Of a DNA stretch of 64,000 bases, positions 1-64,000 are shown in pieces. The DNA is from Microbulbifer harenosus (GTDB taxonomy: Bacteria > Pseudomonadota > Gammaproteobacteria > Pseudomonadales > Cellvibrionaceae): the NCBI RefSeq assembly GCF_005771435.1, contig NZ_VANI01000010.1, forward strand, positions 186,001 through 250,000, in the 5' to 3' direction. The translations under genes and the position numbers were made by a program. Every line of letters starts with the position of its first letter. The stretch's first letter is position 1. The notes under the pieces were generated by a model. That model saw only the letters and a program-made list of their open reading frames with translations, did not search any database and was not told where the DNA came from.

Positions 1-128
1 TCCACCAGCGCGCAGCGGCTATTGGCCGCAAGCCAATCGCAATGGAACAGCTTCTCGCAGCCGGCATCCACCACTTCATCGTCGTAGATCACCCGGGCGA
101 GTTTGCTTGTGAACTGCCGATACCCCAC
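1..128 (-). CDS. kdkA: Probable Kdo kinase (LPS kinase), N-terminal part only
   Basis: Only about 42 codons lie in the window; the gene continues off the left edge. Read on the minus strand from a GTG at 126-128, the frame gives a short segment with VIYDDEVVDAG followed by FHCDWLAANSRCALV. This resembles the start of 3-deoxy-D-manno-octulosonic acid kinases, where a Tyr-Asp stretch is followed by an F-x-x-x-W motif before the glycine-rich loop. An in-frame stop lies four codons upstream of the GTG, so the start is bounded. KdkA phosphorylates the Kdo residue of the LPS inner core at the cytoplasmic face of the inner membrane. The position beside LPS glycosyltransferases supports the call, but the kinase motifs themselves lie outside the window, so the assignment is tentative. 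Confidence 0.45.
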   Translation of the reverse strand, partial: MGYRQFTSKLARVIYDDEVVDAGCEKLFHCDWLAANSRCALV

Positions 129-265
129 AGAATATTTACCCTAATTTTGCCGTCATCCTGCTTTTATATTGCAACCCGGTTCCGTCTCAGGTCTTATTTT
201 GGAAACAAAAGTCCTACGCATTCTAACGCTGTCCGCGCCAGCCCCCAATAGCGCGCCCGTCCCGA

Positions 266-1165
266 TCAGCCGAACAGCCCGCGTAGTTTGCGCTCCAGAC
301 GGTCCAGCAGTTTTAACCAGCCGGCGCCTTGCATGGGGTCGTAAGCCCAGGGCGTTTTCAACTCGCCACGGGTCGTTTTGAGCCAATCTTCCGCCACCGG
401 CAGACGCGCGGGCTCCGCCTGCTTCAGCGCCTGCACTTCGCTATCCGGCATAATCTGCAGCGGATACAAACCGCAGCGGCGCGACCACTCCCCAAAGCGC
501 AGTGCCAGCGACTTCTGTTTGCCGCGGTAGGCGCGCCCATTGGGCAGCCACATGGAAAAAGGCGCGCGCATGCGCGCCATGCGGCAGAACAGCTGTGCCG
601 CCTTGCGGTTGTTGACCGACTCCCCCACCTCAAAGCGCCACTCCACCTGCCGCAAACGCTTGGGGTCGGCAATCAGCAGCGCGGAAAACCAGGTGCCGGT
701 GGAGCGCTTCTGTGGATACCAGAACCAGTAGCCGCGCTCGCGGTCAAAGCGAAAATCCCGATCGGCTTTTTTGCGCAGGGAAAAGCCGCGCACAAAGGCC
801 GGGGAAACAAAACCGAGATCCGGCTGCTGCTCGAAGCTCCGGCGCAGGTCCTGCACATCTTCATCGGACAGTGCGCGCACCATCTGGGTGTCGTCCTGCA
901 GAAAGCACATCAACTGGTCGTCTGCGGCCATCTCAAACGCGGCCTGCATATTCGCGTAGAGGCCACCGAGTTTGTGGCCGGAGTCCGCGGTCTTGTCGAT
1001 GACCTCATGGCGCCTGGCAATGTCCACCAGGATCCGGCGGGTCTCCGGATCGTTGCTGCCGTCGTCGATCACCGTCAACCTGCACTGCGGCGCGCAAGCC
1101 TCAATGGAGCGGACACAGTTCTCCAGAAATGGACCACGATTGAAGGAAAAAACAAAAATATGCAT
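266..1165 (-). CDS. GT2-family glycosyltransferase
   Basis: A protein of 299 residues with a GT-A fold signature. The N-terminus has the FSFNRG strand-loop (residues 6-11), the nucleotide-binding VIDDGSND (32-39), and a DxD-like metal site in FLQDDTQ (88-94). I start at the ATG whose product begins MHIFVFSFNRG, because GT2 enzymes begin right at this beta strand. A longer in-frame start at 1306 would add 47 residues with no family resemblance. The enzyme should transfer a sugar from a nucleotide sugar to the growing LPS core on the cytoplasmic side of the inner membrane. Donor and acceptor cannot be told. It is divergent from the next GT2 gene, with about 250 bp between them. Confidence 0.75.
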   Translation of the reverse strand: MHIFVFSFNRGPFLENCVRSIEACAPQCRLTVIDDGSNDPETRRILVDIARRHEVIDKTADSGHKLGGLYANMQAAFEMAADDQLMCFLQDDTQMVRALSDEDVQDLRRSFEQQPDLGFVSPAFVRGFSLRKKADRDFRFDRERGYWFWYPQKRSTGTWFSALLIADPKRLRQVEWRFEVGESVNNRKAAQLFCRMARMRAPFSMWLPNGRAYRGKQKSLALRFGEWSRRCGLYPLQIMPDSEVQALKQAEPARLPVAEDWLKTTRGELKTPWAYDPMQGAGWLKLLDRLERKLRGLFG

Positions 1166-1418
1166 GGGCTCTCGGCTTACACAGTGCAGTTTGCTGGGCC
1201 GGCGCAGCATACCAAAAGCTGCCTGCCACTGCCGTGACTTATCGTTCCCAGCCACAACTTCACCGCCATAGCGTGGCAACGCCAGATGACACCCGGATGA
1301 ATCCACGCCTCAGGCCAATGGGGCCAGTTGGACGGTCGCAATACCCTTGGCAATGGGTTAAATTCCCCGGCCCGCCCCCGGCGGCGATAAAGTAACAGCG
1401 GAATCACTCGGAATATCC

Positions 1419-2255
1419 ATGAACCTGTCCGTCATCATGACCACCTACAACTCCCCCGTATGGCTGGAAAAAGTGCTGTGGGGCTACAGCTGCCAGACGG
1501 AAATGCCGTTGGAAGTGATCGTCGCCGACGACGGCTCGCGCCCGGAAACCGGTGAATTGGTGGCGCGGCTGCGGGAGGAGAGCGGGCTGGATATCCGCCA
1601 TGTGTGGCAGCGCGACGACGGTTTCCGCAAGTGCCGGATTCTCAACAAGGCAATCCTCCACGCCCGCGGCGACTACATCGTCTTCACCGACGGCGACTGT
1701 ATTCCACGCGCGGATTTCCTCGCCGTGCACAAGCGCCGCGCCGAGCCGGGCTATTTTCTCTCCGGCAGTTACTTCAAGCTGCCTATGAGCACCAGCGAAG
1801 CCATCACCAGAGACGACATTCTCTCCGGGCGCTGCTTCGACTATGCCTGGCTGCGCGCCAACGGCCTCAAAACCCGCCGCAAGACCCTGAAACTTCGCGC
1901 CAGTGCACGCTGGGCACCGCTGCTCAATCGCCTCACCCCCACCGCGTGCAACCTCAAGGGCTCCAATGCGTCCGCTTGGAAAGCCGACATCCTGAAAGTG
2001 AATGGTTTCGACGAACGCATGGCCTGGGGCGGGCTCGACCGCGAATTCGGTGTGCGCCTGGAAAACGCCGGCATCAGGCCGCGACATGTGCGTTTCGACG
2101 CCATCTGCGTGCATCTGGATCACCCGCGGGGCTACGCCGATCCGGCGATCGTGGCACGCAACAAGGCACTGCGTCTGCGAGTCGCCAGAGAGGGCGTCAT
2201 TGAAACCCCGCAGGGAATCCGCCAGTTGCTGGAAAGTGGCTACCAACCTGAATAG
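1419..2255 (+). CDS. GT2-family glycosyltransferase with galactosyltransferase-like C-terminal domain
   Basis: 278 residues. The GT-A core is plain: SVIMTTYN (4-11), VADDGS (35-40) and the metal-binding FTDGDC (89-94). The C-terminal half holds RMAWGGLDREFG (200-211), the W-G-G/E-x-D/E-D type motif that defines the Glyco_transf_7C domain in chondroitin-synthase-like and beta-1,4-galactosyltransferase-like enzymes. It probably adds a hexose or hexosamine to the LPS core. The following GT gene starts 61 bp downstream on the same strand, so the two are likely cotranscribed. The sugar and linkage cannot be read from sequence. Confidence 0.8.
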   Translation: MNLSVIMTTYNSPVWLEKVLWGYSCQTEMPLEVIVADDGSRPETGELVARLREESGLDIRHVWQRDDGFRKCRILNKAILHARGDYIVFTDGDCIPRADFLAVHKRRAEPGYFLSGSYFKLPMSTSEAITRDDILSGRCFDYAWLRANGLKTRRKTLKLRASARWAPLLNRLTPTACNLKGSNASAWKADILKVNGFDERMAWGGLDREFGVRLENAGIRPRHVRFDAICVHLDHPRGYADPAIVARNKALRLRVAREGVIETPQGIRQLLESGYQPE

Positions 2256-2316
2256 TGCGCCCCCTGAATAATCCGCGCCCCGAATAACCCCGAACGCCAA
2301 TTAACTCAGAACGCCC

Positions 2317-3210
2317 ATGACAAGTCACAAACACTGGTCCGACCCTTTCGTCAGCCGTTTCCTGCGCCTCGCCGCCAGCGGCCTGGTGCCGCCGTCCCTG
2401 TTCCAGAAACCGCTGCCGACGGAAACACAGCGCGCGGCGCGCACCGGTGTGCTGGATATCGAGATTGTCAGCCACTGCTGGCAGTACTCGCATTTCCTGA
2501 TTTACCAGCTGAGCTCGCTGGCGCTGTTCCCGCCCACCAAAGCGACGGTCACCATGACCGTCTACTACAACAGCGAAGACACCCGCACCGCGGCGGTGCT
2601 CGATTTTATCGGCCACCAGCAGGTTCCCGGTGTGACCTGGAACTGGTGTGAACTGCCCAAAGAGTCCCTGTTCCGCCGCGCCATCGGCCGCAATCAGGCC
2701 GCACTCGCCACTAAAGCCGACTGGATCTGGTTCACCGACTGCGACCTGATGTTCCGCGAGAACTGCATCGACCAGCTGGCAGACCTGCTACAGGGTCGCC
2801 GCGACAGCCTGGTGTTCCCATCCCGCGAGCGCATCACCTCATTGCTGGCCGACGACGATCCCATGCTGAACTTCGATCCGGCGGAACTGCGTATCGCCGA
2901 CATCGACGATACGCGCTTTGTGGAGCAGACGCGCGACCGCGCCACAGGCCCATTGCAGATTGCCCACGGCGACGTGGCCCGCGCCGGCGGTTACTGCGAC
3001 TGCCTCGCCTACTACCAAAAGCCCGCTGACAGCTGGTGCAAAGCCCACGAGGACCGCGCTTTCCGCTGGCTGCTGGGCACTCAGGGCACACCGCTGGAAA
3101 TCCCGGGGGTTTACCGCATCCGCCATATCAGCAAGGGGCGATACACCGGCAGCAGGCTCAATACCCAGATCCGCAGCAGCGTGCGCAAGGCGACGGACAA
3201 GAGCCAGTAG
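2317..3210 (+). CDS. GT-A-type glycosyltransferase
   Basis: 297 residues. The clearest functional motif is WIWFTDCDLMF (136-146), a DxD metal and nucleotide-sugar site preceded by a hydrophobic strand. The segment before it (IEIVSHCWQYSHFLIYQLSSL, split across residues 48-68) matches the first strand and helix of GT2-like enzymes. No transmembrane segment is evident, so it should act as a peripheral protein at the inner-membrane cytoplasmic face. It is the second gene of a two-gene + strand unit and is followed at once by a strong hairpin terminator. Role in LPS core or outer core elongation is inferred from the neighbourhood only. Confidence 0.7.
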   Translation: MTSHKHWSDPFVSRFLRLAASGLVPPSLFQKPLPTETQRAARTGVLDIEIVSHCWQYSHFLIYQLSSLALFPPTKATVTMTVYYNSEDTRTAAVLDFIGHQQVPGVTWNWCELPKESLFRRAIGRNQAALATKADWIWFTDCDLMFRENCIDQLADLLQGRRDSLVFPSRERITSLLADDDPMLNFDPAELRIADIDDTRFVEQTRDRATGPLQIAHGDVARAGGYCDCLAYYQKPADSWCKAHEDRAFRWLLGTQGTPLEIPGVYRIRHISKGRYTGSRLNTQIRSSVRKATDKSQ

Positions 3211-3233
3211 CGGGCACAACTCCCCGATAATGA

Positions 3234-3265
3234 AAAAGGCCGACCGCGGAAGCGGTCGGCCTTTT
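3234..3265. terminator. Bidirectional rho-independent terminator
   Basis: A perfect 10-bp GC-rich stem (GGCCGACCGC / GCGGTCGGCC) with a GGAA loop is flanked by an A-run on the left and a T-run on the right. It lies between the convergent GT gene (stop at 3210) and waaA (stop at 3300) and can end transcription from both sides. Confidence 0.9.
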
Positions 3266-3299
3266 CGTTTGTGTGCGGCGTTTGCCGGAACACACCGGC

Positions 3300-4637
3300 T
3301 CAGCGAGGCATCATGGATTCAACTTCCTGCACGGTGCGCGCCAGCGCACCACTGTTCTGCCCTGCCACCGCGCGGCCGCGAGCACCGGCCTCTTCCCTCA
3401 GCGCGGCGTCCCGCAGCCACTGGGCCAGCTGCGCCGCGAGCTGCGAGGCATCGTTCACCACTGCCAGACCGCCGGCTTCCTGCATCAGGCTCGCAACGGT
3501 GCTGAAATTGTGCAGGTGCGGGCCGCACACTACCGGCACACCCCAGGCCGCCGGCTCAATCATATTGTGCCCCCCTACCGGCACCAGGCTACCCCCCACG
3601 AAGGCCACATCGCACGCACCGTAGAAGCGCAGCAGCTCCCCCATGGAATCTCCCAGTAACACCTGATCACCGGCCGCGGGCGGGCGCCCGTCACTGCGCC
3701 GCACTACGGAAAGCCCCCGCTCGCGGCACAGGCGCGCCACACTGTCGAAACGCACCGGATGGCGCGGCACCAGTACCAGCAGCAGGTCGGGAAACTCCCG
3801 CAACAGCTGTTGGTGAGCCTCCAGCACCGGCTCGTCCTCGCCGCCGTGGGTACTGGCGGCGAGCCACACAGGCCGTTTCGCAGCCCCGCGCCACTGATGC
3901 GACAATACCTGCGCCTCGCTCTCCAGTCCGGAGCCGATATGCAGGTCGAATTTGATATTGCCTACAGCCACCACCCTGTCTGACGGCATTCCCAGGGCGA
4001 CAAAGCGATCGGCATCCGCGGGATACTGGGCAACCACCTTCATGAGATTTTTCATCATGTCCCGGGCGAGCCCCGGGAAACGCCCATATCCCTTCGCAGA
4101 CTTGGCGCTGAGACGACCGTTCACAAGTACTGCAGGGATACCGCGCTTATCACAGATCGCCAACAGATTCGGCCACAGCTCCGTTTCCATGCTCACCAGA
4201 ATGTTCGGGCGCAGCGCATCCAGAAACGGGGTCAGGCATTCCGGCAGATCAAACGGCAGGTAATAGTGCAGCAGCCGCCCATTGAGGATGGGTTCAAGTG
4301 CATCGTGCACCCGCTGTGAACCGGTGGGGGTAGTGGTGGTTACCAACCACTGCCAGCGCGGATGGCGCGCGGCCAGTTCCTTGATCAGCGGGATGGCCGC
4401 AAGCGTTTCCCCCACCGATACCGAGTGAATCCAGATCAGCGGCGCGCGGCTCGCGCGGTCCGGCACCACCCCGAAACGCTCGCGCCAGCGGCGGCGGGCA
4501 CCCGGGCGCGACGGCACCAGCCCGAAGCGCTCGCTCCAGCGCTTGCGGTAAGCGGGGTCAGCGCGGCCGCGCCACCACAGATGCAGTAGCATCAGCGGGA
4601 GTGTGAGGCGGAAAAACCAAGTGTATAGATGACGCAT
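3300..4637 (-). CDS. waaA: Kdo transferase WaaA (lipid IVA 3-deoxy-D-manno-octulosonic acid transferase)
   Basis: WaaA transfers Kdo from CMP-Kdo to lipid IVA, the first step of LPS core assembly, while anchored to the inner membrane. The 445-residue product has an N-terminal hydrophobic anchor (about 6-21), the catalytic loop HSVSVGETLAAIPL with the conserved Glu at 77, then TTTTPTGS, METELWPNL, the GNIKFD and PRHPVRF motifs, and the C-terminal VGGSLVPVGGHN and EPAAWGVPV donor-binding region. The family is usually about 420-430 residues. The extra length is an in-frame duplication of 17 residues at 31-64 (RKRWSERFGLVPSRPGA, then RRRWRERFGVVPDRASR) just before the catalytic domain. Identification is firm; the duplication is reported separately. 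Confidence 0.97.
   Translation of the reverse strand: MRHLYTWFFRLTLPLMLLHLWWRGRADPAYRKRWSERFGLVPSRPGARRRWRERFGVVPDRASRAPLIWIHSVSVGETLAAIPLIKELAARHPRWQWLVTTTTPTGSQRVHDALEPILNGRLLHYYLPFDLPECLTPFLDALRPNILVSMETELWPNLLAICDKRGIPAVLVNGRLSAKSAKGYGRFPGLARDMMKNLMKVVAQYPADADRFVALGMPSDRVVAVGNIKFDLHIGSGLESEAQVLSHQWRGAAKRPVWLAASTHGGEDEPVLEAHQQLLREFPDLLLVLVPRHPVRFDSVARLCRERGLSVVRRSDGRPPAAGDQVLLGDSMGELLRFYGACDVAFVGGSLVPVGGHNMIEPAAWGVPVVCGPHLHNFSTVASLMQEAGGLAVVNDASQLAAQLAQWLRDAALREEAGARGRAVAGQNSGALARTVQEVESMMPR
4461..4562 (-). repeat. 51-bp imperfect tandem duplication inside waaA
   Basis: Two adjacent units of 51 bp (4461-4511 and 4512-4562) encode parallel peptides of the type R-W-x-E-R-F-G-x-V-P. The first 35 bp of each unit align with only a few differences; the rest has drifted further. 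The unit is a multiple of three, so the frame is kept. It lengthens the linker between the membrane anchor and the catalytic domain. Confidence 0.8.
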
Positions 4638-4683
4638 CTAGTATGTTGTTGCACCCAATCGTGACAAGACTACGTTAACCTTG

Positions 4684-5598
4684 CTATTCAGCAATTTGGC
4701 GATAAAAATCAGATCGAACCCCGATTGCACCGCCGATCAACCCGGCTGAGCGGCAGGCTTTTAACCAGCTGCGATACCCGCTGTCTGTCCGCCCTGTTGC
4801 GAAGTACAAAGGCGCACTGATCAAGGCTCCCAGCAACTGCGCCACACCGGACTGAATGATCCCCATGCGGCCACGACCGCAGGCACGCTTCTGCACCGCT
4901 TGTGTCGTTCCCGCCGCAAATTTTCTGCGGGACTGCCAGCGCACCGATATCCGCTCTGCTGGAATTACCTCATGGACCACCGCTTCTGCGCAGTAGAGAA
5001 TTTCAACTCCCCTCGCCGAGACCTCGGTGAAAAAGAGAGTATCTTCCCCTCCCGCAAAAGGGCGACTTTCGTCAAAACGCAAGCTGAGGTCTCGCACCAC
5101 CGCAATTGGGATAAGTACATTGTTCGTGGCGCAATAGGCGCGCCGCGCACCTGTCGGATATACCTTGCGCTCGAAGAACTCAGCCATCACCGCTCGAGTT
5201 CCCTCTGGCACCTCAGCTTTGACCCGCCCACAAATAACCGCGCCGTCTTTTAAAAGGGCGTAATTATAAAGCTGTTCCAGCCAGTCCACTTCGACCCATT
5301 CGTCATCGTCCACGAAAACCAGGTAGTCAGCCTCAGCGATGAGCGCCTCCGCGATTGCCCGATTGCGGGCACAGGGGATACCCCTGCGCATTTCATGGCA
5401 ATAGCCGAGAGAGAAAGGCAACGACGCCTTCATTTCGGCAACCACCGGTTGCGCACTGCCGGCGGGATCATTGTCGATCACGGTGACAAGCAATTGCAGG
5501 CTTGAGGGAACTCTCATACCTGCGAAACTTTGCAGCAGACGCCTCAGTTGATCCGGCCGCCGATAACTACAGACACCGATATTCAGTAACCTATCCAA
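4684..5598 (-). CDS. GT2-family glycosyltransferase
   Basis: 304 residues with a textbook GT-A start (IGVCSYRRPDQL, 7-18), a VIDND strand (40-44), RGIPCARNRAI (72-82) and the metal-binding VFVDDDEW (94-101). The motif GGEDTLFF further on supplies the probable general base region seen in many GT2 enzymes. A hydrophobic stretch near the C-terminus (GVAQLLGALISAPLYFA) may attach it to the membrane. The gene lies 46 bp downstream of the waaA start on the same strand, so the order of transcription is this gene first, then waaA. Acceptor and donor are unknown; LPS core assembly is inferred. Confidence 0.8.
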   Translation of the reverse strand: MDRLLNIGVCSYRRPDQLRRLLQSFAGMRVPSSLQLLVTVIDNDPAGSAQPVVAEMKASLPFSLGYCHEMRRGIPCARNRAIAEALIAEADYLVFVDDDEWVEVDWLEQLYNYALLKDGAVICGRVKAEVPEGTRAVMAEFFERKVYPTGARRAYCATNNVLIPIAVVRDLSLRFDESRPFAGGEDTLFFTEVSARGVEILYCAEAVVHEVIPAERISVRWQSRRKFAAGTTQAVQKRACGRGRMGIIQSGVAQLLGALISAPLYFATGRTDSGYRSWLKACRSAGLIGGAIGVRSDFYRQIAE

Positions 5599-5771
5599 TT
5601 CCTCCCCTCTGGAGCATGCGGCTCCCTCACAGTAGGGCCGGCAGACTATACCCCCAATTCCGGGATGTCTAGAATGGCTATTTTTTGCGCGAACATCACT
5701 ACATCGGTATACTTCTGCGCGGATTACATAGCGCCATTCTCTTCACTTCGCGCCCGCACGGACCCCCATTA

Positions 5772-6890
5772 ATGAAAGTCATCCAGCTACTGCCCGCCCT
5801 CAATTCCGGCGGTGTGGAACGGGGCACCCTGGACCTGGCCCGCGCCCTGGTGCGTGCGGGCCACGACTCCATCGTCATCTCCAGTGGCGGGCGCCTGGTG
5901 CAGCAACTGGAAATGGAAGGCAGCCGGCATATCGCGCTGCCGGTTCATAGAAAATCGCTTGCGAGCCTACTGCAGGTGCGCCCACTGCGCCGGCTCATCC
6001 GCGAACTGCAGCCGGATATTCTGCACGTGCGCTCGCGAGTACCCGCCTGGCTTACCTGGCTCGCCTGGCGAAAACTCGACCCGCGCACCCGCCCGCACCT
6101 GGTAAGCACCGCCCACGGCCTCTACTCCATCAACCGCTACAGTGCGATCATGGCCAAGGCCGAACAGGTAATCGCCATCTCGGACTGCGTGAAGAGTTAT
6201 TTGCTGGCGAATTACGCCGCGGACCTGCGCGCAGAGCCAGAGGTGATCTACCGCGGTGTGGATACCGAGGAGTTTTCCACAGATATTCCGCCGCCGGTGG
6301 ACTGGCTGGAAAACACCTTGGGGGAATTCCCTGCGTTGCGTGATCGCCGCTGGTTATTACTGCCCGGACGCCTCAGCCGCTGGAAGGGACAGGAAGATTT
6401 CATCCGTATGATCGCCGCGCTGTCGCGCCAGGAACCGGACATCCACGGGATCGTGCTCGGCGGGGCGGAAAAAAACAAAGAGCATTTCGCCGAGGAACTG
6501 CGCGCGTTGGCGGCAGAACTCGGTGTCGCCGACAAAATCACCTTCACCGGACACCGCAGCGACATCCGCGAGTGGTACCGATATGCAGCACTGGTATTCA
6601 ACCTGTCGAAAAAACCCGAACCCTTCGGACGCACAGTGATTGAGGCCGCCGCCATGGGCAAGCCGATCATCGGCTACGACATCGGCGGACCGGCGGAATC
6701 GCTGCGTGCGTGTTTCCCACAGGGTCTGGTGGAAAACGGCAACGGCAGGCAATTGCTTGAAAAAACCCGCGCCCTGCTCGCGAATCCGCAGCCATCGCAC
6801 CTCGCGGCGGAGTTCACCCTGGACACATTGGCGCAGCGCACCATGGCGCTGTACCAGCGTCTTTTAGAGCAGCGCCCATCACACCCATAG
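5772..6890 (+). CDS. GT4-family glycosyltransferase
   Basis: 372 residues with the GT-B architecture of the GT4 family. The N-terminal domain opens VIQLLPALNSGGVERGT, a glycine-rich acceptor-side loop. The C-terminal domain has LLPGRLSRWKGQEDF, the start of the donor domain, and EPFGRTVIEAAAMGKPII, the E-x7-E nucleotide-sugar site. I use the ATG whose product begins MKVIQLL, because family members start at this strand; an upstream in-frame start at 5685 adds 29 unrelated residues. The following kinase-like gene begins 10 bp downstream. It should build the LPS core at the cytoplasmic face of the inner membrane; sugar specificity is not readable. Confidence 0.85.
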   Translation: MKVIQLLPALNSGGVERGTLDLARALVRAGHDSIVISSGGRLVQQLEMEGSRHIALPVHRKSLASLLQVRPLRRLIRELQPDILHVRSRVPAWLTWLAWRKLDPRTRPHLVSTAHGLYSINRYSAIMAKAEQVIAISDCVKSYLLANYAADLRAEPEVIYRGVDTEEFSTDIPPPVDWLENTLGEFPALRDRRWLLLPGRLSRWKGQEDFIRMIAALSRQEPDIHGIVLGGAEKNKEHFAEELRALAAELGVADKITFTGHRSDIREWYRYAALVFNLSKKPEPFGRTVIEAAAMGKPIIGYDIGGPAESLRACFPQGLVENGNGRQLLEKTRALLANPQPSHLAAEFTLDTLAQRTMALYQRLLEQRPSHP

Positions 6891-6900
6891 AGCTGACGTT

Positions 6901-7569
6901 TTGATCGACCTTACCAACGCCGAACCATTCGCCTCCGGCGGCAACCGCCACTGCTACCGCCACCCGCAGTTCGCGGATCGCTGCGTAAAGGTGATGCGAC
7001 CCGGGCGCGTCGCCGAGCTGCGCAGACGCGCTCCCTGGTATAAGGCGCTGGGCAGTGAACGTCAGTTCGACGACAACGCGCGCGAAGTGGATGGCTACCG
7101 GCAGAAGGTGCTAAACAATGCGGAGCCGGCGAGCCCGGTGTGGGCGCACCTGCCGCGCTGGTATGGTGTGGAGGACACGAGTATCGGCGTGGGCGCGGTG
7201 TCTGAGCTGATTCTGGATGCGGACGGAGCACCCGGCATCACGCTGGAAAATTACCTGCAGCAGTACGGACTGGACGACACGATCCGCGGCGCGCTGGCGC
7301 GCTTTTCACAATGGCTGCGCGCCACCGGTGTACTGACCAAAAACCTGCTGCCGCACAATCTGGTGCTGAGCCATCGCCACGGCCAACCGGAGCTGTTTCT
7401 GATCGACGGCCTCGGCAGTGCGGCCTTCCTGCCATTTGCGGAGTATTTCGCTTTTTCCCGCCGGCGCTATATCGAACGCCGTATTGAGAAAATGTGGAAA
7501 CGTATTCACTGGGAAGTTTCCGACCGATCGCTGTCATGGACACAGGCGGAAAAGCTCAGCCGTCGCTGA
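6901..7569 (+). CDS. YrbL-like kinase-fold protein
   Basis: 222 residues, starting at a TTG 10 bp after the preceding GT4 stop. The layout follows the PhoP-network protein YrbL: an opening SGGNRHCYRHP in place of a glycine-rich loop, a CVKVM strand with a lysine where kinases hold the ATP-binding Lys, then NLLPHNLVL in the position of the catalytic loop, and LIDGLG in the position of the metal-binding DFG. The catalytic loop has no Asp at the usual place, so activity is uncertain. LPS loci often carry such proteins next to sugar kinases, and a role in core phosphorylation is plausible but inferred. Its 3' end overlaps the convergent GT4 gene by 14 bp. Confidence 0.65.
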   Translation: MIDLTNAEPFASGGNRHCYRHPQFADRCVKVMRPGRVAELRRRAPWYKALGSERQFDDNAREVDGYRQKVLNNAEPASPVWAHLPRWYGVEDTSIGVGAVSELILDADGAPGITLENYLQQYGLDDTIRGALARFSQWLRATGVLTKNLLPHNLVLSHRHGQPELFLIDGLGSAAFLPFAEYFAFSRRRYIERRIEKMWKRIHWEVSDRSLSWTQAEKLSRR

Positions 7570-8611
7570 GAGCACGCAGGTAGACTTTCCAGGTTTCCCC
7601 TGCCATGGCCTCTAGAGTAAGTCTGTTGCGGGCACGGGCAATATAGGGCGCGAAGTCGTCACGCAATCGTTCAAGGTCTCCCAGAGCGGCCGTCAGACGT
7701 ACCGCCAACGCGGGGATATCCTCTATCTGAACCAGATACTGCGCCGGGATATTTTCCGCCACATAGCCAACGTCCGTCGACACAACCGGGCACCCCGCCA
7801 GCAACGCTTCCGCCACCGTATAGGGGCCGCCTTCATAACGGGAAGCGATTACCGTCAGGTCGGCAGCGCGGTACCAATCCGCCACCTGCCGCTGATATCC
7901 CATAAAACGCACACTCTCTTCCAGGTTCAGCTCCGCTGCTAACGCCTCCAGCGCCGCACGCTCAGGACCATCGCCCAGTATATAGAGCACAGCGCTGTTC
8001 ACTTGAGCACGACACCATGCCCGCAGCAGGACATCTACGCCTTTGGCGGGCACCAGACGCGCCACCGAGATCACCACTGCGCGATTGCAGTCCACTTGGT
8101 CACAGTGATGCTCACCGGCGGACGGCAAGCGGGTGCCGTTGGGAATAATCGTCCAGTCCAGGGAAGAGTTCGCAACCGTCTTGAGGCTGACCGCAATGCG
8201 GTGCTCAAAATGGCGAGCAATCTTGTCTTTGGGGTGGTGTCGGTTGTGACGGGTAATCACCACCCGCGCCCGCAGAAAACGTCGCAGGTTCCACAGCAAG
8301 TGGGCGGGTTTACCGCCGTGAGCATGAACCAGGTCGATGCGGTAGCGACGCAATTGCCGTAGCAGGGCAAAATTCAGCACTGGATTGCGGCGGCTGCGGT
8401 CCGTATTCATCGGCAGAAACCGCACCCCCTCGGGAAACATGGCTCGATATCTCGGATGCGCGATTACAAATATCTCGGCATCCGTGCTCTCCAACTGCCA
8501 CTGGCACTGCTCTTGTACATGCTTTTCCAGCCCGCCCGTCTCCTGGCTGGTAAACAGGTGACAAATGCGCAGAGGTGATTCTACCGGAACGATGTCTGAA
8601 CTAACGATCAC
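7556..8611 (-). CDS. GT4-family glycosyltransferase
   Basis: 351 residues, GT-B fold. ICHLFTSQETGGLEKHV opens the acceptor domain; VISVARLVPAKGVDVLL opens the donor domain; SRYEGGPYTVAEALLAG gives the E-x7-E nucleotide-sugar motif. There is no signal peptide. The start overlaps the stop of the upstream ELM1-like gene by 4 bp, an arrangement typical of translational coupling, so the two form an operon. Its 3' end overlaps the convergent YrbL-like gene. An LPS outer-core role is inferred from context; donor and acceptor are unknown. Confidence 0.85.
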   Translation of the reverse strand: MIVSSDIVPVESPLRICHLFTSQETGGLEKHVQEQCQWQLESTDAEIFVIAHPRYRAMFPEGVRFLPMNTDRSRRNPVLNFALLRQLRRYRIDLVHAHGGKPAHLLWNLRRFLRARVVITRHNRHHPKDKIARHFEHRIAVSLKTVANSSLDWTIIPNGTRLPSAGEHHCDQVDCNRAVVISVARLVPAKGVDVLLRAWCRAQVNSAVLYILGDGPERAALEALAAELNLEESVRFMGYQRQVADWYRAADLTVIASRYEGGPYTVAEALLAGCPVVSTDVGYVAENIPAQYLVQIEDIPALAVRLTAALGDLERLRDDFAPYIARARNRLTLEAMAGETWKVYLRALSDG

Positions 8612-9558
8612 AACAGTTGCCCGCCCACTTCCACCTGTTTCAATGTGTTGAGGCCACAGCGACGCAACAGTGCCCGCGCACAGACTATCTGCTGATTGAA
8701 CGGCTCCCGCGGCGCCCAGGCACCGCCAATCTCCTCTGGGCGATCGCTCAACAGCCCCAGATCCATGAAGCGCTGCACGGCGCTGCGCACCTTGTTAGCC
8801 CTGGTGCGACTCGGCAACGGGATGACGCCGATCCTGGCGCGACTCTGCAGGGCTTCAGAGATCATCGACACACTATCCGAGGTCACCCATATCTGTGCCG
8901 ACCTCGCCATTTGCTCCGCCAGCCACCCGGGCGGGCAACTGCGCCAGCTGTAAAACTCGGCCTTGCTGCCGGCCAGGATTGCCTGCGTGTCTGCAGGTGT
9001 GCGGCGGCTGTCCGACACTACCCAACGCAAGGGTTGCTCAAAAAGTCGATCCGCGGTGGTAGCCACCGCTTGTGTATCCCAACGGTAATGCCTGCTGGGT
9101 CCGCCGATTAGCAGCAGGCCGCGCCCAGCTTCCGGCTCCAGATCCGGCAATGGCTCGGCAAGTGCACCATGGGTCAGAATCACATTCTCCAGAGGCGGCG
9201 GGCGGTCGTGCTCAGGAATAATGGCAAAATCAAACCAGTGCAGAGGGAGGCTTGGCTGCATGATTACCACACTGCGACCACCGAATTGGCGACGGGCGCG
9301 CAACATAGGCCAGTGACTACGGTGACCGGCACCCACGATCAGGTCCGGTTTAGGCAACTGGTGCAGCTGTTCAGGTAGCCCACGCCACAATGAGATGCTT
9401 AACTCGAGGCAGTGGAGGTCGTGGCAATCCACCGAGTCCGAGCCGAGACAACTGCGCAGCCCGCTGACCAGAGCCGCACTCTGTTTTTCATGGGCGCGAT
9501 TGCCGTCGAGAAAACGCCAGATGATGAGCCGCAACAGTAGTTCTCCAGATTCCCGCAA
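8608..9558 (-). CDS. ELM1/GtrOC1-type putative glycosyltransferase
   Basis: 316 residues matching the mitochondrial-fission ELM1 family (formerly DUF1022), which in bacteria includes GtrOC1-type LPS outer-core transferases. The family start is clear: IIWRFLDGNRAHEKQSAALV, where a W-R-x-x-D-G-x-x-G/A-H-x-x-Q signature is expected. Later motifs are DLIVGAGHRSH, LLIGGPSRHYRW and VTSDSVSMISEAL, the last being the usual C-terminal donor-site loop. It is translationally coupled to the GT4 gene downstream. It probably acts on lipid-linked core oligosaccharide at the inner membrane; the sugar cannot be told. Confidence 0.8.
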   Translation of the reverse strand: MRESGELLLRLIIWRFLDGNRAHEKQSAALVSGLRSCLGSDSVDCHDLHCLELSISLWRGLPEQLHQLPKPDLIVGAGHRSHWPMLRARRQFGGRSVVIMQPSLPLHWFDFAIIPEHDRPPPLENVILTHGALAEPLPDLEPEAGRGLLLIGGPSRHYRWDTQAVATTADRLFEQPLRWVVSDSRRTPADTQAILAGSKAEFYSWRSCPPGWLAEQMARSAQIWVTSDSVSMISEALQSRARIGVIPLPSRTRANKVRSAVQRFMDLGLLSDRPEEIGGAWAPREPFNQQIVCARALLRRCGLNTLKQVEVGGQLL

Positions 9559-9757
9559 ATGGCCGTTGAGAAGTGCATCTCGCTTTGAATATCAGCACCC
9601 GAAGCCAGCTTTCCGGCGCATGCTAACTCAGTCCGCCGAGGTAATGCATCAAACCTGCCGGAAACATACCTTCAATTTGCTCGCATCGAGGTCGTCAGTA
9701 TAATGCCCACTCTCTCCGCAGCGGCCCCCCTACCGGCTCATCACCGACAAAATCTCC

Positions 9758-10783
9758 ATGCGCATCATCCACGTCGACAATCACCAGCAGCGAAAATACG
9801 GTCACACACGCGTCAGTTGGGCCCTCAAGCTATACACGGGATTGGTACGCGCCGGTCACAATGTTCTGGCGTTCAGTGACCGTGACGTCGCCGCATTCGA
9901 GGCGCCGCTTCGCATCCGCGAACTGGGGAGGAAGAAAACCAACCTGCGCCTGCTGCAGACAGTGGAGGCCTTCGAGCCCGATTTGGTTGTGATCGGCCAC
10001 TGCGACCTGATCGACAATGAGACATTCGCAACAATTCGGCAGCGGCACCCGGACATCGTCATTGCCGCATGCAACAACGACCCACTGTTCGTGCCCACGA
10101 ATGCTGCCAACATCGCAAAGCGCTGTGAAATCGCCGACGCTATGTTTGTGTCCACCGGCGTCGACGATCTGCAGATTTTCAAAGGTAAACGCGCAGGCCT
10201 CTGGCATATGCCCAATCCAGTGGACCCAGCGGTGGAGACTGCGGACGCCAGTGCACTGGCGGCCGACGACCCGCGGCTGCAGACCGACCTGCTGTTCTGT
10301 AGCAAGTCACACCAATACACCGAACGCGGCCAGCTGGTCAGTGAGCTCCGTGAGCACCTGCCCGCGGATTTCCGTTTCCACACACCCGGCATGTTCGATC
10401 AGCCTACCCTGTGGGGACGCGATTACGAACACAAGCTGGCCGCAAGCAAGATGGGCCTCAACCTGAATCGTCAGGAAGGCTACCAGTGGTACTCCTCTGC
10501 CCGTATTGCACAGATGGCCGGCAATGGCTTATTGGTCTTCACTCACGCCGCAGGCCGCTTTGATGATTTCATGCCGGAGGAGACACTGGTATATTTCGAC
10601 GGTAAAGACTCGCTGGAAGCACGCCTTTTAGAATTCCATCATGACGACGATAAGCGTCGGCACTGGGCTGCGCGATGCCGCGACTTCTTTCACCGTGAAA
10701 TCAATAATACGCTCTACGCCCAATACATCGTCGAGAGCGCCATGCACCTGCCGTATAGCCATAATTATGTCTGGATCAAATAG
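9758..10783 (+). CDS. Glycosyltransferase with CgeB-like C-terminal domain
   Basis: 341 residues. The N-terminal half reads as a GT-B domain (RIIHVDNHQQRKYG, then EPDLVVIGHCDLI), and the C-terminal half, with LLFCSKSHQYTERG, LNLNRQEGYQWYSSARI and AQMAGNGLLVFTHAAG, resembles the Glyco_trans_1_2/CgeB group. The Ser-Ala-Arg-Ile and Gly-Asn-Gly elements form the usual nucleotide-sugar pocket of that group. The next gene (waaL) starts 17 bp inside this one, so the pair is probably co-translated. A role in the last outer-core steps before ligation is inferred. Confidence 0.7.
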   Translation: MRIIHVDNHQQRKYGHTRVSWALKLYTGLVRAGHNVLAFSDRDVAAFEAPLRIRELGRKKTNLRLLQTVEAFEPDLVVIGHCDLIDNETFATIRQRHPDIVIAACNNDPLFVPTNAANIAKRCEIADAMFVSTGVDDLQIFKGKRAGLWHMPNPVDPAVETADASALAADDPRLQTDLLFCSKSHQYTERGQLVSELREHLPADFRFHTPGMFDQPTLWGRDYEHKLAASKMGLNLNRQEGYQWYSSARIAQMAGNGLLVFTHAAGRFDDFMPEETLVYFDGKDSLEARLLEFHHDDDKRRHWAARCRDFFHREINNTLYAQYIVESAMHLPYSHNYVWIK

Positions 10784-12032
10784 CATCACTCTCGACTCCT
10801 GCGCCAACGATTACCGCTGGAGCGAACGCTGGGCTTCCGGATTGCTGAAATTAACTGGGGTGGGATTACTTATCCTGGCGTGCGGTTTCTATGTCGTTCC
10901 ACACGTCGCCAAACTCCAGACAGCCTTTTATCTTACGTTGCTGCTCCCAGCACTCTTGTTATTGATGACAAGGCGGGATCTTTCCTTTCTACTGTCATGG
11001 CAATTTGTCGTTTTCTGCACCCTGCCTTTATTACTGGCAATATCCTCGCTATGGGCTTCGAGTGAAGAGGCGGATATTCAGCGTGAGTTTTCCTATTACC
11101 TGAAAGTCACACTTTATTTGGCTTTGTTTTACGTGGCCCTGTATCTGACACTGGAAAAGCATGGCGATAAAATATTAGTTCGCATCTTCCAGTGGCTGAT
11201 CCCCATCGGGATCATTTCCTGTGCAATTTCCTTAATTAATTATGTAGTAGCGGGTGGCCTGGAGAGTTTTCGCCGTATTGGCGGCATATCGCTCGAAGGA
11301 GATATCGACAAGACCGGAATGCTTTACGGTTTCCTCGCACTCTTTTGCTGTTACGGTCTTACATTAGGCAAGTATTGGCGCTGGCTGTCCTGGACCGGTC
11401 TCTTGCTCTGCTGCATTTACATACTGTTATCACAAACGAAAATCCCGATTGTGATGGTGCTTGTAGCCATAATTCTGGCAACACTAATCAGCGGCGGCTC
11501 TCGCTGGCTGAAGGCGCTGCTACTGGTCGGCGGAGTCATCGCCCTGCCCCTTATCTATCTGGCTATATACGGCGACCTGCCTCTTTTACACCGAGACATT
11601 GCCTACTCCGCCCGCATCGACCTCTGGCTCATGACCTTCAATCAGTTTGCCGAATCGCCGCTCGTTGGCTCGGGCCTGATGTACAAGCAATTCCTTAATT
11701 TGGGTCCAGCCGTACTGCCGCACCCCCACAACTACTTATTCGATATCGCACGCTTTACCGGCTTGATAGGCGTTACTGCTGCTCTGGCTCAATTATTTGC
11801 GGCTGCCTGGCCAATGCGTCACCGTAGAACCTGGACCCAGTGGATCCCCGGACTCTACGCTATTTGGCTTGGTTTCGGTGTCCTCGCGATGTTGATTTAC
11901 GCTCAACAACCCCTGGTAAAACCCAGCTATATCTGGTTCTTTTACTGGATACCACTGGCGGTTTTGCTGGCACGCAGTCAGCTGACCAGCCGTATAAATG
12001 CCGATCATCCCAATCCAAAATTTCAAAATTAA
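10767..12032 (+). CDS. waaL: O-antigen ligase (WaaL-like, Wzy_C domain)
   Basis: 421 residues, strongly hydrophobic, with about ten to twelve predicted membrane segments. The family signature is the large periplasmic loop and following helix: PHPHNYLFDIARFTG contains the His-Asn-x-Tyr/Leu motif typical of O-antigen ligases. Preceding it are SQTKIPIVMVL and a GSGLMYKQF element. I start at the ATG giving MSGSNSITLD, which overlaps the upstream GT gene by 17 bp; the longer in-frame start at 10641 lies deep inside that gene. WaaL joins undecaprenyl-linked O-polysaccharide to lipid A-core at the periplasmic face. It could alternatively be an O-antigen polymerase; the setting among core genes favours ligase. 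Confidence 0.8.
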   Translation: MSGSNSITLDSCANDYRWSERWASGLLKLTGVGLLILACGFYVVPHVAKLQTAFYLTLLLPALLLLMTRRDLSFLLSWQFVVFCTLPLLLAISSLWASSEEADIQREFSYYLKVTLYLALFYVALYLTLEKHGDKILVRIFQWLIPIGIISCAISLINYVVAGGLESFRRIGGISLEGDIDKTGMLYGFLALFCCYGLTLGKYWRWLSWTGLLLCCIYILLSQTKIPIVMVLVAIILATLISGGSRWLKALLLVGGVIALPLIYLAIYGDLPLLHRDIAYSARIDLWLMTFNQFAESPLVGSGLMYKQFLNLGPAVLPHPHNYLFDIARFTGLIGVTAALAQLFAAAWPMRHRRTWTQWIPGLYAIWLGFGVLAMLIYAQQPLVKPSYIWFFYWIPLAVLLARSQLTSRINADHPNPKFQN

Positions 12033-12045
12033 CAGGTTCTGACAA

Positions 12046-13416
12046 ATGAACGTTACCGTATTTGGCACCGGCTATGTGGGCCTGGTACAAGCCGCTGTAC
12101 TGGCGGAAGCCGGCCACCGGGTTACCTGCGTGGATATCGACGAAAACAAGATTGAGCGCCTGAAGCAGGGTCATATCCCGATCTTCGAGCCGGGCCTGGA
12201 ACCGATCGTCAAGCGCAACAACGAATCCGGCAATCTCAACTTCACTACCGATGCCGCCGCTGGCGTCGCCCACGGAGACCTGATTTTCATTGCCGTCGGC
12301 ACACCACCGGACGAGGACGGCTCCGCCGATCTGCGCTACGTACTCGCAGTGGCGCGCACCATCGCCGAGCACATGAGTGGCAAGAAATACATCATTAACA
12401 AATCCACCGTACCGGTGGGCACCGCAGACAAGGTACGCGAGCAGGTGACCCGCACACTGCAGGAGCGCAACGCGCTAAACCTTGAGTTCGATGTGATTTC
12501 CAACCCGGAATTTCTCAAGGAAGGCTCGGCGGTGGCGGACTGTATGAAGCCGGACCGCATCATTATCGGCACCAGCGAACACGCATCCGAGCAGAAGATG
12601 CGCCAGCTGTATGCGCCCTTCAACCGAAATCACGACAAGGTCATCGTGATGGACGTGCGCAGCGCGGAACTGGCCAAGTACGCGGCCAACTGCATGCTCG
12701 CCACCAAAATCAGTTTCATGAACGAGATGGCGGTGATTGCCGACAAAGTGGGCGCGGACATTGAAGCCGTGCGCCAGGGCATCGGCTCCGACCCGCGCAT
12801 CGGCTACCATTTCATCTACCCCGGCATCGGCTACGGCGGCTCCTGCTTCCCCAAAGATGTGCAGGCTCTGAAAACCACCGCAACCCAGCTGGGGCTCGAA
12901 CCCAAAGTCCTGAACGCGGTGGAAGAGCGCAACCAGCGCCAGAAGCACTACCTGCTGGAAAAAATCGTGCAGCGCTACGGCAAGGATCTCTCCGGTATGA
13001 CCTTCGCGCTGTGGGGCCTGTCATTCAAGCCCAACACCGACGACATGCGCGAGGCACCCAGCCGCGTGCTGATGGAAAACCTGTGGGATATGGGAGCGAA
13101 GGTGCGCGCGTTTGACCCGGAAGCCATGCACGAGTGCGAGCGCATCTACGGAAATCGCGACGACCTGCAACTGTGCGGCACCCGCGACAGCGCCCTGTCC
13201 GGCGCGGATGCGCTGATCATTGCCACCGAGTGGCAGCAGTTCAAATCACTGGACCACAATACCGTACGCGACAGCCTGAAAACGCCGGTGGTATTCGACG
13301 GTCGCAACCTCTACGATCCGCTGGATATGGCAGAAGCCGGGTTTGAATACTTCTGTGTGGGGCGCCCGCAAGCTAAAGCCAGCCTCCCCCCAGCAACGCA
13401 ACCGAGTTCCATTTAG
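12046..13416 (+). CDS. ugd: UDP-glucose 6-dehydrogenase
   Basis: 456 residues. It oxidises UDP-glucose to UDP-glucuronate with two NAD+, feeding LPS or capsule sugars. The N-terminal Rossmann motif is GTGYVGL (7-13), followed by VDID (29-32). The catalytic features are NKSTVPVGT (118-126), [10 protein letters not shown] (153-162), the AKYAANC lysine (211) and the catalytic cysteine in [10 protein letters not shown] (C267). The C-terminal UDP-binding domain holds [17 protein letters not shown] related UDP-sugar dehydrogenase (for example UDP-ManNAc) is possible, but the length and motifs fit Ugd best. It starts 13 bp after waaL on the same strand and is followed 12 bp on by another GT, so this is a four-gene operon. 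Confidence 0.92.
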
Positions 13417-13428
13417 AGAAAGTCCCAT

Positions 13429-14673
13429 ATGCCCGAACAAGGCAAGCCCGAAACCATTCACCTGGTGGTGCTGGAACTGCACCACCACGGTGAACTGCTG
13501 AAGAATCTTTACGACACCCTGAAGCTGAATAATTTCAAGCTAACCCTTGTCACCATACCCAAGGTTTACAAAGATTCTGGCCTGCCTTCAGCAGGCAGTG
13601 ACCCGCGCCTTGATATTCAACTCAAGAAGCCGGAAGAATACATTGCCGATTTTCTACAGAGAATGGCACCGGTCTTCGCATCTGCCGACATCATCTATTT
13701 CAATACCGTCGCCGGTTACTGGAAAGAGGTAAACCGCATTCGCTTTACCGCTCCGGCGATCATCAGGATCCACAATGCTCACTGCGACCTGAGCCCGCTC
13801 AGACACTTTCGGAACCCGGTATTAAACAGCCCTGCCATACTCTCCCACCTGTTGCGCAAAGTGCTGATCGGCCGGGAGTGGAACCTCAGGAAAAGCCTAT
13901 TTGAAAAAATTGACTATGTGATGTTTCCTAATGAAACCATCACTCACTATGTCAAAGACCACAACTGGGTAGACCCACAAAAGATTCTCGACCCGGTGTT
14001 GCCTTTTGGCTACCTTGGAGAAAAAGAACTCAGGAAAATCCCAGACATCAACCAACGCGATACAATCAATATTGCCATCACTGGCAAAGTGACCAACTGC
14101 AAGAAAGACTTCACTTTGGTTTACCGCGCGCTTAGAAAATACCTGCAAGACCCCAACTCCCCACGAGTCAAACTGACCCTACTGGGCAACGCCGGACATA
14201 AGCAGGTTGGCAATATTATCCGGAACTTTGAGAGCCTGACATCTGACAGATTCCACCTAGATTACAGCACTGATTACGTGCCAGCAGAGGAATTTGAAAA
14301 GAAGGTGGCATCAGTGGATTTTTTTGTCGCTCCAATAAAGATTGATACTCACTTCAAAAAATATCGGGAAGTTTACGGCAAGAGCAAAATGTCAGGAGTT
14401 GAAAACGACATTTTACGATATCGAAAACCGTCGCTAATCCCCTCCAACTACATAATCGAAAGCCCTCTCGACAAAGCGATAGAGTACTTCCCTCCTGATC
14501 CTGAATCACTGGCAAACTCCATAAAAAGCTGGGCAATTAATCAAACATACAGGGAAATCGCGCTCGCGTTTAACCAGATGAAAAAGTATAACCGTAACGA
14601 CATAGCTGACAACTTCTACGATCTATGCAAAAAAATGAAACACCAAAAGCAAGCAAACAAAGAATCAAGTTAA
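13429..14673 (+). CDS. Putative GT4-like glycosyltransferase
   Basis: 414 residues; I recognise only the general GT-B plan. The N-terminal part has ADIIYFNTVAGYW and IIRIHNAHCDL; the middle has INIAITGKVTNCKKDF, which looks like the opening strand and loop of a GT4 donor domain, then VKLTLLGNAGHKQ. The usual E-x7-E motif is not clear: the matching region reads GKSKMSGVENDILRYRKPS. The gene is lysine- and asparagine-rich and visibly AT-richer than ugd upstream, suggesting separate acquisition. It ends the waaL operon. Function as an outer-core or O-antigen transferase is inferred from context. Confidence 0.55.
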   Translation: MPEQGKPETIHLVVLELHHHGELLKNLYDTLKLNNFKLTLVTIPKVYKDSGLPSAGSDPRLDIQLKKPEEYIADFLQRMAPVFASADIIYFNTVAGYWKEVNRIRFTAPAIIRIHNAHCDLSPLRHFRNPVLNSPAILSHLLRKVLIGREWNLRKSLFEKIDYVMFPNETITHYVKDHNWVDPQKILDPVLPFGYLGEKELRKIPDINQRDTINIAITGKVTNCKKDFTLVYRALRKYLQDPNSPRVKLTLLGNAGHKQVGNIIRNFESLTSDRFHLDYSTDYVPAEEFEKKVASVDFFVAPIKIDTHFKKYREVYGKSKMSGVENDILRYRKPSLIPSNYIIESPLDKAIEYFPPDPESLANSIKSWAINQTYREIALAFNQMKKYNRNDIADNFYDLCKKMKHQKQANKESS

Positions 14674-14697
14674 AAAGCAAGAAAACATCAACGCTTC

Positions 14698-14723
14698 GGC
14701 TGCACAGGTAAACCTGCACAGCC
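14698..14723. terminator. Imperfect hairpin between convergent genes
   Basis: A 12-bp inverted repeat with two mismatches and a 2-nt loop (GGCTGCACAGGT / ACCTGCACAGCC) lies between the convergent GT gene and the lectin gene. No T-run follows on either strand, so a terminator role is only a suggestion. Confidence 0.3.
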
Positions 14724-14750
14724 GGACCAATGGATACGTGTACTCAGAAC

Positions 14751-15749
14751 TTACAAAGTCCAAACCCCCAAGGAGGTTATCTCATCCTTGCTCTCTACCT
14801 GCAATAAATACACTGCCTTACCCACAGGAATTTCCACTTTGTATTCACGAGATGTAGTCTCCCCAAATATCGGAGACACTCTTTTATTGGTTACAAAATA
14901 GATGGATGAAAGTGTAACGCGACCATTACGGGTAACCAGGGACCCCCTTATCGCAACAAGAAATTCCCCATCCTGAAGGATAAAACTACTTATCGAACCG
15001 CCGCTACCACCGTACCACGGGGAATATAAGGAACCACCATTATCAGTGCACTTCTTGAACCTCAAGCCATCGATTCGACTTCCATGGCGAACATCAAACC
15101 TGCAAATATTCCCATCGGTAAATTGAAAAAAGTCGTCATAAACTCCATTCTTTCCGCCGATAGCGGTGCGCAATAAATTATCTGGATCATTGCCGCGCTG
15201 CCCATCAGAAAACACCAGACCTACTGCATCCAGCTCTTTGTTCGCCCGCCCGAAAAGCCCCACAATTCCCGGAACGGAATAATCAAAGGGGGATATTGAT
15301 TGATATGACACACCATCCTGAATGAGAAGCTTAGTTGTCTTGGTTCCGTAGAGTGGTGAAGTGACTCTGGTGGAGGAAGACGAGCTTCCAATTCTATTTT
15401 TTTCAAGCTGCAACCCAAAAATGCGCTCACCGCCATCTCGCCTACCAAGGTAGACCTTCAAACCACTAAGATATTCAGCACTGGAAATGGCAAAAAAGGA
15501 CTCACTACCGCCACCCCCACCAAACCTCTGTGAACGATACGAATTTCCACTTTTGTCGCAAACTTTCAATTGAATCGCATCAATCCGGCTTCCATGTCGG
15601 ATATAAACCCCACAGACACGCTCATGATCCGCCACAACGGTCTGAAAGTAATTCCCCCCAGTGCCGCCGACAGGTCCCTGCCAGTAATTTTTTGCAAACC
15701 CTACAGCGGGAAAAACAATAAAAAGAAAAAGAAAAATACTCTTGCGCAT
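14751..15749 (-). CDS. Secreted protein with two jacalin-like lectin repeats
   Basis: About 332 residues from the ATG giving MRKSIFLFLF; a GTG four codons upstream is the alternative. A purine-rich GGAAGGTG precedes both. The N-terminus is a signal peptide ending near VGFA. Two copies of a jacalin-type beta-prism unit follow: the first with GPVGGTGGNYF, YIRHGSRIDAIQL and FGGGGGSESF, then EYLSGLKVYLGRR; the second with FDVRHGSRIDGLRF and YGGSGGSISSF. The Gly-rich strand and the R-H-G-S-R-I-D turn are the classic carbohydrate-binding fold elements. Such proteins bind sugars at the cell surface or outside. The gene is AT-rich, on the opposite strand to the O-antigen operon, and may be a recent arrival. 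Ligand unknown. Confidence 0.75.
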   Translation of the reverse strand: MRKSIFLFLFIVFPAVGFAKNYWQGPVGGTGGNYFQTVVADHERVCGVYIRHGSRIDAIQLKVCDKSGNSYRSQRFGGGGGSESFFAISSAEYLSGLKVYLGRRDGGERIFGLQLEKNRIGSSSSSTRVTSPLYGTKTTKLLIQDGVSYQSISPFDYSVPGIVGLFGRANKELDAVGLVFSDGQRGNDPDNLLRTAIGGKNGVYDDFFQFTDGNICRFDVRHGSRIDGLRFKKCTDNGGSLYSPWYGGSGGSISSFILQDGEFLVAIRGSLVTRNGRVTLSSIYFVTNKRVSPIFGETTSREYKVEIPVGKAVYLLQVESKDEITSLGVWTL

Positions 15750-16080
15750 AAATAATTTCACCTTCCATTGATGATTTTAGGCGGCGAGATACTAAGCACT
15801 GAAATTAGACGCGTAAAGCGCAATCTTTGCGGATTAGCAAGTTTTTTCAAAAAATGCAGACAGAACCAGCGCAATAGGCACGAACGTATCGGAAAAATTC
15901 CGGAACTGGTACCCACGCATCAGAAGCTACAGAATAAATGCGAGAAATTAGTAGACCGAACCAATATTCTGTATTGCTTACCGTTGAAAAACACGCCCCC
16001 AATTCAGATCGAGAAACTTAATATTTAGAAACAGACAAATCTCAGGGAATGAAATAAAGAGAGAGAAAAAAGAAAGGCGA
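15750..16080. other. AT-rich intergenic stretch without a supported gene
   Basis: Holds the likely promoter and ribosome binding site of the lectin gene (minus strand) near 15760-15775. An 86-codon open frame at 15768-16028 on the + strand has no ribosome binding site, no domain features and an unusual composition, so I do not call it. Nothing else is seen. Confidence 0.6.
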
Positions 16081-16111
16081 AAAGCTCTCCCCCTACACGG
16101 AGAAGAGCTTT
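16081..16111 (-). terminator. Rho-independent terminator of ilvE
   Basis: On the minus strand AAAGCTCT pairs with AGAGCTTT around a GC-rich middle, followed by a short T-run. It lies 7 bp after the ilvE stop codon. Confidence 0.8.
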
Positions 16112-16117
16112 GAACGA

Positions 16118-17077
16118 TTAAACTGCGGCGAGACGCTCATTGATTCCGTCATTAGACACATCGCTGAGCCACCCCATATGCGCCTGGCTCTTGCCCTGCA
16201 CCGCATCGAAATACATCTGCTGCAGACGTTTGGTGATGGGTCCGCGGCGGCCCGCGCCTATAGTGCGGCCGTCGAGCATGCGGATGGGCAGGACTTCCGC
16301 CGCGGTGCCGGTGAAGAAGGCCTCGTCGGCGATATACACCTCGTCGCGGGTGATGCGTTTTTCCACCACTTTGTAGCCGCACTCCTCCGCCAGCTGGATT
16401 ACCGACTTGCGGGTAATCCCGTCGAGACAGGAGGTCAGTTCCGGGGTGTAGATCACGCCGTCGCTCACCAGGAAGAAATTCTCACCGCTGCCCTCGGCCA
16501 CGTAGCCTTCCGGATCCAGCAGCAGGGCTTCCTCGCAGCCGTTGCGGATTGCCTCCTGCAACGCCAGCATGGAGTTGATGTAGTTGCCATTGGCCTTCGC
16601 CTTGCACATGGCGATGTTCACGTGGTGGCGGGTGTAGGACGAGGTGTTGACCTTGATACCCAGCTCGCGGGCCTCGGGGCTCATGTAGCTCGGCCACTCC
16701 CAGGCGGCGACAATTACATGGGTTTCGAGCTTGTCAGCGCGCAGACCCATGCCTTCGGAGCCGTAAAACGCCATCGGGCGCAGGTAGGCCTCCTTCAGGC
16801 CATTTTCACGCACCACCAGACGCTGAGCTTCATTCAGCTGCTCGGCATCCCACGGCATGGGCATGTTCATGATCTTGGCGGAGCGGAACAGGCGGCGGGT
16901 ATGCTCCTGCAAGCGGAAGATGCTGGTGCCGCCGTCGGCGGTCTGATAGGCGCGCACGCCTTCGAACACGCCCATTCCGTAGTGCAAAGTGTGGGTGAGT
17001 ACGTGGACACGCGCATCGCGCCACGGAACCAGCTCACCATCAAACCAGATAACGCCGTCTCTATCGGCAAAAGACAT
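16118..17077 (-). CDS. ilvE: Branched-chain amino acid aminotransferase
   Basis: 319 residues, class IV PLP aminotransferase. IlvE makes the last step of leucine, isoleucine and valine synthesis, moving the amino group from glutamate to the branched 2-oxo acids. Markers are YGMGVFEGVRAY (33-44), the PLP lysine in CKAKANGNY (K161 by alignment with the family pattern A-K-A-x-G-N-Y), AEGSGENFFLV (a phosphate-binding region) and DGITRKSVIQLA. The gene lies about 200 bp downstream of glnE on the same strand, with a REP-like element in the gap, and has its own terminator. The glnE-ilvE order beside LPS genes recalls pseudomonads. ilvD lies about 43 kb away at the other end of this window. Confidence 0.95.
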   Translation of the reverse strand: MSFADRDGVIWFDGELVPWRDARVHVLTHTLHYGMGVFEGVRAYQTADGGTSIFRLQEHTRRLFRSAKIMNMPMPWDAEQLNEAQRLVVRENGLKEAYLRPMAFYGSEGMGLRADKLETHVIVAAWEWPSYMSPEARELGIKVNTSSYTRHHVNIAMCKAKANGNYINSMLALQEAIRNGCEEALLLDPEGYVAEGSGENFFLVSDGVIYTPELTSCLDGITRKSVIQLAEECGYKVVEKRITRDEVYIADEAFFTGTAAEVLPIRMLDGRTIGAGRRGPITKRLQQMYFDAVQGKSQAHMGWLSDVSNDGINERLAAV

Positions 17078-17110
17078 GGGGAAACTCCTGCAAGAATTCA
17101 GTTACGCACT

Positions 17111-17197
17111 CTGTAGGAGTCTAGGCCTGGGGAGGGAAATCGAGCCCGGAACAAGCGGGAGGATCGAATCAGTTCGCCAGCAGGCTGGCTCCTACAG
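17111..17197. repeat. REP-like palindrome pair, one arm degenerate
   Basis: The ends CTGTAGGAG and CTCCTACAG form an inverted repeat. The right half, read on the minus strand, is CTGTAGGAGCC followed by a small AGC-CT-GCT hairpin and CGAAC, the same plan as the perfect pair at 59047-59118. The left half keeps only the first nine to ten bases. It lies between glnE and ilvE. Confidence 0.7.
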
Positions 17198-17275
17198 CAC
17201 AGAGCCAGTGAAAAACAGTTTAAGCGGGCAGCCAATTTAGACACTGGTGACGGAAACTCTCCCGGGGGAGTTGCT

Positions 17276-20140
17276 TCAGCCCAGTATCTGCTGCCAGGTT
17301 TTTTCAACGGTCTTTCTTTCCGCTTCGAAGTGGTCACCGGATACAACCCCCGGCAGCTGTTGTAATGCCAGGCGATGACCTTCTGATCGGTAGGCTTTGT
17401 AGGCGTCGATCAAATGCTCGGCTTGGTGGGCCGGCATCAGGCCCGCCTCGGTGAGGCTCTCAAGAATGCGGATATTGTCGGTATATCGCACGATTGATGG
17501 GGCGCTATGCGCCCAGGCCAATGCGGCATATTGAACCATAAATTCGATATCGACAATACCGCCCCGGCCATGCTTGAGATCGAATTCCCGATCATTGCTC
17601 TTATCCAGCTGTGCACGCATCTTATTGCGCATTTCTACCACCTCATCGCGCAATTTCTGCTCGTCACGCTGGGAGCACAACAGGTCGGTTCGCAGGGCTT
17701 CGAATGCCGCGCCGAGGCGTTCACTGCCCGCCACCGGACGGGTGCGCACCAGCGCCTGGTGCTCCCAGGTCCAGGCGCTCTCACGCTGGTATTTCTCGAA
17801 CGCGGCCAGCGAGGTGACAAGCAGGCCGGAATTACCGGATGGACGCAGGCGGGTATCCACTTCATACAGCGGACCGCTCAGGGTGCGGGTCTGCAGAATA
17901 TGAATCAGGCGCTGGGCGAGACGGGTGTAGAAACTCAGGTTGTCGATGGGTCTCTCGCCGTCGGTGTACTGCTGCGCCTCGGCGTCGTGCACGAATACGA
18001 TATCCAGATCCGAGCCGTGACCGAGCTCAAGACCGCCGAGCTTGCCGTAAGCGACGATGGCAAAGCGCATTTCCTCTGCGCTGGTATTCGCCGGCGCACC
18101 GTGTTTTTCCGTCACCTGCTGCCAGGCGAGCGCGAGCGACTGCTGCAGAATCGCCTCGGCGAGCCAGGTCAGCGAGTCGCTCACTTTCATCAGCGGCAGC
18201 GCGCCGGTAATTTCCTGGGCTGCGGTGCGCAGGCTCTGGCCCTGCTTGAAGTGGCGCAACGCTTCCATCTGCGCCTCCAGGTCTTCCGGGTCCACCCGCA
18301 GCATGTGCTGGCGCAGATCGTCGGCGATGTCCTTTGCCGTGGACGGCTGCAACAGGCGGCGCTGGTCGAGCATTTCATCCAGCAGGATCGGGTGGCGCGC
18401 CAGTTGCTCGGCGATCCACGGCGAAGCGCTGCACAGCCGCAGCAGCTGCGCCAGCACCGGCGGGTTCTCAATGATCAGTACCAGATAGGCACTGCGGCGC
18501 AATATCGAGCGCAGTAGCGGCATCACCCGCGCCAGCGCCAGTAATGGCTCACTCACTTCGGACGCCGCCGCCAGCAACAGCGGCATGGTCTGGTCCAGAC
18601 GCTGGCGACCGGACGCCGGCAGCGCGGCAACGATACGGTCTCCGTGCAACTCGGCGAGGATTTCCAGTGCTTTGGACGCGGGCTGAAAGCCGCCCTCATG
18701 CAACTGTTCCAGCCAGGTATCCCGCTCCTCCGCACGCGCACAACCGGCCCATAACATCTGCCACTGCTCGCTGGGATTGATCTCGCCACTCTCTTCCGGC
18801 GGCGCGATCACCTCGTCGAATTCCCGCTCAATTACCGCGCGGGCTTCCGCCAGTTCCAGCGCCAATGCCGTCCAGTCGGCATAGCCCAGAGCGAACGCCA
18901 ACTGCTCGCGACGCGCAGGCTCCGCTGGCAGGGTCTGGGTCTGCTGGTCTTTTTCCGCCTGCAGGCCGTGCTCCACCCGGCGCAACAGCAGATAGGCCTC
19001 GCGCAGCTGCGCCGCGCAACCTTCGGGCAGATGCCCACCGGCCTCCAGCAGCGGCAGCACTTTGAGAATATTGCGCACCCGCAGGTCTGGTTCGCGCCCG
19101 CCGCGAATCAACTGGAAGGCCTGGGCGATGAATTCCACCTCACGGATACCACCGCGGCCCAGCTTGATGTTGTCGGTCATGCCGCGCGCGCGCACCTGGC
19201 GCTGGATCAGGGTTTTCATTTCCCGCAGCGCTTCAATCACGCTGAAATCGATATAGCGGCGATAGGTAAACGGGCGCAGCAGCTCCATCAATTCCTCCGC
19301 CGCCTCCGCCGCACCTTCACCACTCATGGCCACCGGGCGCGCCTTGATCATGGCGTAGCGCTCCCACTCGCGCCCCTGGGTCTGGTAGTAGTCCTCCAGC
19401 GCGGCGTAGTGGCTCACCAGCGGACCGCTGTCGCCGTAGGGGCGCAGGCGCATATCCACACGGAATACGAAGCCGTCGGCGGTGGTAGCGTCGAGGGACT
19501 TGATCAGCCGCTGGCCCAGGCGCTGGAAAAACGCCTGGTTTTCCAACGGGCTCTGACCATCGCTCTGTCCGGGTTCCGGGTAGGCAAAAATCAGATCGAT
19601 ATCCGACGACAGGTTCAGCTCCCGCGCCCCCAGCTTGCCCATGCCCAGCACGATCATCGGCTGCGCGACGCCCTCGCGGTTGCGCGGTTGCCCATGACGC
19701 GCAACCAGCGACTGCCAGTGCCAATCGAGCGCTGCTTGAATGCACACTTCTGCCAGCCCGGTAAGTCGCGCACAGGCAGCGGGAATATCCCACTGGCCAG
19801 CAAAATCCCGCCAGATTACCTCCGCATTCACCCGGTTGCGCAACCGACGCAGCGCACGCTCCAGCTGCTCCTCGCTCTCCAGTTCATCCAGCGCGGGAGC
19901 CACCAGGCCGCAATCGCCCTCCGCCAGCAGCGCCGGCAACAGATCCGGCTGGCGCGTGCACTGCTGCACAAAAAAATCCGAGCCCACAAACCCCCGGGCC
20001 ACACTCATGGCCTTCGCTCTATCCGCCAGCAAAGACTCAACCTGCGCAGCAGCCTCCATACCGACTGCAGCGCTCCAGGTATTCCAGCGCTGGGCAAACA
20101 GGGATTGGTGTTGCGGGGGGCAGAGATCGGTCAATGGCAT
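17276..20140 (-). CDS. glnE: Bifunctional glutamine synthetase adenylyltransferase/adenylyl-removing enzyme
   Basis: 954 residues. GlnE adds AMP to glutamine synthetase and removes it, under control of the PII protein, so tuning nitrogen assimilation. Two nucleotidyltransferase domains are visible: near residue 175 GMGKLGARELNLSSDIDLIF, and near residue 700 YGKLGGLELGHGSDLDIVF, each with the G-x-D-x-D catalytic pair. Each is followed by a helical GlnD/GlnE-type domain carrying KLGRGGIREVEF and KHGRGGIVDIEF. I start at the ATG giving MPLTDLCPPQ because AGGAG sits 8 bases before it; an ATG 20 codons upstream lacks such a site. Length is normal for the family (about 945-960). Confidence 0.97.
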   Translation of the reverse strand: MPLTDLCPPQHQSLFAQRWNTWSAAVGMEAAAQVESLLADRAKAMSVARGFVGSDFFVQQCTRQPDLLPALLAEGDCGLVAPALDELESEEQLERALRRLRNRVNAEVIWRDFAGQWDIPAACARLTGLAEVCIQAALDWHWQSLVARHGQPRNREGVAQPMIVLGMGKLGARELNLSSDIDLIFAYPEPGQSDGQSPLENQAFFQRLGQRLIKSLDATTADGFVFRVDMRLRPYGDSGPLVSHYAALEDYYQTQGREWERYAMIKARPVAMSGEGAAEAAEELMELLRPFTYRRYIDFSVIEALREMKTLIQRQVRARGMTDNIKLGRGGIREVEFIAQAFQLIRGGREPDLRVRNILKVLPLLEAGGHLPEGCAAQLREAYLLLRRVEHGLQAEKDQQTQTLPAEPARREQLAFALGYADWTALALELAEARAVIEREFDEVIAPPEESGEINPSEQWQMLWAGCARAEERDTWLEQLHEGGFQPASKALEILAELHGDRIVAALPASGRQRLDQTMPLLLAAASEVSEPLLALARVMPLLRSILRRSAYLVLIIENPPVLAQLLRLCSASPWIAEQLARHPILLDEMLDQRRLLQPSTAKDIADDLRQHMLRVDPEDLEAQMEALRHFKQGQSLRTAAQEITGALPLMKVSDSLTWLAEAILQQSLALAWQQVTEKHGAPANTSAEEMRFAIVAYGKLGGLELGHGSDLDIVFVHDAEAQQYTDGERPIDNLSFYTRLAQRLIHILQTRTLSGPLYEVDTRLRPSGNSGLLVTSLAAFEKYQRESAWTWEHQALVRTRPVAGSERLGAAFEALRTDLLCSQRDEQKLRDEVVEMRNKMRAQLDKSNDREFDLKHGRGGIVDIEFMVQYAALAWAHSAPSIVRYTDNIRILESLTEAGLMPAHQAEHLIDAYKAYRSEGHRLALQQLPGVVSGDHFEAERKTVEKTWQQILG

Positions 20141-20685
20141 CCGGGCTTCTCCTGTGAACGGGCTCCAGCCCATCTTTACGGTAAGAGCCTGAGTATACAT
20201 TGGCCGTCACCGGAATCCTCGCCGCCCTGCGCCCGCGCTCTTGAACTTTCTTTAGAAGACCCTATCTAACCGACGATCCATTGCCACCAATCTTTCGTCA
20301 GAACCCTGTTTTTATTGCGGGCCACCCCGTTTTACGAGCATGACTATTTCGACTGATTACACACTTCACCTCAAGCACCCCCATAACTTCCGGGCCGCGG
20401 CAACCTGTCGCCGCGCCATGCGACGCGTACCCATCTACCTGCCCATCTCGCGTCCACCACCGTAATCACTTTCGAATTATTACCACTCAACTTCGCGCGA
20501 AGGCGTCACTGTCCGGTACAGCCTTGCGAGACCTTCTAAAACAGGGATGTTTTAGAAGAGCCCCCATGGATGGGTCTACGGCGTGTCTCGCAAGGCTGTA
20601 CCGGACAGTGGCGCCGCCACGGAGCTGATTAAACCCCCGAAGCATTACCACCACCCCCTGACAACCAAACCAAAAGGAGGACAAG
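20141..20685. other. Divergent intergenic region between glnE and the ABC operon
   Basis: 545 bp with no supported gene. It must hold the promoters of glnE (minus) and of the ABC transporter operon (plus). Its main content is the large structured element at 20502-20615. A strong ribosome binding site, AAGGAGG at 20674-20680, stands 5 bases before the GTG start of the ABC ATPase. Confidence 0.7.
20502..20615 (-). repeat. Structured intergenic element, copy A (nested inverted repeats)
   Basis: The outer arms 20507-20532 and 20585-20610 are perfect 26-bp complements, extended to 20502/20615 by four pairs and one G-T wobble. Inside, on the minus strand, come a conserved core ACCCATCCATGGGGGCT and then a perfect 10-bp hairpin (20533-20558) with loop ATCCCT, directly abutting the outer stem. 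The same plan, with a matching core and loop but different arm sequences, occurs at 31484-31613. No T-run follows, so it is not a simple terminator. It could be a structured RNA or a mobile palindromic repeat. Confidence 0.75.
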
Positions 20686-21645
20686 GTGCTGGAAGTCACC
20701 CACCTCAGCCGTTGCTACGGCGACTTCAAAGCCGTCGACGGCGTCAGTTTTAACATCGGCAAAGGCGAAATTGTCGGCCTGCTCGGCCACAACGGCGCCG
20801 GCAAAACCACCATCATGAAAATGCTCTCCGGCTATCTGGAACCGGATACCGGCAGCGTAAAGATTGATGGCATCGACATGGCCGACAAGCCCAAAACCCT
20901 GCAACGGCAATTGGGCTACCTGCCGGAAAATCTTCCGGTTTATGGAGAGATGAGCGTCGCCGACTACCTCGACTACGCCGCCTCACTGAAAGGCCTCGAC
21001 GGCCAGGAAAAAATCGACGAAATCCGCCGCGCCATCAAAGCCACGGAGCTCGGCGACAAACTGCACGCGCGCATCCACACCCTCTCACGGGGCTACAAAC
21101 AGCGCGTCGGCGTCGCCCAGGCCATCCTCGGGCGCCCGCGGCTGCTGATCCTGGATGAGCCCACCAACGGCCTCGATCCGACACAGACCCGGCAGATGCG
21201 CGCACTGATAAAAGACATCGCGCGCGAAGCCACCGTGATCCTCTCCACCCACATCATGCAGGAAGTGGAAGCCCTGTGTGACCGGGTGCTGATCATTCAC
21301 AGTGGCAGCCTCGCGGTAGATGAAAAACTCGACCGCCTGCGCCGCGCCAACAGTATCTGGCTTGAGACCTCCGCCACCGATGCCCGCGACGTACTCGCGC
21401 GCCTTGGCAAGGAGCAGGGTATTCACAGGGTAGAGGCTCTGAAAACTGCCGGGCAGTTCCGCATCGTCCTCGCAGAGGGTGCCAACCTGCGCAGCGCCAG
21501 CGCGACCATCGCGCGCACGCTGATTGCCGCCGGAGGCGAACTCTACCGCCTGCAACCGGAACAGCGGGACCTGGAAAGCCTGTTCCGTCAGGTAAATGAA
21601 AACAACAAAGAACAACACACGGAGGCAATGGAAGATGCGGCCTGA
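20686..21645 (+). CDS. ABC transporter ATP-binding protein (GldA/CcmA type)
   Basis: 319 residues. The ATPase subunit of an ABC-2 exporter. Walker A is GHNGAGKTT (34-42); the signature is LSRGYKQRVG, a variant of LSGGQ common in the GldA group; Walker B is LLILDEPTNGLDP; the switch His sits in LSTHIMQEV. A C-terminal extension of about 80 residues (after ALCDRVLIIH) is also typical of GldA-like proteins. The start is a GTG with a near-perfect AAGGAGG 5 bases upstream. The next gene starts 11 bp before this one ends. Together with the fused permease/auxiliary protein and the DUF4340 protein it forms a three-gene operon. Substrate unknown; in Bacteroidetes the homologous set serves gliding, elsewhere its role is not settled. 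Confidence 0.9.
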   Translation: MLEVTHLSRCYGDFKAVDGVSFNIGKGEIVGLLGHNGAGKTTIMKMLSGYLEPDTGSVKIDGIDMADKPKTLQRQLGYLPENLPVYGEMSVADYLDYAASLKGLDGQEKIDEIRRAIKATELGDKLHARIHTLSRGYKQRVGVAQAILGRPRLLILDEPTNGLDPTQTRQMRALIKDIAREATVILSTHIMQEVEALCDRVLIIHSGSLAVDEKLDRLRRANSIWLETSATDARDVLARLGKEQGIHRVEALKTAGQFRIVLAEGANLRSASATIARTLIAAGGELYRLQPEQRDLESLFRQVNENNKEQHTEAMEDAA

Positions 21646-24544
21646 TTCCAACGTTCAAGTCAGCGGCAGACAACTGATCCAGCGTGTCGCCGCCAAAGAA
21701 CTCACCCTGTTTTTTGCCTCGCCGGTGGCATATCTGTTCCTCGCCACCTTTGCCGCGGTGAGCCTGTTCGTGTTTTTCTGGGGCGAGGCCTTTTTTGCCC
21801 GCAACATCGCCGACGTGCGCCCACTGTTCGAGTGGATGCCGCTGCTGCTGATTTTCCTTAGCAGCGCGCTCACCATGCGCCTGTGGAGCGACGAGCGCGC
21901 CAAAGGCACGCTGGAACATGTCCTCACCCAACCCGCTCCGCTGTGGCAGTTTGTGGTGGGCAAGTTTGTCGGCTGCTTAGCGCTGCTCGGCATTGCGCTG
22001 GCCATCACCCTGCCGCTGCCCATCACCGTGGCGCTGATCGGCGAGCTGGACTGGGGCCCGGTGTGGGCGGGTTATCTCGCCACCTTTCTGCTGGGGGCCG
22101 CGTATCTGAGTATCGGCCTGTTCGTGTCCGCCCGAGCCAGCAACCAGATCGTCAGCCTGATTGTGGCATCGGCCCTGTGCGGGGTTTTCTACCTGGTCGG
22201 CACACCGCTGCTCACCGACTTTTTCGGCAACAGCGCCGGCGAGTGGCTGCGCAGCCTAAGCACCGGTGCGCGCTTTGACGCCATCACCCGCGGCGTCATC
22301 GATCTGCCGGACCTCTATTACTACCTGAGCCTGTGCGCGGTGTTCCTGGCCCTCAATACGCTGGTGCTGGAGCGCGAGCGCTGGGCCGCCGGCGGCGATC
22401 GCAAGCACCGCCGCGCCTGGCAGACGGTTACCGCTCTGCTAGTGGTCAACGCCCTGGGGGCCAACCTGTGGCTGGGGCAATTGAAATCCCTGCGCGCGGA
22501 TGTGACCGAGGGCAATCTGTATTCCATCTCCCCGGCTACCGAGCAGTATCTGGACCAGCTGCAGGAACCGCTGCTGATCCGCGGTTATTTCAGCGGCAAA
22601 ACCCATCCACTGTTAGCTCCGCTGGTACCGCAGATGCGCGACCTGCTGCGGGAATATGAAGTGGCCGGCGACGGCCGCGTGCGGGTGGAAATCATCGACC
22701 CGACCCAGGAACCGGAACTGGAAGAGGAAGCCAACCGCAAATACGGCATAGCGCCGGTGCCCTTCCAGGTGGCGGACCGCTACCAGGCTTCCATCGTCAG
22801 CTCCTATTTCGATGTGCTGGTGCAGTACGGTGACGAGTACGAGGTACTGGGCTTCCGCGATCTGATCGAGGTGAATGCGGAGCGCGAGGCGGATATCGAC
22901 GTGCAGCTGCGCAACCCGGAATACGACCTCACCCGCGCGATCAAGAAAGTTCTGCAGAGCTACCAGAGCGAGGGCAACCTGTTCGACACGGTGCAGGGCA
23001 AGCTGGCGTTTACCGCCTATGTGTCCGCCGAAGAACAGTTGCCTGAACAGCTGGCGGAGTTCAAACAGTCCATCCGCACGTCGGTGGAAAAAATGCAGGC
23101 CGACGCCGGCGACCGCCTGAGTGTCGAATTTGTCGACCCGCAGGCGGACGGCGGTGTGGTGGCACAGCAGATCGCCGAGGACTACGGCTTCCAGCCCATG
23201 GCCGCGAGCCTGGTCGGGCGCCCCTTCTATTTCTACCTAACCCTCGCCCGCGATGAACAGCATGACAAAGTGGTGCAGATCCCGCTGGACGACCTCAGCG
23301 CCGACACCTTCGAGCGCAATCTGGAAGCGGGCATCAAGCGCTTTGCCAGCGGCTTTACCAAGACCGTGGCGCTGGTGACGCCGGCGGACGATTTCAGCCA
23401 GGGCATGGGCGGCGGTGCCCGCTTCAGCCAGCTGGAAACCCTGCTCGGCGCCGAGCTGAATGTGGAGCGCGAGGACCTGAGCGACGGTCGCGTCTCCGGC
23501 AACGCGGATATCCTGATGCTGCTGGCGCCGCGCAACCTGAGCGAAAAGGCCCTGTATGCCGTGGACCAGTTCCTGATGCAGGGCGGCACCGTGATCGCCG
23601 CCACCTCCCCGTACAGCGCCAACCTGTCCAACCGCAGCCTGAGCCTGAACCGGGTCAACAGCGGTCTGGAAAGCTGGCTCGACCATATGGGCCTGAAGGT
23701 GGACAACAAACTGGTGCTGGACCCGCAGAATAGCGCCTTCCCGGTGCCGGTGACCCGCAATGTGGGCGGCTTCCAGCTGCAGGAACTGCGCATGCTGGAC
23801 TACCCCTACTTTATCGACGTGCGCGGCGACGGCCTGAACGCCGACAACCCCATCACCGGCAGCCTGCCCCAGGCCACCCTCAGCTGGGCGTCGCCAATCC
23901 GCGTGGACGAGGAGAAGTCCGCCGCGCGCACCATCACCCCGCTGCTGCACAGCTCGCAGGATTCCTGGCTGTCCAGCAGCACCAGCGTGATGCCGCGCTA
24001 CGTGGACGGACAGATCAGCGCCTTCACCCCCGAGGGCGAGCGCGCCTCGCAGCTGCTGGGCGTGGTGAGTGCCGGGCGCTTCGACTCCTACTTCGCCGAC
24101 AAGCCCTCGCCGCTGGCGCAGCAGTCGGAAGAAGTAACAGAAGACAAAGAAGAAGCTGCAACTGACGCGACCGAACTGGACAATCTGCCGAGCCAGATCA
24201 GCCGCTCGCCGGAATCCGCGCGCATCATCCTGTTCGCCTCCAACGACTTCCTGCGCGATCAGGTGGTGCGCATGAGCGGCGCGGCCACCGGTGGCGACTA
24301 CCTCAACACCCTGCAGCTGGCGGCCAACAGCGTGGACTGGTCTCTCGAAGACGCCGGCCTGCTCGGCATCCGCGCCCGCGGCCACTTCAACCGCACCCTG
24401 CCGCCGATGGAACAGGACAGCCGCCTGTTCTGGGAAACCCTGAACTATATCGCCGCGCTGCTGGCACTGGGCATCGTCGCCCTGATCCAGACCCTGCGCA
24501 GTCGCGCCCGCCAGCAGCGCTATCAGCAGCTGCTGGCCGGCTGA
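21635..24544 (+). CDS. Fused ABC-2 permease and GldG-like auxiliary protein
   Basis: 969 residues combining what are often two genes. Residues 1 to about 235 are an ABC-2 permease with about six membrane segments (GldF-like: KELTLFFASPVAYLFLATF, then ERAKGTLEHVLTQP). A seventh segment (TVTALLVVNALGANLWLG) leads to a long periplasmic ABC_transp_aux/GldG-type region with SLRADVTEGNLYSIS, LLREYEVAGDGRVRVEIIDP and ADILMLLAPRNLSE. A final segment (NYIAALLALGIVALIQTL) anchors the C-terminus. The start giving MRPDSNVQV has GGAGG 9 bases upstream and overlaps the ATPase gene by 11 bp; an upstream ATG at 21596 is less likely. An acidic insert (EEVTEDKEEAATDATE) interrupts the periplasmic part. The exported substrate is unknown. 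Confidence 0.85.
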   Translation: MRPDSNVQVSGRQLIQRVAAKELTLFFASPVAYLFLATFAAVSLFVFFWGEAFFARNIADVRPLFEWMPLLLIFLSSALTMRLWSDERAKGTLEHVLTQPAPLWQFVVGKFVGCLALLGIALAITLPLPITVALIGELDWGPVWAGYLATFLLGAAYLSIGLFVSARASNQIVSLIVASALCGVFYLVGTPLLTDFFGNSAGEWLRSLSTGARFDAITRGVIDLPDLYYYLSLCAVFLALNTLVLERERWAAGGDRKHRRAWQTVTALLVVNALGANLWLGQLKSLRADVTEGNLYSISPATEQYLDQLQEPLLIRGYFSGKTHPLLAPLVPQMRDLLREYEVAGDGRVRVEIIDPTQEPELEEEANRKYGIAPVPFQVADRYQASIVSSYFDVLVQYGDEYEVLGFRDLIEVNAEREADIDVQLRNPEYDLTRAIKKVLQSYQSEGNLFDTVQGKLAFTAYVSAEEQLPEQLAEFKQSIRTSVEKMQADAGDRLSVEFVDPQADGGVVAQQIAEDYGFQPMAASLVGRPFYFYLTLARDEQHDKVVQIPLDDLSADTFERNLEAGIKRFASGFTKTVALVTPADDFSQGMGGGARFSQLETLLGAELNVEREDLSDGRVSGNADILMLLAPRNLSEKALYAVDQFLMQGGTVIAATSPYSANLSNRSLSLNRVNSGLESWLDHMGLKVDNKLVLDPQNSAFPVPVTRNVGGFQLQELRMLDYPYFIDVRGDGLNADNPITGSLPQATLSWASPIRVDEEKSAARTITPLLHSSQDSWLSSSTSVMPRYVDGQISAFTPEGERASQLLGVVSAGRFDSYFADKPSPLAQQSEEVTEDKEEAATDATELDNLPSQISRSPESARIILFASNDFLRDQVVRMSGAATGGDYLNTLQLAANSVDWSLEDAGLLGIRARGHFNRTLPPMEQDSRLFWETLNYIAALLALGIVALIQTLRSRARQQRYQQLLAG

Positions 24545-24558
24545 GGAGGAACGGAAGC

Positions 24559-25518
24559 ATGAAGAATCTGCAAAAAATATTGAGCGGAGTGCTGGCACTG
24601 CAGCTGGTACTGGCCGCGGGCCTGTTCTGGGACGCAAGTGCCCGGCAACAGGCGCAGGCCCAGCAGACCCGGCTGGTAGACGCCGAAACCGACGCACTCA
24701 AGCGTCTGGAAATTGCCGGCGACGGCAACAGCGTCACCCTGGCCAGAAAAAACGGCCAGTGGCAGTTGCCGGACCTGCACGATCTGCCGGTCGACAGCGA
24801 CAAGCTCGACACACTGCTGGAAAAACTCACCGCGCTCAAAGGCAACTGGCCGGTGGCCACCAGCGCGAGCGCCCGCGAGCGCTTTGAGGTGGCGGAAGAC
24901 AAATTCCGCAAACACCTGAAGCTGTACACCGCGGAGGGCGACACGCCAGCGCTGGAGTTGTTTGTGGGTACCTCGCCCGGTTTCCGCAAAGTGCACGTGC
25001 GCCGCGCCGGAGACGACGCCATCTATGCGGTGGAACTGAACAGTTTCGACCTGCCGGAAAATGCCGACAGCTGGCTGGACAAAACCCTGCTTGCCGCCGG
25101 CGACATCGAGCACATCGAAGGGCCCGACTACCAGCTGCGCAAAGATGGCGAAAACTGGAAATTCGCAGACACTGGCAGTGAAGCCGCGCCCGCAGTGGAC
25201 CCCGGCAAAGCCCGCGAGCTCGCCAGTGCGTTGGAGAAGCTGCGTATCACCGCACCAGTTTCCGAGGTGCCAGAAGTCGAGGAAACCGAAGTACTTGTGC
25301 AGACCAAAGACGGCGAACTGCGCTACCGCTTCTTGCACGCGGACGACAAATACTATGTGCGCCGGAGTGACCGCGAGCAGGTGTTTGAAATCGCCAAGTA
25401 CGACTTCGATCGCGTAACGGACAAGCGCCACGACAATCTGGTACTGGTGGAGCGGGAGGAAAAGGAACAAACCGCGGAAGGTGATAAACAGGAGGATTCG
25501 GAAGATCCAGCCGCGTAA
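24559..25518 (+). CDS. DUF4340 domain protein, partner of the ABC exporter
   Basis: 319 residues: an N-terminal membrane anchor (ILSGVLALQLVLAAGLFWD) and a periplasmic DUF4340 body with two similar halves. Each half has a strand pattern of the type LARKNGQWQLPD and LRKDGENWKFADTG, the repeated K-x-G-x-W motif that marks the family. The C-terminus is highly charged. It starts 14 bp after the fused permease and ends at a strong terminator, so it is the last gene of the operon. DUF4340 genes commonly follow GldG-type genes; a role as an extracytoplasmic accessory of the exporter is inferred, with no known biochemical activity. Confidence 0.8.
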   Translation: MKNLQKILSGVLALQLVLAAGLFWDASARQQAQAQQTRLVDAETDALKRLEIAGDGNSVTLARKNGQWQLPDLHDLPVDSDKLDTLLEKLTALKGNWPVATSASARERFEVAEDKFRKHLKLYTAEGDTPALELFVGTSPGFRKVHVRRAGDDAIYAVELNSFDLPENADSWLDKTLLAAGDIEHIEGPDYQLRKDGENWKFADTGSEAAPAVDPGKARELASALEKLRITAPVSEVPEVEETEVLVQTKDGELRYRFLHADDKYYVRRSDREQVFEIAKYDFDRVTDKRHDNLVLVEREEKEQTAEGDKQEDSEDPAA

Positions 25519-25528
25519 TTCACTCGCC

Positions 25529-25562
25529 AATAAAAAACCGCGCAACCGCGCGGTTTTTTATT
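25529..25562. terminator. Bidirectional rho-independent terminator
   Basis: Perfect 14-bp inverted repeat (AATAAAAAACCGCG / CGCGGTTTTTTATT) with a 6-nt loop and A/T runs on both sides. It separates the convergent DUF4340 and PhzF-like genes. Confidence 0.95.
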
Positions 25563-25587
25563 GGGTGCTCATTATTGCCGAGCAAGG

Positions 25588-26490
25588 TCATGAGTAGAAC
25601 AGCTTGCCCTCTCCCATCTTGATCACATTGCCGCCGATACGGCAGCGTACTTCCCGGCCATTTTTCTTATCAAACTCCACATGCAGCACACTCTTGCGAG
25701 TGGCCACGCTGCCGCGATCTACGGAAAAGGTGTGGGTGCCCGTGGCGGTTTCCTGCTGCTCGGCAAGGTAGGCAATGAATTCCGGCATTACATTGCCGAT
25801 GGGCGGATACACGTCTTTCGCCAAACCGGGATTCAGCAGGCGACCGTGAAACTCAGTGCCGCCGGTAATGGAGCCCGGTGCAAACAGGAACAGCTCGGAA
25901 GTGTACATATCTCCCAGTAATTCTGCCCAGCGCTCGTGATTCAGGCTCGCCGCCACGACATGCTCGGGGCGGGTGAACGGCACGATCAGAGTGGGCCGGT
26001 CGACGCTCACCACCATGGATTTATATTTACTGAAGGAAATATGCTTTTCCTCGGTGTTGAGCGCCGCCGCGAGGCGGGCCACTTCCGGGGTGTAGCGGTC
26101 GACAGTGGGCGACAGCACGCGGGCAAACTGGATCGCGCCTGGCACACCGTCCCGGTCATCGATAAAGCTTTCGATCAGCCCACTGTCCTGTTCCAGCAGA
26201 AACGAGGCAAAGGCCCCTTCGCTTTTACTGAGCCCCAGCTCAAAGGCCATAAATGAAGCGGCGAGGATGGTGTGGGCACCAAAGTGCTGCGGGCCTTTAG
26301 CGGTGTATACGCTGGCGGGAACGGGATGTTCCGGCTGGATAAAAACGGTCTCGGTCTGCTGGAATTCGCTGGCGATGGCTTTTTTTGCCGCTTCATCCAG
26401 AGTGTGGCCCGCCAGGTTCACCACCGGGATCTGGGTGCCCTGAAATGGGGCGTTGGCAAATACATCCAGCAAAGCGTATTCAATCGTCAT
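25588..26490 (-). CDS. PhzF-family isomerase-like protein, divergent
   Basis: 300 residues of the PhzF/DapF-fold family. Retained landmarks are the opening YALLDVFANAPFQGTQIPV, the catalytic glutamate in FQQTETVF (E48), where S/A-E-T-x-F is expected, and AHTILAA (H73) in place of G-H-A-T-L. The usual D-P-V-T-G-S-A-H loop in the second domain is replaced by YPPIGNVMPE, so the active site is altered. Most family members are of unknown function; the best known, PhzF, isomerises a phenazine precursor. No phenazine genes are nearby. It appears to be a single-gene unit sharing the terminator with the DUF4340 gene. A second, canonical PhzF-like gene lies about 4 kb away. Confidence 0.8.
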   Translation of the reverse strand: MTIEYALLDVFANAPFQGTQIPVVNLAGHTLDEAAKKAIASEFQQTETVFIQPEHPVPASVYTAKGPQHFGAHTILAASFMAFELGLSKSEGAFASFLLEQDSGLIESFIDDRDGVPGAIQFARVLSPTVDRYTPEVARLAAALNTEEKHISFSKYKSMVVSVDRPTLIVPFTRPEHVVAASLNHERWAELLGDMYTSELFLFAPGSITGGTEFHGRLLNPGLAKDVYPPIGNVMPEFIAYLAEQQETATGTHTFSVDRGSVATRKSVLHVEFDKKNGREVRCRIGGNVIKMGEGKLFYS

Positions 26491-26581
26491 CTTTATCGTC
26501 CTTTTTATTGTTTATCCGTCATTGCGGTCGCTTCCCTGACTATGGCGTATCGGCGAGAGAATGCAAACACAGCGCGCGAAA

Positions 26582-28357
26582 TCAGAAAGCGATATCCGGT
26601 GGCGGCGCCACCCGCAGAACTTCCTGTACGGTGGTAATTCCCGCTGCCACCTTGCGCGCGCCGGATAACCGCAGGCTGTTCATTCCCTCGCGCATGCCCT
26701 GGCGGCGCACCAGTTGCAGGTCGCAGTCGTGGGTGACCAGCGCCTGCACACCCTCGGAAAACAGCAGGATTTCGTAGATGCCCTGGCGGCCGCGGTAACC
26801 GGTGTTGCGGCAGTCGAGGCAGCCCTCCGGCTGATACACCACCTCGGGCTTGGGCGCCTTCCAGGGTTTCACCAGCGCCTGCCAGTCCTCGTCGCTGATC
26901 TCTGCCTTGCGCTTGCAGTTGGGGCACAGGGTGCGCACCAGGCGCTGGGCCATCACCCCGAGCACGGTGGATTTCAGCAGGTAGTGCGGCAAGCCAAGGT
27001 CCAGCAGGCGGGTCACGGCAGTGGGCGCGTCGTTGGTGTGCAGGGTGGAAATCACCAGGTGACCGGTGAGCGCGGCCTGCACCGCCATCTGTGCAGTCTC
27101 CAGGTCGCGGATCTCCCCCACCATGATGATGTCCGGGTCCTGCCGCATCAGGGTGCGGATGCCGGCGGCGAAATCCAGGCCAATGCTGTGATGGACCTGG
27201 GTCTGGTTGAAATTTTCCTCGACCATCTCGATAGGGTCTTCGATGGTGGAAACATTCACCTCGCTCGAAGCCAGCTGCTTGAGCGCCGTATACAAGGTGG
27301 TGGTTTTACCGGAGCCGGTGGGGCCGGTGACCAGCACAATACCGTTGGGGCGCCCGAGCATGGTCTGCCAGCGGGCCAGATCGTCGCCGGCGAGGCCCAG
27401 GTCGTGGTAGGAACGCGCCAGTACCTCGGGATCAAAGATCCGCATCACCAGCTTTTCACCGAACGCGGTGGGCAGGGTGGAGAGGCGCAGTTCCACCTCG
27501 CTGCCGTCCGGGCGCTTGGTCTTGATGCGGCCGTCCTGGGGTTTGCGCTTCTCTGCCACGTTCATGCGCCCGAGAATTTTCAGGCGGCTGGTGACAGCGG
27601 CGTTGACCTGGTCCGGCAGTTCGTGGATCGGGTGCAGGATGCCGTCGATGCGGAAGCGGATGCGCCCCACGTCCCGGCGCGGCTCGATATGGATGTCACT
27701 GGCGCGCTGGTCGAAGGCGTGCTGCAGCAGCCAGTCGACAATATTGACGATGTGCTGGTCATTGGCCTCCGGGTCCTTCAGGTTGCCGAGTTCCAGCAGC
27801 TGTTCGAAATTGTTGGCGCCGGACGTGCCCTTGAGACCGCTGGCGCCGGTGATGGAGTGGGCCAGGGAGTAGAACTCGGTGCAATAGCGCTTGATGTCCG
27901 CGGGGTCTGCCACCACCCGCTGCACGGTGCGACCACTGGTGTGTTCCAGTTGCTCCTCCCAGCCGGAGGTGTAGGGCTGGGCGGTGGCCACCAGCAGCAT
28001 CTCCTTGCTGGCCTCCACACACAGAATCTGGTGGCGTTTGGCGAACTGGAAGCTCATCACCTCAGTCACCGCCGCTACATTCACCTTCAGCGGGTCGATG
28101 TGGTACAGGCCGTGGGAGGAGGTATCCGCCAGCCACTGGGTAAGAAAGAACGCATCCAGCACCTTGCCGGGCTTTTTCAGGTTGGGCAGCTCACAGCTGG
28201 CGATATAGCTGAGCGGGTGCATCTGCGCCTGCTCCGCGGTGCGCGGGGTACCGATCAGGCGATTGGCGTCCGGGCGGCCCACATAGCCCTGGCTCACCAG
28301 GTCTTCCAGCAACCCCGCCAGGTCGAGAAACCTGTCTGCCATTCTGCTCACAGCCAT
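26582..28357 (-). CDS. GspE/PilB-family secretion or pilus ATPase, orphan
   Basis: 591 residues. An N-terminal MshEN-like region (about 1-170) precedes the ATPase core: RASDIHIEP and FRIDGILHPI, Walker A GPTGSGKTTT near residue 345, Asp box STIEDPIEM, Walker B IIMVGEIRDLETA near 412, His box GHLVISTLHTND, and a zinc site CPNCKRK with CLDCRNTGYRGR near 475-515. These hexameric ATPases drive type IV pilus or type II secretion assembly at the inner membrane. No gsp, pil or msh gene accompanies it, so it is an orphan, perhaps supplying a system elsewhere. PilB is the alternative name; the tetracysteine zinc site is shared by both groups. Confidence 0.9.
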   Translation of the reverse strand: MAVSRMADRFLDLAGLLEDLVSQGYVGRPDANRLIGTPRTAEQAQMHPLSYIASCELPNLKKPGKVLDAFFLTQWLADTSSHGLYHIDPLKVNVAAVTEVMSFQFAKRHQILCVEASKEMLLVATAQPYTSGWEEQLEHTSGRTVQRVVADPADIKRYCTEFYSLAHSITGASGLKGTSGANNFEQLLELGNLKDPEANDQHIVNIVDWLLQHAFDQRASDIHIEPRRDVGRIRFRIDGILHPIHELPDQVNAAVTSRLKILGRMNVAEKRKPQDGRIKTKRPDGSEVELRLSTLPTAFGEKLVMRIFDPEVLARSYHDLGLAGDDLARWQTMLGRPNGIVLVTGPTGSGKTTTLYTALKQLASSEVNVSTIEDPIEMVEENFNQTQVHHSIGLDFAAGIRTLMRQDPDIIMVGEIRDLETAQMAVQAALTGHLVISTLHTNDAPTAVTRLLDLGLPHYLLKSTVLGVMAQRLVRTLCPNCKRKAEISDEDWQALVKPWKAPKPEVVYQPEGCLDCRNTGYRGRQGIYEILLFSEGVQALVTHDCDLQLVRRQGMREGMNSLRLSGARKVAAGITTVQEVLRVAPPPDIAF

Positions 28358-28570
28358 ACCCTTGCACCCGTCTACGCTTAGTGTGATGGCGCATTGTAGC
28401 TTTTATGGCGGACGGCAACAGTGCGACCGGTCCGCAGAAAATTGCCGAGACCCTTTAGTCAAAAACAGGCGTCACTGTGCCCTCGGCAGATGTTGGGGTA
28501 CCATGCCGCCAAATTTGGCCGCCCCGGTGGCTTTTCAACCAACTGTCAGGACCGGAAAAAGGAACAGACC

Positions 28571-29248
28571 ATGCCCCTGTCCAATATCGCCAACCTGTTC
28601 GGCCGCTCGCCGATCAAGCCCATCAAGGAGCACATGGCGACCGCCCACGAGGCGTCAGCGGATCTGGTGCCCTTCTTCGAAGCCCTTATGCATGAGGACT
28701 TCGACACCGCCAAAACCATCCAGCAGCGCATCTCCGCGACCGAGAACCGCGCCGACGACATAAAGAAAGATCTGCGCCTGCACCTGCCGGACAGTCTGTT
28801 CATGCCGGTTTCCCGCACCGACCTGCTGGAGCTGTTGCACGCCCAGGACGAAGTGGCCAACACCGCCCAGGACATCGCCGGTCTCGCCATCGGCCGCCAG
28901 ATGCTGGTACCCGAGGCTCTGCGCACGCAGATGCAGACCTTCGTCGAGAGCGCCGTAGCCGCCTCCGCCCAGGCCCTCACCGCCATTAACGAGCTGGATG
29001 AGCTGCTGGAGTCCGGCTTCGCCGGGCGCGAAGTGGATATCGCCCAGCGCATGACCGAAGAGCTGGACGAACTCGAGCGCAAATCCGACAAACTCGAAGT
29101 TCAGGTGCGCGCTGCCCTGTTCAAGATCGAAAAAGAACTGCCTCCCGTGGATGTGATTTTCCTCTATCGCGTCATCGAGTGGGTCGGCGACCTGGCCGAC
29201 CGCGCGCACGCTGTCGGCAACCGATTGCAATTGTTGCTGGCGCGTTAA
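28571..29248 (+). CDS. DUF47/PhoU-like phosphate transport regulator (TIGR00153 type)
   Basis: 225 residues, almost all helical, with the PhoU-like DUF47 pattern: an opening MPLSNIANLFGRSPIKPIKEHM, split around residues 1-22, then paired helices with ENRADDIKKDLRLHLPDSLFMPV, the acidic E/D-x-x-x-D clusters that bind metal in PhoU relatives, and a closing VIEWVGDLADRAHAVGNRL. I use the ATG 10 bases after GGAACAG; the upstream in-frame start at 28421 adds 50 residues of no family likeness. It stands 12 bp before the Pit-type transporter gene, a very common pairing, and is expected to modulate that transporter. Confidence 0.92.
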   Translation: MPLSNIANLFGRSPIKPIKEHMATAHEASADLVPFFEALMHEDFDTAKTIQQRISATENRADDIKKDLRLHLPDSLFMPVSRTDLLELLHAQDEVANTAQDIAGLAIGRQMLVPEALRTQMQTFVESAVAASAQALTAINELDELLESGFAGREVDIAQRMTEELDELERKSDKLEVQVRAALFKIEKELPPVDVIFLYRVIEWVGDLADRAHAVGNRLQLLLAR

Positions 29249-29260
29249 AGGGGGAATTCC

Positions 29261-30538
29261 ATGGAAATCATTGCACAGTACGGCCACATCTTCCTGATTC
29301 TGGCCTGCGTCTTCGGCTTCTTTATGGCCTGGGGCGTGGGCGCAAACGACGTGGCCAACGCCATGGGAACCTCCGTAGGCTCCCGCGCGCTGACCATCAA
29401 GCAGGCGATCATCATCGCCATGATCTTCGAATTCGCCGGCGCCTATTTGGCCGGTGGCGAAGTAACTGCCACCATTCGCAAGGGGATCATTTCCCCGGAT
29501 CTGTTTACCGATAATCCCGAACTGCTGATCTACGGCATGCTCTCTGCGCTGCTGGCCGCCGGTACCTGGCTGGCCATCGCCAGTGTGCTGGGCTGGCCAG
29601 TGTCCACCACGCACTCCATCGTCGGCGCCATCGTTGGCTTCTCGGCGGTGGGCATTTCCGTAGACGCGGTGGCCTGGGGCAAGGTGGGCAGTATCGTCGC
29701 CAGTTGGGTCGTCTCACCGGTACTGGCTGGCACCTTTTCATTCCTGCTGTTCCGCAGCGTTCAGCGGCTGATCCTCAACACCGAAGATCCATTTACCAAC
29801 GCCAAACGCTACATCCCAGTCTATATGTTCGCAGTGGGCTGGATGATCGCCATGGTGACCCTCACCAAGGGCCTCAAGCACGTGCTGAAAGACGCGAACA
29901 TCAATCTGGTCTTCTGGCAGGACGCGCTGATCGCCGGCGTTGTCGGCCTGATCGTGATGGGCGTGGGCATGGCGATGATCAAGCGCATCAAACGCGACCC
30001 CGAGCGCGAGCGCAGCAACCGCTTTGCCAACGTGGAGCGGGTGTTCGCCATCCTGATGATTTTCACCGCCTGTGCCATGGCTTTCGCTCACGGCTCCAAC
30101 GACGTGGCCAACGCCGTCGGCCCACTGGCAGCGATTGTAAACACGGTGCAGCAGGGTGCGGTAACTGCCAAAGCGGTGATGCCGTCGTGGATCCTGCTGC
30201 TCGGTGGTGTCGGTATCGTGGTGGGCCTCGCCACTTACGGCTTTAAGGTGATGGCCACCATCGGCCAGAAGATTACTGAGCTGACCCCCAGCCGCGGCTT
30301 TGCCGCCGAGCTGGGCGCCGCCTCTACCGTGGTTCTGGCCTCCGGCACAGGCCTACCTATCTCCACCACCCACACCCTGGTGGGCGCGGTACTCGGGGTG
30401 GGCCTGGCGCGCGGTATCGGCGCACTCAACCTGCGCATGATCACCACCATCGTCGCCTCCTGGATCGTCACCCTGCCCGCCGGCGCGGGCCTGGCCATCC
30501 TGTTCTTCTTCTTTTTCAAAGGTGTGTTTGGCTGGTAA
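29261..30538 (+). CDS. pit: Low-affinity inorganic phosphate transporter, Pit family
   Basis: 425 residues with about ten membrane segments and the inverted PHO4 repeats. The first copy has GANDVANAMGTSVGSRALT near residue 28, the second HGSNDVANAVGPLAAI near residue 277; each is followed by a G-x-P-x-S-T-T-H motif (LGWPVSTTHSIVGA and GTGLPISTTHTLVGA). These carry phosphate with its cation. A hydrophilic loop (RIKRDPERERSNRF) separates the halves on the cytoplasmic side. It forms an operon with the DUF47 gene and ends at a strong terminator. Transport may use protons or, in marine bacteria, sodium; sequence alone does not decide. Confidence 0.94.
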   Translation: MEIIAQYGHIFLILACVFGFFMAWGVGANDVANAMGTSVGSRALTIKQAIIIAMIFEFAGAYLAGGEVTATIRKGIISPDLFTDNPELLIYGMLSALLAAGTWLAIASVLGWPVSTTHSIVGAIVGFSAVGISVDAVAWGKVGSIVASWVVSPVLAGTFSFLLFRSVQRLILNTEDPFTNAKRYIPVYMFAVGWMIAMVTLTKGLKHVLKDANINLVFWQDALIAGVVGLIVMGVGMAMIKRIKRDPERERSNRFANVERVFAILMIFTACAMAFAHGSNDVANAVGPLAAIVNTVQQGAVTAKAVMPSWILLLGGVGIVVGLATYGFKVMATIGQKITELTPSRGFAAELGAASTVVLASGTGLPISTTHTLVGAVLGVGLARGIGALNLRMITTIVASWIVTLPAGAGLAILFFFFFKGVFGW

Positions 30539-30585
30539 GGCGGCCATATGCCGATTAGCGATGGCCACTAGCGCCATCGCCTGTT

Positions 30586-30612
30586 AAAAAGGGAGCCTCG
30601 CGCTCCCTTTTT
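30586..30612 (+). terminator. Rho-independent terminator of the phosphate operon
   Basis: AAAAAGGGAG pairs with CTCCCTTTTT around a 7-nt loop. A second perfect 8-bp hairpin (GCGATGGC / GCCATCGC, 30558-30580) lies just upstream. Confidence 0.92.
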
Positions 30613-30652
30613 CATTTGTTATTCATTCCCGCAGTCGAGGAGGTAAATTCCC

Positions 30653-31450
30653 ATGCAATTGTCCATCTACCAGGCCGACGCCTTCACCTCCAAACTGTTC
30701 AAAGGCAACCCCGCCGCCTACATTCCCCTCACAAGCTGGCTCGACGACGCGCTGATGCAACAGATCGCCGCGGAGAACAACCTCGCCGAAACCGCCTTCA
30801 CCGTGCCCGCCGGCAACGGCTTCGAACTGCGCTGGTTCACCCCCAGTGAAGAAGTCCCCCTGTGCGGCCACGCCACCCTCGTCACCGCGCACCTGTTGTG
30901 GACCGAACTGGGTTTTACCGACAGCGAAATCCACTTCCACACCCGCAGCGGCGAGCTGATCGTGCGCAAAGAGGGCGACCTGCTGGCAATGGACTTCCCC
31001 GCGCAGAAAAACAGCGAAATCCCACTCGACGAAAGCTACACACAGGCACTCGGTACAGCTCCAGTCAAAGCCATGGAAGTGGTCGGTTCCAACGACCAGC
31101 TGCTGCTGGAGTTCCCCTCCGCCGACATCGTCGCCGAGCTCGCCCCGGACTTCCGCGCCGTAAAAAACCTGCCCTACAAAGGCCTGATCTGCACCGCTCC
31201 CGGCGACGGCTTCGACTGCGACTTCGTCAGCCGCTTCTTTGCCCCCGCCATCGGCATCGACGAAGATCCGGTGACCGGCTCTGCACACACCCGACTGGTG
31301 CCGTTCTGGGCACAGAAACTCGACAAGACCTCACTCAAGGCAAAACAGATTTCACCGCGCGGTGGCGAGCTGGATTGTGAATTGAAAGGTGAGCGGGTAA
31401 TCATGCGCGGACGCGCGGTGACGTATCTGCGAGGACAGATCAGTTTGTAA
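30653..31450 (+). CDS. PhzF-family epimerase/isomerase-like protein
   Basis: 265 residues with all family landmarks: opening SIYQADAFTSKLFKGNPAA, catalytic glutamate in NLAETAF (E46), CGHATLVTAH (H73) and DEDPVTGSAHTRL in the second domain. The two halves form the DapF-like fold with the active site between them. AGGAGG lies 8 bases upstream of the ATG. Substrate is unknown, as for most family members. It sits alone between the phosphate operon terminator and the structured element at 31484-31613. Unlike the PhzF-like gene at 25588-26490, its active-site loop is intact, so the two are probably not redundant. Confidence 0.9.
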   Translation: MQLSIYQADAFTSKLFKGNPAAYIPLTSWLDDALMQQIAAENNLAETAFTVPAGNGFELRWFTPSEEVPLCGHATLVTAHLLWTELGFTDSEIHFHTRSGELIVRKEGDLLAMDFPAQKNSEIPLDESYTQALGTAPVKAMEVVGSNDQLLLEFPSADIVAELAPDFRAVKNLPYKGLICTAPGDGFDCDFVSRFFAPAIGIDEDPVTGSAHTRLVPFWAQKLDKTSLKAKQISPRGGELDCELKGERVIMRGRAVTYLRGQISL

Positions 31451-31483
31451 TTCTACGGTGGTACCTGTTCGTTCCTACTCTGT

Positions 31484-31613
31484 GGCGGTACCGCTACCGG
31501 GTGCGCTTTTGCGAGACACGAGCTAGGCGCTCCCCCTCAACCCATCCATGGGGGCTCTTCCGCGAGGTCCCTCTCGCGGAAGGTCTCGCAAAAGCGCACC
31601 CGGTATCGCCACC
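31484..31613 (+). repeat. Structured intergenic element, copy B (nested inverted repeats)
   Basis: The outer arms 31495-31517 and 31583-31605 are perfect 23-bp complements, with further imperfect pairing out to 31484 and 31613. Between them lie a spacer, the core ACCCATCCATGGGGGCT, and a perfect 10-bp hairpin (31557-31582) with loop GTCCCT that abuts the right arm. Compared with copy A at 20502-20615, the core, the loop, and the arm ends GCGAGAC/GTCTCGC and CTTC/GAAG are the same, while the rest of both stems differs yet pairs. The spacer before the core is 13 nt longer here. It sits between convergent genes. Confidence 0.75.
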
Positions 31614-31713
31614 TTCATATCGACCTTCATTAGACCAATTTGCTTCGAGCAACCATAAATCGATAACCACGGGAATCAATCAAGTATTAATGCCCTTTAC
31701 CGGTAATACCCAT

Positions 31714-32184
31714 TTACCAGTAATGGTAATGCAACCGCTCATTCTTCCGCGGCCCATCAATCTGCCAGATCAACTCAATCTCATCCGGATGAAGAATCAG
31801 ATCGGCGGTGTAGGTATCCTCCCCACACAGATGCGGCGACTGGTGACGGAACCCGTGCTCGGTAACAGGCACCAGATTGAACAACATCACCGGCTCCTCC
31901 CGCCGCAGATGCTCCAGCCGCACAAAGTCCACACAGCGCGTCCAGCGGTAAGTATTTTGCAAGTCAATTTTGTGACCATCCGCATCGGTAAACTTCGCCC
32001 GTTCCGCAAACAGAATGTGCGCGCCAAAACTGGTAACCTCCACCTCCCCGCGCCCATGCCCACGCCAATTGGTCTGCGAGCCCGGACCATTGCTGGCATT
32101 GAAACTGAAAGCACGGACTTTCTTTAACCGCTCGCACAGTTGCGCCAACGCCGCGAGCGATATGTAATCCAGGCCAATCGTCAC
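31714..32184 (-). CDS. DUF6314-like small protein
   Basis: 156 residues, no signal peptide or membrane segment. The pattern FNASNGPGSQTNWRGHGRGEVEV, seen around residues 28-50, then FTDADG, YRWTR and CVDFVRLEHLR, resembles the DUF6314 group of small beta-rich proteins with a G-x-G-x-G turn and an aromatic Y-x-W-x core. No function is known for that group. The gene is divergent from the DMT permease gene, whose ATG lies 18 bp from this start, so the two share a very short control region. I am moderately sure of the reading frame and less sure of the family. Confidence 0.6.
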   Translation of the reverse strand: MTIGLDYISLAALAQLCERLKKVRAFSFNASNGPGSQTNWRGHGRGEVEVTSFGAHILFAERAKFTDADGHKIDLQNTYRWTRCVDFVRLEHLRREEPVMLFNLVPVTEHGFRHQSPHLCGEDTYTADLILHPDEIELIWQIDGPRKNERLHYHYW

Positions 32185-32202
32185 CGGACAAACTTCCTAT
32201 TC

Positions 32203-33069
32203 ATGTTTCTGCTGATACTCATCACCCTGTTGTGGGCCCTTTCCTTCAGTCTGATCGGCGTCTATCTCGCCGGCCAGGTCGACAGCTATTTTGCCGTACT
32301 CACCCGGGTACTACTCGCCACCCTGATATTCCTGCCATTTCTCAACTGGCGCACACCGCCGCGCATCGCGCTGACGCTTATCGCCATCGGCGCCGTGCAG
32401 CTGGGACTGATGTATCTGTTCTACTATCAATCTTTTCTGCTGCTGAGCGTACCGGAAGTACTGCTGTTTACCATTTTCACGCCGGTGTACATCGCCCTGA
32501 TCTACGACCTGTTGGCGCGGCGCTTCTCGCCCTGGAATTTACTGGTGGCCGCCATCGCCGTGCTCGGTGCCGCCATCATCCGCTGGGACAACCTGAGCGG
32601 CGATTATTGGAAAGGCTTTTTTGTGGTGCAGGGCGCCAACCTCTGCTTTGCGGCAGGCCAGGTGGCCTACAGGCAGTTTATGCAATCCTCCCACGCGCGC
32701 ACGAAATCGCTGCCGCCGCGGCAGACTTTCGGCTGGTTTTTTATCGGCGCCAGTATCGTGGCCGGTATTGCCTGGTTCGCCCTCGGCACCGCCAAATACC
32801 CCACCACGCCAGTCCAGTGGGGCGTGTTACTGTGGCTCGGCGCCGTAGCCTCGGGACTCGGCTATTTCCTGTGGAACAAGGGCGCCACCCAGGTTTCCCC
32901 CGGTACCCTGGCGGCGATGAACAATGCGCTGATTCCGGCGGGGTTGCTGGTGAACCTGTTGATCTGGAACCGCGACGCGGATCTGCCGCGTCTCGCCATC
33001 GGCGGCGCCCTCATCGTCGCTGCCGTTGTACTGAGCGAATGGCACCAGCGCGAGCGAAATTCCCGCTGA
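32203..33069 (+). CDS. EamA/DMT-superfamily permease
   Basis: 288 residues and ten predicted membrane segments in two EamA repeats, the usual drug/metabolite transporter layout. The start giving MFLLILITLLWALSFSLIG places the first helix at the N-terminus with its typical W-x-x-x-F; the longer frame from 32140 would run into the divergent neighbour. The second repeat has GANLCFAAGQVAYRQF and closes near LIVAAVVLSEWHQ. Such proteins export or import amino acids, metabolites or carboxylates; substrate cannot be told. An outer-membrane efflux gene follows 61 bp downstream. Confidence 0.85.
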   Translation: MFLLILITLLWALSFSLIGVYLAGQVDSYFAVLTRVLLATLIFLPFLNWRTPPRIALTLIAIGAVQLGLMYLFYYQSFLLLSVPEVLLFTIFTPVYIALIYDLLARRFSPWNLLVAAIAVLGAAIIRWDNLSGDYWKGFFVVQGANLCFAAGQVAYRQFMQSSHARTKSLPPRQTFGWFFIGASIVAGIAWFALGTAKYPTTPVQWGVLLWLGAVASGLGYFLWNKGATQVSPGTLAAMNNALIPAGLLVNLLIWNRDADLPRLAIGGALIVAAVVLSEWHQRERNSR

Positions 33070-33130
33070 AAGGCGATTGCTATACTTTCTGCCGACCTAC
33101 GCCCCGCCTACGCCGCGCACAAGGAACGTG

Positions 33131-34690
33131 ATGGATGGACGCCGCGGACAACCCCAGCAAAGATCGCGCGCAATGAGCCGTGCGACGCTGCGTTCCGCAT
33201 TTTTCCGGCCAATTTCCGCGCTGTTATTGACCAGCGCCATTGCCTGCGCCCCTCTCGGGCCCGATTTTCGCGAACCGGATATGGCCTGGTTGTCGGCGTG
33301 GCAGCCGGATCTGTACGGTCAGGCCTATCAGGAACCGGGCGCGTCAGATTTGAGTCAGTGGTGGCAGCGCCTAGGGGACCCCACGCTCAACAACCTGATC
33401 GCCATCGCGCGTATTGAAAATCCCACCCTGCAGATCGCCGGCCTGCGCATTCTCGAAAGCCGCGCCGCACTCGGCATCGCCATCGGCCTCAAATACCCGC
33501 AGCTGCAACAGATCGACGGTGCCGCGGCCTATGTATCCGAATATCTGCACGGCGGGGCTGACGACGATCACCGGGATTACCGCACAGGTGACATCGCCTT
33601 CAACATCCAGTGGGAGATGGATTTCTGGGGTCGCTTCCGGCGCGGCATCGAGTCCGCCGACGCCGCATTCTTCGCCTCCATTGCCAACCAGCGCGACGGG
33701 CAGGTGTTGCTCGCTGCCGAGGTAGCGACACGCTACTACGACTACAAGACCACCCTGCAGCGCATCGACATAGCACAGCGCAATATTGCCCTGCAGGAAC
33801 GCAACGTGGCGATCACCCGCGCGCTGTTCGCGAGCGGTCAGGAATCGGAGCTGGACCTGCAACAGGCGCGCACCCAGCTCCTTGCCACGCTCGCGACAAT
33901 CCCCGCGCTGAAACTCACTCTGAGCCTGCAGCGCAATGCCCTGTGCGCACTGCTTGGGCGCGCGCCGGGGGATTTACCGGAATTGGCCGGCGTCGATGAC
34001 AGCCTCCCGGACATTCGGCGGATTCCGCTGAACGAGGCCCCGGTCAGCCTGCTGCTGCGGCGCCCGGATGTGCGCGCGGCGGCGTGGCAGGCCGCGGCGC
34101 AATCCGCCCAGGTCGGGGTCGCCATCACAGACCTCTACCCCGCCATCTCCCTGTTCGGCACCCTCGGCTGGGCCGGCACCAGCCTCGACAATATCCCGGA
34201 CGTGTCCACCTTTGCCATAGGTCCGGCACTGCGCTGGAATATTTTTAGTTACGGGCGCATCGAGAACAACGTGCGTGTGCAGGATGCGCGGCTACAACAG
34301 TTACTGGAAGTCTTCCGCGCAACCGTACTGCAGGCCGCGCGGGAAACCGACGACGCTGCCAGCAGAATCGCCCAGACCCACGCCCGCCAGAGCATTCTCA
34401 ACGAATCCCTGACCGCCGCAGAGCGTTCGTTGGAAATCGCCATGCGGCGGTATCAGGAAGGTTATTCCGACTTCCAGCGGGTGCTCGACGCGCAGGCCGC
34501 GGTGTTTGTGCAATCCGACCTTGTAGTCATCAATCGCGGTGACCATGTAACTGCCATTATTGAACTGTACCGGTCCCTCGGCGGCGGCTGGCGCGAGGCA
34601 GGCATCGACGACCTCGTTCCCGCGGAAACGCGCTACCGCATGACAGAGCGCGTCGACTGGGGCGATCTTTTGCAAGAACCCATTCCATGA
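33131..34690 (+). CDS. Outer-membrane efflux lipoprotein, NodT/TolC-type factor
   Basis: 519 residues. The N-terminus has a signal ending in a lipobox-like LLLTSAIAC, so the mature protein is probably a lipoprotein. The family motifs of RND-type outer-membrane factors follow: WWQRLGDPTLNNLI, then paired coiled-coil regions with ALFASGQESELDLQQARTQL and the repeat in the second half ending YQEGYSDFQRVLDAQ. These trimers form the channel through which efflux pumps discharge. I use the ATG 4 bases after AAGGAA; an alternative ATG lies 14 codons on. The adaptor gene follows 15 bp downstream. No inner-membrane pump is present in the operon. Confidence 0.9.
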   Translation: MDGRRGQPQQRSRAMSRATLRSAFFRPISALLLTSAIACAPLGPDFREPDMAWLSAWQPDLYGQAYQEPGASDLSQWWQRLGDPTLNNLIAIARIENPTLQIAGLRILESRAALGIAIGLKYPQLQQIDGAAAYVSEYLHGGADDDHRDYRTGDIAFNIQWEMDFWGRFRRGIESADAAFFASIANQRDGQVLLAAEVATRYYDYKTTLQRIDIAQRNIALQERNVAITRALFASGQESELDLQQARTQLLATLATIPALKLTLSLQRNALCALLGRAPGDLPELAGVDDSLPDIRRIPLNEAPVSLLLRRPDVRAAAWQAAAQSAQVGVAITDLYPAISLFGTLGWAGTSLDNIPDVSTFAIGPALRWNIFSYGRIENNVRVQDARLQQLLEVFRATVLQAARETDDAASRIAQTHARQSILNESLTAAERSLEIAMRRYQEGYSDFQRVLDAQAAVFVQSDLVVINRGDHVTAIIELYRSLGGGWREAGIDDLVPAETRYRMTERVDWGDLLQEPIP

Positions 34691-34705
34691 ATGCCTGAGT
34701 CCTGA

Positions 34706-35896
34706 ATGCACGACCGAGAAGCAAGCGCTGACAACCGGCACACCCTGGACGAAATCGCCGCGGCGGACGCCGCCGGTACCCCTGCGCCTGTGTCACAAAA
34801 AAACGAACAGAAAGATTCCGCGCAGGCAGTCGGTCGCGGTGTGAAAGTCCTGCTGGCACTGATTCTCGCTTCTCTGTGCCTGTACCTCCTCGCCGACCGT
34901 TTCACCCCTTATACCTCGCAGGCGCGGGTGCAAGGCTATGTGGTGGGCGTGGCGCCCAAAGTGGCCGGGGTGATTACCGAGGTGTGGGTCAACAACAATC
35001 AGCAGGTCAAAGAAGGCGAAAAACTGTTTGCCATCGACCGCACCAAGTACGCACTGGCGCTGCAGAGCGCACGTGCCAATCTCGACAACACCTGGCAGCA
35101 GATCGCCGCCGGAGATGCTGCGGTAGAACAAGCCCGCGCCAACCTGCGCGCTGCTACCGCCGGCAGGCTGGAAGCGGAACAAAACTACACTCGCCTCAAG
35201 CGACTGCGCGACGAAGATCCAGGCACTATCTCCCTGCGCCGTCTGGAAATCGCCCGTGCTGATCTGGAACAAGCGCGCGCCCAAGTGGTCGCCGCGGAAG
35301 CCGCGATCCAACAGGCCATCGAACAGAAAGGTGGTGATTCAGAGCACAACAACTCGCTGCTGAAAGTCGCCAGGGCTGCGGTTAACCAAGCGCAACTGGA
35401 TCTCGATAACACCACAGTCGTCGCGCAGACTGATGGCGTCATAACCGATCTGCGCGCAGAAGTTGGCCGCTACGCTGGGACCGGAAGCCCTGTGTTGACT
35501 CTGATTTCCCAAGAGGATTTCTGGATCAGCGCGGATTACACGGAAAACAATTTAGGCCATCTGAAGCAGGGCACACCGGTAGAAATTCTTCTGGACGCAC
35601 TACCTGGTCAGGTTTTAAAAGGTCGAGTACGGGATATCGGGGCAGGTGTGAATGCCGGTCGCATACCCGTGCCGGGGGATCTGCCAGATGTGCAAAACAA
35701 TCGCGACTGGCTGCGCCAGGCACAACGGTTTCCCGTGCGGGTGGAATTCGACTCATCGCTGCCACCCGAAGCCCTCAATCAACTTCGTGTTGGCGGTCAG
35801 GCCTCGGTAATCGCCTATACCGATGACCATGCGATCTTGCGTCAACTCGGCAAGCTATACATTCGAATACTTAGCTATCTCACTTACGCTTACTGA
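34706..35896 (+). CDS. HlyD/EmrA-type membrane fusion protein
   Basis: 396 residues: a cytoplasmic N-terminal tail, one membrane segment (VKVLLALILASLCLYLLAD, about 47-65), then a barrel-lipoyl half (RVQGYVVGVAPKVAGVITEV), a long alpha-hairpin coiled coil (about 120-235), and the second lipoyl half (VVAQTDGVITDLRAEVGRY). It should bridge an inner-membrane pump to the outer-membrane factor encoded just upstream. The usual third gene (MFS, ABC or FUSC/DUF2955-type) is missing from this operon. DUF2955 proteins often pair with such adaptors, and one is encoded at 55163-56185; a link is only inferred. Confidence 0.9.
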   Translation: MHDREASADNRHTLDEIAAADAAGTPAPVSQKNEQKDSAQAVGRGVKVLLALILASLCLYLLADRFTPYTSQARVQGYVVGVAPKVAGVITEVWVNNNQQVKEGEKLFAIDRTKYALALQSARANLDNTWQQIAAGDAAVEQARANLRAATAGRLEAEQNYTRLKRLRDEDPGTISLRRLEIARADLEQARAQVVAAEAAIQQAIEQKGGDSEHNNSLLKVARAAVNQAQLDLDNTTVVAQTDGVITDLRAEVGRYAGTGSPVLTLISQEDFWISADYTENNLGHLKQGTPVEILLDALPGQVLKGRVRDIGAGVNAGRIPVPGDLPDVQNNRDWLRQAQRFPVRVEFDSSLPPEALNQLRVGGQASVIAYTDDHAILRQLGKLYIRILSYLTYAY

Positions 35897-36470
35897 CATG
35901 CAATGGCGCCGCCTTCCTTCCACCCGAAAGAAAGTCTTGCTCTGAATTCCTTCGTCGGTAAGGTGCGTTTCTGCCGGAAGTAGACTGGTTTGTAGACCGA
36001 CCGGTTCACACAACTATCCGTCCGAATAACATCTTTGAATAGCTAGGGTGAATCACCCAGAGATTCCTGAAAAAAAGATGCTTATCTACCGCACGGATCT
36101 GAGATCTCAATTTGCCATCATACAAACCACACCTGTTCCGCGTATTCCCGAGACGTACTAGAGCAGGCAGTACAGATCTCTGATCTCCATGAAGTCATAG
36201 CCGTAACAAAATGTCTGGACTAAAATCCACTAGCAGTCTGCGCATGATATTAGCCACAAAATTTATCCTCGGACAATCATTTTTGTTAATAGAGCTCACC
36301 ACGGAGCCACCCATGTTTTACGCCGAGCAGTCGTAGCCATGGGCTGTAGAATTGCGAATTGCTGGCAGCAGGTTGGATGAGGAGATCTGGCAGTTAACTT
36401 GATTGAGCCGTGATGCGGCGCAACAGATGGAGATCTGTGAGCCGGATTAGGAACTGAGTAAATTCGTGAG
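35897..36470. other. Long intergenic region, no gene recognised
   Basis: 574 bp with no open frame carrying a start, a ribosome binding site and coding character. It is AT-richer than the flanking genes. No T-run hairpin is evident after the HlyD gene. It presumably holds the promoter of the response-regulator-like gene; I cannot point to a convincing -35/-10 pair. Confidence 0.5.
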
Positions 36471-37157
36471 ATGCACGATAAACAAATTCTATTGCTTGAA
36501 GGAAAGGGTAACCCGGAGCGCTCACCACGTGAATTCCTGATAAAGCAAGGGTTTTCCGTTCAACAACTCGCTGACGGCAGTCCTTTGAAGTTCACTTTCG
36601 ACACCATTGAGTATGATGTGGTGTTGTGGAATAGCGACGCAATCAACACAGAAAAACTGGAGATTATCCGACATATACGGCGCAGCTTTGTCGGGCCACT
36701 GCTGATCATTTCCAGTCAGAACAATACGAAAATCCAGCTGGATGCCTTCGAATCGGGTGCGGATGACTTCATCATTACACCGGTTGATTCACGCGTGTTA
36801 CTCGCGAGAATCCATGTATGCCTGAAGCGCGCAACTCACCTAGCGCCCAAAAAAAGTATTGTGCAGATACAAAATCTCACGGTGAATCACGCAGAGCGAA
36901 GCGCGAAGATAGGAGGCCAGCTACTGCCACTATCCACCGGCGAATTCGAAATTCTCTGGTTGCTGGTTTCACACCCAAAGCGCCTTTTAAGTCGGGATTT
37001 CCTGTTTGTGCATGCACTGGGGCGACAATATGATGGCTTGGATCGCGCGGTTGACCGGCGTGTCAGCCGCCTGCGCAAAAAACTGGAGAAGCGTCCCGAA
37101 CTTTCACTGACGGTGCGCACGGTATGGGGTCAGGGATACATACTCGCGGCAATATAG
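36471..37157 (+). CDS. OmpR/PhoB-type transcription factor with a degenerate receiver
   Basis: 228 residues. The C-terminal winged helix (about 130-226) is well kept: LPLSTGEFEILWLLVSHPKRLLSRDFL, seen around residues 152-178, then DRAVDRRVSRLRKKLE and TVRTVWGQGYIL. The receiver keeps the fold but not the chemistry: the acidic pair is GKG (11-13), the phospho-acceptor Asp is Asn54 (VVLWNSD), and the conserved Lys is Thr103 (IITPVD). It is therefore unlikely to be phosphorylated in the usual way. No histidine kinase gene is adjacent. It is convergent with the AraC-type gene, ending 12 bp from it. Target genes are unknown. Confidence 0.85.
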   Translation: MHDKQILLLEGKGNPERSPREFLIKQGFSVQQLADGSPLKFTFDTIEYDVVLWNSDAINTEKLEIIRHIRRSFVGPLLIISSQNNTKIQLDAFESGADDFIITPVDSRVLLARIHVCLKRATHLAPKKSIVQIQNLTVNHAERSAKIGGQLLPLSTGEFEILWLLVSHPKRLLSRDFLFVHALGRQYDGLDRAVDRRVSRLRKKLEKRPELSLTVRTVWGQGYILAAI

Positions 37158-37169
37158 CGGTAGACAGTT

Positions 37170-38180
37170 TCACCCCACCTTTTTCACATGCTTCGCCCGC
37201 CACTGGGCGGGTGATACACCAAACTGGGTCTTGAACCAGCGCGTGAACGAACTGGGCACCGAATAACCCAGCAACTCGGCAACGCGCCCCAGACTGTGCC
37301 TGGGATTTTCCATATGTCGCAATGCCAGCTCGCGCCGCACACTGCTTACCAACTCGGAAAATCCCGTATCGGCCTCATCCAATCGCCGCTGCAGGGTGCG
37401 CACATTCATTCCCATGGTCATCGCCACCTGTTCGATGGTCGCTCGCCCAGTGGGCAGCAGCAGGAATATCATTTTGCGCACGTCCAACTCGATGGAATGC
37501 TCGGACTTTGCCGGCAGAGAATCCACAAAGCGCTCGGCAAACTGGGCCAGAGATGCATCTGCGGTCGGGTTCGGAAAATCGAGGCTGTCAGCCGGGCAGG
37601 TAAACCCATTGAACTCGGCCCCGAAATATAATTTGCAGCGGAAAATACGGCGGTGGACCTGAAGATCGTCCGGGGCCTCGTGGGTAAAATTGACGCTGTA
37701 TGGCTGCCAGTGGATTCCCAAAAGAGCACTGCACAACCGGAACAAGGCACCCACTGCGAGCTCAGTCGCATGTCGTGATGACATCGGCGGATCGGTCACC
37801 ACTTCATCCCGCACGATGACCGTCTTACCCGCATCCTCGATACTGATCGCCAACCCCTCATTGAGCAGATGTTCGTAGTGAACCACCGCCTGAAGTGCGT
37901 CGCGCAGCGTACGCTGGTGCGTCAGCAACAGGCTCACCGCACCGAAATCTGCAAGCTGGCGCGATTCCGCCATACGCAAACCAAATGTGTCACAGTTGCT
38001 GGCCCGCGCTGACTCCTCAAGCAGGCTAATAGCTGCCGCCGCCGGGATACGCTGTTCGGGATCCGCGAGCTGCGAGCGGCTGAAGCCGAATTTGCCGAGC
38101 AGTGGCTGGGGGTTCAGCCCCAGGCTTTCCGCCACCTCGAAATAATTGGTGAGGGCCGCAGCCCGGAAGAGTGTCGCCAT
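37170..38180 (-). CDS. AraC-family regulator with Arabinose_bd (OruR/ArgR-like) sensor domain
   Basis: 336 residues. The N-terminal two thirds match the Arabinose_bd domain of AraC regulators (RIPAAAAISLLEESARAS, DFGAVSLLLTHQRTLRDAL). The C-terminal 95 residues hold two helix-turn-helix units: TIEQVAMTMGMNVRTLQRRL and SLGRVAELLGYSVPSSFTRW, closing FGVSPAQWR. It is divergent from the quinone oxidoreductase gene, with 305 bp between, which makes it the natural candidate to control the catabolic operon at 38486-44490 in response to its substrate. That role is inferred from position. Confidence 0.92.
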   Translation of the reverse strand: MATLFRAAALTNYFEVAESLGLNPQPLLGKFGFSRSQLADPEQRIPAAAAISLLEESARASNCDTFGLRMAESRQLADFGAVSLLLTHQRTLRDALQAVVHYEHLLNEGLAISIEDAGKTVIVRDEVVTDPPMSSRHATELAVGALFRLCSALLGIHWQPYSVNFTHEAPDDLQVHRRIFRCKLYFGAEFNGFTCPADSLDFPNPTADASLAQFAERFVDSLPAKSEHSIELDVRKMIFLLLPTGRATIEQVAMTMGMNVRTLQRRLDEADTGFSELVSSVRRELALRHMENPRHSLGRVAELLGYSVPSSFTRWFKTQFGVSPAQWRAKHVKKVG

Positions 38181-38485
38181 GATCTGGCATCCGTCAATCA
38201 GGCGTGCCCCGGTGGCTTCTGGCCTCCGATATTGCCGCGTAATCGAATGAGTTTCATGTCGCGAATTGCAATGTCATTGTCGTGCACTGCCATTTGCCAC
38301 ATCCCGCCTGTGACTATATTAGCGCCGCCAATCATCAATTGCCCATAACCGCCCCAGCTGTCACGAAAAGAAAAGTCCCTGTCGCCGCGAGAGAAGAAGC
38401 CGGTCGCCGGGTTACCTACAGTAGGACTCAATAGGTTTGGCATCTGGCCAATCCGACAATTTCGAGTTTGAAACAGGTGACGACA
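38181..38485. other. Divergent control region between AraC regulator and catabolic operon
   Basis: 305 bp without a supported gene. A 130-codon minus-strand open frame (38198-38590) runs into the oxidoreductase gene and shows no coding character. The region should carry the operators bound by the AraC-type protein. I see no clear pair of direct repeats by eye. The ribosome binding site AGGTGA precedes the oxidoreductase ATG at 38486. Confidence 0.5.
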
Positions 38486-39466
38486 ATGGCAAAAGCAGTG
38501 CGCATTTACGAGCAGGGTGGCCCCGAGGTTCTGCGCTACGAAGATATCGAAGTGTGCGAGCCCGGCCCCGGCGAGGTGCATCTTCGCCACGTGGCGGTGG
38601 GCCTGAATTACGCCGATACCTATTTCCGCAATGGAACCTATCCGATCCCGATGCCCAATGGCCTGGGTGTCGAGGCGTCAGGTGTGGTACTGGCTGTTGG
38701 CGAAGGCGTCAGCAATGTGGCACCCGGTGACCGCGTTACCTACACCGGCTTCATCAATACACTCGGCGCCTACAGCAGTGAACGCCTGGTGCCGGCTGCG
38801 CCGCTGATCAAGTTGCCGGAAAGTATCGGTTTTGAAACGGCGGCGGCAATGACCATGCGCGGTCTCACCGCCGCCTACCTGATGCGTCGCATCTATTCGT
38901 TCAAGACCGGGGATACCATTTTGCTGCATGCCGCCGCTGGCGGTGTGGGCCTGATTATTTCCCAATGGGCCAAATTGCTCGGGCTCACGGTGATCGGCAC
39001 AGTGTCTACGGATGCCAAAGCGGAAATGGCCCGCGCCCACGGGTGTGATTACACCATCAACTACAGTCGCGAAGATGTCGCCGCACGCGTACGTGAAATC
39101 ACTGGTGGAGAAGGCGTTGCCGTGGTGTTCGACAGCGTCGGACGCGACACTTTTATGGGATCACTGGACTCACTCAAGCGCCGCGGCCTGATGGTGTGCG
39201 TCGGCACCGCGTCCGGGACCATTCCGCCATTTGATCCGCAGCTGCTGGCCATGAAGGGCTCGCTGTACATGACGCGCCCGGCCCTCGCCGACTACATCGC
39301 TGATCCGGTTGAAAAGGCCGAACTCGCCGGCGAGATCTTCGATCACATCGCCGCCGGTCGCATTCGTATCCAGATCAACCAGCATTATGCGCTGGAAGAC
39401 GCTGTGCAAGCGCACCGGGATCTCGAAGCGCGCAAGACCACCGGCTCGTCGATATTCGTTATTTGA
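38486..39466 (+). CDS. NADPH:quinone oxidoreductase-like MDR protein (zinc-independent)
   Basis: 326 residues of the medium-chain dehydrogenase/reductase superfamily, QOR branch. The catalytic GroES-like part opens KAVRIYEQGGPEVLRYEDIE and has VGLNYADTYFRNGTYP; the Rossmann part has HAAAGGVGLIISQWAKLLG. The zinc-binding cysteines of alcohol dehydrogenases are absent. QOR enzymes reduce quinones or enones with NADPH. It is the first gene of a + strand operon; the dioxygenase gene starts 11 bp after it. In this setting it may reduce an unsaturated intermediate of the pathway, which is an inference. Confidence 0.92.
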   Translation: MAKAVRIYEQGGPEVLRYEDIEVCEPGPGEVHLRHVAVGLNYADTYFRNGTYPIPMPNGLGVEASGVVLAVGEGVSNVAPGDRVTYTGFINTLGAYSSERLVPAAPLIKLPESIGFETAAAMTMRGLTAAYLMRRIYSFKTGDTILLHAAAGGVGLIISQWAKLLGLTVIGTVSTDAKAEMARAHGCDYTINYSREDVAARVREITGGEGVAVVFDSVGRDTFMGSLDSLKRRGLMVCVGTASGTIPPFDPQLLAMKGSLYMTRPALADYIADPVEKAELAGEIFDHIAAGRIRIQINQHYALEDAVQAHRDLEARKTTGSSIFVI

Positions 39467-39477
39467 GGGGTGTGGCC

Positions 39478-40326
39478 ATGCGTGTACAGCCAATGACCTG
39501 CAGTATCGGCGCCGAATTGAGCGATGTGAATCTTGCCGATGCAGTGAATAACGACGGACTTTTTTCCGATATCCGCGCGTTGCTGCTGCAGCACAAGGTA
39601 TTGTTCCTGCGCGACCAGGCTATCAGCCGTGCCGACCACGTGGCCTTCGCCCGTCGCTTCGGCGAGCTGGAAGACCACCCGGTAGCGGGTAGCGATCCGG
39701 AACATCCCGGCCTGGTGCAGATTTACAAAGCGCCGGACCAGCCGATGGATCGCTATGAAAATGCTTGGCATACCGACGCCACCTGGCGCGAGGCGCCGCC
39801 GATGGGCTGTGTGTTGCGCTGTGTGGAATGTCCGCCGATCGGCGGCGACACCATGTGGGCAAATATGGCGCTTGCCTACGAAAATCTGCCGGCGCACATC
39901 AAAGATCAAATCAACGGCCTGCGTGCGCGCCACAGTATCGAAGCGAGTTTCGGTGCGGCCATGCCAATAGAAAAACGTTTGGCCCTGAAGGCCCAGTTTC
40001 CGGACGCGGAGCATCCGGTGGTGCGCACACATCCCGAGACCGGCGAAAAAATTCTGTTTGTCAACGCATTCACCACCCACTTCACCAATTACCACACCCC
40101 CGAGCGCGTGCGCTTCGGGCAGGATGCCAACCCCGGTGCCGGTGAATTGCTCAGATACCTGGTCTGCCAGGCCAACATCCCGGAGTACCAGGTGCGCTGG
40201 CGTTGGCAACCGAACAGCGTAGCCATCTGGGACAACCGCAGCACCCAGCACTACGCGGTAATGGACTATGCGCCGTGCCATCGCAAGATGGAGCGCGCCG
40301 GCATCATTGGTGACAAAACCTACTGA
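39478..40326 (+). CDS. TauD/TfdA-family Fe(II)/2-oxoglutarate dioxygenase
   Basis: 282 residues, the usual TauD length. The iron triad is H98 and D100 in AWHTDATW and H258 in STQHYAVMDY; the 2-oxoglutarate arginine is R269 and a further arginine sits at 273, with the same spacing as H255/R266/R270 in E. coli TauD. These enzymes hydroxylate the carbon next to a sulfonate, sulfate ester or ether and so release sulfite, sulfate or a phenol. The start is the ATG 8 bases after GAGGGG. Substrate is not decided by these motifs; position 5' of a BKACE gene and near a YeiH-type exporter suggests a sulfonate, but related dioxygenases act on many acids. Confidence 0.93.
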   Translation: MRVQPMTCSIGAELSDVNLADAVNNDGLFSDIRALLLQHKVLFLRDQAISRADHVAFARRFGELEDHPVAGSDPEHPGLVQIYKAPDQPMDRYENAWHTDATWREAPPMGCVLRCVECPPIGGDTMWANMALAYENLPAHIKDQINGLRARHSIEASFGAAMPIEKRLALKAQFPDAEHPVVRTHPETGEKILFVNAFTTHFTNYHTPERVRFGQDANPGAGELLRYLVCQANIPEYQVRWRWQPNSVAIWDNRSTQHYAVMDYAPCHRKMERAGIIGDKTY

Positions 40327-40377
40327 CCGGGAGCACCCGGCAACACCGCCCGCCTTCAATCATTTGAGGAAACAGTC

Positions 40378-41427
40378 ATGAACTTCTTAGACGGTGCACT
40401 TTTCCCTGAAAATCAGGACAGGCTCGTAATCACCGCGGCCCCGTACGGCCCCGAATGGTTTCCCTCCGATTTTCCGGAAGACATTCCGGTGACAATGGAA
40501 GAGCAGATCCAGAAAGCTGTGGACTGCTACGAGGCCGGTGCCGCGGTATTGCACCTGCACGTGCGCGAGCTGGATGGCAAGGGCTCCAAACGTCTGGAAA
40601 AGTTCAACGAACTGATCGCCGGTGTGCGCAAAGCGGTGCCGGAGATGGTTATCCAGGTCGGCGGCTCCATTTCCTTCGCGCCCCCGGAAGACGGCGCGGC
40701 GGCGAAGTGGCTGCACGACGATACCCGTCACATGCTCGCCGAGCTCGACCCGAAACCCGACCAGGTCACGGTAACGGTCAACACCACCCAGATGAACGTC
40801 ATCGAGCAGATGGATGCGCGCGACTACGCAGGTACCTCCATGGCTGACGAGACCTACGATGCCTACCGCGAGATGATCGTGCCGTCCGGCCCCGGCTTCA
40901 TCGAGGAGCACGTCAAGCGTCTGAGCGACGCCGGTATCCAGAGCGCTTTCCAGTTCTACAACATCAACAGCTACGAAACGGTTGAGCGCCTGATCCGTCG
41001 CGGTGTCTACAAGGGGCCGTTGGTATGTAACTGGGTAGCCATCGGTGGCGGTATGGACCAACCGCACATCTACAGCATGGCGAACTTCCTGCGAGCCATC
41101 CCCGACGGCACCATGCTGACAGTGGAGAGCACCATGCTCAACGTGCTGCCCATCAACATGATGGGTATGGCGATGGGGCTGCACGTGCGCTGCGGTATCG
41201 AAGACAACCTCTGGGCCCAGGATCGCTCGCGCAAGGTGACTACCGTCGAACAGATTCAGCAGCTGGTACGCATCGCCAAAGAATTCGGTCGCCCAGTGGC
41301 CAATGGTCACGAAGCCCGCGAGATCCTCAAGATCGGTGTTTTCTATGACACCGTCGAAGAGACCCTGGCGGCCAACGGCTTCGCTCCGAACCCGAGGGGC
41401 GGCATGCAGGGCTTCCTGCAAAAGTAA
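40378..41427 (+). CDS. Beta-keto acid cleavage enzyme (BKACE, DUF849)
   Basis: 349 residues, longer than most of the family (about 270-310). BKACE enzymes cleave a beta-keto acid with acetyl-CoA to give acetoacetate and a CoA thioester, using Zn2+. The likely metal ligands are H59 and H61 in VLHLHVRE and a glutamate in GLHVRCGIEDN (E275), by analogy with Kce. Other family marks are the opening VITAAPYGP, QVGGSISF and VCNWVAIGGGM. The bound keto acid differs widely between subgroups and I cannot name it. Its place between a dioxygenase and an MFS carrier, with an acyl-CoA ligase nearby, indicates a dedicated catabolic route. Confidence 0.92.
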   Translation: MNFLDGALFPENQDRLVITAAPYGPEWFPSDFPEDIPVTMEEQIQKAVDCYEAGAAVLHLHVRELDGKGSKRLEKFNELIAGVRKAVPEMVIQVGGSISFAPPEDGAAAKWLHDDTRHMLAELDPKPDQVTVTVNTTQMNVIEQMDARDYAGTSMADETYDAYREMIVPSGPGFIEEHVKRLSDAGIQSAFQFYNINSYETVERLIRRGVYKGPLVCNWVAIGGGMDQPHIYSMANFLRAIPDGTMLTVESTMLNVLPINMMGMAMGLHVRCGIEDNLWAQDRSRKVTTVEQIQQLVRIAKEFGRPVANGHEAREILKIGVFYDTVEETLAANGFAPNPRGGMQGFLQK

Positions 41428-41489
41428 TGTACCCGCGGTGCCGGGCGAGAAACTGATACGGCTCGCCCACTCTTTGACGAGGACGCTCC

Positions 41490-42821
41490 ATGGCTCAACT
41501 TCATCACAGCGACCATCACTGCGATCACCACCGTGGCACAACCGCGAGTGACGTTCCGCGTCGCTATGCGTGGATTGTGTTCGCGCTCACCTTTGGGCTG
41601 CTGATTTCCGACTATATGTCGCGGCAGGTACTTAATGCAGTGTTTCCACTGCTCAAGGAAGAGTGGGTATTGTCCGACTCCCAGCTTGGATTGCTCGCCG
41701 GAATCGTCGCGCTGATGGTCGGGCTGCTGACCGTACCGCTGTCGCTGCTCGCGGATCGCTTTGGGCGCGTGCGCAGCCTCACACTGATGGCGATCCTGTG
41801 GAGCCTGGCAACCCTGATGTGCGCCCTCTCGGACAACTTCGAGCAGATGCTGACGGCGCGCTTTTTTGTCGGCATTGGCGAGGCCGCCTATGGCAGCGTC
41901 GGCATTGCGGTGGTGCTGTCGGTATTTCCTGCACGCCTGCGCGCCACCCTCACGGGGGCATTTATGGCGGGCGGCATGTTTGGCTCGGTACTCGGCATGG
42001 GCCTCGGCGGCGTTATCGCCACCGCACTGACCTGGCGCTGGGCCTTCGCCTGTATGGCACTGTTCGGCCTGGCACTGGCCTTCATCTACCCGCTGATCGT
42101 GCGCGAAGCCAGGATTGCTCCGCGCAACGCACGCAACGAAGCCGCGCCGCTGCCACCACTGCGCCTGCGACTGGCTGGACTGGTCTCCAGCCGCTCGGTC
42201 ATCTGTGCGTATATCGGCAGCGGTCTGCAACTGTTTATTGGCGGTGCCATGATCGCCTGGATGCCCAGCTACCTGAACCGCTACTACGACATGGCGACCG
42301 ATAAGGCCGGAGCCCTGGCCGCGGTGTTTGTCCTTACCGCCGGCGCCGGGATGGTGCTGTGCGGTATTGTGAGTGATCGCGTGAGCCAGAATTTGCCACA
42401 GCGTAAATTTTTACTCGCCTGCAGCTACTGTATTGCAACCTTCCTGCTGTTGTCCGCGGCCTTCCAACTACCGCCAGGACCACTACAACTACTGTTGATC
42501 GGTGCCGGCATGTTTGTCGCCGCGGGTACTTCTGGCCCCGCCGGTGCCATGGTGGCAAATCTCACTCACGCCACCATTCACGGCACAGCATTCGCCACTC
42601 TGACCCTGGTCAACAATCTACTGGGGCTGGCCCCCGGCCCGCTGGTAACCGGCCGCCTCGCCGACAGCTTCGGCCTGGGCAGTGCTTTGCAGATTATTCC
42701 CCTGGTGAGCCTGGCGGCAGCCATCGCCTTCTACATCGGCAAGCGCAATTACCTGAAAGACCTTCAGGGCGTGCATGCTGGCAATGAAGGAAATGTTCCA
42801 CTGGAGACCAGAGTGCAATGA
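41490..42821 (+). CDS. MFS transporter with histidine-rich N-terminus
   Basis: 443 residues and twelve predicted membrane segments. The first cytoplasmic loop has DRFGRVRS, the MFS signature between helices 2 and 3, and GEAAYGSVG follows in helix 4. The first 16 residues are unusual: HHSDHHCDHHRG has six histidines and a cysteine before the first helix, as in metal-binding tails. The gene is inside the catabolic operon, 62 bp after the BKACE gene, and its stop overlaps the start of the FrnE-like gene by 4 bp. It probably imports the pathway substrate across the inner membrane; substrate is unknown. Confidence 0.88.
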   Translation: MAQLHHSDHHCDHHRGTTASDVPRRYAWIVFALTFGLLISDYMSRQVLNAVFPLLKEEWVLSDSQLGLLAGIVALMVGLLTVPLSLLADRFGRVRSLTLMAILWSLATLMCALSDNFEQMLTARFFVGIGEAAYGSVGIAVVLSVFPARLRATLTGAFMAGGMFGSVLGMGLGGVIATALTWRWAFACMALFGLALAFIYPLIVREARIAPRNARNEAAPLPPLRLRLAGLVSSRSVICAYIGSGLQLFIGGAMIAWMPSYLNRYYDMATDKAGALAAVFVLTAGAGMVLCGIVSDRVSQNLPQRKFLLACSYCIATFLLLSAAFQLPPGPLQLLLIGAGMFVAAGTSGPAGAMVANLTHATIHGTAFATLTLVNNLLGLAPGPLVTGRLADSFGLGSALQIIPLVSLAAAIAFYIGKRNYLKDLQGVHAGNEGNVPLETRVQ

Positions 42822-43480
42822 TCCGGCTCAACATCCATATCTATTTTGACCTGATCTGCCCGTGGTGCTTTATCGGCAAGCGTAATCTCGAAGCCGCTTT
42901 GGAAACACTCGCCGCCTTGCACCCACAGGTCCAACCAGAACTCCACTGGCAACCGACTCAGTTGCTGCCCGACCTCCCCGATCACGGCGTGCCTTTTGTC
43001 GAGTTTTATCAGCACCGTCTGGGCAGTGCGGAAGCCGTGCGCCTGCGACAGGCTCAAGTTCAACAGGCCACAGCGCAGGCCGGCGTCAGTATTGCTTTCG
43101 ACCGCATCAGAGTGATGCCCAATACCACGCAGGCGCTCGGGCTCCTGACACTGGCAGAACAGGAAGGCAGCTCCGCCCAGTACAGCTTGCTACTGGATCA
43201 GTTGTTTCGGGCCCACTTCCAACAGGGCAAAAACATTGGCGACCGCAACACCCTGCTGGAGATTGCTCGCGACAGTCATTTCATGGACGCAGTCTCGGAG
43301 CGGGCCTTGGCAATGGCCATACATTTCAACCGCTCCATGTCGCCATCCAAGGCTCATGACGTTCCCTATTTTGTGTTCAACAATCGCCGCGCCGTCTCCG
43401 GCGCCGCTGAGCCAGATACGTTGGTGGCAGCGATACGCGCGGCGCTGGCCGCAACAGCTGATACAGAGGAATTTTCCTAA
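42818..43480 (+). CDS. DsbA-family oxidoreductase, FrnE-like
   Basis: 220 residues of the cytoplasmic DsbA group. The redox motif CPWC is at 14-17 after a short first strand (IHIYFDLI), with no signal peptide. The helical insertion typical of FrnE follows, and VPYFVFNNRRAVSGA near the C-terminus holds the cis-Pro loop. It is translationally coupled at both ends: its ATG overlaps the MFS stop by 4 bp and its stop shares one base with the YeiH-type start. FrnE-like proteins act as disulfide oxidoreductases or glutathione-linked isomerases; the role here is not clear, perhaps protecting or isomerising a thiol intermediate. Confidence 0.88.
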   Translation: MIRLNIHIYFDLICPWCFIGKRNLEAALETLAALHPQVQPELHWQPTQLLPDLPDHGVPFVEFYQHRLGSAEAVRLRQAQVQQATAQAGVSIAFDRIRVMPNTTQALGLLTLAEQEGSSAQYSLLLDQLFRAHFQQGKNIGDRNTLLEIARDSHFMDAVSERALAMAIHFNRSMSPSKAHDVPYFVFNNRRAVSGAAEPDTLVAAIRAALAATADTEEFS

Positions 43481-44490
43481 TGAGCGCAGCAGCCATTGCC
43501 GCCGTGCATGAACGCGGGCGCAACTTGTTTCCGGGCGTGGTTGCCAGTCTTATCGCAGCGGCGGCAGCCAGTTTTCTTTCGGAGCATTACGATGCACCGG
43601 TAATGCTGTTTGCCCTGTTGCTCGGCATGGCGATGAACTTTCTCGCCAGCGACCCGCGCTGCAAACCCGGGATCGAATTTACCGCGCGTCAGGTGCTGCG
43701 TGTCGGTGTAGCGCTGCTCGGTCTGCGATTTACCTTTGCGCAGATTGCGGCACTGGGCTGGGAGCCGGTATTGATTGTCGTGGTATCGGTGGTGGTGACG
43801 ATCCTGGTTTCGGTGGCCGCGGCGAAAGCACTCGGTTTTCAACCCATCTTTGGCCTGCTCACTGGTGGCGCCACCGCCATTTGTGGCGCCTCTGCGGCAC
43901 TGGCATTGTCCGCCGCCCTGCCGTCACACCCGGCGAAGGAGCGGGCAACACTGTTTACCGTGATCGGGGTTTCCGCACTCTCGACGCTGGCAATGATCGC
44001 CTACCCCATGGTGGTGCAGTTATTGGAGCTGGAAACTGTCGATGCCGGAATTTTTTTGGGCGGGACCATTCACGATGTTGCCCAGGTAGTGGGGGCTGGC
44101 TATAGCCTTTCGCAGGAAACTGGAGATACAGCCACGGTCGTTAAACTGATGCGCATAGCCATGTTGCTGCCGGTGATCTTGTGTGCAGCCATGATCACCC
44201 GCGCTCAGGGTACCGCCGAGGGTGGACAACGCCCACCTCTGCTACCCTGGTTTGCCGTGGCCTTTGTAGCGCTCGCCGCTATCAACAGTACCGGTTGGAT
44301 ATCTGGGGCGGTGCAACACTATGGAAAAGATCTCTCCAGCTGGTGCCTGGTTGCGGCCATCAGTGCGATCGGCATGAAAACACAGCTTAAAGATTTGGCG
44401 TCAGTCGGTTTCAAACCCATTGCACTGATGATTGGTGAAACGGTGTTCCTCGCTATTCTGGTGCTGATGTTACTCCGCTTTACCGGCTGA
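43480..44490 (+). CDS. YeiH/UPF0324-family (putative sulfate exporter) membrane protein
   Basis: 336 residues with about ten membrane segments and the PF03601 (Cons_hypoth698) pattern: LFPGVVASLIAAAAASFLS, then CKPGIEFTARQVLRVGVALLGLR in two parts near residues 62-84, the conserved GGATAICGASAALA, and VGFKPIALMIGE at the end. Members near sulfonate genes (TauZ) are thought to export sulfate or sulfite, though this is not proven for most. It is the last gene of the operon, sharing one base with the FrnE-like gene, and a weak hairpin lies downstream. Confidence 0.9.
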   Translation: MSAAAIAAVHERGRNLFPGVVASLIAAAAASFLSEHYDAPVMLFALLLGMAMNFLASDPRCKPGIEFTARQVLRVGVALLGLRFTFAQIAALGWEPVLIVVVSVVVTILVSVAAAKALGFQPIFGLLTGGATAICGASAALALSAALPSHPAKERATLFTVIGVSALSTLAMIAYPMVVQLLELETVDAGIFLGGTIHDVAQVVGAGYSLSQETGDTATVVKLMRIAMLLPVILCAAMITRAQGTAEGGQRPPLLPWFAVAFVALAAINSTGWISGAVQHYGKDLSSWCLVAAISAIGMKTQLKDLASVGFKPIALMIGETVFLAILVLMLLRFTG

Positions 44491-44899
44491 ATCTGACAGC
44501 GCAGCTTCGCGATAGCCATCGTTTCCACCAGCATCTCAACCGAACATTTCGGGCCGCTAAGATTTTCTTTCGCGGCCTTTTTGCTTTTTTGCCTCTGCTT
44601 TTCTGCTTCTGACTCACCTTGCGGTCGCCGTTTCCTTTTTCAATCTGGTGAACGCAAATGGTGCTTCAGTCGGATACCGTCGGGCGATCATATCTTGATG
44701 TCGCGAATTGAGAAGCAGCTGTCGCCCGAAGCTAAGTGCACGCCCTCCCCCTCACATAAAGTGGTTATTCCGTAAGCGAGAGGATACTGCAGAAGCGGTA
44801 CTTTACACGGAGAGAGAAAAAACAGGCCAGGCTGTTACGAGCTGGTATCAGCACCACAATTTGTCGGTCCTGAATGATCGGCATCAGAGGAAAATAATA
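44491..44899. other. Intergenic region with a weak terminator
   Basis: 409 bp. After the YeiH-type gene, GGCCGC pairs with GCGGCC at 44552-44577 around a 14-nt loop, followed by TTTTTGC; it is a plausible but weak terminator. The rest carries the leader of the TonB-dependent receptor gene, whose ribosome binding site is AGAGGA just before the ATG at 44900. An in-frame ATG at 44708 would add 64 residues ahead of the signal peptide and is not credible. No Fur-box-like site is seen. Confidence 0.5.
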
Positions 44900-47248
44900 A
44901 TGAAGAGCTGCGAGAAAAAACATTCAAACCTGGGGCTGCGCCCCATCGCCCGCGCCATCCTTCATTCATTCGGCATTGTCGCCATCGCCGCACCGACGGT
45001 GGTCTTCGCACAGTCCGATGCACCCGTACTTGAGGAGGTCCAGGTCACCGCACAGAAGCGCACCGAGAGCATGCAGGATGTACCTGTTTCGGTGAGCGCG
45101 ATTACCGGCGATGACCTGGCCAATACCGGTTTCCGCGACGTCAGCGACATTGCCGCACAGGTGCCGTCGCTGATCGTGACCACTAATATTTCACCGATCA
45201 ACGCCAGTTTCCGCACCCGCCGCATCGGCAACGAAGGCAATATTCCCACCTTTGAACCGGATACCGCACTGATCATCGATGGCGCTTTCCGTTCGCGCTC
45301 CGGCCTCGGCCTCGGCGACCTGGTCGGTGTGCAGTCAGTGGAAGTACTCAAAGGTCCCCAGAGCACCCTGTATGGTAAGAATGCGGGCGCTGGTGTGGTC
45401 AGTGTTACCACTGCCGCACCGCACGATCAGTTCGAGGCGATGGCGGAGGTGAACCTCGGCACCGATGGTTACCGGCAGTTTCGCGGCGATGTGAACTCAC
45501 CGCTCACCGACAACCTGAGCGGTCGTATCAGCCTGACGGACACCCAGCGCGATCCGCTGATCGACAATATTGTTGCCGGAGACGGCGACGATCTCGACGG
45601 CCGCGCGCTGCGCGGTCAGTTGTTGTATGACTTCAGTGAAAAACTGTCCGCGCGCCTGATCGTGGGTGCCGCGCAACGCAACATGCGCCCAATGATCGCC
45701 GATGTGTATTTCAGTCCGATCCAGCAGGCCATTATCGCGCAGGCGGGACACACGATTAGCAACAACGATCCCTCTGATCGTATTGTCGAAAGTGACGATC
45801 ACTCCGATTTCGACCAGACCTCCGTGGACAGTGTACTGACGCTGGAATATCAGGGCGATGGGTACACTCTGACGTCTATCAGCGGCTTCGAAGATTACAG
45901 CGCGGATCTGCGCTTTGGCGGCGCCGAGGAAATGCCACTGCACTTGGTGGAATTCAATGATTTGCAGGAGGGCAATTCATTCTCCCAGGAACTGCGCCTG
46001 TCTTCAGATACGGATGGTAATTGGGACTGGATGGTGGGAGCCTTCTACTATGTCAACGAACTGACGCGCGGCGACAGAAACCGCGCCGAGTTTGTACTGG
46101 AAGAAGATATCGAGGAGTACGGTGGCGTTGTCGCGAACGCGGCATTGGGCGTACCGCTGCCGCTGTTTGGCGTCGAAGGTGATCGCGGCGATTTCCTCGC
46201 CCTGCAGGACAGCAGCAGCTTCGGACTCTTCTCTCAGGTCGGAACCCACCTTACCGAAGATCTCAAACTCGATGTGGGGCTGCGCTATTCCTGGGAAGAA
46301 AAAACCGGCTCCATCGTGCAGAGTAACCAGACGGCGGCAGGCGCCTGTGTCGGCAAGAACCTGGTGTGCAGCCTGACGCCCGCGGGACTCGACTTCGAGG
46401 ATTCCGACAGCTGGTCTGCAGTCACAGGCAACGTCAACCTGAGTTACTTCCTGTCGGAAAACACCATGCTTTACGGCCTGTATTCTCAGGGGTTCAAAGC
46501 CGGTGGCTTCAGCCTGCAGTACGGCGTCGCGCCACAGGAATCCCGCCCTTTTGGCCAGGAAGACATCACCAATCTGGAAGCCGGTTTGAAAACCGAATTC
46601 TGGGGTCGCCGCGCGCGCCTGAATACGGCGGTGTTCCACACCGAGTACGACGACTTCCAGAACGCAAGCTTTGTCAGCCTCGGCTTTACCGTGAATAACG
46701 CCGAGAGAGTGGTGGTCGACGGTATCGAGATCGATTCGGAATGGTTGCTGAGCGAAAGGCTGACCGGCCTTTTAAGCCTGGCCTATATCGATGCCGTTTA
46801 CGACCAATACACCGGTGGCCAATGCTATCACGGCCGCACTCCGGACAATGCACTCGGGCAATGCGATCTTAGTGGCAACAACTTGCCTTTTGCCCCCAAG
46901 CTAACCGGCAACATCGGCTTGCAATGGGAGCAGCCAATGTTCACCGGCGATCTCTATGCGCGTGTCGACTATCGCTATACCGGTGCAGCAAACTACAGCT
47001 CCGAACTTGACCCGCGCCACGAGCAGAGTGCGTACGCAGTGGGCAATTTCCGTCTGGGGTGGCGCGATGCCAGCTACGATATTTCCGCCTGGGTGCAGAA
47101 TCTCGCGGATGAAACCTATTACACCCAGAAACTGCCAGCCAACGTTTCCTCCAATGTGGATGTGGCGGTTGGCAGTGCCGAGGGTTCCTACCAGACATTT
47201 ACCGGAACTCCCCGCACTGCGGGCATCACCTTCCGCATGAATTTCTAA
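44900..47248 (+). CDS. TonB-dependent outer-membrane receptor
   Basis: 782 residues. A signal peptide ends near VVFAQS, and a plug domain starts with VLEEVQVTAQKRTESMQDVPVSV, the usual ton-box-to-plug region, here near residues 42-64. SVEVLKGPQSTLYGKNAGAG closes the plug. The 22-strand beta barrel follows and ends in the aromatic residue expected of outer-membrane proteins (FRMNF). Receptors of this class take up iron complexes, vitamins or organic substrates using TonB energy. Its place directly downstream of the BKACE operon and upstream of an acyl-CoA ligase suggests it brings the pathway substrate across the outer membrane. Ligand unknown. Confidence 0.95.
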   Translation: MKSCEKKHSNLGLRPIARAILHSFGIVAIAAPTVVFAQSDAPVLEEVQVTAQKRTESMQDVPVSVSAITGDDLANTGFRDVSDIAAQVPSLIVTTNISPINASFRTRRIGNEGNIPTFEPDTALIIDGAFRSRSGLGLGDLVGVQSVEVLKGPQSTLYGKNAGAGVVSVTTAAPHDQFEAMAEVNLGTDGYRQFRGDVNSPLTDNLSGRISLTDTQRDPLIDNIVAGDGDDLDGRALRGQLLYDFSEKLSARLIVGAAQRNMRPMIADVYFSPIQQAIIAQAGHTISNNDPSDRIVESDDHSDFDQTSVDSVLTLEYQGDGYTLTSISGFEDYSADLRFGGAEEMPLHLVEFNDLQEGNSFSQELRLSSDTDGNWDWMVGAFYYVNELTRGDRNRAEFVLEEDIEEYGGVVANAALGVPLPLFGVEGDRGDFLALQDSSSFGLFSQVGTHLTEDLKLDVGLRYSWEEKTGSIVQSNQTAAGACVGKNLVCSLTPAGLDFEDSDSWSAVTGNVNLSYFLSENTMLYGLYSQGFKAGGFSLQYGVAPQESRPFGQEDITNLEAGLKTEFWGRRARLNTAVFHTEYDDFQNASFVSLGFTVNNAERVVVDGIEIDSEWLLSERLTGLLSLAYIDAVYDQYTGGQCYHGRTPDNALGQCDLSGNNLPFAPKLTGNIGLQWEQPMFTGDLYARVDYRYTGAANYSSELDPRHEQSAYAVGNFRLGWRDASYDISAWVQNLADETYYTQKLPANVSSNVDVAVGSAEGSYQTFTGTPRTAGITFRMNF

Positions 47249-47258
47249 ATCGGGTTTT

Positions 47259-47290
47259 GCGGATGCCATTGCGGCATCCGCATTTTTTAT
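47259..47290 (+). terminator. Rho-independent terminator of the receptor gene
   Basis: GCGGATGCC pairs perfectly with GGCATCCGC around ATTGC, followed by ATTTTTTATTTT. It stands 10 bp after the receptor stop codon, so the acyl-CoA ligase probably has its own start of transcription or depends on read-through. Confidence 0.9.
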
Positions 47291-47340
47291 TTTGGGGCCG
47301 AGGTCCAAGAACTCAAAAAGCAATATCAGAGGTAATTTCC

Positions 47341-48987
47341 ATGCACGGCAACATGATGCAATGGCCACTGCTGATCTCCAGTATTTTTCGCCACGCCACC
47401 ACCTACCACCATGATCAGGAAATCGTATCCGTCACCGCCGACCAGCCGCAATTTCGCTACACGTTCACCGATTTCGCGGCGCGCGTCTGCCAGCTGGCCA
47501 ACGCGCTGACAAACGCGGGCGTTAAACCCGGTGATCGTATCGCCACCATGGCGTGGAATGACCACCGTCATCTCGAACTGTACTACGCAATCTCCGGTAT
47601 TGGCGCTGTGTGCCACACCATCAACCCGCGCCTGTTTCCAGAGCAGATCGAATACATCGTGGAGCATGCAGAAGACACGCTGCTATTTGCCGATCCGATG
47701 TTTGTGGAACTGATTACCCCCATTACGGCGCGCTCCAATACCGTGCGCGCGGTAATTGTATTGGACGATGGCGCGACTACCGTAGACGGCATAGCATCCA
47801 CCAGTTATGAGGACTTCATCGCCTGCGAAGCCGAAACCTTTGCATGGCCGGAGTTCGATGAGAACAGTGCCTGCGCACTCTGCTACACCTCCGGCACTAC
47901 CGGAAATCCCAAAGGGGTGCTCTACAGTCACCGCTCCACCGTATTACATGCACTGACCGTCACCACACCCAATGCGCTGGAAATCGGCATGCAAGATGCG
48001 GTATTGCCGGTGGTGCCGCTGTTCCATGTCAACGCCTGGGGCATACCCTACGCGGCGCTACTGTCCGGCGCCAAGCTCGTATTGCCCGGCGCCGCCCTTG
48101 ACGGCGAAAGCCTGTACTCGCTGATGGAACGGGAGGCAGTCAGCGTGACTGCGGGCGTACCCACCGTGTGGCTCGGACTACAGAAACATTTGCAGGAGAA
48201 TAACCGGAAGCTTCCGTCGCTCAAGCGCATGATTGTGGGCGGCTCTGCGGCGCCGTCATCCATGATTGAGTACTTCGAGACGCAACAGGACGTGAACTTC
48301 GTGCATGCATGGGGCATGACCGAAATGTCGCCGCTGGGCACCGTATGTCGACTGAAGCCTGCGATGCAGCAGGATTCGCGCGAAGCGCGCACCGCGCAGA
48401 AGATCAAGCAGGGTATGCCGGTGTTCGGCGTCGAACTGAAGATTGTCGATGACGACGGTATGCGACTCCCCCACGACGGCGAGGCCATGGGCGAACTCTG
48501 GGTACGCGGGCCCTGGATCACCAGCGGTTATTTCCGCAACCCCGAGGGAAGTCGCAGCGACTTCGACAGCGAAGGCTACTTCCGCACCGGCGATATCAGC
48601 ACCATCGACAGCCAGGGCTATATGCGCATCTGCGACCGCGCCAAAGACGTGATCAAGTCGGGGGGCGAGTGGATCAGTTCCATCGATCTGGAAAACGTCG
48701 CGGTGGGTCATCCCAAGGTGGCGGAAGCGGCCGTGATCGGGGTCCCCTGTGACAAATGGCAAGAGCGCCCGCTGCTGGTGGTGGTGCTGAAAAAACCCGG
48801 ATCGGAACTCACTCTGAACGAGATGCGCGATTTTCTCACCGGCAAGGTACCCAAATGGTGGCAACCCGGCGCCATGGAAGTGGTGGATTCCCTGCCTCAC
48901 ACCGCTACCGGAAAAATACAGAAGCGCGCGCTGCGGCAGCAGTTCGCCGACTTCAGTTTCACGTCTTCAACCGAGGGCTCAATATGA
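47341..48987 (+). CDS. Medium/long-chain acyl-CoA ligase (AMP-forming)
   Basis: 548 residues of the ANL superfamily. It activates a carboxylic acid with ATP and CoA. The P-loop is [16 protein letters not shown]; further motifs are [13 protein letters not shown] (A5), [11 protein letters not shown] (A7) and the hinge with the catalytic region [16 protein letters not shown]; the conserved lysine is in [13 protein letters not shown] start at [11 protein letters not shown], the family-typical opening; an in-frame ATG at 47257 precedes it inside the terminator. It is translationally coupled to the hydrolase downstream (ATGA overlap). It fits a route in which an acid made or imported here is converted to a CoA ester. 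Confidence 0.93.
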
Positions 48988-49604
48988 CGCATCAGAACGA
49001 AGCGACGGTGCTCATCGTCCCCGGCCTGCGCGACCACATGGCAGACCACTGGCAGACGCTGCTCGCGCAGCGTCTCGACAAGGTGCACACAGTGCCGCCG
49101 CTGGACATCGACAGGCTCAGCTGCGCGGCGCGGGTCGAAGCTCTGCAACGCGCGCTGGAGACCATTGATGGACCGGTGATTCTGGTGGCACACAGTGCGG
49201 GAGTAATGATGGTGACACACTGGGCACAGAAATACTCCCGGCCGATCCAGGGCGCGCTGCTGGCCGCGCCGGCGGACGTGGAGTCACCTTTCCCGGACAA
49301 TTATCCCCGCACCGCTGTGCTCGAGGAACACGGCTGGCTGCCGATTCCGCGCCAGAAGCTGCCATTCCCCAGTATTGTCGCTGCCAGCACCAATGACCCG
49401 CTGGGGGATTTTTCGCGCGTGTCACAGTTTGCCGAAGACTGGGGCGGTGAGCTGGTCAACCTCGGCGAGGTCGGCCACCTGAACCCCGCCTCGGGATTTG
49501 GCGAGTGGCCGCGCGCGGTGGAATTGATCGCCATGCTGCAAAACGGCCAGCACTCACTCAGTGTTGCCGGCGGTCCGGTCGCGGAAGCTGAGGCGCCGGT
49601 ATAG
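48984..49604 (+). CDS. RBBP9/YdeN-family alpha/beta hydrolase
   Basis: 206 residues. The serine hydrolase triad is readable: the nucleophile in VAHSAGVMM (HSAG elbow), the acid in ASTNDPLGDF, and the histidine in VGHLNPASGFGEWP, the C-terminal stretch that defines the RBBP9/YdeN family. The opening VLIVPGLRDHMADHWQTLL is also typical. Its start overlaps the acyl-CoA ligase stop by 4 bp, so the two proteins are made together. Substrate is unknown; a role in hydrolysing an ester or thioester of the same pathway is inferred. It overlaps the convergent membrane protein gene by 51 bp. Confidence 0.9.
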   Translation: MTHQNEATVLIVPGLRDHMADHWQTLLAQRLDKVHTVPPLDIDRLSCAARVEALQRALETIDGPVILVAHSAGVMMVTHWAQKYSRPIQGALLAAPADVESPFPDNYPRTAVLEEHGWLPIPRQKLPFPSIVAASTNDPLGDFSRVSQFAEDWGGELVNLGEVGHLNPASGFGEWPRAVELIAMLQNGQHSLSVAGGPVAEAEAPV

Positions 49605-50045
49605 GCGCACCACGGCTTCTTCCAGCAACAGCATCACCACCACCACCACGATCAACGTGATCACACCGTGCCACATGCCGTGAAAGCGCAGATCCTCGTC
49701 AAACACCAGAATGATGGCTTCAAGAATCACGAACTTGGAGCCGAACAGCACCAACCAGGCACAGAAGTAACGCAGGACTCTGGCAAAGCCACCAGAGTAT
49801 TTTTTGAAGAACGCGGCGACCTTGTGCTCCACCGCAATGGTGAGTTTCAGCAACAGCTGTAGCAAGAGCGCCGCCAACAGGGAAATACTGAAGGATTTGA
49901 CTTCGACGTTCTCTGAAAACTCCGCAAACAGATTCAGCACCACCAGGTCAACCAGAATGCCGTTGTAATACAGCAGAAACAGTCGCTGCGCGTTGGTGGG
50001 AGTTTCCGCCAGTTCGGCGCGCAGGAAAGACATTGGCGACGTCAC
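49554..50045 (-). CDS. Small integral membrane protein
   Basis: 163 residues with about four predicted membrane segments (GILVDLVVLNLFAEF; ISLLAALLLQLLLKLTIA; ARVLRYFCAWLVLFGSKFVI; GVITLIVVVVVMLLLEEAVV). I do not recognise the family with confidence. A second ATG four codons in (MSFLRAEL) is an alternative start. It overlaps the convergent hydrolase gene by 51 bp at the 3' ends, which is within the normal range. No operon partner is evident. Function unknown. Confidence 0.65.
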   Translation of the reverse strand: MTSPMSFLRAELAETPTNAQRLFLLYYNGILVDLVVLNLFAEFSENVEVKSFSISLLAALLLQLLLKLTIAVEHKVAAFFKKYSGGFARVLRYFCAWLVLFGSKFVILEAIILVFDEDLRFHGMWHGVITLIVVVVVMLLLEEAVVRLYRRLSFRDRTAGNTE

Positions 50046-50196
50046 GAATCACTATCCTCAATCTTGGAAATAACGCGAAATCCACGACTTAGAAAAACGC
50101 ATAACCCGGTCATGGCGGTGCCTGTATGCCACGAGCAACACAATTGCTGCTTTACTAAAAGAGTAGTTGCTCTATGACTGTTATTGGATTGTGCCA

Positions 50197-51084
50197 ATGT
50201 TTATAAGGAGACGGGTGTCCGCCTGTTCAAAAATCACCAGTGTAGTTGGTCCCCTTGGCCTGGGTTTGCTCCTTTCTCTTCCGGCCTGGGCACAGGAGGC
50301 GAAACAGCCCGAGGGCGAAGACCCCGGATTCTTCCTATGGACCGACACCAGTCTTTCACTACTGCCTTATGGTCGCGGATTCGAAGTGGATCCGGATGAA
50401 CAGTCCACCTTAACCCTGGAGCACGCTCATGAATCCAGGATCGGCGACCTCTTCATGTTTATCGACGCCACCGATTACCACGGCCAACCGGAAGGTTCAG
50501 ATTCCGCCACTTTTTACGGTGAATTCGGCCCGCGCTTGAGCTTCGGCAAACTCTTCAATAAGGAAATTTCCTGCACCCTGTTCGAACGCAGCCTGTTTGT
50601 GATCGAAGATGTGCTTTTAGCCACCCAGTACGAGCGTGGTGAAGACCCGGATCTGGCGGAAGCCGCGTTGATCGGGATCGGGTTTGACCTCGATATCCAC
50701 AAGGCCGGACTACTCGGTCGCCTGCAGAAATTTAACTATGTTCAGCTGAATATCTACGGCCGCGCCGAACTGACCGAGGGAACGGAAAACGGCATCAACG
50801 ATGCACAGATCTCCATGAACGCCAGCTATCCACTGGATATCGGTGGTCATAAATTTCTGATCGATGGTTACTTCGACTGGGTGCTTGGTCTCGGTGAGGA
50901 AGAGTGGAGTTACCACCTCAATCCACAGGTGACCATGGACGTCGGTGCGAAATGGGACAAACCAAAGAAATTTTTTGTCGGTTTTGAATTCGATTTCTGG
51001 TGGAACAAATACCAGATTCCCAATTCTTCCGCCTTTGACACCAATCAGCAGGCCGTCAGCCTGCTGTTCAAGTACCACCTCTGA
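50197..51084 (+). CDS. Tsx-like nucleoside-specific outer-membrane porin (OmpK/DUF5020 type)
   Basis: About 295 residues: a signal peptide ending PAWAQEA, then a beta-barrel with the Tsx/OmpK layout, including DPGFFLWTDTSLSLLPYGRGFEV split near residues 43-63, LEHAHESRIGDLFMFIDATDYHG, and a C-terminal aromatic strand FKYHL. Tsx lets nucleosides and bases pass the outer membrane. A GTG six codons downstream has AAGGAG four bases before it and is the better-supported start; the ATG used here lacks one. The next gene encodes guanine deaminase 58 bp on, which fits purine uptake and use. Confidence 0.82.
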   Translation: MFIRRRVSACSKITSVVGPLGLGLLLSLPAWAQEAKQPEGEDPGFFLWTDTSLSLLPYGRGFEVDPDEQSTLTLEHAHESRIGDLFMFIDATDYHGQPEGSDSATFYGEFGPRLSFGKLFNKEISCTLFERSLFVIEDVLLATQYERGEDPDLAEAALIGIGFDLDIHKAGLLGRLQKFNYVQLNIYGRAELTEGTENGINDAQISMNASYPLDIGGHKFLIDGYFDWVLGLGEEEWSYHLNPQVTMDVGAKWDKPKKFFVGFEFDFWWNKYQIPNSSAFDTNQQAVSLLFKYHL

Positions 51085-51142
51085 AATAGGCGACGTCGCA
51101 GACGCGCTGATATCTAACACCTGGAAGCGACAGGAGGCTGTA

Positions 51143-52480
51143 ATGGCAGATTCCAACCCCGTACCGGACAGTGCAATCCGCGGTCCGGTACTGACCTTTA
51201 CCGGCGACCCCTTCGCTTCCAGTGTCGAAGACACCATGCTCTACGAATCCGACGCCATCGTGGCGATTGGTGATGGTGTGGTTACCCATTTCGGTCCGGC
51301 AGATAAAATTCAGCCACAGTTGCCGGCGGGACTGGAAGTACGCAATTACGGGCCCGATGCCCTGATCACCGCCGGCTTTCTCGACAGTCATGTGCACTTT
51401 CCGCAGACTCCGATGATTGCCGCTTTCGGCGAGCAACTGATCGACTGGCTCAAGAAATACACGTTTCCGACAGAGCGTAAATTCGCCGACAAGGCCTTTG
51501 CCGCCTCCGTAGCCAAGGTTTTTCTCGACGAGTGCCTGAAGAATGGCATCACCACCAGCTGCGTTTACTGCACGGTTTTTCCGCAGTCAGTGGATGCGCT
51601 GTTTGAAGAAGCCGAGCGACTCGGTATGCGCATGGCCGCCGGCAAGGTGTTGATGAACCGCAACGCGCCGGATTATCTGCTGGACACGACGCAGAGCGGC
51701 TATGACGACTCCAAAGCGCTAATCAGCAAATGGCACAACCGCGGTCGATTGATGTACGCCATCACCCCGCGCTTTGCACCGACGAGCACCCCCGATCAAC
51801 TGGACTCTGCCGGTGCCCTGTGGGACGAGTTTCCGGACTGCTATATGCAGACGCACGTGTCGGAAAACCTGGATGAAGTGGCCGGGGTCAAGCAACTGTT
51901 TCCGGAACGGAAAGGATATCTGGACGTCTACGACCACAGCAAATTGTGCCGCCCCCGAGCCGTGTTTGGACACGGCATCCACCTGACGGAAGACGAGCTG
52001 TGCTGCATGCACCAAACAGGATCCGCCATCGCCCACTGCCCCACGTCCAATTTCTTTCTGGGCAGCGGCTATTTCGATGTATATCGGGCAAAAGATCCCA
52101 AGCGTCCGGTACGCGTGGGTATCGGCACCGATCTCGGCGCGGGCACTTCATTTTCTATCCTGTCCACGCTCAATGAAGCCTACAAAGCCGCACAGCTGAA
52201 CGGTAAAGCACTCACTGCCGCCCACGCGTTTTACTTCGCCACTCGCGGCACTGCACGCGCCATGTATATCGATGACAAGGTAGGAAGTATCGCGCCGGGA
52301 ATGGAGGCAGACCTGGTGGTGCTGGACATGAAATCCACACCGATCATTGATTACCGTATGCAGTTTGTGGAGGACATCCATGAGGCGTTATTCGTACAGA
52401 TGACCCTCGGTGACGATCGCGCGGTACAGGCTACCTACGTCGCCGGGAAGCTGCAGTATGAGCAGTCAAAAGCCCGTTAA
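51143..52480 (+). CDS. guaD: Guanine deaminase
   Basis: 445 residues of the amidohydrolase superfamily. It converts guanine to xanthine and ammonia. The zinc-binding motifs are SHVHFPQTP (the H-x-H pair), CYMQTHVSEN, HGIHLTEDE and VGIGTDLGAGTS with the catalytic Asp. ATAHCPTSN-type sequence is present as AIAHCPTSNFFLGSG. The ATG has AGGAGG six bases upstream. Length fits GuaD (about 430-450). With the Tsx-like porin upstream and two MFS carriers downstream it forms a purine uptake and salvage module; no xanthine oxidation genes are in view. Confidence 0.95.
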   Translation: MADSNPVPDSAIRGPVLTFTGDPFASSVEDTMLYESDAIVAIGDGVVTHFGPADKIQPQLPAGLEVRNYGPDALITAGFLDSHVHFPQTPMIAAFGEQLIDWLKKYTFPTERKFADKAFAASVAKVFLDECLKNGITTSCVYCTVFPQSVDALFEEAERLGMRMAAGKVLMNRNAPDYLLDTTQSGYDDSKALISKWHNRGRLMYAITPRFAPTSTPDQLDSAGALWDEFPDCYMQTHVSENLDEVAGVKQLFPERKGYLDVYDHSKLCRPRAVFGHGIHLTEDELCCMHQTGSAIAHCPTSNFFLGSGYFDVYRAKDPKRPVRVGIGTDLGAGTSFSILSTLNEAYKAAQLNGKALTAAHAFYFATRGTARAMYIDDKVGSIAPGMEADLVVLDMKSTPIIDYRMQFVEDIHEALFVQMTLGDDRAVQATYVAGKLQYEQSKAR

Positions 52481-52515
52481 CCCAAAATTGGTTCATTGAA
52501 TGAAGGAGGTCAGCA

Positions 52516-53802
52516 ATGTCTGACGCCCCTGACAAAAATACGCCCGCCGGTACCCATAAATTGGGTGGCCCCATGGCCTGGTGGGTATGGACCCTTGCGG
52601 TTCTGTTTGTGGTGTATCTGTTCAGCTTCCAGACCGGGTATTCCATTGTGAATCCCAGTGTTCAGGAAGATGTAGGGCTGACCATCAAACAGGTCGGAGG
52701 TATTGCCGCGGTGTATACCTGGGCCTTCGCCATTTCCCAGTTTTTTGGTGGCGCGCTGCTGGACCGATTGGGCTCCCGCAAGGTTCTACCCATTGCCATC
52801 GCCCTGGTGGCACTGGGGATTTTCCTGTTTGCCAATGCGCAGAGTTACAGCATGCTGTTGCTCTCGCAGATTGTCGTCGCCATCGGTTCCTGTGTCGGTT
52901 TTGTTGGAGCCGGCTATATCGGTGGCCAGTGGTTCGGCATGGCGAAATTCAGTTTCATGTTTGGCCTGGTGCAGGTGATGGCTGCGCTCACTTCTGCATT
53001 TTCCGTCAACCTGATCAGCATGGCTCTGGATGCCACTACCTGGCGCACTCTGTTCAATGCCACTGCGGTATTCGGGGTGGTGCTGTTTGTGCTCGGCCTG
53101 ATTTATATCCGCAACCCCACCCCGGTGGTGCACGCGGCCGACACCACCTCGGAAAATTTCTTTGTTTCCGTGCTGAAAAGTTTGGCGAATGTAGCCAAGA
53201 TCGGACACGTATGGGTGGCCGCACTGGTCGGTGCATTTTCTTTCGGCATGTTGCTGGCCCTGGGTGTCGTGTGGATGCCAAAAATACTGATGGTGCACGG
53301 GCTCAGCGAGTCCAGTGCAGCCTTCGGTTCCTCACTGCTGTGGCTGGGACTTGCGGCAGGCAGCGCCGTGGTACCCCACTGGTCCGATGTGATCAAACGC
53401 CGTAAACGGACCATGGTGGTGGGCTGCGCGGTCCAACTCGCCGCCCTGCTCGGGCTGCTGTTTATCCCTGGCCTTGGCGGCGGCCTTGCCCTGACGCTGT
53501 GTTTCATTCTCGGCTTTGCCAACGCCACACACATGCTGGCGTTCAGTACCGCTGCCGATGTTGTACAACCACATCAGATCGGTACCTCCGCGGCCATCGT
53601 CAACGGAATCATGTTTATCCTCGGGGGCATTCTGATCAGCCGTCCAGGATTCCGCATTGGTCTCGGCCTGGACAAGGGGTTGGAGCCGGAGTCCTTGTCT
53701 CTGGCGCAATATGCCAGCCTGCCACTGATCATTGCCGGCGCGCTGGCGCTGCTGATCGCGCTGTTTATGCGGGAGACCTATCCACGCGACGGGCACGGCT
53801 GA
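52516..53802 (+). CDS. MFS transporter, tandem copy 1
   Basis: 428 residues and twelve predicted membrane segments. The first outer part reads FSFQTGYSIVNPSVQEDVG and the loop between helices 2 and 3 has DRLGSRKVL, the MFS signature. Helix 4-5 holds GFVGAGYIGGQWFGMAKFSF. Its length equals that of the next gene, and the two align throughout, so they arose by tandem duplication. It follows guanine deaminase by 35 bp with AAGGAGG before the ATG. A carrier for a purine base or related compound is a fair guess from the neighbours, not from motifs. Confidence 0.88.
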   Translation: MSDAPDKNTPAGTHKLGGPMAWWVWTLAVLFVVYLFSFQTGYSIVNPSVQEDVGLTIKQVGGIAAVYTWAFAISQFFGGALLDRLGSRKVLPIAIALVALGIFLFANAQSYSMLLLSQIVVAIGSCVGFVGAGYIGGQWFGMAKFSFMFGLVQVMAALTSAFSVNLISMALDATTWRTLFNATAVFGVVLFVLGLIYIRNPTPVVHAADTTSENFFVSVLKSLANVAKIGHVWVAALVGAFSFGMLLALGVVWMPKILMVHGLSESSAAFGSSLLWLGLAAGSAVVPHWSDVIKRRKRTMVVGCAVQLAALLGLLFIPGLGGGLALTLCFILGFANATHMLAFSTAADVVQPHQIGTSAAIVNGIMFILGGILISRPGFRIGLGLDKGLEPESLSLAQYASLPLIIAGALALLIALFMRETYPRDGHG

Positions 53803-53815
53803 GTGGAATAAACGA

Positions 53816-55102
53816 ATGGCGAACAGTGGTACCTCTGATACGCCCAAGCTTGGCGGATGGCGCGCATGGGGCGCATGGCTGATCGGGGTCACCTTTGTGG
53901 TGTACTACTTCAGCTTCCAGACCGGCTATTCCATCGTCAACTCACGGGTACAGGAGGACGTAGGCCTGACAATTGCACAGGTGGGTTTTATCGCCGCGCT
54001 CTACACCTGGGTGTTCGCGATCTGTCAGTTCCTCGCCGGGCCGCTATTGGACCGACTGGGCGCGCGCAAGGTCCTGTTGCCTGCCATCGTGCTGGTTACC
54101 ATTGGTGTCTTCCTTTTCGCCGGCGCCCAGAATTTCAGTATGTTGCTTCTTTCGCAGGTGTTCATTGCGCTGGGCGCCTGTACCGGCTTTGTGGGTGCGG
54201 GGTATATCGGCGGTACCTGGTTCGGCTGGGCCAAATTCAGCCTGATGTTCGGCTTCGTGCAGTTTTTTGCCTCTTTATTTTCCGCGTTTAATCAAAACCT
54301 GCTGTCCCGGGCGCTGGAAACCTGGCCTTGGCGAGAGTTGTTTACATCGGTTGCCGGGTTTGGTGTGATGCTTTTTATCATCGCACTGTTCCGTTTGCGG
54401 GATCCGACCCCGGTGGAGGTGGTCGGCGAGCGGGGCATTCGACCATTTCTGCACAGCGTCGCCAGCGCCATGGCCAAAGTGGGTGCCGTACCCATGGTGT
54501 GGATAGCGGCGGCATTTGGTGCACTATGTTTTGGCGTGATGCTGGCACTCGGTGTTGTGTGGGGGCCAAAACTGATGATGGTGCGCGGGCTTGATCCGGC
54601 GACGGCGAATTTCACCGCATCCTTGTTGTGGCTCGGTCTCGCTGCCGGTTGTTTTGTCACGCCGTGGATTTCGGACCGCTTGCGCCGGCGCAAGCTGCCA
54701 ACCACTGTGGGTATCGCCATCCAGTTGGTTGCGCTGACGCTGATCCTGTTCGCACCGCCGATGGGAGCGGTGGTCGACATGTTTCTGTGTTTTGCTTTCG
54801 GCTTTGGTAACTCTGCGCACATGCTCGCGTTCAGCGCCGCATCCGATGTGGTCGAGCCGGAAAACATCGGCACCTCCGCAGCCATCGTCAACGGCATCAT
54901 GTTTATTGTCGGTGGCATCATGATCAGCCGCCCCGGTATGCGTATTGGCCTCGGTCAAGGGGAGGGGTTGGAACCGGCCTCTGCAGAACTTGCACAGTTC
55001 GCGTCGCGGCCACTGTTGCTGGCTATTCTGATCGCGTTCCTGATCGCGATTTTCATGCGCGAGACTTACCCCGGCAGCAGAAAGACATCTGGAACTGATT
55101 AG
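53816..55102 (+). CDS. MFS transporter, tandem copy 2
   Basis: 428 residues; same length and plan as the gene upstream, with FSFQTGYSIVNSRVQEDVG, DRLGARKVL and GFVGAGYIGGTWFGWAKFSL. It starts 13 bp after copy 1, so both are in one transcript. Differences cluster in the N-terminal tail, the central loop (VVGERGIRPFLHSVASAM) and some membrane helices, as expected for a pair that has diverged in substrate. Which purine or other solute each carries is unknown. Confidence 0.88.
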   Translation: MANSGTSDTPKLGGWRAWGAWLIGVTFVVYYFSFQTGYSIVNSRVQEDVGLTIAQVGFIAALYTWVFAICQFLAGPLLDRLGARKVLLPAIVLVTIGVFLFAGAQNFSMLLLSQVFIALGACTGFVGAGYIGGTWFGWAKFSLMFGFVQFFASLFSAFNQNLLSRALETWPWRELFTSVAGFGVMLFIIALFRLRDPTPVEVVGERGIRPFLHSVASAMAKVGAVPMVWIAAAFGALCFGVMLALGVVWGPKLMMVRGLDPATANFTASLLWLGLAAGCFVTPWISDRLRRRKLPTTVGIAIQLVALTLILFAPPMGAVVDMFLCFAFGFGNSAHMLAFSAASDVVEPENIGTSAAIVNGIMFIVGGIMISRPGMRIGLGQGEGLEPASAELAQFASRPLLLAILIAFLIAIFMRETYPGSRKTSGTD

Positions 55103-55162
55103 CACTAAAACGCGCTCCTCAATATGTATGCACGGCACAGTCTGAATACAATTTCACACCCC

Positions 55163-56185
55163 ATGCCCCTTGCCGCTCGACGCTGCTATCGCCTTGCGTT
55201 TACTACCGCGCTTTCGCTGGCATTGTGTTATGGATTCGACATTGGCATTCCATTCGTGGCGCCGGTGTTTGCAGTGCTGTTAGCCGCCGTGCCGGCGCCA
55301 CCGCCCGGAGCGCGCGCCGCACTGGGGCTGGTGCTGTTTATTGGGGCGGCGCTCGGTGTTGGCATCCTTATCGGGCCGCTGCTGCAGCAGGCCCCGTTTA
55401 CCGCGCTATTGATCATTGCCCTCGGGGTTTTCTTCAGCAACCGCCTGGCACTGAAGCCCGGCAAGGCACTGCCGGCCACGCTGCTGGCGCTGGGTTTTAC
55501 CGCCATCCCCGCGGCGGATGTGGCCAGTTCTGCACTCGCCTCGGCGTTGCGGGAAGCACTGGTGTTCGGCATGGCGGTGGCGATTTTGTGCCTGTGGCTG
55601 GTGTATCCGCTGTTTCCGGAAGATACACACACCGTGGGATCCGCACGCCCGAAACCGCCAACACCCGCCATCCCGCCTGCCGAGGGCAACTGGCTGTCCC
55701 TGCGCGCCACCCTGATCGTGCTGCCGGCGTTCGTTTTCACGCTGACCAATCCCACCACCAACCTGCCGTTTCTGGTGAAGAGCATATTGCTCGGGCGGGA
55801 AGCCACGGCGCTGAAAATGCGCAGCGCCGGGCTGGAGCTGGTGGGGTCGACATTTCTCGGCGGTATTTGCGCACTGCTGGTGTGGTGGTGCCTGGGGTTG
55901 GCGGTGGAGCTGTGGTTTTTTGCCGCCTGGATACTGCTGGTGAGCCTGTTGCTCGCTGCCGGCTGTTATCAGGTGTTCCGCAACCGCTTTTCCCCCGGCT
56001 TCTGGAACAACACCCTGATCAACATGTTGATCCTGCTCGGTGCGGCGGTTCAGGACAGCGCCCTCGGCAACGATGTGTACCGGGCGTTCGTGGTACGCAT
56101 GGCGCTGTTTCTGCTTGTAGCGGGGTACGCGTTGCTGGCCATGTATCTACTGGAAGGGTGGCGCCAGCGGGTGCTGCTTCGTTGA
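55163..56185 (+). CDS. DUF2955 membrane protein (FUSC-like)
   Basis: 340 residues from the ATG giving MPLAARRCYRLAF; an upstream in-frame ATG at 55124 adds 13 residues and cannot be ruled out, since neither has a good ribosome binding site. About ten predicted membrane segments fall in two groups of five, separated by a hydrophilic loop (VGSARPKPPTPAIPPAEG). This is the DUF2955 pattern, a relative of the aromatic-acid exporter (FUSC) group, and such proteins commonly work with an HlyD-type adaptor. The nearest adaptor here is at 34706-35896, so the link is only a suggestion. Confidence 0.75.
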   Translation: MPLAARRCYRLAFTTALSLALCYGFDIGIPFVAPVFAVLLAAVPAPPPGARAALGLVLFIGAALGVGILIGPLLQQAPFTALLIIALGVFFSNRLALKPGKALPATLLALGFTAIPAADVASSALASALREALVFGMAVAILCLWLVYPLFPEDTHTVGSARPKPPTPAIPPAEGNWLSLRATLIVLPAFVFTLTNPTTNLPFLVKSILLGREATALKMRSAGLELVGSTFLGGICALLVWWCLGLAVELWFFAAWILLVSLLLAAGCYQVFRNRFSPGFWNNTLINMLILLGAAVQDSALGNDVYRAFVVRMALFLLVAGYALLAMYLLEGWRQRVLLR

Positions 56186-56228
56186 TGGCTATCCTTGCAG
56201 TAGTGCCTATCAGAAAGCGGATACGACG

Positions 56229-57308
56229 GTGAAATTCCTGAATCTACTGTTGGTGTTTATTCCCATCTCCATCGCGCTGGAACATCTCGCGCCGAGGCAA
56301 CACCTGCTGGTATTTGTGGCTTCAGCGCTGGCCATTTTACCTCTGGCGGGCTGGCTGGGGCGCGCCACCGAGCACCTGGCGGAGCACGCCGGCGAAGGTG
56401 TGGGCGGCCTGTTGAATGCGACCTTCGGCAATGCCGCGGAACTGATCATTGCGCTGGTGGCATTAAAGGCGGGACTACATGACGTGGTGAAAGCGTCGAT
56501 TGCCGGTTCCATCATCGGCAACATTTTATTGGTGCTCGGCGCTGCAATGCTCGCTGGCGGCCTGCGCCACCGCGAACAGAAATTCAGCGCCGAAGGGGCG
56601 CGCTCCCAGGCCACCATGCTGACACTTGCCACCATCGCGCTGATCCTGCCTGCGGCCTATGCCTTTTCCATTGCCGAGCAGGTGCCGCGTGGGCTGGGAT
56701 TTGTGAGTATTTCCATCTCGGTACTGCTGTTGCTGGTGTACGGACTGTTTCTGATTTATTCGCTGGTGACGCACCGGGCGCTGTTTGCCGGTTCGGTGGA
56801 GTTTGTCGAGGGCGCCGATCACCCCGCACCCTGGTCGGTAGGCAAGGCACTGGCGGTGCTGGCCGCAGCCACGGTCTTCATCGCCTGGATGAGCGAGATT
56901 CTCGTTGGCGCAGTGGAACCGGCGGCGGAAGAGCTCGGGCTCAGCAACATATTTGTCGGCGTATTTATCGTTGCGATTCTCGGCAATGCGGCGGAGCACG
57001 CATCCGCCATTACCGTGGCGATGAAAAATCGTATGGATCTGTCCCTGTCCATCGCCATCGGCTCCGCGGTGCAGGTGGCGCTGTTCGTCGCACCGCTGCT
57101 GGTGCTGTTGAGTCTGGTCGTCGGCCCCAGGCCCATGGATCTCGCGTTTACCGGCGGGCTGGTACTGAGCATGCTGCTGGCAGTGCTGATCACCGGCCAG
57201 ATTGCCGGCGACGGCCGCTCTGACTGGCTGAAGGGCGTGCAGCTGCTCACCGTCTACCTGATCCTGGCACTGACTTACTTTGTAATTCCAGACCAGATGG
57301 CGAGTTGA
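56229..57308 (+). CDS. cax: Calcium/proton exchanger (CaCA, Cax type)
   Basis: 359 residues with eleven predicted membrane segments in two inverted repeats. The alpha repeats are GVGGLLNATFGNAAELIIALVAL, split near residues 57-79, and VFIVAILGNAAEHASAI: the G-N-A-A-E motifs are the ion-binding sites of Cax exchangers. The acidic loop between the repeats is short. The protein exchanges cytoplasmic Ca2+ for protons across the inner membrane. The start is a GTG. The small channel-like gene begins at the last base of its stop codon. Confidence 0.93.
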   Translation: MKFLNLLLVFIPISIALEHLAPRQHLLVFVASALAILPLAGWLGRATEHLAEHAGEGVGGLLNATFGNAAELIIALVALKAGLHDVVKASIAGSIIGNILLVLGAAMLAGGLRHREQKFSAEGARSQATMLTLATIALILPAAYAFSIAEQVPRGLGFVSISISVLLLLVYGLFLIYSLVTHRALFAGSVEFVEGADHPAPWSVGKALAVLAAATVFIAWMSEILVGAVEPAAEELGLSNIFVGVFIVAILGNAAEHASAITVAMKNRMDLSLSIAIGSAVQVALFVAPLLVLLSLVVGPRPMDLAFTGGLVLSMLLAVLITGQIAGDGRSDWLKGVQLLTVYLILALTYFVIPDQMAS

Positions 57309-57754
57309 TGCTGTTCGATCTGCTGCTGGGAACCGCCATTACGGCACTGTGTCTCGTGTTGCAAAGCGTGGCACTGGTGGCCGCCCTGCGCTACTACGTA
57401 CGCCGTGAAGGCGAGATTCATTCAACGTTCCTGCGGGCGGAGAAAGTCATCATTGGCCTCGTGGTTATTCTGATTCTGGGCAGTCTCGCGCAGATGACGA
57501 TCTGGGCGCTGGTATTTTTAGTTCTCGGCGAATTCGACACGTTTGAAATTGCGCTCTATCACTCCGCGGTGAACTTCGCCACACTCGGCTACGGCGATGT
57601 GGTGATGTCTTACCAGCACCGTATGCTAGGCCCCCTGGAAGCGATCAATGGCGCGCTGATGCTCGGCGTTTCCACCGCCGCACTTGCCAGAGCGTTCACC
57701 ACCGCCATTCGTGAGCAGGTGCAACCCGAGCGCCAGCAGGATCTCAATCAGTAG
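57308..57754 (+). CDS. Small two-helix potassium-channel-like protein
   Basis: 148 residues. Two or three membrane helices surround a pore-loop-like stretch FATLGYGDVV, which contains the T-x-G-Y-G-D core of the K+ channel selectivity filter (Ion_trans_2 family). The flanking ALYHSAVNF is the pore helix. The ATG overlaps the Cax stop codon (TGATG), so the genes are translationally coupled. Four subunits should form a channel; no regulatory domain is present. Pairing of a Ca2+/H+ exchanger with a K+ path could serve charge balance, which is my inference. Confidence 0.82.
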   Translation: MLFDLLLGTAITALCLVLQSVALVAALRYYVRREGEIHSTFLRAEKVIIGLVVILILGSLAQMTIWALVFLVLGEFDTFEIALYHSAVNFATLGYGDVVMSYQHRMLGPLEAINGALMLGVSTAALARAFTTAIREQVQPERQQDLNQ

Positions 57755-57875
57755 CCAAAACTATCTCGCCAATATCGAGTTGGCACAACGGCTTTCGATA
57801 CCGTACATTTCTCCACAGCACCGCACGCGGTGGTCGCCCGCAAATTTCCGCACCATTTTCGCAAGGATTCGAATC

Positions 57876-59030
57876 ATGAACGCCCGCACGCTGCCCTCAT
57901 TGCAGCAACAGCTACAGCAACTGGTCGCCAGCCCCAGCGTCAGCGCCACCAACCCGAAACTCGACATGGGCAACCGCGGCGTCATCGACCTGCTGGCGGC
58001 GTGGCTGGAAACCCTGGGCTTCAATATTGAAATCATGCCCATCGAGGGCCAGCCCCACAAAGCCAACCTGATCGCCACCCTGGGAAAAGGCGACGGCGGA
58101 CTGGTGCTCGCCGGCCACACGGATACCGTGCCCTATGATGACAACCGCTGGCAGTCGGACCCGTTCAAACTGAGCGAGCGCGACAACCGTTTTTACGGTC
58201 TCGGCAGCACCGATATGAAAGGCTTTTTCCCCATCGCCATCGAGGCGGCAAAAAGCTTTGTCGACAAGCCGCTGCAACAGCCGCTGATTATTCTCGCCAC
58301 CGCCGACGAGGAGACCTCCATGTCCGGCGCCCGCGCGCTGGTAAAAGCGGGCAGGCCCAAGGCGCGCTACGCGATCATCGGCGAGCCCACCGGGCTGAAA
58401 CCCATCCGCATGCACAAGGGCATGATGATGCATGCACTGCGCATTACCGGACAGGCGGGCCACTCGTCCAATCCGGCCTATGGGGCCAGTGCATTGGAAG
58501 CCATGCACGGCGCCATGGGCGAGATTCTCAAGCTGCGCAGCGAGTGGCAGGAGCGCTACCGCAATCCCGGTTTTGCGGTGCAGGTGCCGACGCTGAATCT
58601 CGGCTGCATCCACGGCGGTGACAACCCCAACCGCATCTGCGGCCACACCGAGCTGCAGTTCGATTTGCGCCCGCTGCCAGGGATGCCGATGGAGGAACTG
58701 CGCGGGGAGTTGCACCAGCGACTGCAAAACTGCATTCACGGCGAGAGAATCTCGTTCGAGCTGGCGCCACTGATCGGCGATGTGGAAGCCTACGAGGAGC
58801 CCGCGCAATCGGAGCTGGTGAAGGTGGCAGAAAAGCTGACCGGCCACAGCGCGGAGAGCGTGGCGTTTGCCACCGAGGCGCCATTCCTGCAGAAGCTGGG
58901 GATGCAGACCATCGTGCTCGGCCCCGGGGATATCGACCAGGCGCACCAGCCGGATGAATATCTGGGTCTGGAGCGGATTGATCCGATGGTGGAGATTTTG
59001 CGGGGAGTGATCGGCAGGTTCTGCCTCTGA
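57876..59030 (+). CDS. argE: Acetylornithine deacetylase
   Basis: 384 residues of the M20 metallopeptidase family. ArgE removes acetate from N-acetylornithine to give ornithine in arginine synthesis. The metal sites are LAGHTDTVP (His and Asp), LGSTDMKGFF (bridging Asp), TADEETSMSGA (the catalytic Glu pair) and IGEPTGLKPI; the last ligand His is in DIDQAHQPDEY. I start at the ATG with AAGGA 9 bases upstream; a longer in-frame start at 57684 lies in the preceding gene. argA follows across a 186-bp gap that holds a perfect REP pair. Confidence 0.95.
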   Translation: MNARTLPSLQQQLQQLVASPSVSATNPKLDMGNRGVIDLLAAWLETLGFNIEIMPIEGQPHKANLIATLGKGDGGLVLAGHTDTVPYDDNRWQSDPFKLSERDNRFYGLGSTDMKGFFPIAIEAAKSFVDKPLQQPLIILATADEETSMSGARALVKAGRPKARYAIIGEPTGLKPIRMHKGMMMHALRITGQAGHSSNPAYGASALEAMHGAMGEILKLRSEWQERYRNPGFAVQVPTLNLGCIHGGDNPNRICGHTELQFDLRPLPGMPMEELRGELHQRLQNCIHGERISFELAPLIGDVEAYEEPAQSELVKVAEKLTGHSAESVAFATEAPFLQKLGMQTIVLGPGDIDQAHQPDEYLGLERIDPMVEILRGVIGRFCL

Positions 59031-59046
59031 AAGCCGGCGATGTGCC

Positions 59047-59118
59047 CTGTAGGAGCCTGCCTTGCAGGCGAACGGTCTGGAGCACTGAACCGTTCGCCTG
59101 CAAGGCAGGCTCCTACAG
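59047..59118. repeat. Perfect inverted pair of REP elements
   Basis: The arms 59047-59076 and 59089-59118 are perfect 30-bp complements around a 12-nt loop. Each arm is itself a REP unit: CTGTAGGAG, then a small GCCTGC-CTT-GCAGGC hairpin, then GAACGGT. It lies between argE and argA on the same strand and could stabilise or limit the shared transcript. The degenerate relative at 17111-17197 shows this is a repeated family. Confidence 0.9.
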
Positions 59119-59216
59119 CGAGAGTCCGCCGAAGATCTGTACAAGCCCCGAACAAATCTGCAGAAAATGCGGTATATTGCACCGCTAACGAATTTACCTG
59201 CTGAAGCGAAGAGACA

Positions 59217-60530
59217 TTGGAAACCGAAAACTCAACTCTCAACTGGTTCCGGAACGCCGCACCCTACATCAATGACCTGCGCGGGCGAACCCTGGTGGTT
59301 GCGATTCCCGGTGAAGGTTTTGAGCACGAAAACTTCCGCAACCTGGTGCACGACCTCACCCTGCTGATCAGCCTCGGTGTGCGCCTGGTGCTGGTGCACG
59401 GTGCGCGCGCGCAGGTGAACCGCGCACTGGAGAGCACCGGTATCCAGAGTCGCTTTTACGGCAATACCCGCATCAGCGACCGCGAGACCCTGGAAATTAT
59501 CAAGGCCGCCATCGGCAAGCTGCGCTTTGAAATCGAGGCCGCATTTTCCCAAGGGCTTCCGGATTCCCCCATGGCGCGCTCCGCGCTGAAAGTGGTCTCC
59601 GGCAACTTCGTCACCGCGCGCCCGGTAGGCATCATCGACGGCACCGACATGGGCTGGACCGGCAAGGTGCGGCGCATGGAGGTATCGGCCATCACCCGCG
59701 CGCTGGACGAAAGCTCCCTGGTGGTGCTCTCGCCACTCGGCACCTCGCTCACCGGTGAGCTGTTCAGCCTCAATTACCTCGATCTCGCCGCCGAGGCCGC
59801 CAGGGCGCTGAAGGCGGAAAAGCTGATCCTGTTTCGCGACCAGCCTTTCCTCGAAATCGACGGCGAGGCGGTGTACGACCTCAGCATCAACCAGGCCGAG
59901 GAAGCAGCGGAAGCCATCGACAGCGAAACCCTCAACTGCGCGCTCCTCGCCTGCAATGCTGGCATACCGCGCGCGCACCTGCTGAGCTATGCGGAAGACG
60001 GCGCGCTGTTACAGGAACTGTTCAGCCGCGAAGGCACCGGCACCATGATCTACCGCGACAGTTACGAAGTGGTGCGGCGCGCGCGCATCAACGACGTCGG
60101 CGGGATCCTCGGCCTGATCCGGCCGCTGGAGAAGCAGGGCATCCTGGTGCGCCGCTCGCGGGAAAAACTTGAGGCGGAGATCGACCATTTCACCCTGGTG
60201 GAAGTGGACGGCACTCCGGTGGCCTGTGCCGCACTGTACCCGATCCTCGACGAACAGGGTGACACGGTCGCCGCGGAGATCGCCTGCGTGGCGATCCACC
60301 CGGAGTTCCGCGGCGGCGGCCGCGGTGCCAAGCTGCTCGCGCACATGGAGCGGCAGGCGAAGGCACTGGAACTACCGGAGATTTTTGTGCTCACCACCCA
60401 GACCGAACACTGGTTCATCGAGCACGGCTTTACCCAGGTGGAGGTGAGCGACCTGCCCGCCACCCGCAAGTCGATGTACAACATCCAGCGCAATTCCCGC
60501 GTTTTGCGCAAGCGGCTCGCCCGGCAATAG
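59217..60530 (+). CDS. argA: N-acetylglutamate synthase
   Basis: 437 residues. ArgA joins acetyl-CoA and glutamate, the first step of arginine synthesis, and is feedback-inhibited by arginine through its kinase-like domain. The N-terminal domain has WFRNAAPYINDLRGRTLVV, the family opening, and VLVHGARAQVNRAL; the C-terminal GNAT domain has GGRGAKLLAHME, the acetyl-CoA-binding loop. The only start that keeps this opening is a TTG; GAAGAGA lies 5 bases upstream, a weak site that may keep expression low. Length matches the family (about 440). Confidence 0.94.
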   Translation: METENSTLNWFRNAAPYINDLRGRTLVVAIPGEGFEHENFRNLVHDLTLLISLGVRLVLVHGARAQVNRALESTGIQSRFYGNTRISDRETLEIIKAAIGKLRFEIEAAFSQGLPDSPMARSALKVVSGNFVTARPVGIIDGTDMGWTGKVRRMEVSAITRALDESSLVVLSPLGTSLTGELFSLNYLDLAAEAARALKAEKLILFRDQPFLEIDGEAVYDLSINQAEEAAEAIDSETLNCALLACNAGIPRAHLLSYAEDGALLQELFSREGTGTMIYRDSYEVVRRARINDVGGILGLIRPLEKQGILVRRSREKLEAEIDHFTLVEVDGTPVACAALYPILDEQGDTVAAEIACVAIHPEFRGGGRGAKLLAHMERQAKALELPEIFVLTTQTEHWFIEHGFTQVEVSDLPATRKSMYNIQRNSRVLRKRLARQ

Positions 60531-60691
60531 GTTTGCCGAGATAACCCATTGTTTCGGACAGGCCTTGCGCGATTTCCCCGGCGGGCCGGGAGCCGCGCAA
60601 AATTCCTTGCATTTTGCTACTCTGATGCGCTTGCCGCGCACGCGGCGCCCGTAACCGAATCGCGTTTCGCACAGACAGATCAAGAACCACT

Positions 60692-62527
60692 ATGCCTCAG
60701 TACCGTTCCCGCACATCCACCGCCGGCCGCAACATGGCCGGCGCCCGCGCCCTGTGGCGCGCCACCGGCATGAAGGATGAAGACTTCCACAAGCCAATCA
60801 TCGCCGTGGCCAACTCCTTTACCCAGTTCGTGCCCGGACATGTGCACCTGAAAGACATGGGTCAGCTGGTGGCGCGGGAGATCGAGAAAGCCGGCGGCGT
60901 GGCGAAGGAGTTCAACACCATCGCCGTGGACGACGGCATCGCCATGGGCCACGACGGCATGCTCTACAGCCTGCCCAGCCGCGAGATCATCGCCGACTCG
61001 GTGGAGTATATGGCGAACGCCCACTGCGCCGACGCGCTGGTGTGCATTTCCAACTGCGACAAGATCACTCCCGGAATGCTGATGGCGGCATTGCGCCTGA
61101 ATATCCCGGTGATCTTCGTGTCCGGTGGCCCCATGGAAGCGGGCAAGACCAAGCTCGCCGACCACAAGCTGGACCTGGTGGACGCGATGGTGATCGCCGC
61201 TACCGACGACGCCAGCGATGAAAAAGTTGCCGAGTACGAACGCTCCGCCTGCCCCACCTGCGGCTCCTGTTCCGGAATGTTCACCGCCAACTCCATGAAC
61301 TGCCTGACGGAAGCGCTGGGTCTTTCCCTGCCCGGCAACGGCACCATGCTCGCCACCCACGCCGACCGCGAGCAGCTGTTCCTGCGCGCGGGCCGCGAGA
61401 TCGTCGCCCTGGCCAAGCGCTATTACGAAGAGGACGATCTGTCCGCGCTGCCGCGTTCCATCGCCAGCCGCGCTGCGTTCAGTAACGCCATGGCGCTGGA
61501 TATCGCCATGGGCGGCTCCACCAATACGATCCTGCACCTGCTGGCCGCCGCCCAGGAAGGCGAGGTGGACTTCACCCTCGCGGATATCGACCGCCTGTCG
61601 CGCAAGATCCCGCAACTGTGCAAGGTCGCGCCCAATACCCAGAAGTACCACATCGAGGACGTACACCGCGCCGGCGGCGTGATGTCGATTCTCGGCGAAC
61701 TGGAAGCCGGAGGCCTGTTCGACGCCAGCCTGCCCACGGTGCACAGCCGCACCTTCCGCGAAGCGCTGGAAGAGTGGGACATTCGCCGCACCGACAATCC
61801 GGAAGTGCACAAGTTTTTCCGCGCCGGTCCCGCCGGTATCCCCACCCAGCAGGCCTTCAGCCAGGACTGCCGCTGGAACAACCTGGACGGCGACCGCGAA
61901 AATGGCTGTATACGCTCCGTCGAGCACGCCTATTCCTCCGAGGGTGGCCTCGCGGTGCTGTTCGGCAATCTGGCACCGGATGGCTGCGTGGTAAAGACCT
62001 CCGGGGTGGAGGAAGAGCTGTGGCACTTCGAGGGACCGGCGCATATTGTCGAGAGCCAGGAAGATGCCGTCGCGCACATTCTCGAGGGCAAGGTGAAAGA
62101 AGGCGAAGCGGTGATCGTGCGCTACGAGGGCCCGAAAGGCGGCCCTGGCATGCAGGAAATGCTTTACCCAACCAGCTATCTGAAGTCCAAGGGTCTGGGT
62201 AAGTCCTGTGCGCTGATCACCGACGGCCGCTTCTCCGGCGGCACCTCCGGCTTGTCCATCGGCCACGTTTCCCCGGAAGCGGCCGGCGGCGGCAATATCG
62301 GCCTGGTGCAGGATGGCGACCTGGTGCGTATCGACATCCCCAACCGCCTGATCGAAGTGGATATCCCGGAAGCGGAACTGCACCGCCGCCGCGAGGCCAT
62401 GAACAACAAAGGCAGCGACGGCTGGAAACCGGCCAAACCACGCCCGCGCAAGGTTAGCAAGGCCCTCAAGGCCTACGCCCTGCTCGCCACCAGCGCCGAT
62501 CGCGGTGCGGTGCGGGAAATCGACTGA
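60692..62527 (+). CDS. ilvD: Dihydroxy-acid dehydratase
   Basis: 611 residues. IlvD dehydrates dihydroxy-isovalerate and dihydroxy-methylvalerate to the 2-oxo acids used for valine, isoleucine and leucine. The iron-sulfur cysteines are visible in [12 protein letters not shown] and [17 protein letters not shown]; the C-terminal signature is [20 protein letters not shown]. The opening [20 protein letters not shown] is typical of the 4Fe-4S enzymes of this length (about 612-616). It appears monocistronic, with a perfect terminator 10 bp after the stop. Confidence 0.97.
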
Positions 62528-62536
62528 TCTCAAATG

Positions 62537-62567
62537 AGAAATAGCGGGCTTAGCCCGCTATTTCTTT
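62537..62567. terminator. Bidirectional rho-independent terminator
   Basis: A near-perfect 14-bp palindrome (AGAAATAGCGGGCT / AGCCCGCTATTTCT) with a T-run to the right and A's to the left separates the convergent ilvD and TonB-like genes. Confidence 0.93.
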
Positions 62568-62577
62568 ATCTCTCCTG

Positions 62578-63267
62578 TTATTCAGCCAACTTGAAACTGA
62601 TACGGTTGCGCACACCGTGCTGTTCCACGGCCTGTCCTTCCGACATCGGCGGGCGGTACTTGAAGCGCTCCACCGCATTCAATGCCGCATTGTTAAAGAC
62701 ATCCGTAGGAGCGCCGGCACTGTCATAGCCACCGACGACCCGCGGATTCTTCACACTGCCATTGCTGGTGATGGTGAACTCCACAACCACATAGCCTTCA
62801 ATGCCCCTCGCCAGCGCGCGGCGCGGGTACTGCGGTGCCGGCTTGTAGATGGGCAGTGGGTCCGCGGTGATCGGAATCGGACCGCTGCGCTCATTTCCCA
62901 CCACCGGCGGACTGATGACTGTCGGCAGGTCCTGTGGCTCTACCTTGTGGTTGATCTCCACTCGCGGCAGCGGTGGCGGTACGTCTTGCGGCTTCAGCAC
63001 CGGATCGGATTTCTGCACCGTCGGCGTTATTTTCGGCATGTGGATGCCCAACACTTTCGGCGGCAGTTCATCGGGCGGCGCCCGATAGTCCGTGGCGATC
63101 AGCTGGGTCATACCCAGCAGCAGAAGCCCGGTTACCCCCAGGGCAAACGCCCCACTGCGCAGCAGCTGCGCGGAAGTCATGGTGAAAGACAGCGGATTGA
63201 ATAGTTGTGGATTGGCTATCGCAGATAGGGTGGCAGAAAGGTTTTTGGGCGGATAAGCCTGTTCCAT
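62578..63267 (-). CDS. TonB-like energy transducer
   Basis: 229 residues: one membrane anchor (SGAFALGVTGLLLLGMTQLIA), a proline-rich periplasmic stretch (VLKPQDVPPPLPRVE) and a C-terminal TonB domain with PQYPRRALARGIEGYVVVEF and FKYRPPMSEGQ. TonB carries energy from the ExbB/ExbD motor to outer-membrane receptors such as the one at 44900-47248. I start at the ATG 6 bases after GAGG; a GTG two codons up is possible. The gene upstream on the same strand encodes a TPR protein, a common partner of this TonB type, and a Fur-box-like site lies in the gap. Confidence 0.88.
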   Translation of the reverse strand: MEQAYPPKNLSATLSAIANPQLFNPLSFTMTSAQLLRSGAFALGVTGLLLLGMTQLIATDYRAPPDELPPKVLGIHMPKITPTVQKSDPVLKPQDVPPPLPRVEINHKVEPQDLPTVISPPVVGNERSGPIPITADPLPIYKPAPQYPRRALARGIEGYVVVEFTITSNGSVKNPRVVGGYDSAGAPTDVFNNAALNAVERFKYRPPMSEGQAVEQHGVRNRISFKLAE

Positions 63268-63393
63268 AAACACCTCACTTTTTATTTTAGGGTGTTGAAA
63301 GATCGCACAGCCTGCATACGCAAAAGGTATGTGGCAGTGCGGTGGAAAAAGCTGATCAGCTACTTACAGTATTTAGTTGATTTGAGCGAAAGT

Positions 63394-63416
63394 GCAAATA
63401 ATTCTCAATAATTGTC
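63394..63416 (-). promoter_or_regulatory. Fur-box-like site upstream of the TonB-like gene
   Basis: On the minus strand the site reads GACAATTATTGAGAATTATT followed by TGC. It holds GAGAATTATT, the half-site typical of Fur boxes, with a partial inverted match on the other side. It is about 130-150 bp before the TonB start, downstream of the TPR gene's terminator, so it fits iron control of tonB. Confidence 0.55.
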
Positions 63417-63448
63417 TATATTTGCGCCAGCAATGCCGAATTGCAGAC

Positions 63449-63475
63449 GAAAAAAAGGCCGCACAAGTGCGGCCC
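63449..63475 (-). terminator. Rho-independent terminator of the TPR gene
   Basis: On the minus strand GGCCGCAC pairs with GTGCGGCC around a 2-nt centre, followed by TTTTTTT. It lies about 40 bp after the TPR gene stop codon. Confidence 0.9.
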
Positions 63476-63512
63476 TTCCCGGTTCGGTCTAAACCTCCAG
63501 CGAATGTATCAA

Positions 63513-64000
63513 CTACATCGCCAGCTGTTCTTCCCGCTCCTTTTCACTTTCTACGAAAGCAATCCACTGTGAGGCAAACTTCTCGGAGCGTTTGTCATCC
63601 TTTGCTTTCTTCAAGTACTTCAAGGCGTCGTCGTACTTTTTCAGGTTGGCGTTGGCCATACCCAGCACGATGTAGAGCTGGTCCGGGCGCTTGAGATCAC
63701 CCTTTTTCAGCGCTTTCGCACCCATGTCTACGGCTTTTTCGTTCTTGTCCAGGTCCAGGTAGATACTGGCCAGACGAGAGTAGATCTCGCCCTTGTCGGA
63801 CATACTTGCGGCCGCTTCCAGCTCGGGGATCGACTTTTGCAGCTCCTGAGCCATCTGGTAAGCCTGAGCCAGGGTTTCCAGATTCTTGGAGGTGCGCTCG
63901 ATCTTTTTCTCCTTGATGCCCTTGTCGATGACCTTGGCACCTTTGTACGGGGTTTCCGCGCCCATGAAGAGGTAGGCCATATTCAACAGCTCTTTCTCTT
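63513..64000 (-). CDS. Tetratricopeptide-repeat protein, C-terminal part only
   Basis: The frame is open to the right edge, so the 5' part lies outside the window. The visible 162 or so residues form at least three TPR units (LLNMAYLFMGAETPYKGAKV; EIYSRLASIYLDLDKNEKAV; QLYIVLGMANANLKKYDDAL) and a charged tail. In related gammaproteobacteria such a protein is encoded with TonB, ExbB and ExbD, and the TonB-like gene does follow here on the same strand, after a terminator. A role in the TonB apparatus or its assembly is inferred; no catalytic motif is seen. Confidence 0.75.
   Translation of the reverse strand, partial: EKELLNMAYLFMGAETPYKGAKVIDKGIKEKKIERTSKNLETLAQAYQMAQELQKSIPELEAAASMSDKGEIYSRLASIYLDLDKNEKAVDMGAKALKKGDLKRPDQLYIVLGMANANLKKYDDALKYLKKAKDDKRSEKFASQWIAFVESEKEREEQLAM

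Follow-up and report, generated by a model that had tools for sequence, protein, structure and literature searches.

The closest described relative of the element reported here is a Yersinia repeat known as RU-2 or YPAL, represented in Rfam as Ysr224, whose sequence is printed in Table 1b of PMC2759123. As far as the accessible text of PMC2229807 goes, YPAL has target duplications of 3-26 bp, is found at or near dyad symmetry, occurs with filled and empty sites, and is co-transcribed with upstream genes, possibly affecting their mRNA. The available portions of two further papers list YPAL among the Y. pestis families that fold strongly (PMC2267715) and place Ysr224 among the most widely annotated RNAs (PMC9029176). 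In the accessible parts of the literature that we searched, from which subscription papers were mostly excluded, the family is undescribed outside Yersinia and Erwinia.

Two copies of a YPAL-like element, A and B, lie in the window, the whole 64-kb stretch of Microbulbifer harenosus DNA (genome G000) that was analyzed, and their features are collected in Table 1. In what follows, the GGA strand is the one with A-N-GGA in its hairpin loops, which is + in copy A and - in copy B; the opposite strand is called the core strand. The pair check by coordinate found 26 bp without mismatch in copy A (20507-20532 with 20585-20610), which one wobble and four further pairs extend to 31 bp, ending at 20502/20615. 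The original prediction, made from the letters of the window, was correct to the base for both stem lengths, for the 10-bp hairpin and for its loop (AGGGAT on +, ATCCCT on -). The core pattern of copy A is on the minus strand at 20558-20575, and the element measures ~125 bp between the stem ends. Copy B was predicted to share the plan with different arms that pair perfectly; the common core, the one-base loop difference and the pairing of the altered arms hold, whereas the pairing is not perfect, with 23 consecutive pairs before the first mismatch in an outer stem somewhat less perfect than that of copy A. RNA folding gave z-scores of -10.96 (+) and -13.51 (-) for copy A and -10.42 (+) and -9.22 (-) for copy B, with 0 of 200 shuffles equal in each run, and the window contains the 18-base core two times, where 0.04 occurrences would be expected from 100 shuffles. 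As had been proposed, copy A lies upstream of both glnE and an ABC operon (GlnE and ABC_tran by Pfam), with a 41-codon ORF intervening on the glnE side; the sequence adjoining it lacks a T-run, in line with the earlier exclusion of a terminator; and the REP-like inverted pair near 59.0 kb is another kind of repeat, so that the distinction drawn from the REP family of the window also stands. The ORF between glnE and copy A (20340-20465, +) is conserved, ends in ...RRVPIYLPISRPPP and can be recognised, at a length of 37-42 codons, in each of the eight relatives compared (L230-L237); Pfam gave no match when it was read as 40 aa. Copy B is set between convergent genes, of the PhzC-PhzF family on + and DUF6314 on - (Pfam).

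Table 1. Features of copies A and B, in positions of the 64-kb window.
Feature	Positions	Strand	Basis
Copy A, outer stem, 5' arm on GGA strand	20502..20532	+	pair check by coordinate, fold
Copy A, outer stem, 3' arm	20585..20615	+	pair check by coordinate
Copy A, inner hairpin P3, 10-bp stem CTTCTAAAAC/GTTTTAGAAG, loop AGGGAT (20543-20548)	20533..20558	+	pair check
Copy A, hairpin P2, GCC-CCC-[ATGGAT]-GGG-TCTAC-GGC, near-invariant core	20560..20582	+	pair check, alignment
Copy A including conserved outer ends (core strand GTGGCGG...CCTTCGC), with conserved mismatches	20495..20620	+	
Copy B, outer arm (3' arm on GGA strand)	31484..31517	-	pair check
Copy B, P2 region, longer module GAGCTAGGCGCTCCCCCTCA; core on + at 31540-31557	31518..31556	-	
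Copy B, inner hairpin P3, 10-bp stem, loop GTCCCT on + (AGGGAC on -)	31557..31582	-	pair check
Copy B, other outer arm	31583..31616	-	pair check

Further copies, whose absence would have counted against the prediction, are many. At up to three mismatches the core was found at 90 places in the 4.67-Mb genome (32 exact), against none for the reversed core at the same threshold, and a covariance model, R1, found at least 145 full-length matches (weakest E 3.9e-5), a lower bound given that 150 candidates were scored. R1 was built from 30 A-like copies, 18 of the 48 aligned copies being left out for their different stem register. The family and its copy number are firm, and this copy number, together with the filled and empty sites described below, speaks for a dispersed mobile repeat and against a discrete RNA gene. 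Two subfamilies differ in the core, which reads ...GGGGGCTC in subfamily A and ...GGGCGCTG or GGGAGCTG in subfamily B; among the copies, P3 hairpins of a few kinds replace one another, and the P2 module is either short or long. In subfamily B of this genome, weak conservation continues past the right end up to GTACTTCGTA, which suggests that the unit may extend further than the stem. Stem counts in G000 used 86 of the 90 core places (stem score of at least 12), and among those dropped as decayed or false are L049 (3233) and the match on the minus strand of L071.

The conserved fold runs, on the GGA strand, from the outer 5' arm through P3, with its variable stem, and P2 to the outer 3' arm. 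P2 is nearly invariant (GCC-CCC-[ATGGAT or AGGGAT]-GGG-TTCAC-GGC). Across 30 copies from seven or more genera, picked for a common register, which favours structure, 96.5% of the cells are paired; there are 304 double-changed cells against 82.5 (sd 7.7) by shuffling, a number that 0 of 500 shuffles reached, and the covariation score, 0.705 against 0.184 shuffled, is destroyed by a slide of one to three columns. The claim that diverged stems keep pairing thus extends well beyond the two copies from which it was drawn, and with so many further copies and pairing kept through double changes, the element is neither confined to the window nor losing its stems as it diverges. The coupled arms also agree with the proposal that selection or copying acts on the structure, and the evidence suggests both. 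The P3 loop holds GGA in 232 of 238 copies from the genus and in 97 of 105 named-genome copies with a P3 hairpin, orthologs being counted separately, and the copies examined for this carry 143 different P3 hairpins. Larger multi-hairpin modules stand in place of P3 in six named-genome loci (L137, L139, L150, L190, L153 and L157); some, such as L150, have an added hairpin whose loop on the core strand is again ATCCAT.

The core of the element is, by its letters, homologous to YPAL/RU-2, and we regard this homology as firm. A profile of 48 copies, with no Yersinia copy in its listing, matched the published 168-nt RU-2 with 24.3 bits (E 1.5e-6), compared with 3.7 bits for the highest-scoring of 500 shuffles, and the match spans RU-2 positions 61-122 only. 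No Rfam family reached its gathering cut-off in the window. A permissive Rfam search of 12 loci found Ysr224 (RF02770) in five (44.7, 30.3, 29.1, 22.1 and 21 bits), the best being the Stenotrophomonas copy L112 (E 5.1e-7) and the second L073, a locus in the M. harenosus genome; copies A and B (L003 and L004) had no Ysr224 match at E ≤ 10. The proposed Rfam search therefore named a relative, but all scores are under the 70-bit gathering cut-off. Likewise, a structured family with many copies is real, but with its core homologous to YPAL/RU-2 it is not simply a new RNA family. Several microRNA models that matched in the permissive search were read as generic long hairpins, and our first candidate, the TwoAYGGAY motif of two hairpins with loops containing GGA, had no match at E ≤ 10 in the 12 sources. 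The Stenotrophomonas locus also holds a cobalamin riboswitch (L112:5438-5667, +, 88 bits).

The likeness to YPAL goes beyond the profile. Within an outer stem, on the GGA strand and in the same order, YPAL has a P3 with a GGA loop and then GCC-hairpin-[ATGGAT]-TTTAC-GGC; the three inner pairs of P2 are CCC/GGG in the copies here and TAC/GTA in the published RU-2, a paired difference. Both are intergenic and repeated. The copies here lie close behind stop codons, and a 2006 abstract reportedly places YPAL closely behind stop codons as well. Filled and empty sites, reported for YPAL in the accessible text of PMC2229807, are observed here too. On the other side, the outer arms and ends have no evident sequence in common, the published unit is 168 bp long against about 125 bp here (with the weak conservation beyond the ends in subfamily B), and the Rfam strand of Ysr224 is the core strand, opposite to the GGA strand.

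Other small repeats are less close. REP/BIME elements, whose presumed substrate for the Y1 transposase (RAYT) is a folded single strand, are likewise intergenic palindromes present in many copies per genome and often as inverted pairs, but the YPAL-like copies are three to four times longer and have a branched fold. They also differ in their relation to Y1: the Y1 transposase (PF01797) is present in 45 of 48 genus genomes with no visible relation to copy number (all 19 genomes with at least 30 core matches, one of them below the cut-off, and 26 of the 29 others), and none of 20 loci of 5-5.4 kb around Y1 genes holds a copy or a REP pattern. No link to Y1 as a mobiliser was found in copy number or at these loci, nor any to a resident reverse transcriptase (PF00078), which is absent from 15 of the 19 copy-rich genomes; it is present in 4 of 19 of these versus 17 of the 29 others. 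One query (L034) against plasmids and phages gave no match. ERIC and MITE-like elements are also small, non-coding, dispersed and palindromic and adjoin genes, but the copies here showed no terminal repeats assignable to a known insertion sequence, and their arms vary from copy to copy while pairing is kept.

The YPAL-like palindrome is spread over many Gammaproteobacteria and patchily amplified. The core pattern is present in 33 of 48 Microbulbifer genomes, with 0 to 114 matches per genome; at the family level, 14 of 32 genera and 70 of 144 genomes have it. Of 369 genomes sampled from the class, 10 match a stricter core pattern, M. harenosus included, and one genome of a distant family of the class (G392) has 103 matches to it. 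Among the matches listed for named genomes (80 of 119 stretches) are Microbulbifer, Halomonas and relatives, Stenotrophomonas, Xanthomonas, Shewanella and Rheinheimera, as well as Marinobacter, Alcanivorax, Saccharospirillum and one Desulfopila; those in Arthrobacter, Planctomycetaceae and Verrucomicrobiales, also among the matches listed, have no stem and look like chance.

The copies lie behind stop codons, seldom in divergent spacers and often as inverted pairs. With gene contexts taken from a simple codon-usage gene caller written for the analysis, the GGA strand is sense to both neighbours at 36 of the 90 core places and antisense to both at 33, while 18 are in convergent spacers, 2 in divergent ones and 1 has an uncalled neighbour; divergent spacers make up 24% of the intergenic bases of the window. 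One of the two divergent copies is copy A, where the small conserved ORF falls under the score of the caller. In 44 of the 52 copies with a gene ending towards the core-strand side, 70-126 nt separate the core centre from the stop codon. Thirty-two neighbouring pairs are spaced 156-238 bp apart, all inverted and 28 of them with the GGA strands pointing outwards, and no direct pair lies within 350 bp, where 1.6 neighbours of any kind would be expected. A motif that recurs in the flanks, CTTCGTAG, resembled a target sequence, but its frequency in the window does not exceed chance.

Many of the sites are old. Of 40 copies in genome G001, 29 are common to G002 and 25 to G000, and the copy A site is occupied in G016, G022, G032, G027, G024, G007 and G010 by orthologs with swapped P2/P3 modules and paired arm changes (e.g. 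C-G versus T-A); in G026 the copy is deleted between two CGAT repeats. At the copy B spacer the element points the opposite way in G016, G007 and G010 and the same way in G026, and G022 has a decayed copy. In G016 this spacer (L300, ~3330-3500) contains a copy without P2, the outer stem and P3 forming one uninterrupted hairpin. The 59-kb spacer has an element in five relatives and is empty in G016 and G022; G001 and G002 are empty at the L054 site and at that of the L075 minus-strand copy. In the window, ~59030-59150 is occupied by the REP-like inverted pair (GTAGGAGCCTGCC...GGCAGGCTCCTAC) where the five relatives carry the YPAL-like element. No target duplication is readable, since the bases adjoining the empty sites are too diverged.

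The arms change largely in pairs. Between nearest copies in G000 (51 comparisons) there are 84 paired Watson-Crick differences, 47 transitions and 37 transversions, along with 21 one-sided differences and 3 that are double but not Watson-Crick. At 18 orthologous sites of G001 and G002, 13 differences are paired, from one Watson-Crick pair to another, 16 are one-sided and one is double but unpaired, where 1.3 double changes would be expected if both sides changed independently. By the same expectation, G001 and G003 (19 sites) show 15 paired and 14 one-sided differences with 1.25 double changes expected, and G002 and G003 (11 sites) 4 and 12 with 0.45 expected, the counts among the three genomes being mutually non-independent. 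In G000, the same 19-nt arm recurs at another genomic place for 7 of the 86 copies and most nearest neighbours are one to three letters off, so copies elsewhere are not the main source of whole arms, and gene conversion between copies was rejected as the sole source of new ones. Copies do recombine: P2 and P3 modules are swapped at orthologous sites, and L311 is a mosaic. Wholly different arms are found at 6 of 24 shared sites of G001 and G002, 4 of 23 of G001 and G003 and 9 of 20 of G002 and G003; at six such aligned sites the adjoining spacer is often different too, and some may be replaced spacers or separate insertions. The copying of one arm from the other in a single step (template switching) would explain both the frequency of paired changes and the transversions, and strong selection with fast compensation is the alternative. 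The available part of PMC8794818 describes DNA template switching as a process that creates and keeps hairpins.

The mismatches that remain are unequal between the strands. At outer-stem positions 0-18 of 352 copies, 6298 of 6688 cells are Watson-Crick, and the others, read on the core strand, include 173 A.C against 45 G.T. The ratios of A.C to G.T, C.T to A.G and C.C to G.G are 20:5 (p 0.004), 14:1 and 5:0 in G000 alone and 68:28 (p 5e-5), 70:7 and 27:3 in the named-genome set, which includes Microbulbifer records (at least L113, L131, L142 and L149); with shuffled partners the ratios are near even. Read on the GGA strand, the favoured mismatches are G.U, G.A and G.G, which are those best tolerated by a folded strand. 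The A.C to G.T ratio is lopsided irrespective of the direction of neighbouring genes, at 31:3 where the GGA strand is sense to both neighbours, 45:9 where it is antisense and 17:2 in convergent spacers (orthologs of three genomes included, with contexts from the same gene caller). We therefore conclude that the GGA strand, in its folded form, is under constraint whatever the local transcription, and selection on the local mRNA was rejected as the source of the pairing. Against this, the ratio is only 8:5 in the most variable stem part (positions 3-14) of G000 alone and only 8:4 between orthologs of G002 and G003. Recent one-sided changes in place between G001 and G002 lean in the direction of the full set (AC 8, GT 2, CC 4, CT/TC 2). 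RNA and single-stranded DNA would yield the same mismatch bias, and the age of the sites together with the one-sided lean in place would suit a local function no less than a mobility signal.

We give about an even chance to the reading that copies A and B are a non-autonomous mobile palindrome of the YPAL type that is processed as a folded single strand and has come to rest at the 3' ends of genes. An unlikely alternative, though its Csr-like loops would make a striking lead, alternative or additional, is that the family is a dispersed regulatory RNA, the GGA strand being transcribed and its A-N-GGA loops binding CsrA/RsmA, the copies serving either as sponges for Csr or, locally, as 3' or 5' elements that respond to it. 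The loops are indeed strand-specific: of 352 copies, 320 have at least two A(N)GGA on the GGA strand and 10 have them on the opposite one, the counts for CAGGA(T/A/C)G are 110 and 1, and GGA persists in the P3 loop across the many different hairpins noted above. The accessible text of PMC7652899 gives the CsrA SELEX consensus as RUACARGGAUGU, mostly in a six-base hairpin loop, and the CsrB repeats as CAGGA(U/A/C)G; copy A carries ACAGGGATGT, and the B subfamily has CAGGAUG, so that the loops resemble those of CsrB/RsmZ-type RNAs. The strand asymmetry also fits an RNA of the GGA strand, and the recent changes in place agree. However, sense and antisense copies are nearly equal in number, the asymmetry is equally clear in the antisense copies, and two loops in a long stem at hundreds of loci without preferred orientation contrast with the many short hairpins of CsrB/RsmZ at one locus. 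The stems are also far more stable than those of usual CsrA sites, for which stable stems may be disadvantageous according to the same available text (PMC7652899).

Two further readings were weighed. Were the copies structured 3'-end elements kept for the mRNA, as bidirectional hairpins protecting or ending neighbouring transcripts, their placement behind stop codons and near absence from divergent spacers, their inverted pairs and the conservation of sites would follow, and YPAL is said in the accessible text of PMC2229807 to be co-transcribed with upstream genes; but such elements need neither a fixed core nor fixed loops, and wobbles would be expected on the transcribed strand, yet the bias stays on the GGA strand even where the core strand is the transcribed one, which leaves this reading improbable. 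We consider it about as improbable that the palindromes have no function and are kept perfect by template switching between arms alone (quasipalindrome correction), with their spread incidental. The excess of double changes at orthologous sites over independence (13 versus 1.3) and the transversions among paired changes between nearest copies (37 of 84) favour it, as does the description, in the part of PMC8794818 available, of template switching that makes and maintains hairpins, but it predicts neither the near-invariant P2 core, nor the conserved loops under many stems and conserved end mismatches, nor a strand asymmetry blind to gene direction. A broader version of the mobile reading, in which a Gammaproteobacterial class of elements is moved or maintained as a folded single strand with Csr-type loops and mutually copied arms, the host Csr system being its cofactor or titrated target, is in our view rather unlikely.

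Returning to the mobile palindrome, we infer transposition via a folded single strand, copying between arms and an effect on mRNA 3' ends, which could be connected as follows. The folded GGA strand, with its long outer stem, P2 and P3, would be what the mobilising machinery recognises, with the sequence fixed in the P2 core, in the loops and at the ends while the arms need only pair. When one arm changes, the result would either persist as a stable G.U, G.A or G.G mismatch or become a paired change, through arm-from-arm copying (DNA template switching) or through compensation at a later time. Fresh copies would land just behind stop codons, often as inverted pairs, and would there become the 3'-end hairpins of neighbouring transcripts.

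The movement of many small bacterial palindromic repeats is unexplained, and the YPAL-like family offers a direct test, with its copy-specific arms, its one constrained strand irrespective of gene direction and changes in progress between close species. It is also a clean natural case for separating paired stem changes that come from selection from those that come from copying, which bears on every inference of RNA structure from covariation. If the copies move as a folded strand, YPAL-type repeats would be tied to single-strand transposition; if RNA of the GGA strand binds CsrA, hundreds of intergenic repeats would join a global regulatory circuit. If the reading as a Gammaproteobacterial mobile element is true, each copy would carry its own perfectly paired 'bar code', and Csr would perhaps be titrated via more than 100 copies.
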